Assembly: GCA_902775555.1 (NCBI GenBank)
Contig: CACYMQ010000002.1
Location: 106,794-139,638, forward strand
Reading direction: 5' to 3'
Source of the DNA: an uncultured Lachnospiraceae bacterium
Lineage (GTDB): Bacteria; Bacillota; Clostridia; Lachnospirales; Lachnospiraceae
Length of the DNA stretch: 32,845 bases
The position numbers and the translations under genes were made by a program. Below, one piece after another: positions 1-32,845 of this stretch (positions are counted from its first letter, which is position 1; each line of letters starts with the position of its first letter). The notes beneath the pieces are model-generated. The model did no database searches. It was given only the letters and a program-made list of their open reading frames with translations, and was not told the origin of the DNA.

Positions 1-393
1 AAGGACCGATGCGATCTCAGTAAATCCCGTGGTTCCTAAAAAAGCATCTGCTTCCGGGATCTCGGCAGAGATCTGTTCCTTATATCGCTGGGACATGCAG
101 CCTGTGACGATCAGGTATTTCAGATGCGCATCCTTCTTCAGGGAAGCGATTTCAAACAGGGTCGATATGCTCTCCTCCAGCGCATCTCCGATGAAACAGC
201 AGGTATTGACGATGGCCGCATCTGCATCCTCCGGCAGCTCCGTCAGCCGGTACCCGTGTTCCGTAAGTATTCCGAGCATTTCCTCACTGTCAACGGTATT
301 CTTGTCACACCCCAGCGTGACAAGAGCGACGCTGAAATCCTTTTTCCCCGCATCATCCGCTGCATTTTCAATTATGCGTTTTTCCTGCGTCAT
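1..393 (-). CDS. rimO: Ribosomal protein S12 methylthiotransferase RimO, N-terminal part (runs off window)
   Basis: RimO is a radical-SAM enzyme that adds a methylthio group to an aspartate of ribosomal protein S12. Reading back from the ATG at 393 gives 131 codons with no stop before the window edge, covering only the N-terminal methylthiotransferase (UPF0004) domain. The three cysteines expected to hold one Fe-S cluster are visible: C29 in LGCDKNTVDSE, C65 in NTCCFI, and C99 in VTGCMSQRY. The wording LGCDKN..DSE and IPEADAFLGT is typical of RimO rather than MiaB, which is the main alternative. The radical-SAM CxxxCxxC motif and the TRAM domain would lie outside the window. The gene starts 68 bp after folD in the same direction, so co-transcription is likely. 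Its ribosome binding site is weak (GTGAGATTTGGAA). Confidence 0.9.
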   Translation of the reverse strand, partial: MTQEKRIIENAADDAGKKDFSVALVTLGCDKNTVDSEEMLGILTEHGYRLTELPEDADAAIVNTCCFIGDALEESISTLFEIASLKKDAHLKYLIVTGCMSQRYKEQISAEIPEADAFLGTTGFTEIASVL

Positions 394-461
394 TTCCAAA
401 TCTCACTTATATCTGTATCTGTAACGATTTATTACGCCCTGTTCTGAATCCGCCCTCCGGA

Positions 462-1316
462 TCAGATACGGCCATGGTGCATCAGGGATGCCTGATAAGT
501 ATTCACCATAAGCATCGCGATGGTCATGGGGCCTACGCCTCCGGGTACCGGAGTGATCTTGCCCGCAACCCCGGCACAGGAATCATAATCACAGTCACCG
601 CAAAGCTTCTTGCCTTCCAGTCTGTGGATGCCGACATCGATCACCGTTGCTCCTTCCTTAATGTAGGAAGCATCGATCATCTTCGGCTTGCCGATGGCAA
701 CCACCAGGATATCCGCTCTCTTTGTGACCTCCTTCAGGTCTCTGGTGTGGGAATGACAGATGGTCACGGTGCCGCTCTCCCTCAGAAGAAGCATACCCAT
801 AGGCTTGCCCACGATATTGCTGCGCCCGATCACGACACATTCCTTTCCGTCGATCTCCACATCACTTCTCTTTAAAAGTTCGATGATACCGGCCGGTGTA
901 CAGGATACAAAACCGCGTTCACCGATGGAGAGTCTTCCCACGCTTTCCGGATGGAATCCGTCCACATCCTTATCCGGGGAGATCCGGCGGATCACACGGT
1001 CCTCATTGATCTGCTTCGGAAGCGGAAGCTGGACCAGGATACCGTCCACGGTATTGTCCCGATTCAGATCATCGATCAGGGAAAGCAGTTCCTCTTCACT
1101 CGTATTTTCCGGCATTTCGTAGGACAGGGATTTGATCCCCGTATACTCGCATGCTTTCTTCTTGTTGCTTACATAGACTCCGGACGCAGGGTCATTTCCC
1201 ACCAGGATCACGGCAAGCGTCACCTCGATGCCGTCTTCCTTCAGGGTTGCCACCTTATCCTTCACTTCATCCTTGATATCCTGGGATATCTTCTTTCCGT
1301 CAATGATCTCTGCCAT
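462..1316 (-). CDS. folD: Bifunctional methylenetetrahydrofolate dehydrogenase / methenyltetrahydrofolate cyclohydrolase
   Basis: FolD oxidises methylene-tetrahydrofolate to methenyl-tetrahydrofolate with NADP and hydrolyses that to 10-formyl-tetrahydrofolate, linking to Fhs encoded just upstream. The 284-residue length matches the family. The catalytic Y48xxxK52 lies in the segment YVSNKKKAC. The folate-site signature DGILVQLPLP is present, followed by DKDVDGFHP and the cofactor-domain segment VVIGRSNIVGKPM. The C-terminal segment TPVPGGVGPMT is also the family signature. The ATG at 1316 is preceded by AAAGGAGTATCACT, a good ribosome binding site. The 153-bp gap to fhs is largely filled by three tandem hairpin repeats, and rimO follows 68 bp downstream. 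The order fhs-folD-rimO suggests one transcript unless the repeats stop or process it. Confidence 0.97.
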   Translation of the reverse strand: MAEIIDGKKISQDIKDEVKDKVATLKEDGIEVTLAVILVGNDPASGVYVSNKKKACEYTGIKSLSYEMPENTSEEELLSLIDDLNRDNTVDGILVQLPLPKQINEDRVIRRISPDKDVDGFHPESVGRLSIGERGFVSCTPAGIIELLKRSDVEIDGKECVVIGRSNIVGKPMGMLLLRESGTVTICHSHTRDLKEVTKRADILVVAIGKPKMIDASYIKEGATVIDVGIHRLEGKKLCGDCDYDSCAGVAGKITPVPGGVGPMTIAMLMVNTYQASLMHHGRI

Positions 1317-1350
1317 AGTGATACTCCTTTTTTCTGTGTATGATCAATAA

Positions 1351-1468
1351 GATCCTTCGTCTCTTCGTTCCTCAGGATGACATCGTGCCGGGGGATCCTT
1401 CGTCACTTCGCTCCTCAGGATGACATCGTGCCGGGGGATCCTTCGTCTCTTCGTTCCTCAGGATGACA
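1351..1468. repeat. Three tandem copies of a 32-bp hairpin repeat (43-bp period)
   Basis: Copies lie at 1351-1382, 1394-1425 and 1437-1468, separated by identical 11-base spacers (tcgtgccgggg). Each begins GATCCTTCG and ends CTCAGGATGACA. Read on the minus strand, the outer arms ATCCT and AGGAT pair, with GA opposite GA just inside. Related single copies occur at 3172-3203, 29795-29825 and 32806-32837. The array sits between fhs and folD, and its last base is 2 bp from the fhs stop codon. This resembles the short interspersed palindromes found in many bacterial genomes. No mobilising gene is present here. Confidence 0.85.
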
Positions 1469-1469
1469 T

Positions 1470-3140
1470 TTAGAAGAGACCGACTGTCATTCCGTTCTCA
1501 TCGATTCCGATCCTCTCTGCAGCTGGAACCTTGGGAAGGCCGGGCATGGTCATGATGGACCCGGCGATGGCCACTACAAATCCGGCTCCTGCAGATACAT
1601 AAACCTCACGGATGCTTACCGTAAAATCCTCCGGACGGCCCAGAAGCTTCGGATCATCCGACAGGGAATACTGGGTCTTTGCCATGCAGACCGGAAGATT
1701 GCCAAAGCCAAGCTTCGTGATGTCCGCAAGGGCCTTCTTTGCTTCCGCGGTATACTCCACACCCTTTGCTCCATAGATCTCCGTTGCAATGGTGCGAATC
1801 TTCTCCTCCAGGGGAAGCTCCGTATCGTAGATCGGATGGTACTGACTCTCCTCTTCCTCCAGCAGGCGAAGCACCTCATCTGCCAGTTCCCTGCCGCCTT
1901 CGCCGCCCTTTGCCCATACTTCGGACACCGTCAGCTTCACGCCACGCTCCGCACAATACGCACGGACAAACTCGATCTCAGCATCCGTATCGGAGACAAA
2001 ACGGTTCAGTGTCACAACCAGCGGCAAACCGAACTTCTGAAGATTCTCTATATGCTTTCCGAGATTACAGATCCCCTTACCGAGGGCATCCAGGTTCTCG
2101 TCGGACAGCTGGTCCTTCGGTACACCGCCGTTATACTTCAGGGCACGGACCGTAGCCACAAGGACTGCCGCGTCCGGTTTCAGTCCGGCCATACGACATT
2201 TGATATCCAGGAACTTCTCAGCTCCGAGATCCGCACCGAAACCGGCTTCCGTCACTACGTAATCAGCACTCCGAAGTGCGGTCTTGGTCGCGCGTACGGA
2301 ATTGCAGCCGTGTGCGATATTTGCGAATGGACCTCCGTGAACGATGGCCGGTGTGTGCTCCAGTGTCTGGATCAGGTTCGGACGGATGGCGTCCTTCAGA
2401 AGAACGGTCATCGCTCCCACCACCTTCAGATCCTCGGCAGTCACGGGTTCGCCCTTATAATTATAGGCAACTATGATACGGGACAGACGGCGGGACAGGT
2501 CATTGATATCCTCTGCCAGGCAAAGGATGGCCATCACCTCGGTCGCTACCGTAATGATGAAATGATCCTCCCGGACTACACCATCCACTCTCTTCCCCAT
2601 ACCGATCACGATATTTCTGAGAGCACGGTCATTCATATCAAGACAGCGTTTCAGTATGATACGCTTCGGATCGATCCCAAGCTGGTTTCCCTGCTGCAGA
2701 TGGTTGTCCAGCGCTGCGGCAAGAAGATTATTTGCACTGGTGATGGCATGAAAATCCCCCGTAAAATGAAGGTTCAGTTTCTCCATGGGAACCACCTGGG
2801 AGTAACCTCCCCCGGCTGCACCACCCTTTATACCGAAGCAGGGACCGAGAGACGGCTCGCGGAGCGCGATCATGGTCTTTTTCCCCGCACGGCGAAGAGC
2901 ATCACCGAGTCCGATGGTAACCGTGGTCTTTCCTTCTCCGGCCGGAGTCGGATTGATGGCAGTTACCAGGATCAGTTTTCCGAAGGGCTTCTCTTCGATC
3001 TTCTTCAGGTATTCATCCGAGAACTTTCCCATATAGGAACCGTAGGATTCCAGTTCATCCTCCGAAAGCCCCATATCTTCTGCGATCTCTCTGATCTTCT
3101 TCATTTCCGCCGCCTGGGCGATCTCAATGTCTGTGAGCAT
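1470..3140 (-). CDS. fhs: Formate-tetrahydrofolate ligase
   Basis: Fhs condenses formate with tetrahydrofolate using ATP to give 10-formyl-tetrahydrofolate. It acts in the cytoplasm, in purine/one-carbon supply or the methyl branch of the Wood-Ljungdahl pathway. The protein has about 556 residues, the usual family length. The nucleotide-binding stretch [16 protein letters not shown] lies near residue 65. The folate/formyl signature segments [19 protein letters not shown] and [10 protein letters not shown] follow, and the C-terminus carries [13 protein letters not shown]. Two ATGs are adjacent, at 3143 and 3140. The ribosome binding site AAAGGAG is 3 bases from the first and 6 from the second, and relatives begin with M-x-TDIEIAQ, so the second is chosen. 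Hairpin repeats lie on both sides of the gene. Confidence 0.97.
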
Positions 3141-3171
3141 CATAAACTCCTTTTTATCATTTTTATTCTAA

Positions 3172-3203
3172 GATCCTTCACGCGTCCCGCGTTCAGGATG
3201 ACA
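3172..3203. repeat. Single hairpin repeat upstream of fhs
   Basis: This 32-bp unit has the same outer arms as the 1351-1468 array. On the minus strand ATCCT and AGGAT enclose GA and GA, but the inner stem is replaced by ACGCG pairing with CGCGT around a GGA loop. The changed yet still paired inner stem is direct evidence that the fold is conserved. It lies about 30 bp upstream of the fhs start, within or next to its promoter or leader. Confidence 0.8.
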
Positions 3204-3277
3204 CGTGACCGATGATCCCTTCGAAGAATCTTTCATTTCCCTCATTCGGATCCGGCATATCGTTCGTGATGGCAGGT

Positions 3278-6247
3278 CTAGGCCTGCATAAACTCCTCGA
3301 ACTGATCCATGGTCATCAGCACCTTTCTGGCCTTGGTACCCTCCTCCGGTCCGACCACGCCGGCCTCCGCCAGCTGGTCCATGATCCGCGCCGCCCGGTT
3401 AAAGCCGATGCGGAACATCCTCTGAAGATAACCGATGGAAGCCTTATCCTTCTCGATCACAAGACGTCCGGCATCCTCGAAATATTCATCGTAACGATCT
3501 CCTTCCTCACCGGAAGAAGCATCGCCGCTGTCGGTGGATACCGCGCCGGAGGCTATGGAATCAGCGATCGAACTGTCATATTCCACTTCCCCGGTCTGCT
3601 TTTTGATATAATCCGTAACTGCCACCACTTCCTCATCGGATACAAATGCACCCTGTACACGAAGCGGTTTCGGGATACCCGTGGGATAATACAGCATATC
3701 GCCCTTGCCAAGGAGCTTCTCGGCTCCCACCATATCCAGGATGGTCCTGGAATCGGTTCCGCTGGAAACGGCAAATGCGATCCGGGAAGGCACATTTGCC
3801 TTGATCAGTCCCGTAATGACATCCACGGAAGGTCTCTGTGTCGCTATGATCAGATGGATTCCGGCTGCACGGGCCAGCTGGGACAGGCGGACGATCGCAT
3901 CCTCCACCTCGCCATGCGCCACCATCATCAGATCGGCAAGCTCGTCTACAATAACCACGATCTGCGGCAGGAATCGGAAGTCGGCCCGGGACAGATCCTC
4001 GGGATCCGCCGGGTCCTCCTCCACCTTCTTGTTAAAGCCCTCCAGATTTCGTACATTATACCGGGCGAAGAGCTTATATCTTCTCTCCATCTCCTGCACC
4101 GCCCAGTTCAGGGCTCCTGCAGCTTTCTTCGGATCGGTAACAACGGGGATCAGCATGTGCGGGATCCCGTTATATGCAGCCAGCTCCACCTGTTTGGGGT
4201 CCACCATGATCAGACGCACCTCTTCCGGTTTCGCCTTATAGAGGATACTCATGATTATGGTATTGATACATACCGATTTACCGGAACCTGTAGCACCGGC
4301 GATCAGCATATGCGGCATCTTCGCGATGTCCCCGATAATGATCTGGCCTCCGATATCCTTACCGATGGCAAAGGATATCCTGGATTTTGCCTGTTTAAAT
4401 GTATCATTGTCGATGAGTTCCCGGAAGGAAACCATCTGATTCTCTTTATTCGGAACCTCGATACCGATGGCGGATTTCCCCGGGATCGGAGCCTCGATAC
4501 GGATATCCGCCGCCGCAAGATTCAGCTTGATATCATCTGTAAGGGAAAGGATCTTGCTGACCTTGACGCCCTGCTCCGGTGTGATCTCATAACGGGTGAC
4601 CGCAGGTCCTCTGCTATAATCCGTGATGGTCACATTTACTCCGAAGCTTTCCATGGTCTGCTTCAGTTTGATGGCTGTCTCACGAACATCCGCATCTCCC
4701 TTGTGTCCGCTCTTTTTCACCGGATTCAGAAGATTGACAGGCGGTATCCTGTAGGGCTTCTGCTTCGGCTTCTGTGCGGCCTGCTGCATCTCCATGGTGA
4801 TCTGACCGGTTTCACGCAGGGTATCCTGATGGGTGACTTTCGTCTCCTCCGGCATCTCATCCGCAGCCGTCATTCCCGCGCCTGCATTTGCAGTACCCGC
4901 ATTTGCAGCACCTGCATTTCCGCTACCTGTGTTTCCGGTGCCTGTGTTTCCTCTGCCTGCATTTCCCGTACCGGTTCTTCGTACGTTTTCCGCTCTGATG
5001 GCAGCCGGTGAGAATGCCGAATCAAACTCCGGATCCGCGGAAGCATCATATCCGTCTTCCTCCGTATCCTCTGCCGACGGATCCGTCTCCTCCTGTCTGT
5101 CATAGAGGTCCTCGTCGTTCCAGCTGCCTCCTACCTCGTCGATATAGGACTCCCTGGAAGGCTTCAGGTCGAAGAAATCCATGGAAGCCGGAGCTTTCGT
5201 AACCGGTTCCTCCACTGCCGCATTCCGGGATACTGCTCCATAGCGGAAGGATTCATCGCTGGGGACAGATAACCCACGGTCCGGTGTGACCGGAACGGTA
5301 CCCGTCTTAGCCGGTATCTCTTCCTTCGTCGAAAAAACGGATTCCTCCACTCCCCGGTTCTTCTTGTCAGCCACCTTTTTCCGGGCAGCGGCCTTCAGAT
5401 CCTCCATCTCGTTCTGGTAGGGATCCGGGATCAGCTCCTGCATTTCCTCTGCAGGAAGCTCTTCCTTCTTATCTTTCCTGCCCTTCCCGGACTTCTTCTC
5501 CGGAGTACGGACTTCAAGCTCCTTCAGGTTCAGCGGACTCCTGCGGCGGGTTCTGACCGGGGCCGCATCCATATCCACGTCATCGTCTTCCTCTCCGTCT
5601 CCGTCATAGCTGTATACATCATTGTAATTGTAGGTGAAGATCTTCTTCACCGCCTGGATCACCGAGATCCCGGTGATCTGAATAACGGCTACGATGGAAA
5701 GCAGGACCACAAGGATCACGACTCCCACCTTGCCTACCATATTGTAAAGAATCGAGATCAGACCCCCGAAGAAGAATCCGCCCCCTGCATGGTCCGTATA
5801 TCCATCCATATAAAGCGATTTTGCACTGGCCCCGTCCATGCCGTGGATCAGCTGTGCGATAAAGGAAAAAACCATCAACAGTACGCCGATCCATATGATC
5901 TTACGCAGGATACTCTTCTTCGGTCCGTTTGAGAGGATGAAAGCAGCAGCAAGAAATACAAAGATCGGAAGCAGATACTGGGACCATCCGAAGAGTCCGA
6001 AGAAGAATCCGCTGATCCCTCTGCCCAGTGCTCCGCAGATACCGAAATTACTGCATAGCATAAAAATACCTACCGCAAGATACACAAAGAGCCAGATCTC
6101 TCTCTGACGTTCCGGGCTCAGCGCCTTTTCTTCATCATCGTTGATAATGCGCGAGGTCCTCTCCTTCGGTTGTGCCTTTGCCGCATTGCTTCGGCCTGCG
6201 GTACCGGATCTTTTTTGATTTGCAGACGTTTTCTTTGCTGCAGCCAT
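3278..6247 (-). CDS. ftsK: DNA translocase FtsK/SpoIIIE family
   Basis: This is a septum-associated ATP-driven DNA pump that moves chromosome ends during division or sporulation. The 989-residue protein has a basic N-terminus, about four hydrophobic membrane segments between residues 45 and 200, and a long charged linker. The RecA-like motor follows, with Walker A GATGSGKSVCIN near residue 649 and Walker B VVIVDELADLMM near 767. A C-terminal winged-helix gamma domain from about 920 recognises oriented DNA motifs. Inside the linker, around residues 420-455, is a low-complexity run of TGNTG/AGNAG-type repeats. The start is supported by AAAGGAGTAACA ahead of the ATG. FtsK and SpoIIIE cannot be separated by sequence reading alone; the single long copy suggests the general-purpose role. 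Confidence 0.95.
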   Translation of the reverse strand: MAAAKKTSANQKRSGTAGRSNAAKAQPKERTSRIINDDEEKALSPERQREIWLFVYLAVGIFMLCSNFGICGALGRGISGFFFGLFGWSQYLLPIFVFLAAAFILSNGPKKSILRKIIWIGVLLMVFSFIAQLIHGMDGASAKSLYMDGYTDHAGGGFFFGGLISILYNMVGKVGVVILVVLLSIVAVIQITGISVIQAVKKIFTYNYNDVYSYDGDGEEDDDVDMDAAPVRTRRRSPLNLKELEVRTPEKKSGKGRKDKKEELPAEEMQELIPDPYQNEMEDLKAAARKKVADKKNRGVEESVFSTKEEIPAKTGTVPVTPDRGLSVPSDESFRYGAVSRNAAVEEPVTKAPASMDFFDLKPSRESYIDEVGGSWNDEDLYDRQEETDPSAEDTEEDGYDASADPEFDSAFSPAAIRAENVRRTGTGNAGRGNTGTGNTGSGNAGAANAGTANAGAGMTAADEMPEETKVTHQDTLRETGQITMEMQQAAQKPKQKPYRIPPVNLLNPVKKSGHKGDADVRETAIKLKQTMESFGVNVTITDYSRGPAVTRYEITPEQGVKVSKILSLTDDIKLNLAAADIRIEAPIPGKSAIGIEVPNKENQMVSFRELIDNDTFKQAKSRISFAIGKDIGGQIIIGDIAKMPHMLIAGATGSGKSVCINTIIMSILYKAKPEEVRLIMVDPKQVELAAYNGIPHMLIPVVTDPKKAAGALNWAVQEMERRYKLFARYNVRNLEGFNKKVEEDPADPEDLSRADFRFLPQIVVIVDELADLMMVAHGEVEDAIVRLSQLARAAGIHLIIATQRPSVDVITGLIKANVPSRIAFAVSSGTDSRTILDMVGAEKLLGKGDMLYYPTGIPKPLRVQGAFVSDEEVVAVTDYIKKQTGEVEYDSSIADSIASGAVSTDSGDASSGEEGDRYDEYFEDAGRLVIEKDKASIGYLQRMFRIGFNRAARIMDQLAEAGVVGPEEGTKARKVLMTMDQFEEFMQA

Positions 6248-6269
6248 TGTTACTCCTTTACTGTCGAAA

Positions 6270-6294
6270 CGGAGCAGTTTTTCACACTGCTCCG
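6270..6294 (-). terminator. Probable intrinsic terminator after the GH94 gene
   Basis: The 9-bp arms CGGAGCAGT and ACTGCTCCG enclose a 7-base loop. On the minus strand the stem is followed only by TTTCG, so the T-tract is short. It lies between the GH94 stop codon and the ftsK ribosome binding site. Confidence 0.6.
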
Positions 6295-6323
6295 ATTCTC
6301 ATTGTTTCGGGTTTCTTATTTGA

Positions 6324-7853
6324 TCACATAACAAATATGATCTCATTCTCATCCTGCAGATCCTCTGCCGGGATATAATTGTCTTCGTATGCCTTTCCGT
6401 TTACGGTCATGGATGTGAAGCCTGACTCCCTGCCCTCCGGATTCTTCACCGTGATATGAAGCTTCTTTCCCCGGAACAGCTTATCGATCTCAAACTCCTT
6501 CCATTCCGGTGAAACTGCCGGTGCGATGCGGAGTCCGAAGAAATCAGGCCGCATGCCCAGGATACCCTCTACACAGCCTACCATAACGGTAGATGCGGTT
6601 CCTGTCAGCCAATGCACATGACTGCGTCCGTGGAACGGGCTGTCCTTACCTTCAGTGAACTGTCCGTGTGAATAGGGTTCCAGTTTCCGGATCTCTGCCT
6701 TGTCATTCATGGCAGCCGGTGCGGATTCCATAAAGTAGGTAAATGCTCTCTCTCCATGTCCCCGGAGTGCTTCCGCCAGAATGATCCAGCCCTGGGGCTG
6801 TGAGAAGATCCCGGCATTTTCCTTGGTGCAGGCATTAAAGAGAAGCATGAGCGCTCCGTCAAATGCGTGCTCCTTATAAGGCGGATACATGACCATCGCA
6901 CCGTAATCCGTATTCAGCTCACGGAATACACTGTCCAGTGCCAGATCAGCCTGCTCCGGAGTTGCCAGTCCGGAGATAACGGACCAGCTCTGCGGATTCA
7001 GCCACATGGATGCCTCCGGATCGGTCCTCTGCCCGATCACAAGGCCGTCATCCTTGAATCCGCGGATATAACGATCCTCATTCCAACACAGTTTCTGAAT
7101 GGTCTCACCCAGCTTCGGCTGAACCTCATCCAGGTATCCGAGATAGATATCATCCTTCTTGTATTCGGCAAATTTCCGGATGATGGTCATCGCGTAGTAA
7201 AGCTGGAATGCCACAAATGTGGACTCACCCTCCTTACCCAGTCTGAGACAGTCGTTCCAGTCTGCATGCAGACCGGCCGGCATGCCGTGATTTCCGAGAC
7301 GGTTCATGGAGAAATCAATGGCTCTCTTCAGATGATCATATACGGTTCCGTCATCCTTGTTGGCATATACGATCACTTCATCTATGAAGTCCAGATTGCC
7401 GGACTCCGAAATATACTTGTAGATCGTTGGGAAGAGCCACAGCGCATCATCCGCACGATAGGCGGGATGTCCGGTCTCCCTGACATAGGATTCATCATCC
7501 GGTGTATCCTCATGACCCGCATTGTGCGTGAACTTAACCAGCGGAAGTCCGCCGCCGTTGTCCACCTGCGCGGAGAGCATGAAACGGATCTTCTCCACTG
7601 CCATCTCCGGCGCCAGATGGATCACACCCTGGATATCCTGTACGGTATCGCGGTAGCCGTAGCCGTTCCGCAATCCGCAGTAGATAAAGGATGCAGCTCT
7701 GGACCAAATAAATGTCATAAAGCAGTTGTATGCATTCCATGTATTGATCATGGCATTGAAAGGCTCGCTCGGTGTCTTTACCTGGAAATGTGACAGCTTC
7801 TCATGCCAGTATCCTACAAGTGTCTCATATTCCTTTGCCACGGCAGCTTCCAC
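6324..7853 (-). CDS. GH94 disaccharide phosphorylase, C-terminal catalytic part (frame-split gene)
   Basis: GH94 enzymes split beta-linked glucosides such as cellobiose by phosphorolysis, giving a sugar 1-phosphate in the cytoplasm. This 509-codon part carries the (alpha/alpha)6 barrel. Its signatures include FIYCGLRNGYGYRDTVQDIQG and the proposed general acid aspartate within LHADWNDCLRLGKEGES. The segments SPFHGRSHVHWLTGTAS and GCVEGILGMRPDFFGL are also characteristic. The only start available is a GTG at 7853, two bases after the TGA that closes the upstream part. The AAGGAGG nearby is 15 bases away, too far for a good site. The two parts together have 791 residues, the length of one GH94 enzyme, so this is probably half of one gene in a shifted frame. 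Substrate specificity (cellobiose, cellodextrin, other beta-glucoside) cannot be assigned. Confidence 0.85.
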   Translation of the reverse strand: MEAAVAKEYETLVGYWHEKLSHFQVKTPSEPFNAMINTWNAYNCFMTFIWSRAASFIYCGLRNGYGYRDTVQDIQGVIHLAPEMAVEKIRFMLSAQVDNGGGLPLVKFTHNAGHEDTPDDESYVRETGHPAYRADDALWLFPTIYKYISESGNLDFIDEVIVYANKDDGTVYDHLKRAIDFSMNRLGNHGMPAGLHADWNDCLRLGKEGESTFVAFQLYYAMTIIRKFAEYKKDDIYLGYLDEVQPKLGETIQKLCWNEDRYIRGFKDDGLVIGQRTDPEASMWLNPQSWSVISGLATPEQADLALDSVFRELNTDYGAMVMYPPYKEHAFDGALMLLFNACTKENAGIFSQPQGWIILAEALRGHGERAFTYFMESAPAAMNDKAEIRKLEPYSHGQFTEGKDSPFHGRSHVHWLTGTASTVMVGCVEGILGMRPDFFGLRIAPAVSPEWKEFEIDKLFRGKKLHITVKNPEGRESGFTSMTVNGKAYEDNYIPAEDLQDENEIIFVM

Positions 7854-7854
7854 A

Positions 7855-8703
7855 TCAGGCTTCCGGATCCTCCTTCATGCCTACGATGAAGGCTACGGAT
7901 TTCGACTCACCCGGAGCCAGAGTGATCTTCGTGGAAAGCGCACCGCATCCGTTGGCATTGAAGTTCAGGGCATTCCCGAGATCACCCTTCTCAACACCCA
8001 CCGGATTTCCATAACCGTGATAAGCACCCAGGAAGGCTTCCTTATCTCCGCAGTAGGAACTGATATCTGCTCCCGCCAGACCAAGGAACTTGGACTGTGC
8101 CACACTTCCGTTGACCGCAGCGTCCTTCTTCACGAATTCATTTGCCACCTGCTTGATGCGATTGCCCATGAAATAGGTTCTTGTGATAAATAATGTATAC
8201 TGAAGGTTAACCTGATCCTGCTCATAATTGCAGTCATTCGTAAACTCCGCATAGCCGGTAAGCGTGAGCTGTCTTGGCTTGTCGGAGGTATTTGTCACCT
8301 TCGTATACCAGACCTCATGCGTTGCATCCAGCGGAACATAATACATTACGTCCGAACGGATATCTGCATACTCGGTCTCAAACTTGGAATAGGCAGTTCC
8401 GTGGCGGACCACATTTTTGTAGGTGGAAAGGTCCTTTCCAACCGGCTGCCAGGACAGAGACCAGTAATCCCCGGACTCATCGTCGCGAAGATAGATATAA
8501 CGTCCCGGCTGATCAAACTGATTAAATACATAGCGAAGGATACGTCCGTTTGCACCGGACTTTGCGAAACTGTAACCTCCCGCATTGTTGGATATGATGG
8601 CACCATACTCCGGAGATCCCAGATAGTTGGCCCAGGGAGCCGGTGTATCCGGTCTCTCGATCACATACTCTTTCGCGGATTCGTCAAAAAAACCGTAACG
8701 CAT
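7855..8703 (-). CDS. GH94 disaccharide phosphorylase, N-terminal part (frame-split gene)
   Basis: This 282-residue part is the N-terminal beta-sandwich and linker of a GH94 phosphorylase. It begins MRYGFFDESAKEYVI and contains PAPWANYLGSPEYGAIISNN and AGGYSFAKSGANGRILRY, typical of cellobiose-phosphorylase-like proteins. It ends at FIVGMKEDPEA, where full-length relatives run on into the helical linker and catalytic barrel. The start has an excellent site (AAAAAAGGAGTTACAGCCT). The reading continues in the +1 frame as DVEAAVAKEYE. Both frames are open only across 7858-7874, so the frame change must lie in those 17 bases. Without the catalytic part this product alone should not be active. Confidence 0.85.
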   Translation of the reverse strand: MRYGFFDESAKEYVIERPDTPAPWANYLGSPEYGAIISNNAGGYSFAKSGANGRILRYVFNQFDQPGRYIYLRDDESGDYWSLSWQPVGKDLSTYKNVVRHGTAYSKFETEYADIRSDVMYYVPLDATHEVWYTKVTNTSDKPRQLTLTGYAEFTNDCNYEQDQVNLQYTLFITRTYFMGNRIKQVANEFVKKDAAVNGSVAQSKFLGLAGADISSYCGDKEAFLGAYHGYGNPVGVEKGDLGNALNFNANGCGALSTKITLAPGESKSVAFIVGMKEDPEA

Positions 8704-8740
8704 AGGCTGTAACTCCTTTTTTATTTCTATAAGTTTTCTG

Positions 8741-8793
8741 CTGACACCCCTGTTCCCGAAGCGGGCGTACCCGCCCCGGGAACATTTTGTCAG
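8741..8793. terminator. Long hairpin after pnp (terminator or 3'-end stabiliser)
   Basis: Nested perfect arms are visible: CTGACA (8741-8746) with TGTCAG (8788-8793), GTTCCCG (8752-8758) with CGGGAAC (8777-8783), and GCGGG (8761-8765) with CCCGC (8770-8774). The structure starts 7 bp after the pnp stop codon. No T-tract follows on the minus strand, so it may slow exonucleases or be processed rather than terminate. Confidence 0.6.
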
Positions 8794-8799
8794 AACAGA

Positions 8800-10887
8800 C
8801 TAGTTATCTGCATCCTTCAGGCTGAGACTGATCTTCCCCATACGATCGATCTCAAGCACCTTTACACGTACCTTATCTCCGATATTTACCACATCCTCTA
8901 CCTTTGCCACGCGGTGAGGAGCCAGCTTTGAGATATGGATCATACCGTCCTTGTTCGGAGACAGCTGTACAAATGCGCCGTAAGGCATGATCCGTACAAC
9001 GGTTCCTTCATAGGTTGTACCTACCTCGATCGGGTCTACGATGGAGTGAATGATCTTCAGAGCCTGATCGATACCCTCCTGCTCTACGCCGCAGATATCG
9101 ATACGTCCGGAATCATCGATGTCGATCTTAACGCCGGTCTCCTCGATGATACCGTTGATGGTCTTACCCTTCTGACCGATGACCTCACCGATCTTGTCCG
9201 GATCGATGTTCATGGATACGATCTTCGGAGCGTACTTGGAAAGTTCCTTACGCGGCTCGGGGATCGCCTTCAGCATAACCTCATTCAGGATATACATACG
9301 GGCTTCTCTGGTCCTTGCGATCGCCTCACGGATGATATCATCCGTCAGACCATGGATCTTGATATCCATCTGGATCGCCGTGATACCCTTCTCGGTACCT
9401 GCTACCTTGAAGTCCATATCACCGAAGAAATCCTCAAGGCCCTGGATATCCGTCAGTACTACATAATCATCATCCGTCTCACCTGTTACAAGACCGCAGG
9501 AGATACCTGCTACGGGTGCCTTGATGGGAACACCTGCTGCCATAAGGGACATACAGGATGCACAGGTGGAACCCATGGATGTGGATCCGTTGGACTCGAA
9601 GGTCTCGGATACGGCACGGATCGCATACGGGAATTCATCCTCAGACGGGATCACCGGAAGCAGGGCTCTCTCAGCCAGTGCTCCATGACCGATCTCACGA
9701 CGTCCCGGTCCGCGGGATACTCTTGTCTCACCTACGGAATAAGCCGGGAAGTTGTAATGATGCATATAACGCTTGGATGTCACATTCGGATCCAGTCCGT
9801 CGATCTTCTGTGCTTCGGAAAGCGGAGCCAGTGTAACGATATCGCAGATCTGAGTCTGTCCTCTGGTGAACATGGCAGAACCATGAACTCTCGGGATCAG
9901 ATCTACCTCTGCTGCCAGAGGACGGATCTGGTTGATGGCACGTCCGTCCGGACGCTTGTGGTCCTTCAGGATCATCTTACGTACGGTCTTCTTCTGATAC
10001 TGATACAGTGCATCACCGAGAAGTGCAAGCCACTCTTCATTGTCTGCAAACTTCTCCTTCAGTCTCTCCTTGATGTCGTCGATATTCTTTTCACGGGTCT
10101 GCTTGTCATCCGTGAAGACTGCCACTTCCATCTCCTCCGGCGGAACCACTTCCTTGATCGCTTCGAAGAGATCCTCGGGGATCGCATAGCTGTTGTAGCT
10201 GTGCTTCGGCTTTCCTACCTCAGCTACGATCTTGTCGATAAATGCGATCACTTCCTGATTTACCTTATGTGCGGCGAAGATCGCTTCCAGCATCTTGGCC
10301 TCCGGCACCTCATTGGCACCGGCCTCGATCATGATGACCTTCTCCCGGGTGGAAGCAACGGTCAGCTTCAGATCGGAGTTCAGATTCTGGGTACTGTTGG
10401 GGTTAAAGATCAGCTCTCCGTCCACCAGTCCTACCTGTGTTGTGGCACAGGGTCCGTCAAAGGGGATATCGGAGATGGATACTGCGATGGCGGTACCGAT
10501 CATGGCGGTAAGCTCCGGTGCGCACTCCGGATCAACGGAAAGCACCAGATTATCCAGTGTCACATCATTCCGGTAATCCTTCGGGAACAGCGGCCGCATG
10601 GGACGGTCGATGACACGGTCTGTCAGGATTGCATTCTCGGAGGGCTTTGCCTCTCTCTTGTTGAATCCGCCCGGGATCTTGCCCACGGCATACATCTTCT
10701 CGTTGTACTCTACGGAAAGCGGGAAGAAATCGATCCCTTCTCTCGGCTCCTTGGATGCGGTTGCCGTGGAAAGGACTACGGTATCTCCATAGTGGATCAG
10801 CACTGCTCCATTCGCCTGCTTAGCCACACGATCTACATCTACCCGGAGGGTACGACCGGCAAGCTCCATTTCAAACTTCTTGTACAT
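8800..10887 (-). CDS. pnp: Polyribonucleotide nucleotidyltransferase (PNPase)
   Basis: PNPase is a trimeric 3'-to-5' phosphorolytic exoribonuclease of mRNA turnover. The 695 residues contain two RNase PH-like domains (about 10-230 and 310-540). The conserved segment GGFNKREAKPSENAILTDR is in the first domain and GPGRREIGHGALAERAL in the second. A KH domain follows, with the GxxG loop in IGQKGKTINGII near residue 565. An S1 domain begins near residue 620 (YEGTVVRIMPYGAFVQL). The ATG is preceded by AAAAGGAGATAGAA. pnp usually follows rpsO directly; here it has its own promoter at 11015-11043 and a structured leader, because about 7.7 kb separates it from rpsO. Confidence 0.98.
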   Translation of the reverse strand: MYKKFEMELAGRTLRVDVDRVAKQANGAVLIHYGDTVVLSTATASKEPREGIDFFPLSVEYNEKMYAVGKIPGGFNKREAKPSENAILTDRVIDRPMRPLFPKDYRNDVTLDNLVLSVDPECAPELTAMIGTAIAVSISDIPFDGPCATTQVGLVDGELIFNPNSTQNLNSDLKLTVASTREKVIMIEAGANEVPEAKMLEAIFAAHKVNQEVIAFIDKIVAEVGKPKHSYNSYAIPEDLFEAIKEVVPPEEMEVAVFTDDKQTREKNIDDIKERLKEKFADNEEWLALLGDALYQYQKKTVRKMILKDHKRPDGRAINQIRPLAAEVDLIPRVHGSAMFTRGQTQICDIVTLAPLSEAQKIDGLDPNVTSKRYMHHYNFPAYSVGETRVSRGPGRREIGHGALAERALLPVIPSEDEFPYAIRAVSETFESNGSTSMGSTCASCMSLMAAGVPIKAPVAGISCGLVTGETDDDYVVLTDIQGLEDFFGDMDFKVAGTEKGITAIQMDIKIHGLTDDIIREAIARTREARMYILNEVMLKAIPEPRKELSKYAPKIVSMNIDPDKIGEVIGQKGKTINGIIEETGVKIDIDDSGRIDICGVEQEGIDQALKIIHSIVDPIEVGTTYEGTVVRIMPYGAFVQLSPNKDGMIHISKLAPHRVAKVEDVVNIGDKVRVKVLEIDRMGKISLSLKDADN

Positions 10888-10929
10888 TTTCTATCTCCTT
10901 TTCGATATGATTTCGATCATTTCAAGGGT

Positions 10930-10990
10930 CCGAAACGACTGAAAAACCGACTCCGAAAATGCCCCGCAATCTGCTTTTCAGTAGTCTCGG
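10930..10990. promoter_or_regulatory. Imperfect inverted repeat in the pnp leader
   Basis: CCGAAAC at 10930-10936 pairs with GTCTCGG at 10984-10990 (one mismatch), and CTGAAAA at 10939-10945 pairs perfectly with TTTTCAG at 10975-10981. In the pnp mRNA this would form a two-part stem upstream of the ribosome binding site. In E. coli, RNase III cleaves a pnp leader stem for autoregulation; a similar role here is inference. Confidence 0.5.
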
Positions 10991-11014
10991 TTTTACCTCG
11001 AAACAATCTCTGTA

Positions 11015-11043
11015 ATTTTACCATATCTTACTATTATAAGCAA
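11015..11043 (-). promoter_or_regulatory. Predicted sigma-A promoter of pnp
   Basis: On the minus strand the -35 is TTGCTT (11038-11043) and the -10 is TAAAAT (11015-11020), with a 17-bp spacer and a TG one base before the -10. The promoter overlaps the last codons of the upstream surface-protein frame, whose TAA stop is the first three bases of the -10. Confidence 0.6.
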
Positions 11044-12109
11044 GAAAAAAACACCCCGCCTGAGTGGCGGGGTGAAAACCATATGCACCACTCTCTCTTC
11101 CCCGTCCGTCGGATCCGTAGACGGTGTAATCAAATGCAACATTGAGCTTGTCCTTAAAGGTGTCATATCTGAACACACTGGCAGTTGCTCCGCCACCGCC
11201 GTCCCAATGCACACCGTAATAATACCCGTTGTAGTAATATGCGGTGGAACCGCTGCCGCTCTTCAGATTCCTTACCTGTGCATCCGTAAGATTAAATACG
11301 TTCTTGAGGATGATGTCCATCTTTGCAGCATCAACCTGATATGCAGGATATGCAAACCGTCCCTTGGGATCGCTGCTGTAATCATCGATCACAAGGCCGC
11401 TGACCGGGAAAATGCCCTTGTCAAACGCCCGCATCTGGAAAACACAGCTCAAAACTTCGTACTCATCATCCAGGTAACAGTCCATTTCTCTATATTTACT
11501 GCTGTCATGGAACCCGGCGACAAAATAACCCATGAATTTGTCCAGTTCCTTCTTCTGTGCCGCTGTGGGCATAGACGACGAGCTTTCCTGCCATACACCT
11601 TCGGAATTAAAGGTGTAGGACTTCCCACTGATGGTCTGCTTTCCGGTAGCCATGCTGCCATCTGCCTTGAAGTAATACCAGTTACCGCTGAGCTTCTTCC
11701 AGCCGGTCTGCATGTCACCGCTTGCCGTAAAATGATACCATTTGCCGCCCAGCTTCTTCCAGCCGGTCTGCATCACACCTTCTGCATTGAAAAAATACCA
11801 TTTCCCGCTGATCTTCTTCCACTTGGTCTGCATAGCGCCGTCGGAAGCAAAATGATACCACTTCTTGCTGATCTTCTTCCAGCCCTTTACCATGTAGCCC
11901 TTGGCATTGCAGTAATACCACTTGCCACCGGTTTTCACCCATGCGTTCTTGGCATAGGACTTTCCGCCGTAGGAATAGTACCATCCACCCTTGTCCTTCT
12001 TCCATGTACCGGTCTTCGCATCAGCCGAGAGGGTTGAGAAAGCCATGAATGCGGCAAATATAACCACCGCTGCGAGAAACATAAAACCACATTTTCTCTT
12101 TGTAACCAT
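11018..12109 (-). CDS. Secreted cell-wall-binding-repeat protein 1 (3' end probably lost)
   Basis: A signal peptide (basic start, hydrophobic core, cleavage near ADA at about residue 31) precedes six to seven choline-binding-like repeats of about 20 residues (GWKKxxGKWYxFxxxGxMQT), ending near residue 175. The rest, about 185 residues with DKFMGYFVAGFHDSS and VFNLTDAQVRNLKSG, is a domain I do not recognise. The repeats imply attachment to a cell-wall polymer whose identity is unknown here. The start follows AAGGAGGAATTGGT. It is the last gene of a four-gene surface cluster, 19 bp after the preceding stop. The 3' end is odd: an intrinsic terminator at 11045-11074 falls inside the frame, no stop in this frame precedes it, and the tail overlaps the pnp promoter. 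The native C-terminus is probably missing. Confidence 0.8.
   Translation of the reverse strand: MVTKRKCGFMFLAAVVIFAAFMAFSTLSADAKTGTWKKDKGGWYYSYGGKSYAKNAWVKTGGKWYYCNAKGYMVKGWKKISKKWYHFASDGAMQTKWKKISGKWYFFNAEGVMQTGWKKLGGKWYHFTASGDMQTGWKKLSGNWYYFKADGSMATGKQTISGKSYTFNSEGVWQESSSSMPTAAQKKELDKFMGYFVAGFHDSSKYREMDCYLDDEYEVLSCVFQMRAFDKGIFPVSGLVIDDYSSDPKGRFAYPAYQVDAAKMDIILKNVFNLTDAQVRNLKSGSGSTAYYYNGYYYGVHWDGGGGATASVFRYDTFKDKLNVAFDYTVYGSDGRGRESGAYGFHPATQAGCFFLAYNSKIW
11045..11074 (-). terminator. Strong intrinsic terminator of the surface-protein cluster
   Basis: CACCCCGCC and GGCGGGGTG form a perfect 9-bp GC-rich stem with a 5-base loop (11052-11074). On the minus strand it is followed by seven T residues (11045-11051). 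This is the clearest terminator in the window. It lies within the open frame of cell-wall-binding protein 1, upstream of that frame's stop codon. Confidence 0.9.
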
Positions 12110-14626
12110 ACCAATTCCTCCTTATCACCTAAGGCTTGATCCATATTGCCGGGCGAACGCCAATCCCTGCATAGTTTACAGGAACTGAATGCAAGCGACC
12201 GCTGCCGGAATGCACGCTTCCCATTCCGTCAATAAGCGAAGCAGAATTGCTTTCGCTGTCACTTCTGTACCAGAATTCAGCGCATCCCTTATATGTCACC
12301 TCATAGTCCGCCTGGAAATTGCCATCACTTCGGAACGTCTCACAGCCCTGAGCGATTGCATATGCCGTAGGCCTTGTGGCATATTTTTCATTTCTATACA
12401 CCTCTATTCCGCTTGCCCTATGAGGTTCTCCAAAATATTTAGTCCCCTCATCGAAATCGAGCAGGAACACCTTATCACTCCAATCATCCTGATCCGAATG
12501 CTTTGTGTTCAGAATAACAGCGGCTTCATTTGATCTGAATGCGGTATTATAAAACGACCCGTTCAACCAGCTCCGAAGAGAGCATGTCTTCCACGATACT
12601 GAAGAATCGGTGGAATTGTACGGCTTACAGTCAATGACATACCTGCTCATCAGCAGGACACTGCCATCCGATTTCTTATCAATGACCAGCCAGCTGATGT
12701 CTTCCTTTCCGTTTGACTTATTATTATCCTGCTCATATTTACCGAAGGTGACAACATCACCGACCTTGGCCTTCTTCAGCTTACTGCTGTCCGAGACCCA
12801 TGCACCATTCTTATCAAACTCATAACTCTTGTTTCCGATGGTTGCTTTTCCGGTAACCATGGACCCGTCAGACATAAAGTAATACCAGTTACCGGAGATC
12901 TTCTTCCAGCCGGTCTGCATATCTCCGTTCACCGTAAAATGATACCACTTGCCGCCGAGCTTCTTCCAGCCGGTCTGCATCTCGCCGCCTGCTGTAAAAT
13001 GATACCACTTGCCGCTGATCTTCTTCCAACCGGTCTGCATGGCACCGCTTGCCGCAAAATGATACCACTTATTTTTGATCTTCTTCCAGCCCTTTACCAT
13101 GTAGCCCTTGGCATTGCAGTAAAACCACTTGCCACCGGTCTTCACCCATTCATTCTTGGCATAGGACTTTCCGCCATAGGAATAATACCATCCCCCCTTG
13201 TCCTTCTTCCACGTGCCGGTCTTTGCGTCAGCATCAAAGTTAAAACAGAGAAGCATGAGCACCATCACCAGCAGCGGAAGTACGAACCACCATGTGCGTT
13301 TCTTTACTGAACTCATATTACACCCCCTTACTTACTGCATTTCACAATACCATTATTACCTCTTATGCATTTCCCCCATTTATGGTCGTACGTATTTTAT
13401 TTGTATCCCGGGTTTATGTAAAATGAACGACTATACTTGGGATTGTCAATCACACACTGCTTAACATTTTCATTTGCATCAAACTGATATGCATCCCCCA
13501 GATATTCTGCCCATTCATTACCCCCGTTTGCCAAATACATATCTGAACGATACGTCATGTATGATTTTGAGACTCCCGGCAGGTACAGTAAGAATTCAGA
13601 ACCTACAACCCACTCTTCGGAGATAAGTGAATCAGTTGCATTGTTATCAACATTTGTCCATGTAATGTCCGCATCATTGGGATACTTGCACCCTTTTTTA
13701 CTTACACGTGTATCATATGCAAAGGACTTGAGAGTGAAGGAATACGTTTTATTGCTAAAGGACTTTATGGAATCATAAGTTCCATGGAACGAGAAATCCG
13801 ATGCGTAGAATATATATTCCCCGTCCGGTCCGGAGCTTGACGTGTGGTATTGATCCTTACGATATCCATAAACTCTTCCATCAGGATACAATACAACCGA
13901 ATAACTGGAATAGAAACTATCGAACTCGCTCTTAATGTACTGAACAGACCCGTCCTTACCAAAGACAACACCGCCCCAGTTTTCATTCTTCCGCATTACA
14001 AAGGTTACGTCATCGAAATAATACAATTTCTTGCCCACATACTTGAAACCGGTTGCGTTTCTACCATTAGCCTCAAAATAGTACCAATTATCATTGATCT
14101 GCTGCCAGCCATTTGCTCTGGCTCCTGACTTCGGATCAAAATACGTATAAACATCATCAGCCATCATCCAGCCGGTCTGCATCGCGCCACTGGAATTGAA
14201 CATATATGTTTTTTTTCCAATCTTTGTAAGGCCAGTCACAACTGCTCCGTCAGCTGGTTTCATGTAGTACCATTTATTCTGGATCTTATTCCATCCGGTA
14301 AGCATAACGCCGTCCTTGAAGAAATACCAGAAGGATCCGCTCTTGCCGCTGATCTTCTTCCAGCCGGAAACCATCATACCGTCATTTCCGAAGTAATACC
14401 ATTTACCGCTGAGCTTCTTCCATCCTGTCTGCATGGCACCGTCTGCCGCGAAGTAATACCATCTCTTCTTGATCTTCTTCCAGCTCGTCACCATGTAGCC
14501 CTTGGCATTGCAGTAATACCACTTGCTGCCGGTCTTCACCCATGCATTCTTGGCATAGGACTTTCCTCCGTAGGAATAGTACCATCCGCCCTTGTCCTTC
14601 TTCCACTTGCCGGTCTTCGCATCCGC
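11886..14626 (-). repeat. 140-bp near-identical coding module repeated in three surface-protein genes
   Basis: The copies are at 11886-12025, 13093-13232 and 14487-14626, each exactly 140 bp by my alignment. They encode the mature N-terminus and first repeat, KTGTWKKDKGGWYYSYGG through KGYMV. Bases differ at only scattered positions, while the C-terminal halves of the three genes are unrelated. This pattern fits duplication followed by exchange of the downstream domains. Confidence 0.85.
12129..13316 (-). CDS. Secreted cell-wall-binding-repeat protein 2 with DUF6273-like C-terminal domain
   Basis: The 395-residue precursor has a signal peptide ending near residue 31 (LCFNFDADA). It is followed by the shared N-terminal module and about six repeats of the form GWKKISGKWYHFTxxGxMQT to near residue 175. 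The C-terminal 210 residues begin KVGDVVTFGKYEQDN and include WLVIDKKSDGSVLLMS, SLRSWLNGSFYNTAF and GVRPAIWIKP. This wording matches the DUF6273 domain found in many clostridial surface proteins; its biochemical role is not known to me. The start follows TAAGGGGGTGTAAT. The next gene begins 19 bp downstream and the preceding one ends 80 bp upstream, all on one strand, consistent with an operon. Confidence 0.82.
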   Translation of the reverse strand: MSSVKKRTWWFVLPLLVMVLMLLCFNFDADAKTGTWKKDKGGWYYSYGGKSYAKNEWVKTGGKWFYCNAKGYMVKGWKKIKNKWYHFAASGAMQTGWKKISGKWYHFTAGGEMQTGWKKLGGKWYHFTVNGDMQTGWKKISGNWYYFMSDGSMVTGKATIGNKSYEFDKNGAWVSDSSKLKKAKVGDVVTFGKYEQDNNKSNGKEDISWLVIDKKSDGSVLLMSRYVIDCKPYNSTDSSVSWKTCSLRSWLNGSFYNTAFRSNEAAVILNTKHSDQDDWSDKVFLLDFDEGTKYFGEPHRASGIEVYRNEKYATRPTAYAIAQGCETFRSDGNFQADYEVTYKGCAEFWYRSDSESNSASLIDGMGSVHSGSGRLHSVPVNYAGIGVRPAIWIKP

Positions 14627-14710
14627 ATCAACGTTAAAACACAGAAGCATAAGTGCAATCACCAGCAGCGGAAGCACGAAAACCAGTGCACGTTTCTTAG
14701 TTACTCTCAT
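13397..14710 (-). CDS. Secreted cell-wall-binding-repeat protein 3, unrecognised C-terminal domain
   Basis: The 437-residue precursor has a signal peptide ending near ADA at residue 31, then the shared N-terminal module. About eight to nine aromatic-rich repeats follow to near residue 235; some are longer and carry an FDPKSGA-type insert. The remaining 200 residues, including VVLYPDGRVYGYRKDQ and FSFHGTYDSIKSFSNKTYSF, match no family I can name. The FxFHGxY wording weakly resembles the C-terminal domain of the LRR protein encoded just upstream (DGTFHGSFIGADG), so both may share a beta-rich fold; that is inference. The start follows TTAAGGAGGGGTGAA, 15 bp after the stop of the preceding gene, so translation and transcription are probably linked. 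Confidence 0.8.
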   Translation of the reverse strand: MRVTKKRALVFVLPLLVIALMLLCFNVDADAKTGKWKKDKGGWYYSYGGKSYAKNAWVKTGSKWYYCNAKGYMVTSWKKIKKRWYYFAADGAMQTGWKKLSGKWYYFGNDGMMVSGWKKISGKSGSFWYFFKDGVMLTGWNKIQNKWYYMKPADGAVVTGLTKIGKKTYMFNSSGAMQTGWMMADDVYTYFDPKSGARANGWQQINDNWYYFEANGRNATGFKYVGKKLYYFDDVTFVMRKNENWGGVVFGKDGSVQYIKSEFDSFYSSYSVVLYPDGRVYGYRKDQYHTSSSGPDGEYIFYASDFSFHGTYDSIKSFSNKTYSFTLKSFAYDTRVSKKGCKYPNDADITWTNVDNNATDSLISEEWVVGSEFLLYLPGVSKSYMTYRSDMYLANGGNEWAEYLGDAYQFDANENVKQCVIDNPKYSRSFYINPGYK

Positions 14711-14725
14711 TTCACCCCTCCTTAA

Positions 14726-17023
14726 TTAAAAAGCTCCGCTGGCATCCCAATAGCCTGTAGGCTTTTTATTGGAATCCCATATTTCATATTTACTTCCGGC
14801 GCCTGCGCCTGAAACACCGCTGCCAGGATTATGAATGATATTGAAATAATAGGTTTTGCCCACCTTAAACACAGGATGATCCACTGCATAGACGTATTTC
14901 CCTGTGGACCCTTTTTTCGTTTTCCCGGTTTCTACCCAGTACCTGGTTCCGTTTGAGTAAGACGGATAGAATTCCGTTAATGTAGCAACAAAAGTGACAT
15001 TTGCCCCTCCTCCGTCATAAAACTGACCGTCGACCATTTTCAGCTCCGAGAAACGTCCGCTATACTTACAGCCGGTTCCGTCCGCACCTATGAAGCTTCC
15101 ATGGAAGGTTCCATCCTCATCAAAATACAGGGTATCCTGACCTTCCGGATAAATACCGTCCGAATACAAACCGTCCGATTCATACCATTGGGAGAAGAAT
15201 CCTGCACCTCTCGGAGTGGAAACATCCGCATAGGACGCGCCGTACTTCGAAGTATCTTTGTCCCATCTGCCGCTGTTTCTGAAGAAATGCCTTTTTTTGT
15301 CGATCCATACCCAGCCCGTTACCATAGCTCCGTTTTTGTCCAGATAATACCAGTCCTTACCGTCCTGTACCCACCCTATACACATGGCCCCGCTCTGCTT
15401 AAAGAAGTACCATTTAGCACCAATCTTAGCCCAGCCGGTAGCCATTGCGCCACTGTTTTTGAAGTAATACCACACGGATCCGAGCTTCCTCCAGCCCGTG
15501 GCCATGATCCCGCTCTTCGGATCCAGATAATACCATTTTTTATTAAGCCGGATCCAACCGGTAACCATTGCGCCATTAGCGTTGAAATAATACCACTTAC
15601 CATCTATACTTCCCCAGCCCGTAAGCATTGCTCCGGTCTTCGGATCCAGATAGTACCATTTATTCTTCAACTCCTTCCAGCCGGTTACGATATTATCATT
15701 CTCCACCAAATACCACTTGCCTTCGATGAAGCTCCAGCCGTCTTTGATATTTTCCTTTACCAGCTCTCCGTTCCCGTTGAAACAATCAATGGAATTGCCT
15801 ATTTTTTTCAATCCGATGGCCATAACACCCGTCGAAGGATCCAGATAATACCAGATGAATTTTATCCCCTTCACCATCTTAAGCCACCCTTTTTTCATGG
15901 TCCCACTGCCCGGATCAAAGTAATACCAGTCATCGTTGTACCTCTTCCAGCCATACTGCATCGACCCGTCAATCAGGCTGAAATAATAGGTTTCATCCCC
16001 CACCTTCTGTATCCCGTTGTTATAAAACTTCTTACGTTCGTAATAGCAGTACTTCTTCCCGTTCTTTTTATACCAAAACTCCGGTTTATACTGGAGCTGA
16101 ACCTTCTTATCTACCGAAAGATTTCTTAATGGCAATACATATGACAGTCCGCTTATATCTCCGAGATAATACGCTTCCCGGAGTAACTCATTTTTTGAAA
16201 TATCCAGGGTAGTGATCTGATTATTCGTACACTGAAGATCACGAAGGACGATACAGGACGATATGTCCAGCGCAGACAGATTACAATAACTGCAATTCAA
16301 TACACTGAGGGAACCGCACCCCGAAAGGTTAATACTCGTCAGATTGGAACAATTTGGAAAGTACAATTCAGTCACATATGTCCCGCTAAGGTTGATACTC
16401 CGAATAGCATACCCGGGATAATTCAGCACTGCCAGTTGAGGACAATTGCCAAGATCCAGATCCACCGGGTCATCCTTATCAAAAGTAAGCTTCCTTAAAT
16501 TGATACATCCGTTGGCATTCAGCTTTTTTAGATCATTTTTTTCACAATTGACAGTGTTGAGCTGGGTTAACCCATGAATATCCAATGTGGTTAGTTTATT
16601 TTCAGAACAGGATAGAGTGTATAGCTTTTCCAGACCCGACAGGTTTAATTCTGTGAGATTGCAGTCAAAACAAAACAACTCCTCCAGATTAGTCATCCCA
16701 CCGAGATCCAATGACCCGATATGCTTCCCGTGGCAATCCAGGTATTTCAGTTTTCTAAAAAGCTTAATTCCGTTAAGGCTTTTGAAATTATATCCATCGG
16801 GCAGAACTATATGAGTGATCGAATCTATTTCATTCTCCATAAGAATCCCATCCTCACATTCAGCATAAAACGTATACGTCAGATATGCCCGAAACATTTC
16901 ATCAGGAAAGTTTTCCTCATTGATCACCACATCAGCTGCATAGGATTTATAGGACGTCACCGAAAGAACACCGGCCAAAAGAAACACACCCAGCAGCACT
17001 CTGAACAACAGTCTTTTCTTCAT
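14726..17023 (-). CDS. Secreted leucine-rich-repeat protein with cell-wall-binding repeats
   Basis: This 765-residue surface protein starts with a signal peptide (cleavage near SYAAD, residue 30) and the INEENFPDEMFRAYL motif that often opens clostridial LRR proteins. About ten leucine-rich repeats of 20-22 residues run to about residue 300, with the pattern LxxLxCSxNxLTxLDIHG. Cell-wall-binding repeats (GWxxxxxKWYYLDPxxGAMxTGW) run from about 337 to 586. The last 175 residues form an unrecognised C-terminal domain. LRRs usually bind protein or carbohydrate partners and the repeats hold the protein to the wall; ligands are unknown. The start follows TTGAGGGGGAAGGAAT, 31 bp after the aroE-aroK stop. 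It is the first of the four surface genes and lacks their shared 140-bp module. Confidence 0.85.
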   Translation of the reverse strand: MKKRLLFRVLLGVFLLAGVLSVTSYKSYAADVVINEENFPDEMFRAYLTYTFYAECEDGILMENEIDSITHIVLPDGYNFKSLNGIKLFRKLKYLDCHGKHIGSLDLGGMTNLEELFCFDCNLTELNLSGLEKLYTLSCSENKLTTLDIHGLTQLNTVNCEKNDLKKLNANGCINLRKLTFDKDDPVDLDLGNCPQLAVLNYPGYAIRSINLSGTYVTELYFPNCSNLTSINLSGCGSLSVLNCSYCNLSALDISSCIVLRDLQCTNNQITTLDISKNELLREAYYLGDISGLSYVLPLRNLSVDKKVQLQYKPEFWYKKNGKKYCYYERKKFYNNGIQKVGDETYYFSLIDGSMQYGWKRYNDDWYYFDPGSGTMKKGWLKMVKGIKFIWYYLDPSTGVMAIGLKKIGNSIDCFNGNGELVKENIKDGWSFIEGKWYLVENDNIVTGWKELKNKWYYLDPKTGAMLTGWGSIDGKWYYFNANGAMVTGWIRLNKKWYYLDPKSGIMATGWRKLGSVWYYFKNSGAMATGWAKIGAKWYFFKQSGAMCIGWVQDGKDWYYLDKNGAMVTGWVWIDKKRHFFRNSGRWDKDTSKYGASYADVSTPRGAGFFSQWYESDGLYSDGIYPEGQDTLYFDEDGTFHGSFIGADGTGCKYSGRFSELKMVDGQFYDGGGANVTFVATLTEFYPSYSNGTRYWVETGKTKKGSTGKYVYAVDHPVFKVGKTYYFNIIHNPGSGVSGAGAGSKYEIWDSNKKPTGYWDASGAF

Positions 17024-17054
17024 ATTCCTTCCCCCTCAATTTATGCCCCATAAT

Positions 17055-18425
17055 CTAATCAGTCAGTATTCTGACTATTTCCTCTACGCTCTTTCCGTCC
17101 GTATCAATCTTACAGCCTGACGCCGCTGAGTATGCGGGTCCGCGGCTCGTAAGCATGCTCCGGATCTTGTCATCCAGCTCCTGTACCGACGCGCTGTCCA
17201 GAAGTGGCCTTGCGCTATCGGACTTCACCCGTTCCAGGGTGGTTTCCGGGGATGCGGACAGCCAAATCACCTTTCCGATTTTTGTAAGGAGTTTCCGGTT
17301 TTCCTCCCGGAGAACGATGCCCCCGCCGGTGGCGATCACCGTATTTACAGCCGTATCAGCCAGTCTCCGCAGCAGTTCCGTCTCCATACGGCGGAATGTT
17401 TCCTCCCCCTCAGACTCAAAGATCTCACGGATACTGCAGTCCTCTGCCTCTTCGATGGCTGCATCCGTATCCAGGAAGGTTCTTCCCGTCTTCTCGGCCA
17501 GAGCCTGTCCCACCGTGGATTTTCCGCAGCCCATATAACCCACAAGAACCACATTTTCACCGTAAAGTCTTCTCTTCAGGCGAGTGAGCACCCGCTCTGC
17601 AAGCTGCTCCGAAACGGAGATTCCCGTCCAGAGTTCATAGGCGATGATGCCCTGATACAGCAGCATGGAAAGCCCGTTGTCCGCAGGGATCCCGAAGCCT
17701 TCGCATTTACGAAGGAAGGGCGTAACGGCAGGATTGTAAACCAGATCATAGCCGTAGGTGGCCAGATGATAAAAATCGTCGTCATCGATCAGCAGCCCGT
17801 CGCCCTCATGCAGCCCCAGGGACGTGCACTGGATCATTATAGAGGGTATGCGGGGAACCTTTGCATAGTCCGAAGCCGCCAGCGGTTTCAGACGATTTCC
17901 CGGAAAATGTGGGTTCAGGTCATCCGCCAGGGCCTTCGCGTTCTCGATGGTGCGGTTCAGAAGGTAGACACTCTCCGCGCCCTCTGAAAGAGCCAGGGTG
18001 CACACCGCACGGGATGCTCCTCCCGCCCCCAGTACAATCACCTGCTGACCTGCCAGATGAATCCCCCTTTGGGTAAGGGCCCGTCCAAGCCCGGGCATAT
18101 CCGTATTGTAGCCTTTGAAGCCTCCCTCCGTGCGCACCAGGGTGTTCACCGCACCGATGATCCTCGCCTTCTCATCGATATCAACCAGCGCCTCCATCAC
18201 AGCGGTTTTATGCGGAACCGTCACATTAAGGCCCCGTATTCCCAGCCGGTACGCGCCGCGGACCGCAGCAGCCACATCCTCCTCCACCGGAAAAGGGAGG
18301 TATCTTAAGTCCTGTCCCAGTTCCTCCGAAAGGGTGTTATGGATCAGCGGGGAAAGTGTATGTCGAACCGGATTACCGATCAGGCCAAGTACGCCTGTGG
18401 TTCCGGTGATCAGATCTAGACTCAT
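17055..18425 (-). CDS. Bifunctional shikimate dehydrogenase / shikimate kinase
   Basis: One 456-residue cytoplasmic polypeptide carries AroE and AroK, two consecutive steps of chorismate synthesis. AroE (about 1-290) shows the substrate-binding segment HTLSPLIHN, the catalytic lysine in NVTVPHKTA, NTDMPGLGRAL, the NADP-binding GAGGASRAV and the C-terminal GLSMLLYQGIIAYELWTG. AroK (about 295-456) shows the P-loop GYMGCGKST, DTDAAIEE, ETFRRMETELLRRL, ATGGGIVLREE and the lid segment ARPLLD. The frame is open 37 codons further upstream, but that stretch crosses the rpsO terminator. The ATG at 18425 has AAGGAGAATGAA before it and gives a normal AroE start, so it is chosen. The gene follows rpsO and precedes the surface-protein genes by 31 bp. 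Confidence 0.95.
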   Translation of the reverse strand: MSLDLITGTTGVLGLIGNPVRHTLSPLIHNTLSEELGQDLRYLPFPVEEDVAAAVRGAYRLGIRGLNVTVPHKTAVMEALVDIDEKARIIGAVNTLVRTEGGFKGYNTDMPGLGRALTQRGIHLAGQQVIVLGAGGASRAVCTLALSEGAESVYLLNRTIENAKALADDLNPHFPGNRLKPLAASDYAKVPRIPSIMIQCTSLGLHEGDGLLIDDDDFYHLATYGYDLVYNPAVTPFLRKCEGFGIPADNGLSMLLYQGIIAYELWTGISVSEQLAERVLTRLKRRLYGENVVLVGYMGCGKSTVGQALAEKTGRTFLDTDAAIEEAEDCSIREIFESEGEETFRRMETELLRRLADTAVNTVIATGGGIVLREENRKLLTKIGKVIWLSASPETTLERVKSDSARPLLDSASVQELDDKIRSMLTSRGPAYSAASGCKIDTDGKSVEEIVRILTD

Positions 18426-18507
18426 TTCATTCTCCTTATTGCTTCCTGGAAAACCTAAATACTCCTCTATAGAATACCACGATTGAAGCCCTCTGAAAAG
18501 AAGCAGC

Positions 18508-18546
18508 AAAAAGAAATCCCCGTGCCACATTTTCATGACACGGGGA
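18508..18546 (-). terminator. Intrinsic terminator of rpsO
   Basis: CCCCGTGCCA (18518-18527) pairs with TGACACGGGG (18536-18545), with one G-T pair. On the minus strand the stem is followed by a T-rich run (18508-18516). It lies 26 bp after the rpsO stop codon and separates rpsO from the aroE-aroK gene. Confidence 0.85.
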
Positions 18547-18571
18547 AATTTCTTCTTCCACCCTTCGGTGA

Positions 18572-18838
18572 TTATTTTCTAAGACCAAGCTTCTGTACGA
18601 TCGCTCTGTAACGCTCAATATCCTTGCTCTTCAGGTATGCAAGCATGTTACGACGCTGACCGACCATCTTCAGAAGTCCTCTTCTGGAATGATGATCATG
18701 CGGATGATCCTTGAAATGTGCATTCAGATCATTGATCCGTGCTGTAAGGATCGCAACCTGAACCTCCGGTGAACCTGTATCACCTTCGCCGTTTCCGTAC
18801 TTGGCAATGATCTCTGCCTTCTGCTCTTTGGTAATCAT
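18572..18838 (-). CDS. rpsO: Small ribosomal subunit protein uS15
   Basis: S15 binds the central domain of 16S rRNA early in 30S assembly. The 88-residue length is standard. The signatures [17 protein letters not shown] and [23 protein letters not shown] are both clear, the latter holding the rRNA-binding histidine/serine/arginine cluster. The ATG follows ATAGGAGGAATCAAAA. A sigma-A promoter lies at 18922-18950 and an intrinsic terminator follows, so the gene is probably transcribed alone. The roughly 80-base leader contains a short stem GAGTT/AACTC, a possible site for S15 feedback control as seen in other bacteria, but I cannot identify a known class. pnp, the usual next gene, is about 7.7 kb away. 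Confidence 0.98.
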
Positions 18839-18921
18839 TTTTGATTCCTCCTATAATATGATTCGCTGATCACCGGGTAGCGGTCGGAGTTCTCCTGCAA
18901 CTCAGTGTCAGTACCTGCGTT

Positions 18922-18950
18922 ATTATATCAGAGCATAAGGGAAAATGCAA
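18922..18950 (-). promoter_or_regulatory. Predicted sigma-A promoter of rpsO
   Basis: On the minus strand the -35 is TTGCAT (18945-18950) and the -10 is TATAAT (18922-18927), with a spacer of exactly 17 bp. The expected start point lies about 75 bases before the rpsO ATG. Confidence 0.8.
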
Positions 18951-18990
18951 GTGTTTTTTTTCATACTACGATCTCCTTTCATTGAATCAC

Positions 18991-19422
18991 TCATATGATC
19001 CTTACCCCAAGTTCCACCAGCAGCAGATTTGTTTCCGTCACGCTCAGTCTTCTTACAATGGCATAGGCGATGGCACGGTCCCTTTTCCGATTCATATACA
19101 GCGGAGCATTTTCATTTAAGATCAGCGCCTGGGAGGTTTCTTCCGTTGAAAGCCCCGCTCCTATGCAGAGGCGGATCACTTTATCTCTGCTGGGAATGCG
19201 GTTTCCTTTTATGATCTGGTAATAATAGGACTTTTCCACATCACTGTTCCGTATGATCTCTGCATTGGAAGTATGACGGACTTTATCCAGGGAAAGAAAA
19301 AACGAGCAAAAAGTCCGGGTGTCCTCTTTTACCATTAACTTTTTTGTAAATGAATCAAATCCGTCTTTTCTTTCATTTAACATAAAGAAATCCACAACCT
19401 TCCCGATACACCATTGAAACAT
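18991..19422 (-). CDS. Small helix-turn-helix protein, XRE-like (HTH-A)
   Basis: This 143-residue cytoplasmic protein has an XRE-like helix-turn-helix near residues 52-90 (NAEIIRNSDVEKSYYYQIIKG, then RIPSRDKVIRLCIGAGLS). A helical tail follows with LNENAPLYMNRKRDRAIAYAI and VTETNLLLVELG. It is clearly homologous to the protein encoded at 21580-22014; the two differ most in the first 45 residues. The start is uncertain: GTG 19428, ATG 19422 and ATG 19383 are all possible. ATG 19422 gives the same 69-residue distance to EKSYYYQ as in the paralogue and is chosen, although no good ribosome binding site precedes any of them. The chosen ATG lies in one arm of a perfect inverted repeat. It lies downstream of the kinase gene on the same strand. 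Probably a DNA-binding regulator; targets unknown. Confidence 0.8.
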   Translation of the reverse strand: MFQWCIGKVVDFFMLNERKDGFDSFTKKLMVKEDTRTFCSFFLSLDKVRHTSNAEIIRNSDVEKSYYYQIIKGNRIPSRDKVIRLCIGAGLSTEETSQALILNENAPLYMNRKRDRAIAYAIVRRLSVTETNLLLVELGVRII

Positions 19423-19444
19423 ACACACTCAATTCATGTTTCAA
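19414..19444. promoter_or_regulatory. Perfect 9-bp inverted repeat over the HTH-A start (candidate operator)
   Basis: TTGAAACAT (19414-19422) and ATGTTTCAA (19436-19444) are exact inverse complements separated by 13 bp. They lie just downstream of a TATAAT -10 and the right arm includes the HTH-A start codon. This could be an autoregulatory operator or an mRNA hairpin hiding the start. Confidence 0.55.
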
Positions 19445-19449
19445 AGTGT

Positions 19450-19455
19450 ATTATA
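19450..19455 (-). promoter_or_regulatory. Candidate -10 element of HTH-A
   Basis: A perfect TATAAT reads on the minus strand 28 bp before the chosen HTH-A start. No convincing -35 hexamer lies 16-18 bp upstream, so activation or a kinase-operon transcript may be needed. The sequence is part of ATTATAAT, which also gives TATAAT on the plus strand. Confidence 0.4.
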
Positions 19456-19476
19456 ATGATTGTGGATTTCCATTTG

Positions 19477-19493
19477 GTGGGCATACTGCCCAC
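19477..19493. promoter_or_regulatory. 17-bp perfect palindrome at the kinase stop codon
   Basis: GTGGGCA and TGCCCAC are separated by three bases. The element touches the stop codon of the kinase gene and lies just upstream of the HTH-A -10. There is no T-tract after it, so an operator is more likely than a terminator. Confidence 0.4.
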
Positions 19494-21481
19494 TACTTTG
19501 AATATGACCCGATCAGATTTCCGTCGGTATCATAGATCCTGATGCCGGCGATATTGCTGAAGGCACTGCGGGTCCCGTTGTGTGTATATCTGAGACTGTC
19601 CGTGGATCCGGACCGGATCAGCCCGCGCCCCGTATGAGTCATGGAGTTTCCTTCTTTTTGCAAACAGACTGCCTTATATCCCTTCATACCCTCTGCAGGC
19701 CCCCCGGTAAATGTCAGTCTGATATCCACCTCATCGTGGCTGATCTCCGATACATCAAAATCAACCTTCCAGGATTCCACCCGGGAACCCAGGTCCTCAA
19801 TTCCTGCATACCCGGCCTTCCGAAGGTCATCCAGGTACCTGCGTGTCGTATCATCCGGAGAATTCACATGCTCACGGCAATACTCATATTTACAGTTGTT
19901 TTCCAACTGCTTTGCATCTTCATATCCGTCGGAGAATCCGAACTGCCTGGCGGCCTCCGCATACTTTCCGTTCTTCATCAGTTCCTTCCCCGAAAGATAA
20001 TAGCATTTCTTTCTTTGTGCCCCGGCATCTTTATAGTCCAGGATCGTGAGGAAGAGATCACATGCGGCATCATAGTAGCCGTTTTCCATCAGTTTCATTC
20101 CCTGCCGGTAGTTGCTGCTGTTGATCTCTTCCGTATAATCTCCGCCCTTTTCTCCCAAACCCGTGTAGAACTTCGCCACCGCATCATAGTCCTGCAGTTC
20201 ATTTGCATAGGCCACAAAAGAATCCACCGTATCCTTCCGTATCGTCTCGATCTCACCGCCCTTGGCTTTCATGATCTCAGACATGGAGACCATGATCGAT
20301 ACCGCCTGTTCCTTTTTCCCTGCTTTCATCATATCCTTCACAGACCGGAGCAGCTCCTGGCAGTACCCGGACAGCATATCCCCGTTCCCATCATTCAGAA
20401 CCGTGATGCAGGCCAGGATCGAATTCTTCATATAAGCGTTGTTCGGGGAATTTCTCCACTTCTGTACCAGGGCTTCTGCTTCCGATTGGTGCTGTTTTTT
20501 GTTGAGCTCCCTCTTGCATTTGATCACCTGATCCTTCGTATCCTGATACTCCTGACCGCATATCTCAAACTGTTTTATGGCCTCCTCATACTCTCCTCCC
20601 TCCATCAGTTCCAGGCCTTTTTCGTAGGCGAGATTCTGTACAAAATGCTTTGGATAGATCTTCTCTTTAAAGAAGACTGCTCCCCCCGTGATTAGCACAG
20701 CAGCTGCAAGACCGGCCACGACCCGCCGGAACCATTTGCTTTTCAGTCCGGATCTGATCTTCTCCTTCCTGTGGACACTGTCCGGGATCGACGGATCCCA
20801 GAGATGTCCGATCTTCTCCCGGATCTCCTTAACGCTTCCATACCGCCGGTCCGGCTCAAGCCTGGTTGCCTTATTTACGATCTCCATGGCATGTTTTGAA
20901 TCCGGAAGCATCCGTTCGATCAGCTTCCCCAGCGCGAAAATGTCCGTTCTTTCATCCGACTGGCCAAACCCATACTGTTCCGGTGCTGCAATTCCCTGGG
21001 TTCCGATCAAAACCGTATCCCTTGATTTTTCGCCGATATTCTGTTTTGCCGCATCATAATCGATGATCTTCACGGTACCGTCTTCGGTCACCATGATATT
21101 TGCCGCCTTTATATCTCTGTGAATAATGGGCGGTCTGGCTGAATGGAGATATTGTAGTCCGTCACAGATCTCCAGCAGGATCCTCTTCTTCTCTTCAAAT
21201 GTCAGCTCATTCTTATCCAGAAGCTGATCCAATGTCCTGCCCTGGATCAGTTCCTCGATGACTATCAGTTTTCCTTCCTCCTGCCAGAAGAGATGTATGA
21301 CCGGAAGATTCCTGTGATTATGCTCTTTCAGAAACCGAAAAACCGGAACGCTGTATACAGATAACTCCTTCCTGTAATACATGTGTTCCGTTTCCGGATC
21401 CATCACTATGCTTTTTCCGTCCGAAAGCTCACGCACCTCTGATAACAACGCGCCCCGAACGATATCCTCCAGTTCTCCCAT
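19493..21481 (-). CDS. Membrane Ser/Thr protein kinase-like protein with extracytoplasmic TPR-like repeats
   Basis: The 662-residue protein has an N-terminal protein-kinase fold (about 20-230). Visible motifs are the lysine-strand YYRKEL (K38), catalytic loop HRDIKAANIM (D123, N128), a DYD at 141-143 in place of DFG, and APEQYG at 166. No GxGxxG nucleotide loop is recognisable before K38. One membrane segment (about 253-271, VVAGLAAAVLITGG) follows a basic stretch, so the kinase should be cytoplasmic. The external part has repeats such as GLELMEGGEYEEAIKQFEICG and GKELMKNGKYAEAARQFG, resembling TPR units, and ends in a beta-rich segment. Such architecture is typical of sensor kinases, but the ligand and substrates are unknown. 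Paralogous HTH genes lie on both sides, one downstream in the same direction and one divergent. Confidence 0.85.
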   Translation of the reverse strand: MGELEDIVRGALLSEVRELSDGKSIVMDPETEHMYYRKELSVYSVPVFRFLKEHNHRNLPVIHLFWQEEGKLIVIEELIQGRTLDQLLDKNELTFEEKKRILLEICDGLQYLHSARPPIIHRDIKAANIMVTEDGTVKIIDYDAAKQNIGEKSRDTVLIGTQGIAAPEQYGFGQSDERTDIFALGKLIERMLPDSKHAMEIVNKATRLEPDRRYGSVKEIREKIGHLWDPSIPDSVHRKEKIRSGLKSKWFRRVVAGLAAAVLITGGAVFFKEKIYPKHFVQNLAYEKGLELMEGGEYEEAIKQFEICGQEYQDTKDQVIKCKRELNKKQHQSEAEALVQKWRNSPNNAYMKNSILACITVLNDGNGDMLSGYCQELLRSVKDMMKAGKKEQAVSIMVSMSEIMKAKGGEIETIRKDTVDSFVAYANELQDYDAVAKFYTGLGEKGGDYTEEINSSNYRQGMKLMENGYYDAACDLFLTILDYKDAGAQRKKCYYLSGKELMKNGKYAEAARQFGFSDGYEDAKQLENNCKYEYCREHVNSPDDTTRRYLDDLRKAGYAGIEDLGSRVESWKVDFDVSEISHDEVDIRLTFTGGPAEGMKGYKAVCLQKEGNSMTHTGRGLIRSGSTDSLRYTHNGTRSAFSNIAGIRIYDTDGNLIGSYSK

Positions 21482-21505
21482 ATCTCCCGGTTCTCCGTAT
21501 TAAGA

Positions 21506-21534
21506 TTGAATCCCCAAAAGGAATCCTGTATAAT
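21506..21534 (+). promoter_or_regulatory. Predicted sigma-A promoter of HTH-B
   Basis: The -35 is TTGAAT (21506-21511) and the -10 is TATAAT (21529-21534), with a 17-bp spacer. TTGAAT and the ATTCAA overlapping the end of the -10 (21533-21538) form a 6-bp inverted repeat. The element lies in the 65-98 bp divergent region between the kinase and HTH-B. Confidence 0.75.
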
Positions 21535-21579
21535 TCAAATAGTGTTATGGTTTCATTTTCCAGGGAGTACAAATGTCAT

Positions 21580-22014
21580 ATGGATGCATCCACTACGAAA
21601 CAGTTAGAAGAGATCCTGTCCCATATTCAGGATGAAAAACAGATGGAGAAATTCATGGAACACCCGAAGGTTTCCGACTCCTACCGGGATTTTATCTCTT
21701 ATTATCTTTCCCTTCCATCCACACAGAATCTTACGGATACGGATCTGATCGAAAGAAGCGGCCTGGAAAAATCCTATTACTACCAGATTCGTAAGGGAAC
21801 AAGACATCCCAGCCGCGATAAGGTCCTTCGGCTTTGCATCGGAGGGCATCTGTCCCTGCGTGAGACCACCAGGGCTTTGGAGCTGAACGGCTCTGCACCC
21901 CTTTATCCCAAGAACCGACGGGATATCATACTTACGGTGGCTCTTAATCAGAAGGCCTCCCTGATCGATACGAATCTTCTGCTGGACCAGTACGGCGAAG
22001 AGCCTCTGGCCTGA
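21580..22014 (+). CDS. Small helix-turn-helix protein, XRE-like (HTH-B), paralogue of HTH-A
   Basis: This 144-residue protein shares the core EKSYYYQI.KG.R.PSRDKV.RLCIG..LS..ET with HTH-A. It also shares the tail signatures SAPLYPKNRRDIILTVAL and IDTNLLLDQYG. The XRE-like DNA-binding part spans about residues 52-92. The frame is open to an ATG at 21547, but that codon is only about 6 bases from the predicted transcription start and has no ribosome binding site. The ATG at 21580 follows CCAGGGAGTACAAATGTCAT, a usable though slightly long spacing, so it is chosen. It is divergent from the kinase gene and converges on the acetyltransferase gene 22 bp away. Likely role: regulator of the kinase locus, or kinase substrate; neither is shown. 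Confidence 0.8.
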   Translation: MDASTTKQLEEILSHIQDEKQMEKFMEHPKVSDSYRDFISYYLSLPSTQNLTDTDLIERSGLEKSYYYQIRKGTRHPSRDKVLRLCIGGHLSLRETTRALELNGSAPLYPKNRRDIILTVALNQKASLIDTNLLLDQYGEEPLA

Positions 22015-22036
22015 CCCGGGTCTCCGAAGCGGCTTA

Positions 22037-22648
22037 TTACCTGTAATCCTCCACATCGAATCGCCGGTCCCGGAAATAGTAATCCCTGTCCGCTTCCGTG
22101 ATCTCTCTTATGACCCTGCAGGGATTTCCCACTGCGAGCACATTGTCCGGAATATCCTTTGTAACGACACTCCCTCCTCCGATCACCACATTGTTTCCGA
22201 TGGTCACACCCGGCATGATACAGGAATTCCCGCCGATCCATACATTATCCCCGATGGTTATACCGATCCCGTACTCATACCCTGAGTTTCTCGAATCCGG
22301 ATGGATCGGATGTCCCGCCGTATAGATGGCAACATTCGGCGCGATCTGCGCATTGTCTCCGATCACGACCTTTCCCACATCCAGAATGATCAGGTTATAG
22401 TTGGCAAAGAAGTTTTCACCCACCTCTATATTATATCCGTAATCACAATGAAACGGGGCTTCTATATGAATGACCTTCCCCGTCTTTCCCAGGATATTTT
22501 TCAGCAACTCCGTCTGCATATCCCACTTTTCGGGTGGCAGATGATTGTATTCATACAGCTTTCTTTTCGCCTCCAGACGATCCTCACTGAGCCCGTCCAT
22601 CCACGCTTTATACGGCAGTCCCGCAAGCATTCGTTCCTTTTGATCCAT
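22037..22648 (-). CDS. Maltose/galactoside O-acetyltransferase family (left-handed beta-helix)
   Basis: These enzymes transfer acetyl from acetyl-CoA to a sugar hydroxyl and work as trimers in the cytoplasm. The 203 residues match the family length. An N-terminal cap carries ERMLAGLPYKAWMDGLSEDR, the domain typical of maltose acetyltransferases. Hexapeptide repeats follow from about residue 60. The active-site histidine is in YTAGHPIHPDSRNSG, and IGDNVWIGGNSCIMPGVTIG and VVTKDIPDNVLAVGNPCRVI are conserved coil segments. The ATG follows AAAAAGGAGGCACT. The natural acceptor (maltose, galactoside or another sugar) cannot be told from sequence. It stands alone, convergent with HTH-B. Confidence 0.92.
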   Translation of the reverse strand: MDQKERMLAGLPYKAWMDGLSEDRLEAKRKLYEYNHLPPEKWDMQTELLKNILGKTGKVIHIEAPFHCDYGYNIEVGENFFANYNLIILDVGKVVIGDNAQIAPNVAIYTAGHPIHPDSRNSGYEYGIGITIGDNVWIGGNSCIMPGVTIGNNVVIGGGSVVTKDIPDNVLAVGNPCRVIREITEADRDYYFRDRRFDVEDYR

Positions 22649-22678
22649 AGTGCCTCCTTTTTCTGCTGTTTTACGTTT

Positions 22679-22684
22679 ATTTTA
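22679..22684 (-). promoter_or_regulatory. Candidate -10 of the acetyltransferase gene
   Basis: TAAAAT on the minus strand has TG one base upstream (extended -10) about 30 bp before the acetyltransferase ATG. The -35 is weak. The rest of the 22649-22870 gap holds only a terminator for the next gene. Confidence 0.35.
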
Positions 22685-22805
22685 GCACATTTTCCATATG
22701 AAAACACGCATTTCGGTCCGGCAAATACTCCTCCGATCCGATGAAGACCATGGCAAAAAGGAAAACCGGCAAGGAAAAACCCATCGGGAAGAGAAAATAT
22801 AAAAC

Positions 22806-22839
22806 ACAGGGTGTCCGACACTACCGCCGGGCACCCTGT
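22806..22839 (-). terminator. Intrinsic terminator of the rhodanese-TtcA-like gene
   Basis: ACAGGGTG (22806-22813) pairs with CACCCTGT (22832-22839) around an 18-base loop. On the minus strand it is followed by GTTTTATATTTTC. It lies about 30 bp after the stop codon. Confidence 0.7.
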
Positions 22840-22870
22840 TCGTTTCTTTCCATCCTTATTCCGTCCATCC

Positions 22871-24028
22871 TCATTCCGCACCGTCTTTATACGTATCCAG
22901 AAAATGATGCCGTATCCCCTTTTGCTTATATTCGATCACCGTATCCAGATTTACATTCTCCATACTTTTGAAAATATTGGATTCCACAAAGGGATTCGTC
23001 TTCTTTAATTCCGCGATCAGTTTCTTGGTCTCAAGCCTCTTGGATGACGTGGTCCCATCTGCATGGCAGGTCGTACAGGTATCCGTAAAATGACACGCGC
23101 ATTGCAGAAAATGAAGCTCGTTATAATCTCTCCATGCACATATATCGCTCTCCCGAACCAGATACAGCGGCCGGATCAGTTCCATGCCCTCAAAATTGAT
23201 GCTGTGCAGCTTCGGCATCATGGTCTGGATCTGCGCTCCGTGCAGCATCCCCATCAGTATGGTCTCGATCACATCGTCATAATGATGCCCTAGGGCGATC
23301 TTGTTACAGCCCAGTTCCTTTGCCTTACTGTAAAGATATCCCCGCCTCATCCTGGCACATAGATAGCATGGACTTTTCTCTATCGTATCAACCGTATCAA
23401 AAATCGTACTTTCAAATATGGTAATGGGAATCCCGAGCATCTTTGCGTTGCTTTCGATCAATGCACGATTCTCCTTATTATATCCGGGATCCATGACGAG
23501 AAATGTAAGATCAAACTGCACAACCCTGTGCCTCTGTATCTCCTGGAACAGCTTCGCCATGAGCATGGAATCCTTTCCGCCGGAGATACATACTGCGATG
23601 TGATCCCCTTCTTCGATCAGGCGGTAACTCTTACATGCCTTGGCAAACGGGGAAAAGAGCTGCTTATGGAACTTCTTCTGAATACTCTTCTCCGCGCGGA
23701 TCCTTCTCTCTTCCTGATCCTCTTCGCTCTTCATACCGGCCTGCACAAAACCCACATACCCTTCCGCAAGGCTGTAACAGTCCCTGCCCTCCAGATATTC
23801 TGCCGTATCGTCGATCTCAAGGGACATACGGCCGATCTCGCAGTAAAAGACAAGCTTCTTCTCCCGTGGGACAGACCGCAGCAGCTCACTGTTTTCCAGA
23901 TCCTCGATATAGATATTCAGAGCTCCGGGGATCATGCCATACAACGTGAGTCCTTCATCCCGTATGTCGATCAGGGTATAGGAATCCTTAGGAAGTGTTC
24001 TTAATTCCTCATAGGTTATCTCTTTCAT
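22871..24028 (-). CDS. Rhodanese domain fused to a TtcA-like tRNA sulfur transferase
   Basis: An N-terminal rhodanese module (about 1-97) is joined to a PP-loop ATPase of the TtcA type (about 110-385). TtcA enzymes adenylate cytidine 32 of tRNA and replace oxygen by sulfur using a 4Fe-4S cluster; the fused rhodanese could deliver persulfide sulfur. Seen here: the rhodanese loop FYCEIGRMS with C63, the PP-loop SGGKDS at 149-154, the cluster-ligand pair PCYLC (C221, C224) with RMRRGYLY, and GHHYDDVIET at about 247. A C-terminal set C310, C312, C318 and C321 could form a further metal site. The ATG follows GAGGCACAGGAA, a modest site, and an extended -10 lies at 24167-24172. The exact tRNA target is inferred from the family. 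Confidence 0.85.
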   Translation of the reverse strand: MKEITYEELRTLPKDSYTLIDIRDEGLTLYGMIPGALNIYIEDLENSELLRSVPREKKLVFYCEIGRMSLEIDDTAEYLEGRDCYSLAEGYVGFVQAGMKSEEDQEERRIRAEKSIQKKFHKQLFSPFAKACKSYRLIEEGDHIAVCISGGKDSMLMAKLFQEIQRHRVVQFDLTFLVMDPGYNKENRALIESNAKMLGIPITIFESTIFDTVDTIEKSPCYLCARMRRGYLYSKAKELGCNKIALGHHYDDVIETILMGMLHGAQIQTMMPKLHSINFEGMELIRPLYLVRESDICAWRDYNELHFLQCACHFTDTCTTCHADGTTSSKRLETKKLIAELKKTNPFVESNIFKSMENVNLDTVIEYKQKGIRHHFLDTYKDGAE

Positions 24029-24166
24029 TTCCTGTGCCTCTCTATCTATACTCTACGTCCAAGGCTGCCGGCTCTGTGCGCATTTTCTTTATTTCCGGTC
24101 TTTGCCACAGCCTTATCCCGGGAGATGCATCCTCCCTTTTGATCCTGCCACGGTTACAACAGCCTC

Positions 24167-24172
24167 ATTATA
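24167..24172 (-). promoter_or_regulatory. Extended -10 promoter of the rhodanese-TtcA-like gene
   Basis: TATAAT on the minus strand is preceded by TGG, giving an extended -10. The region 17 bp upstream (GATCAC) is a poor -35. The 139-bp leader to the ATG contains a short stem GGGAG/CTCCC but no riboswitch I recognise. Confidence 0.5.
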
Positions 24173-24238
24173 CCACAACTCCTGCGGGTGTGATCTTTGA
24201 ATTTATGGATCACCTGTCACATTATTGTCACTTTGTTC

Positions 24239-24247
24239 TGATATAAC
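24239..24247 (+). promoter_or_regulatory. Extended -10 promoter of the 48-residue membrane protein
   Basis: TGATATAAC is an extended -10 (TG, one base, TATAAC) 40 bp before the small gene. No clear -35 is seen, which is usual for extended -10 promoters. Confidence 0.45.
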
Positions 24248-24287
24248 TTCCTATGAAAACACGAAAGAAAAGGAAGCGAGGTAAACC

Positions 24288-24434
24288 ATGGATAAAAAAA
24301 GAGTATTAATCAGCATCGGGGTCATGGTCATATGCGTAATCATTCTGGCTGTCCTCACAAAGCTCTGGCTGAAATCCCAGGGTATCGATACCACAACCAG
24401 TTATTCCCAAAGTATAATAACAAAAATCAAATAG
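24288..24434 (+). CDS. Small single-pass membrane protein (48 residues)
   Basis: I do not recognise this gene. The ATG at 24288 follows GAAGCGAGGTAAACC, a reasonable ribosome binding site. The frame encodes 48 residues: a short basic start (MDKKR), one hydrophobic segment of about 20 residues (VLISIGVMVICVIILAVL), then KLWLKSQ and a polar Ser/Thr-rich tail. The layout, positive residues before the helix and a polar tail after it, fits a single-pass inner-membrane peptide. An extended -10 lies upstream and a strong terminator begins 27 bp after the stop, so this is a complete small transcription unit between two minus-strand genes. Confidence 0.6.
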   Translation: MDKKRVLISIGVMVICVIILAVLTKLWLKSQGIDTTTSYSQSIITKIK

Positions 24435-24461
24435 ATCCTGTATTATGTACCCCGGGATCAT

Positions 24462-24505
24462 AAAAAAGAGGATGGTCACTTATGTGGTGTGCCACCCTCT
24501 TTTTT
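24462..24505. terminator. Bidirectional intrinsic terminator
   Basis: GAGGATGG (24468-24475) pairs with CCACCCTC (24492-24499) with one mismatch. It is flanked by A6 on the left and T6 on the right, so it can work on both strands. It serves the small membrane gene (plus) and htpG (minus, whose stop is at 24568). Confidence 0.8.
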
Positions 24506-24567
24506 CATGCTTTTTCCATGCTCCCGCCACAGGATACAGCAGGCAAATGTCAAAATTACGCCTTCTT

Positions 24568-26595
24568 TTATTTTGTCAGCTTCGACAGGATCTCATTACT
24601 TCTCTGTACGAAGCGTGTCAGCTCCTCTGCGGAAAGCGGACGATTGGCCAGTACAGCCAGATCATACAGCTGACGGCAGACCGTCTCTGTCATTTCACCG
24701 TCCGGATTCTCAAAGACATACTTCACCAGCTCATTATTCGCATTCAGCACGAGCGTTTCATCTGTTTTTCCCAGATCTCCCATGCCCATACCTGCCATGC
24801 TGTACATCTTCATCATCTCGGCCATACGGCGGGCCTCTTCGGACTGAAGAAGCATACTCGAAACGGAAGCATCCTTCAGGCTGTCAACCTTCACCTTCAG
24901 GTCTTTATTGTCCAGTGCCTTCCGGAAAATATCCGTCAGTTTGTCCGTATATGCCTTTTCATCTTCCTCCGACAGTTTTTCACCCTTCAGAGTATCCGAA
25001 AGCTCTGCATCGATCCTGCGGAACTTCACCTTGTCATCCCGCGCTTCCAGGCTGGTGATGAAGGGGCTGTCGATATTATGTGTCATATACAGCGCATCCA
25101 TGCCCTGTGACTTGAAGAGCTCGATATACTGTGCCTGCAGCTGTTCGTCCGTTACATAGAATACCTGATTCTCATGGGTCTCCTTCGCAGCCTCCAGATA
25201 CTCGGCAAGGGATACATACTTACCTTCCAGGTTCTTGTATATGATATGATCCTTCATCTTCTCGTTAAACTTATCATCCCGGAGGCATCCGAACTTAACG
25301 AAAGGTGACAGATCATCCCAAAGCTTCTCATAATCTTCCCGATGATTCTTGAACATGCCGATCAGCTTGTCCGCCACCTTCTTGGTGATATGATCGGATA
25401 TCTTCTTTACAAAACCGTCATTCTGCAATGCGCTTCGGGATACGTTCAGCGGAAGATCCGGGCAGTCGATCACTCCTTTTAATACAAGAAGGAATTCCGG
25501 GATCACTTCTTTGATATTATCCGCCACGAAGACCTGATTGTTGTAGAGCTTTACCATGCCCTCCAGCTGGTCCACATTCGGATTGATCCGCGGGAAATAG
25601 AGGATCCCCTTAAGATTAAAGGGGTAATCCATATTCAAATGGATCCAGAACAGGGGTTCCTTGAAATCATAGAATACCTTCTGGTAGAAGTCCTTATATT
25701 CCTCATCCTTACAATCACCGGGCGTCTTCATCCAAAGGGGATGGATATCATTGATGGGGACTTCCTTCTCTTCCTCTTCGTCCGTCTCAATGGCCTCGGG
25801 AGCAGCTTCCTCCTCTGCGGTCTTGGACTCTTCTGCGGGAGCATCTCCGATCAGATCATCCTCATCCTTGGCAGCCGCTTTCTTCCTGGCTTCCTTCTTC
25901 TTCGATTCCTTCTCGGCTTTCTTCTGGTCCTTTGCCTCTGCCTTCTCCTTTGCCTTATCTTCATTTACGAAGTAGATCTCTACCGGCATGAAGGAACAAT
26001 ACTTGCCGATGACCTCACGGCATTTGTATTCGTTACAGAACTCCAGGCTGTCCTCCGCCATGTAAAGCGTGATCCTGGTTCCTCTGGATAGACCCGAAAC
26101 CTCGGACATGGTATATTCCGTACCACCGTCACACTCCCAGCGGACGCCCTTAGCACCCTCCTGATAGGACATGGTCTCGATCTCTACCTTATCGGCTACC
26201 ATAAACGCACTGTAGAATCCCAGACCGAAGTGTCCGATGATCTGATCATTTTGATCCTTGTCCTTATACTTCTCCAGGAAATCCGTTGCTCCGGAGAATG
26301 CGATCTGATTGATATACTTATCAACCTCCTCGGCAGTCATACCGATCCCGTTGTCCTCAAAGGTCAGCGTCTTATCCTTCGGCGACGCATAGACCGTCAC
26401 CCGGTAGGTTTCTCCCTCCGGTACCTCGGCTTCCCCGAGAGACACCAGCCGCTTCATCTTGGTCACTGCATCTACGCCGTTGGAGATCAGCTCACGGATG
26501 AAGATATCGTGGTCCGAATACAACCACTTCTTGATAATGGGAAATATATTCTCACTGTTGATCGTTAAGCTTCCTTTGTTCTTCTTAGCTGCCAT
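24568..26595 (-). CDS. htpG: Hsp90-family molecular chaperone HtpG
   Basis: HtpG is an ATP-dependent dimeric chaperone. The 675-residue protein starts with the Bergerat ATPase domain: ELISNGVDAVTK, DNGIGMTAEEV and IGHFGLGFYSAFMV. The middle domain begins after about residue 285 (HPLWMKTPGDCKDEEYKDFY) and contains LNVSRSALQND, the segment with the catalytic arginine. A C-terminal dimerisation domain follows. Between N- and M-domains, about residues 205-285, lies a lysine/glutamate/alanine-rich linker much longer than in E. coli HtpG. The ATG follows ATAGGAGGTAGAAGATAATC, a perfect site with long spacing. A consensus promoter (26673-26701) and perfect CIRCE (26709-26735) lie upstream, so HrcA control is expected, unlike the CIRCE-independent htpG of Bacillus subtilis. 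Confidence 0.97.
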   Translation of the reverse strand: MAAKKNKGSLTINSENIFPIIKKWLYSDHDIFIRELISNGVDAVTKMKRLVSLGEAEVPEGETYRVTVYASPKDKTLTFEDNGIGMTAEEVDKYINQIAFSGATDFLEKYKDKDQNDQIIGHFGLGFYSAFMVADKVEIETMSYQEGAKGVRWECDGGTEYTMSEVSGLSRGTRITLYMAEDSLEFCNEYKCREVIGKYCSFMPVEIYFVNEDKAKEKAEAKDQKKAEKESKKKEARKKAAAKDEDDLIGDAPAEESKTAEEEAAPEAIETDEEEEKEVPINDIHPLWMKTPGDCKDEEYKDFYQKVFYDFKEPLFWIHLNMDYPFNLKGILYFPRINPNVDQLEGMVKLYNNQVFVADNIKEVIPEFLLVLKGVIDCPDLPLNVSRSALQNDGFVKKISDHITKKVADKLIGMFKNHREDYEKLWDDLSPFVKFGCLRDDKFNEKMKDHIIYKNLEGKYVSLAEYLEAAKETHENQVFYVTDEQLQAQYIELFKSQGMDALYMTHNIDSPFITSLEARDDKVKFRRIDAELSDTLKGEKLSEEDEKAYTDKLTDIFRKALDNKDLKVKVDSLKDASVSSMLLQSEEARRMAEMMKMYSMAGMGMGDLGKTDETLVLNANNELVKYVFENPDGEMTETVCRQLYDLAVLANRPLSAEELTRFVQRSNEILSKLTK

Positions 26596-26672
26596 GATTA
26601 TCTTCTACCTCCTATCAAATCGGTGAAAATGTGGTTCTTCGAATGAAGCAGACCCTTTCTTTCACCAGATAT

Positions 26673-26701
26673 ATATTAGAACTCCCGACTGAAAATGTCA
26701 A
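26673..26701 (-). promoter_or_regulatory. Predicted sigma-A promoter of htpG
   Basis: On the minus strand a perfect TTGACA (26696-26701) and TAATAT (26673-26678) are spaced by 17 bp. The expected transcript starts about 70 bases before the ATG. Confidence 0.85.
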
Positions 26702-26708
26702 GAAAAAA

Positions 26709-26735
26709 TTAGCACTCACTAAATCCGAGTGCTAA
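26709..26735. promoter_or_regulatory. CIRCE element (HrcA operator)
   Basis: TTAGCACTC (26709-26717), a 9-bp spacer, and GAGTGCTAA (26727-26735) match the CIRCE consensus exactly. HrcA bound here represses heat-shock genes until protein misfolding inactivates it. The element ends 7 bp upstream of the htpG -35 rather than in the leader, its more common place. Confidence 0.95.
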
Positions 26736-26815
26736 TCATTCCGGCCTGAGATGTAAAAATATCGATGGATCAAGAGATTACGCCGGATTTGAATCCCGGC
26801 AGGATACAAATAAAA

Positions 26816-26843
26816 GATGCCGGACTTTGGGGAATCCGGCATC
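26816..26843 (-). terminator. Terminator-like hairpin upstream of CIRCE
   Basis: GATGCCGGA (26816-26824) pairs perfectly with TCCGGCATC (26835-26843). On the minus strand the stem is followed by TTTTATTTG. It may end the short transcript from the promoter at 26885-26913 or transcripts from the transglutaminase-like gene. Confidence 0.65.
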
Positions 26844-26884
26844 TCATTTGGTAAAGGATGGTTTTTCTTAATAAATCTGTAACA

Positions 26885-26913
26885 AATATAACATATCTTT
26901 TCGTGAAAATCAA
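26885..26913 (-). promoter_or_regulatory. Predicted sigma-A promoter with no gene directly after it
   Basis: On the minus strand TTGATT (26908-26913) and TATATT (26885-26890) are 17 bp apart. Transcription would start near 26878 and meet the hairpin at 26816-26843 within about 40 bases. No convincing coding frame lies between. Either a small RNA or a second, attenuated promoter for htpG is possible. Apart from the elements listed here, the 26596-27057 gap holds nothing I can identify. Confidence 0.6.
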
Positions 26914-26994
26914 CAATTTTTTTCAATAAAATTGCACAAAGATTTGTCTGACAATTCCCTGCAATCCTATATCTAAGTGGCATTTTTCACAAAC

Positions 26995-27047
26995 TGGAAC
27001 GATTGGGGACGGTTCTGGGCGTCCCAGAACCGTCCCCAATCGTTCCA
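26995..27047. repeat. 53-bp near-perfect palindrome
   Basis: Two 25-bp arms (26995-27019 and 27023-27047) are exact inverse complements around a 3-base centre (cgt). The arms contain GATTGGGGACGGTTCTGGG. It lies 11 bp after the transglutaminase-like stop codon. The perfect long arms and a GGGGACGG-type core resemble orphan hairpins mobilised by IS200/IS605-like or REP-associated tyrosine transposases. No transposase gene is nearby. There is no T-tract, but it may still act as a transcript end. Confidence 0.85.
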
Positions 27048-27057
27048 AATTATTCCA

Positions 27058-28215
27058 TCACGGGTTGATATACAGGGTCAGCACGGAGTATGTAAAGTTT
27101 CCGACCGTCGAGTAGGATACGGACGTCAGCCCGGGAACCGTGGACAGTCCCTGGAGCGTCGTATTCGTAATCTCGAATTTTGAGAAAGCGCATTCCATGG
27201 TGCCGTAGGGGTGTGACATCACAGTATGGGTCACATAATCACTCAGGGAATTGGAATCCTCGAAATAACATTTGTTTCTCACATAATAATTCCAGGACAT
27301 GTCCGGACACTGCTCATATTTCTCCTTATTCCAGGTGTGATCCCGCTCCATCAGTTCATCACTCATATTGAAATAGGCATGGGATACGATCTCCTTCTCT
27401 CCTACCGGATCATCCCAGGTGGAATCCAGGTGATACCAGGTCCCGTTCAGCTTCACCAGATTCCAGGCATGATTCTCCTTCTTGTTCTGGTCTGCCGCAT
27501 CGGTCTGCTGACCGGAGGAACGACTGCCGGAATTTGCGGTCCCCACCACATACCGGTTCTCCACTCCGGCACAGGAAAGAAGAAGTGCCATTGCCTCTGC
27601 ATAACCGTTGCAGACAGCCTGACCCTCTACCAATGCACCGTAAGCCCGGAATTCATTATCGTTCGTTTCGCTCCCATAACTGTAACGACAATTCTCTACC
27701 AGATAGTCATGGAGGATCAGCTCCTTCTGGAACTCCGTCATGGGCCGGTCTCCGATCTCCACATCGATCACTCTCCTGACAACCTTATAAAGCGCAGCCG
27801 CCTCCTTTCGGTCTGCCGGGATCGCGGTTCCGTTCTTGTACGCGTCATAGACGTAGCTGTTGTCCGACCGGATGATCTTGAAGTCGATCCGACGCACTCC
27901 GAAGATCTTGGGATGAAGCTGGAAGGAATCCACACTTCCGTTCAGGTTGCTCATGATATAGTTGATATTCAGCAACTCCTTCTCAGGGATCTCCTTGACA
28001 AAAAGAATGACCTCTCCTTCCTTTCCTTCTTCCATCTCCTGAGTCAGTGCGGCAGCCACCTCATTGATATTTTCAAGAGCGTCGCCACGGTGCTTCAGGT
28101 TATCCAAAGGATTGACCCCTGTCCAGTATTCCACAAGTTTCAGGGCGATCAGAATAAAGATCAGGCCCGCCACGATTTCGATTAAGATTTTCGTCCATTT
28201 CTTCATGACTCTCAT
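27058..28215 (-). CDS. Membrane-anchored transglutaminase-like protein
   Basis: The 385-residue protein has an uncleaved-looking N-terminal membrane anchor (about 8-27, ILIEIVAGLIFILIALKLV). A transglutaminase/protease-like core follows, with the expected triad C202 in EGQAVCNGYAEAMALLL, H249 in NHAWNLVKLNGTWYHLD and D264 in LDSTWDDP. The N-terminal third (30-140) and the last 60 residues are unrecognised. Bacterial members of this superfamily act as peptidases or crosslinking enzymes at the cell surface; the substrate is unknown. Two starts are possible: ATG 28215 preceded by GGAGTAGA, and ATG 28206. The first has the better site. The gene stands alone, with a 53-bp palindrome just after the stop and argH divergent upstream. 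Confidence 0.85.
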   Translation of the reverse strand: MRVMKKWTKILIEIVAGLIFILIALKLVEYWTGVNPLDNLKHRGDALENINEVAAALTQEMEEGKEGEVILFVKEIPEKELLNINYIMSNLNGSVDSFQLHPKIFGVRRIDFKIIRSDNSYVYDAYKNGTAIPADRKEAAALYKVVRRVIDVEIGDRPMTEFQKELILHDYLVENCRYSYGSETNDNEFRAYGALVEGQAVCNGYAEAMALLLSCAGVENRYVVGTANSGSRSSGQQTDAADQNKKENHAWNLVKLNGTWYHLDSTWDDPVGEKEIVSHAYFNMSDELMERDHTWNKEKYEQCPDMSWNYYVRNKCYFEDSNSLSDYVTHTVMSHPYGTMECAFSKFEITNTTLQGLSTVPGLTSVSYSTVGNFTYSVLTLYINP

Positions 28216-28245
28216 TCTACTCCATTTTGCAGATTATTTCCACCC

Positions 28246-28274
28246 TTGCCCAAGAGACTCTTTTGATTTATAAT
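28246..28274 (+). promoter_or_regulatory. Predicted sigma-A promoter of argH
   Basis: TTGCCC (28246-28251) and TATAAT (28269-28274) are 17 bp apart. Transcription should start near 28281, about 75 bases before the argH ATG. Confidence 0.7.
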
Positions 28275-28284
28275 CATTCCGTGA

Positions 28285-28303
28285 GACCGGGGCATGCCCG
28301 GTC
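28285..28303 (+). promoter_or_regulatory. Hairpin at the predicted 5' end of the argH transcript
   Basis: GACCGGG and CCCGGTC form a perfect 7-bp stem around a 5-base loop only about 4 bases from the expected start point. No T-tract follows, so a 5'-stabilising stem is more likely than an attenuator. A second short stem, GCGGAT/ATCCGC, precedes the ribosome binding site. Confidence 0.45.
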
Positions 28304-28356
28304 CTTACAAATAAGATGATCATGCGGATATCGGATCCGCGAAAGAGAGGTACTCT

Positions 28357-29751
28357 ATGGCTCAGCTTTGGGGCGGTCGTTTCACCAAAGAAACCGACAA
28401 GCTTGTATATGATTTTAATGCATCCATTTCCTTCGATCAGCGCCTGCTCCCCCAGGACATCCGCGGAAGCAAAGCGCATGCCACCATGCTGGCGGCAGTA
28501 GGTGTGATCACCAATGAGGAAAGAGATTCCATACTGCAGGGACTGGATGATATCCTAGCCGATGTCACGGATGGCAGGCTGGTCGTTACGACGGAATATG
28601 AGGATGTTCACAGTTTTGTAGAGGCAAATCTGATCGACCGGATCGGAGATGCCGGTAAGAAGCTGCATACCGGACGCAGCAGGAACGATCAGGTGGCTTT
28701 GGACATGCGTCTGTATATCCGCGGCGAGGTCTCCGATCTGGAGGAACGGGTCCTCCTTCTGATGAAAACCCTGCAGGATCTCATGAAGGAGAATCTGCAC
28801 ACCTATATGCCCGGTTTTACCCATTTACAGAAAGCACAGCCCGTCAGTTTCTCCCATCACATCGGCGCCTATATGGAAATGTTCAAACGGGACTTCAGCC
28901 GTCTTAAGGATATCTACCGTCGATTAAACTACTGCCCTCTGGGTGCAGGCGCACTGGCAGGAACCACCTATCCTCTGGACCGGGAAATGACTGCGGAGCT
29001 GCTGGGATTCGACGGTCCCACCCTGAACTCCATGGATTCGGTCTCCGACCGGGATTACTGCATCGAGCTTCTATCCGCCTGTGCTACCATGATGATGCAT
29101 CTCTCCCGTTTCTCTGAGGAGATCATTCTCTGGAACTCCAACGAATACGGCTTCATAGAGCTGGACGACGCCTACAGCACCGGAAGCTCCATCATGCCGC
29201 AGAAGAAGAATCCGGATATCGCCGAACTGGTCAGAGGAAAAACCGGCCGTGTCTATGGTGCCCTCACTTCTCTTCTCACGACCATGAAGGGAATCCCCCT
29301 TGCATATAATAAGGATATGCAGGAGGATAAGGAGCTTACCTTCGATGCAGTCGATACGACGAAAAACTGTCTTACCCTGTTCAATGGTATGATCTCCACC
29401 ATGCAGCTGCATGCAGACACCATGGCAGTGAGTGCCATGAAGGGCTTTACAAATGCCACGGATGCGGCTGACTATCTGGTTAAGAAGGGAGTTCCCTTCC
29501 GGGATGCGCATGGTATCATCGGCCGTCTTGTGCTTTACTGCCTGGACAAAAATGCTGCGATCGATGATCTCTCACTGGATGAACTGAAAGGGATCGACCC
29601 GCATTTCGAAGACGATATCTATGATGCCATCTCACTGAAAACCTGTGTAGAGGCAAGAAATACCATAGGAGCACCCGGTCCGGTCCCGATGCAGAAGGTG
29701 ATCGACCGGAATGAAAGCTTCCTGAAGGAACTGTCCGTTGATCCCGCGTAG
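28357..29751 (+). CDS. argH: Argininosuccinate lyase
   Basis: ArgH cleaves argininosuccinate into arginine and fumarate, the last step of arginine synthesis. It is a cytoplasmic homotetramer of the fumarase/aspartase superfamily. The 464 residues match the family. It opens [17 protein letters not shown] and carries [11 protein letters not shown], the substrate-binding [17 protein letters not shown], the general-acid/base region [26 protein letters not shown], and the superfamily signature [16 protein letters not shown]. The ATG follows GAAAGAGAGGTACTCT. No other arginine genes are in the window, so it is probably transcribed alone or with the small gene at 29888 from the promoter at 28246-28274. 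Confidence 0.98.
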
Positions 29752-29794
29752 GCAGGGGTGTTTTCATCCGGACTTAGTTCCGGTCCGACGATAA

Positions 29795-29825
29795 GATCCT
29801 TCGGGCGAAAGCCCTCAGGATGACA
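29795..29825. repeat. Single hairpin repeat after argH
   Basis: This 31-bp unit belongs to the same family as 1351-1468. On the minus strand ATCCT and AGGAT enclose GA opposite GA, and the inner stem here is GGGC pairing with GCCC around a TTTC loop. It is the most stable copy in the window. Confidence 0.8.
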
Positions 29826-29887
29826 CGGACATGCTGATCCCCAAATGGGAAGTTTTGTAAGTAAGAAGAAACGGAGGAATGTAAGTT

Positions 29888-30064
29888 ATGAATAATACGA
29901 CAAAAGCAAAGTATGATCTGGCAGCCCGTATGCTGAAGGGCAATATCCCCGTAGAGGAGGTTGTACTGATGTCCGGCCTCAGCGAGGAGGAAGTGAATAA
30001 GCTGAAGTTCGAAATGCGGGATGAGATCCAGGATCACCGCGCCATGATGGGACTGGATAACTAA
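29888..30064 (+). CDS. Small 58-residue protein resembling the tail of Rpn/PD-(D/E)XK transposase-family proteins
   Basis: The ATG at 29888 follows ACGGAGGAATGTAAGTT, a good ribosome binding site. The frame encodes 58 soluble, helix-rich residues containing ARMLKGNIPVEEVVLMSG and LSEEEVNKLKFEM. This wording, a short helix with ARxML, then VEEV..xSGLSxEEVxKLK, resembles the C-terminal segment common in Rpn (PF12784-type) nuclease-transposase family proteins, here without any nuclease domain. It could be a remnant or a free-standing helical module; function unknown. A very strong terminator follows 38 bp after the stop. The hairpin repeat at 29795-29825 separates it from argH. Confidence 0.65.
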   Translation: MNNTTKAKYDLAARMLKGNIPVEEVVLMSGLSEEEVNKLKFEMRDEIQDHRAMMGLDN

Positions 30065-30101
30065 AAGTACTATTTGCACAGGAACAACAGAAACAAGAAG
30101 A

Positions 30102-30139
30102 AAGAAGGCCGCCTTGCGTACCCGCAAGGCGGCCTTCTT
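30102..30139. terminator. Strong bidirectional terminator
   Basis: A 17-bp perfect stem (30102-30118 with 30123-30139) has a 4-base loop. The ends are AAGAA and TTCTT, so it serves both the small plus-strand gene and the convergent FHA gene, whose stop is 13 bp away. Confidence 0.85.
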
Positions 30140-30151
30140 ATTGTCGTCGGT

Positions 30152-31075
30152 CTATCGTACCCAGTATTTGAATTCTTCATCTCCAAGGCGGATATAATCG
30201 TTGTTGGCCAGCATGATCTCGAATTCAGGCTGGATCAGCTTTCCGTTGATGAAGGTGTGGTTCGTAGAATTATGATCCCTGACATAACACTCTCCGTTAC
30301 TGATACGGAAGGTTGCATGCTTTCTGCTGACACGGCGGTTATCCGTGATCTGATAATCCGCATCCGGGGACTTCCCGATCAGGAACTCTGCCTTGATGAT
30401 GGGGATCAGCTCATTGGTCTTGATCCGTACCAGATACGGGATCGGATTATTGTAGTCGGAAGATGTGGGACTGAGAACGGTGGTATCCGACTCCGAAGAA
30501 TCCTTATCCATGGAATCCTCCAGGATCGTCTCCTCTTCCAGTGAAAGCACATAATGATAGAAGTCGCTGAGGTCGAACATCAGCTTACTGTCAAGGTACT
30601 TCAGAAGCTTTTCAACGCACTCTACACAGGCCATATTCGCAAAACGAACCTTGCTGATAAAGGTCTGGATGAACTCCGTCACATTACAGTCAGCGAACTT
30701 CTTTGTAACCGGCATGAAGATCAGCTGGATATCCAGAGATGCAAGCTCTATGTACATATAATGCACATTTAACAGAAGTTTGTTGAATGACATCTGATTC
30801 TCTTCAAAATAGATCAGCTGATTCAGAATATTCGAAAGAATGGAAAGAAACTCTCCCTTATAAAGCTGCTTCCGAAGAAACTGCTCCAACGGGAGGGTTG
30901 CCGGGATCTTGAACTGAAGGGCTCTTTGCTCGTCAACCGCCACAACGGAACAGGTCGTACGATTCCCTACGAACTCATAATTAAAGATTGTAAGCTCTCT
31001 CTGATCTACCGGAACATCCTCTTCCAAACGGAAATTCAGTGTAAATTCATCATAACTTGCATTTGTATCTGACAT
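30152..31075 (-). CDS. DUF6382-like and FHA-domain protein
   Basis: The 307-residue cytoplasmic protein ends in a forkhead-associated domain (about 213-307) that binds phosphothreonine peptides. FHA signatures are IGKSPDADYQI, the core RRVSRKHATFRI with S250 and H253, and RDHNSTNHTFINGKLI. The usual GR at the first loop is GK. The N-terminal 180 residues (FNYEFVGNRTTCSVVAVDEQ, LLLNVHYMYIELASLDIQL) fit the DUF6382 family seen before FHA domains in Lachnospiraceae. A Ser/Asp-rich linker joins the two. No signal peptide is present. The ATG follows TTGGGAGGTAAGGCAGC and a consensus promoter lies at 31105-31133. A partner kinase is expected; the membrane kinase at 19493-21481 is one candidate, but nothing in the sequence links them directly. 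Confidence 0.85.
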   Translation of the reverse strand: MSDTNASYDEFTLNFRLEEDVPVDQRELTIFNYEFVGNRTTCSVVAVDEQRALQFKIPATLPLEQFLRKQLYKGEFLSILSNILNQLIYFEENQMSFNKLLLNVHYMYIELASLDIQLIFMPVTKKFADCNVTEFIQTFISKVRFANMACVECVEKLLKYLDSKLMFDLSDFYHYVLSLEEETILEDSMDKDSSESDTTVLSPTSSDYNNPIPYLVRIKTNELIPIIKAEFLIGKSPDADYQITDNRRVSRKHATFRISNGECYVRDHNSTNHTFINGKLIQPEFEIMLANNDYIRLGDEEFKYWVR

Positions 31076-31104
31076 GCTGCCTTACCTCCCAAACATTACA
31101 CCTA

Positions 31105-31133
31105 ATCATACCATTTTTCAGATGCTTCTTCAA
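31105..31133 (-). promoter_or_regulatory. Predicted sigma-A promoter of the FHA gene
   Basis: On the minus strand TTGAAG (31128-31133) and TATGAT (31105-31110) are 17 bp apart, about 30 bp before the ATG. Confidence 0.65.
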
Positions 31134-31192
31134 TCTTTTTCAGATAGAACTTTGATGACCGATCTATAGAAAATGTATGTATACTTTTTACA

Positions 31193-31241
31193 AACCGGGG
31201 GCGCCGGTCCGACCTGTATCGGTCAGTCCCGGCGCCCGGTT
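31193..31241 (-). terminator. Long GC-rich hairpin after pncB
   Basis: AACCGGG..GCGCCGG (31193-31207) pairs with CCGGCGCCCGGTT (31229-31241), with two unpaired bases, and an inner stem GACC/GGTC extends it. Only a short T-run follows on the minus strand. It begins 24 bp after the pncB stop. Confidence 0.65.
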
Positions 31242-31264
31242 CCTGTAAGGAAGATCAAAGATGA

Positions 31265-32716
31265 TCAGCCTTCAATATTGGTAGCTTCTGACAGCAGACG
31301 CTCCTTGGTCTCATACAGTTTCTTGGAGAGATCCAGATAATGAATATGGGGATTTGCGAAACGCTGTTCCTCCTCCCATACCTCTTCCTTCAACTGTTTC
31401 TTCACGTAATCCTGGATCTCCTGCAGTGATGGCTGATCATATACCAGTTCACCGTCCTTGAAGATCGTAACCTGCAGCGGTCTTGCCGTGCTGTTCTTGA
31501 AATGCATTTTCTTCCAGGGGCGTGTCGGATCGATAAATCTGTAAGGCTCCGTCACATCCACCTCTTCTCCGTCAAGGGCCAGAAGATCCGCATATCCGAA
31601 TCCCGTTTCGTTGCTGAAGATACGCCACAGTGTCTTCTTACCGGGGTTGGTGATCTTCTCCACATTTTCGGACACCTTGATCTTCGGAATGAACTCATCG
31701 CCTTCCTTCACGGCCACCAGCTTATATACACCGCCGAAGACCGGATCGGACTTGGATGTGATCATCCGCTCTCCCACGCCGTAGGAATTGATCTTCGCCT
31801 TCTGCTTATTCAGTGAGTCGATCAGGTACTCATCCACGCTGTTGGAAACAACGATGGAACAGTCGGTAAGACCTTCCGCATCCAGGATCTTCCGGATCTT
31901 CTTGGAGAAGTAAGCAAGGTCACCGCTGTCGATACGGATCCCGGCCAGACGCTTGCCCATAGGTTCCAGAACCTCATGTGCCACGCGGATCGCATTCGGG
32001 AGACCGCTCTTTAAGATATCATAGGTATCAATGAGAAGCACGCAGGCATCGGGATATACCTCTGCATACGCCTTAAAGGCATCAAATTCGGAAGGGAAGA
32101 ACTCGATCCAGCTGTGTGCCATGGTTCCTACAGCCTTGATACCGAACTGCTGGTCTGCAAGCACGGTGGCCGTGGTGTTCACTCCACCAATGAAGCATGC
32201 CCTGGTTCCCCAGACCGCAGCATCCGGACCCTGGGCACGTCTCGCGCCGAACTCCATGACAACGGCATTTCCGGCACCTGCCGCGCGGGCGATACGGTTA
32301 GCCTTGGTAGCGATCAGGGACTGGAAGTTGATGCAGATCAGGAGCATCGTCTCCAGAAGCTGCGCCTCTATGATCGGAGCAGTCACGGTAACTATGGGAG
32401 TATTGGGATACACAATGGTCCCCTCGGGAACAGCCTCGATGGTACCGGTGAACTTAAAGTCCGCCAGATACTGAAGGAAGCCCTCATCGAACATATTTCT
32501 TCCCCGGAGATATGCGATATCGTCCTCTGTAAAATGCAGTTCCTTTACATAATCGATCAGCATACCGAGACCTGCGCTGACGACAAATCCTCCGCCGTCC
32601 GGGTTTTTACGGTAGAACATATCGAATACTGCGACCTTGTCCTTGTTTCCTGTTACGTAGTAACCATTTGCCATGGTCAGTTCGTAGAAATCCATCAGCA
32701 TCGTTAGATTTCTCAT
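31265..32716 (-). CDS. pncB: Nicotinate phosphoribosyltransferase
   Basis: This enzyme joins nicotinate to PRPP, coupled to ATP hydrolysis, giving nicotinate mononucleotide for NAD salvage. The 483 residues fit the longer bacterial class. The start NLTMLMDFYELTMANGYY is the family opening. Other segments are EFGARRAQGPDAAVWGTRA, the phosphorylatable-histidine region GTMAHSWIEFFPSEFDAF, IRIDSGDLAYFSKK, and GVGERMITSKSDPVFGGVYK. The frame is open 14 codons further to an ATG at 32758, but AAGGAGGGAAGGAACAC lies directly before the ATG at 32716 and relatives start there. Hairpin repeats lie upstream at 32776-32837. Confidence 0.96.
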   Translation of the reverse strand: MRNLTMLMDFYELTMANGYYVTGNKDKVAVFDMFYRKNPDGGGFVVSAGLGMLIDYVKELHFTEDDIAYLRGRNMFDEGFLQYLADFKFTGTIEAVPEGTIVYPNTPIVTVTAPIIEAQLLETMLLICINFQSLIATKANRIARAAGAGNAVVMEFGARRAQGPDAAVWGTRACFIGGVNTTATVLADQQFGIKAVGTMAHSWIEFFPSEFDAFKAYAEVYPDACVLLIDTYDILKSGLPNAIRVAHEVLEPMGKRLAGIRIDSGDLAYFSKKIRKILDAEGLTDCSIVVSNSVDEYLIDSLNKQKAKINSYGVGERMITSKSDPVFGGVYKLVAVKEGDEFIPKIKVSENVEKITNPGKKTLWRIFSNETGFGYADLLALDGEEVDVTEPYRFIDPTRPWKKMHFKNSTARPLQVTIFKDGELVYDQPSLQEIQDYVKKQLKEEVWEEEQRFANPHIHYLDLSKKLYETKERLLSEATNIEG

Positions 32717-32775
32717 GTGTTCCTTCCCTCCTTGTACATTTATCGTTTTCTTGCTCATATACCCTTCTATATGAG

Positions 32776-32837
32776 GATCCTTGAAGATCCTTAAAGATCC
32801 TTAAAGATCCTTCGTCACTTCGTTCCTCAGGATGACA
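32776..32837. repeat. Hairpin repeat with a tandem 10-bp GATCCTT array at its edge
   Basis: A full repeat unit at 32806-32837 is preceded by three 10-bp units at 32776, 32786 and 32796, each beginning GATCCTT (followed by GAA, AAA and AAA). The first bases of the repeat thus occur four times in a row. On the minus strand the full unit can pair with a GAA loop closed by AC and GT. It lies about 60 bp upstream of the pncB start. Confidence 0.8.
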
Positions 32838-32845
32838 TTCATTAT

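Follow-up and report, generated by a model that had tools for sequence, protein, structure and literature searches.

A candidate signalling module of a Hanks-type membrane kinase, small XRE-like regulators and a palindromic promoter element in Lachnospiraceae

Ser/Thr kinases that act on DNA-binding activators are represented by the pairs PknH-EmbR and AfsK-AfsR, in which the activators, EmbR and AfsR, are larger proteins of other families and not small XRE-like ones. An HTH gene is paired with a Ser/Thr kinase gene in HipBA, whose kinase is soluble and has the HipA fold. Lambda CI recognizes a 17-bp dyad, activates at PRM from near -42 and is autoregulated. According to the review PMC4601284, Gram-positive bacteria have few eukaryotic-like Ser/Thr kinases (eSTKs) in each genome, and these act on pleiotropic targets, with transcription factors among their substrates.

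The locus analyzed here lies in a stretch of 32,845 nucleotides (the window) from an uncultured Lachnospiraceae bacterium. It resembles two-component systems in that a membrane kinase gene stands beside that of a presumed cognate DNA-binding partner, that some genomes hold more than one paralogous pair, and that autoregulation is probable; it differs from them in having a Hanks-type Ser/Thr kinase whose partner lacks a receiver domain (Pfam matches of the kinase and the HTH proteins included neither histidine-kinase nor receiver domains). It shares with PknH-EmbR and AfsK-AfsR a Ser/Thr kinase and, as we propose, a DNA-binding activator, and with HipBA the pairing of an HTH gene with a Ser/Thr kinase gene, but its kinase is of the Hanks type and has a membrane segment. 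The locus shares the XRE fold with lambda CI and with the controller proteins C.AhdI and C.Esp1396I, and the 17-bp dyad, the position near -42 and probable autoregulation with CI, whereas those regulators belong to phage or restriction-modification contexts without a kinase. Like Gram-positive eSTK signalling by the PASTA kinases PrkC and Stk1, the locus has a membrane eukaryotic-like Ser/Thr kinase, but unlike the eSTKs described in PMC4601284, this kinase belongs to a subfamily without a PASTA match and is linked to an HTH gene. A literature search of titles and abstract openings, covering few subscription journals and no preprints, found no description of such an HTH-kinase pair.

The gene trio and its linkage in relatives

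Open reading frames and a profile search confirmed a trio of HTH1, a membrane Ser/Thr kinase and HTH2 in the window (Table 1). As the sequence-only reading had claimed, the kinase has an HRDxKxxN loop and lies between two small paralogous HTH proteins that share the core EKSYYYQI.KG.R.PSRDKV.RLCIG, one gene being co-directional with it (HTH2) and one divergent (HTH1). The kinase has one transmembrane (TM) segment near residue 260 and repeats in its C-terminal part. Both regulator starts were corrected: HTH1 more likely begins at ATG 21580, since its relatives begin MDESTTK, and HTH2 more likely at ATG 19383. The two proteins are 38% identical, with nearly identical recognition regions, and a third paralogue of the same genome likewise adjoins a kinase. 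The chromosomal neighbours of the trio include ribosomal protein S15 and, judged by eye, an HtpG-like protein.

Table 1. Features of the locus, in window coordinates
Feature	Position	Strand	Description
HTH1	21580..22014	+	144-aa XRE-like regulator; recognition region LEKSYYYQIRKGTRHPSRDK; from the ORF list, start checked
Membrane Ser/Thr kinase	19493..21481	-	662 aa; kinase domain, one TM segment, predicted TPR-like solenoid and beta domain
HTH2	18991..19383	-	130-aa XRE-like regulator; recognition region VEKSYYYQIIKGNRIPSRDK; open frame extends to GTG 19428
Candidate operator	19477..19493	.	perfect 17-bp palindrome GTGGGCAgtaTGCCCAC (GTGGGCAGTATGCCCAC read on the minus strand); overlaps last base of kinase stop codon
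HTH2 -10-like TATAAT	19450..19455	-	lies exactly 21 bp downstream of the palindrome; the -35 slot reads ACCAAA
HTH1 promoter-like TTGAAT-17-TATAAT	21506..21534	+	sigma-70-like, 10/12 matches; TTGAAT at 21506, TATAAT at 21529
Long inverted repeat/hairpin	19386..19471	-	86 nt; ends just before the HTH2 ATG; the 19414-19444 TTGAA/TTCAA pair is its inner part

An AF2 model of HTH1 (residues 33-105) matched XRE HTH domains, and the predicted fold is the Cro/CI-type HTH fold of XRE/Cro-CI regulators. By sequence the HTH proteins are divergent members of this group: they scored below the Pfam gathering thresholds (HTH1 with HTH_3, 16.7 bits against 23; HTH2 with HTH_31, 16.7 against 27), and an NCBIfam search returned no match or weak unrelated ones.

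We then counted how often relatives of these HTH proteins lie beside a kinase. The first homologue search gave 67 matches outside genome G000, the six weakest of which (E 2e-4 to 7e-4) were left out; all 53 such matches of the second were taken in. Frames of 101-210 aa with a score of at least 50 were treated as stand-alone, and a 71-aa frame in L167 was excluded. A kinase was present within 300 nt of 74 of the 94 stand-alone homologues (74/89 when limited to loci with an adjoining kinase or more than 1 kb on both sides); the density of kinases, 131 matches over some 54.6 Mb of sequence from 21 genomes, predicts about 2% per 8.4 kb, even for a distance of up to 4 kb. Divergent orientation was commonest (45/74). 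Outside the family, 8 of 10 HTHs from the same phylum scoring at least 50 had a kinase, as did 2/2 in G401, of the same family; none was found at three other-family HTHs scoring about 44 or at a macro-type G401 frame that scored 48. The sequence-only reading had named as fatal to the module an HTH family that usually occurs without the kinase. Because the stand-alone family usually occurs with one, the module claim survives. HTH and kinase distances were correlated (Mantel r 0.74-0.80, reached by 0/2000 permutations), a correlation that still includes shared species history.

Twenty further HTHs of the family set were tallied separately: 19 exceed 210 aa, and the other, of 156 aa, scored low. 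None had a kinase within 300 nt; in one case a kinase lay 551 nt away. Judged by eye, a macro domain is present in about 12 of the 20, L094 being the one tested.

A palindrome at the HTH2 promoter

The sequence-only reading had placed the regulatory logic of the locus in TTGAA/TTCAA half-sites. That logic finds support in another form: the HTH2 promoter has a conserved palindrome, absent from the earlier reading, which is the likely operator and a better candidate than the half-sites. Its center lies 30 nt before the TATAAT, at a predicted position of about -42, and a -35 box is absent. Such an arrangement, a site near -42 with a poor -35, is the geometry expected of a CI-type class II activator.

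The exact palindrome occurs six times in 61 congeneric genomes, always at HTH loci, whereas the reversed control gave no occurrence. When 98 HTH upstream regions, a set that includes the motif-discovery regions, were scanned for palindromes regardless of arm sequence, a peak appeared 21 nt before the -10 (13 regions, with no other distance exceeding 4). GTGGGCN5GCCCAC lies upstream of 11/23 EKSYYYQ-type HTHs and of 0/75 others (p 1.2e-8). A relaxed form of the promoter element was present in 12 of the 15 genomes with EKSYYYQ-type HTHs and in 2 of the 46 without (p 2e-8), where it precedes HTH2, lipoprotein and multi-TM protein genes. With 18-22 nt allowed between palindrome and -10, the spacing was 21 in 27 of 29 site-directions and 20 in two, three second parses being excluded. 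The -35 slot reads ACCAAA, ACCATT and similar, with 1-2 of 6 matches to TTGACA (25 distinct sequences), so that the promoter looks activator-dependent. Different palindromes stand at almost the same place before some HTHs whose recognition regions differ, with 2-3 loci for each type; for RYGYK-type HTHs, CCCACN7GTGGG was found in 2/15 upstream regions.

The site was also present in L151, L162 (as a variant palindrome) and L168, with no kinase in the stretch examined, and in L160, which has no kinase and whose contig ends 213 nt beyond the HTH. Genome G000 holds only one promoter-form site. Bare palindromes with up to two mismatches occur there at 8 places, hardly above the 6 of the reversed control; five of these have two mismatches, and both one-mismatch copies (C5, C42) lie inside coding frames. 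A term search of PMC12565409, which concerns XRE palindromes, found neither GTGGG nor kinase.

At the level of sequence, then, the kinase-HTH linkage is conserved, and a 17-bp palindromic promoter element stands at HTH2 and at genes of surface or membrane proteins in relatives; we infer HTH binding to the palindrome and HTH phosphorylation by the kinase. We think it rather probable that the locus encodes a dedicated membrane-kinase/transcription-activator module, consisting of a Hanks-type kinase, small XRE-like HTHs and a palindromic promoter. HTH1 would be made from an ordinary promoter, and its dimer would bind GTGGGC-N5-GCCCAC and activate HTH2 and other targets through a sigma contact from about -42, in the manner of lambda CI at PRM. 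HTH2 would bind the same palindrome, amplifying or limiting the response. This DNA switch would probably turn on one of the two HTHs, as well as cell-surface protein genes in relatives. The external domain of the kinase would sense an envelope signal, and the kinase would set HTH activity by phosphorylation, for which the N-terminal Thr conserved in 73/82 HTHs is a candidate site; this residue could instead be a helix cap. If this is true, Ser/Thr kinase signalling would gain a two-component-like logic from a dedicated, genetically linked regulator with a defined operator, in a system compact enough for direct testing: one kinase, one or two regulators and one 17-bp site.

A wider reading, tentative and possible rather than probable, is that these modules are a Ser/Thr-kinase counterpart of two-component systems, frequent in one family and occurring sporadically across its phylum, in which phosphorylation of the N-terminal Thr switches class II activation. 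Recognition helix and operator would co-evolve, so that every paralogous pair would have a palindrome of its own to read and parallel pathways would be insulated.

The palindrome might alternatively be the site of an unlinked regulator of HTH2 and the surface genes, with the HTHs binding elsewhere or binding proteins. The promoter element is present, with 6 palindromes, in G121 and G178, and no EKSYYYQ-type HTH was found in either; moreover, no such palindrome was found upstream of HTH1 in the window, L149, L153 or L155. We consider this unlikely given the genome counts (12/15 against 2/46), the restriction of exact sites to HTH loci in the 61 genomes, and the palindromes that some other HTH types have at nearly the same position. 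It is also unlikely that the HTHs are repressors whose binding near -42 blocks RNA polymerase until the kinase relieves the block. Many XRE proteins do act as repressors, and the palindrome touches the -35 slot, but the poor -35 match points to a promoter in need of activation, and repression does not need so rigid a spacing.

The linked kinases

The kinase domain of the window matched PF00069 (Pfam, E 2.3e-25), which identifies it as Hanks-type, although the match begins at profile position 51, the first 50 positions being missing, and the DFG motif reads DYD. C-terminal of the TM segment, a TPR-like solenoid (277-570) followed by a beta domain (571-661) is predicted; model confidence is low in the kinase-domain part. 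Foldseek with this model returned TPR proteins with low TM-scores, and Pfam gave weak TPR matches. Among the 77 kinases that lie no more than 1.3 kb from an HTH (the linked kinases), the catalytic Lys is kept in 72 and the HRD Asp, the Asn and the DFG-position Asp in all 77; a TM segment is present in 70. A tree separated 76 of the 77 from 11 unlinked kinases of genome G000 (support 0.989). By these sequence features, the HTH-linked kinases form a Hanks-type subfamily of their own, with catalytic residues kept and mostly membrane-anchored. The window's kinase is not of the PASTA/PrkC type: it scored 86.8 bits with NF033483 against a cut-off of 450, and the PASTA family was absent from its Pfam matches.

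These properties bear on the small chance that the pair is a HipBA-like toxin-antitoxin system, the kinase being the toxin and the HTH the antitoxin. A small HTH does adjoin the kinase, and some HTH and kinase open frames overlap or sit a few nt apart. However, a Hanks-type domain accompanied by a membrane segment and another domain toward the C terminus, the predominance of divergent orientation, the promoter element before surface-protein genes and the chromosomal neighbours all argue against it; no HipA family was among the Pfam and NCBIfam kinase matches listed, and PF00069 matched instead. It is very improbable that the locus is an anti-phage system in which a kinase resembling PD-T4-6 or Stk2 is joined by a regulator. 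The kinase matched PADLOC kinase models (best mad6, 1.9e-30; PD-T4-6, 1e-28), but the matches listed, the best 25 of 34, span little beyond the kinase domain, and PADLOC matched none of three HTHs tried.

Hairpins and TTGAA/TTCAA pairs

There is likewise very little likelihood that the palindrome acts as an RNA hairpin or kinase terminator and not as a DNA site: although it lies within 160 nt of a kinase end in 8 loci and a T-run follows the copy at L149:7805, its distance to the -10 is nearly fixed at 21 bp, it stands upstream of HTH genes without a preceding kinase in the stretch examined (L150, L151, L160, L161, L168), and the window copy has no T-run.

The TTGAA...TTCAA letters that the sequence-only reading took for operators are present at 19414-19444 and 21506-21538, but the operator role did not hold. 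We surveyed the 98 HTH upstream regions for pairs with a gap of 10-30. Pairs were found in 2 of the 23 class-A (EKSYYYQ-type) regions, both from the window, and in 1/75 others; conservation in relatives thus failed (0/21 other class-A regions). The 21506-21538 pair is largely the -35/-10 promoter of HTH1; promoter-like sites in 18800-22150 number 6 against 5.0 expected from shuffles. With one pair mostly promoter, the other within a hairpin, and both absent from 21 related regions, TTGAA/TTCAA is probably not an operator and was rejected as such; that the pairs are the operators is hardly credible, despite their similar spacing upstream of both HTHs and the four pairs (gap 14-26) in the window against 0.61 expected, a number reached in 1/100 shuffles.

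The hairpin at 19386-19471 was rejected as a mobile repeat, with no second genomic copy and short weak matches at most, and as a conserved RNA element, since the relative L020 folds differently and more weakly (z -2.64). In the window, a 143-nt stretch containing it folds at -46.7 kcal/mol (z -5.0).

The HTH–kinase pair and its conservation

We found that the two XRE-like proteins HTH1 and HTH2, which flank the membrane kinase as the sequence-only reading had described, are 38% identical overall and show almost no difference in the recognition region EKSYYYQIxKGxRxPSRDKV. Neither reaches Pfam family cut-offs; in the AlphaFold model of HTH1 (pLDDT 86), approximately residues 33-105 form an XRE-like domain. 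The description of the kinase as a membrane protein with a repeat domain also held. It matches PF00069 from profile position 51 and has a single hydrophobic segment near residue 260, and its model shows, C-terminal of this segment, a confident TPR-like solenoid and terminal beta domain, the kinase-domain portion being of poor quality. Near the module lies a gene for a protein that combines leucine-rich and choline-binding repeats (PF19127, PF12799).

Features of the window and of loci from relatives
Feature	Location	Strand	Remark
HTH1	21580-22014	+	divergent from kinase
Kinase	19493-21481	-	divergent from HTH1
HTH2	18991-19383	-	downstream of kinase
Leucine-rich-repeat protein	14726-17023	-	
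86-nt hairpin	19386-19471	-	
Riboswitch, L150	2937-3033	+	c-di-GMP-I
Riboswitch, L149	8435-8510	+	c-di-GMP-I
Macro-domain HTH proteins	L094-L114, e.g. L094:3998-5104	-	PF01661 match for L094
Tandem HTH protein	L107:3824-4882	-	

HTH matches were present in 48 of 120 genomes of the family (low scores counted too) and in 36 of 61 of the genus. The HTH family usually occurs with a kinase: in regions from relatives, a kinase lay within 300 nt of 74 of the 94 stand-alone HTHs (33/41 in the family set, 41/53 in the genus set), whereas kinase density predicts chance linkage of about 2% per 8.4 kb. Of the 74 pairs, 45 were divergent and 3 convergent; in the others the HTH preceded the kinase (21) or followed it (5). 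The source genome (G000, 3.0 Mb) encodes a third HTH homologue on a different contig, its start lying 2 bases past the stop of another kinase. Across the phylum the HTH family was sparse (14 of 299 genomes, two of these from its own family), and in other families of the phylum 8 of 10 HTHs (score >=50) had a kinase in the same ~3.4-kb locus. Conversely, among the kinases used for the density estimate, 9 of 11 (>75 bits, Pfam match start >=49) lay within ~1 kb of an HTH of the genus set, the exceptions being G125:C1:40697 and G161:C245. Seventy-seven kinases lay no further than 1.3 kb from an HTH; they retained their catalytic residues, 70 had a TM segment, and all except that of L096 (76/77) separated from 11 unlinked G000 kinases. 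HTH distances correlated with kinase distances, a correlation that may still contain shared species history. The HTH–kinase partnership is conserved.

A palindrome as candidate operator

Comparison by eye of the HTH2 upstream region with two relatives (L019 and L020) revealed a 17-bp palindrome common to them (19477-19493 in the window). GTGGGCAN3TGCCCAC occurred 6 times in 61 genomes, each within ~130 bp of an HTH gene with this recognition region (EKSYYYQ-type), and its reversed control 0 times. TATAAT followed exactly 21 bp downstream in the window, L153 and the first site of L149, and at 21 bp on the opposite strand in L150; the second L149 site had a spacing of 20, and L161 had TACATT at 21. 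We then scanned 98 HTH upstream regions for 7-3-7 dyads with a -10 behind them at distances of 5 to 59, irrespective of arm sequence. The scan peaked at 21 nt with 13 regions, against at most 4 at every other distance; ten of the 13 were of GTGGGC type, three of them known before the scan. The relaxed form GTGGGCN5GCCCAC was found upstream of 11/23 EKSYYYQ-type HTHs vs 0/75 others and, with a -10, in 14/61 genomes (control 0). These 14 were 12/15 genomes having an EKSYYYQ-type HTH and 2/46 without (Fisher 2e-8). With 18-22 nt permitted and second parses omitted, spacing was 21 in 27 of 29 site-directions and 20 in two. ACCAAA, ACCATT and similar hexamers fill the -35 slot, and the dyad centre, 30 nt ahead of the -10, would lie near -42 if the start position is the usual one.

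Other palindromes occupy nearly the same position upstream of some other HTH types: a TTCCCACTGTATCGGTGGGAA-like one for RYGYKLLSGEKHT types (seen in L077, L176 and L181 but not in most of the 15 regions of this kind), a TAGTGTCAAGTTTTGACACCA-like one in L187/L188, and AGTCAACAGCAATTGCTGACT in L178/L179. Because each group holds 2 or 3 loci, this apparent covariation is suggestive only.

The TTGAA/TTCAA half-sites proposed earlier as shared regulatory elements were not conserved: of 23 upstream regions belonging to EKSYYYQ-type HTHs, two contained such a pair, and both are those of the window. The 21506-21538 pair corresponds to TTGAAT-17-TATAAT plus overlap, and the 19414-19444 pair lies inside a long hairpin. 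The 86-nt hairpin covers the HTH2 -10 and leader; both arms would be present only in read-through transcripts from the kinase, and this might limit HTH2 translation from such RNA. Its L020 counterpart folds differently.

Genes behind the sites

Nine divergent EKSYYYQ-type HTH–kinase loci had an assembled kinase 3' side, and in eight (the window, L149, L153, L155-L159) the site and the kinase end were no more than 250 nt apart; in L154 the site was more distant. HTH2 follows the site in the window, L149, L153 and L155, a short lipoprotein-like protein in L156, a multi-TM zinc-ribbon protein in L158 (a similar one lies further along in L157) and a secreted-looking protein in L159. Sites at other positions precede related multi-TM proteins (L149, L168, L242) and lipoprotein-like proteins (L149, L235); the protein behind the L233 site has, as judged by eye, cell-wall-binding repeats. 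For several sites (L154, L215, L218), no clear gene followed within the sequence examined. G000 has a promoter-form site at HTH2 only. The multi-TM family that recurs behind the sites (L149, L157, L158, L168, L242) starts like MNRExxF..N.KW and carries zinc ribbons in L158; its L020/L149 member had no Pfam match. In L149 and L150, c-di-GMP-I riboswitches lie directly downstream of operator-type promoters, the L149 riboswitch preceding a multi-TM protein, and joint control by HTH and c-di-GMP is possible there.

Proposed regulation and related forms

Lambda CI activates from about -42 at PRM. We propose that HTH1, made from an ordinary promoter, would likewise act from about -42 to switch on HTH2 and genes for surface proteins, that HTH2 may act back on the same site, and that the kinase would sense an envelope signal and set HTH activity. 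A candidate phosphate acceptor is an N-terminal Thr conserved in 73/82 of the HTH family, in a low-confidence region of the HTH model. Against this mechanism, G121 and G178 carry sites, but a matching HTH was not found there, and the site-bearing HTH loci L151, L162 and L168 had no kinase in the sequence examined; in L160, also with no kinase in view, a contig end cuts the locus. Neither the fold families nor class II activation is new. Among the papers listed in literature searches for HTH–kinase pairs, we found no description of a Hanks kinase and an XRE protein that form a dedicated pair and have an operator of their own; such a pair differs from the pleiotropic picture of kinase targets drawn in PMC4601284.

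As judged by eye, a distantly related version of this HTH domain makes up the C-terminal part of macro-domain proteins from ~12 genera of the family. No adjacent kinase was found for these proteins (L094-L114), which are possibly ADP-ribose-linked regulators. The L107 frame (353 aa) contains the HTH domain twice in tandem, with a kinase 551 nt off. In G121, operator-type promoters (L215/L235/L239; contigs C34, C37) lie near a resolvase-like and a lipoprotein-like gene. Two of these promoters recur on a second contig, and the genome's HTH is of another recognition type. Possibly this is a mobile element that carries a regulator for itself.
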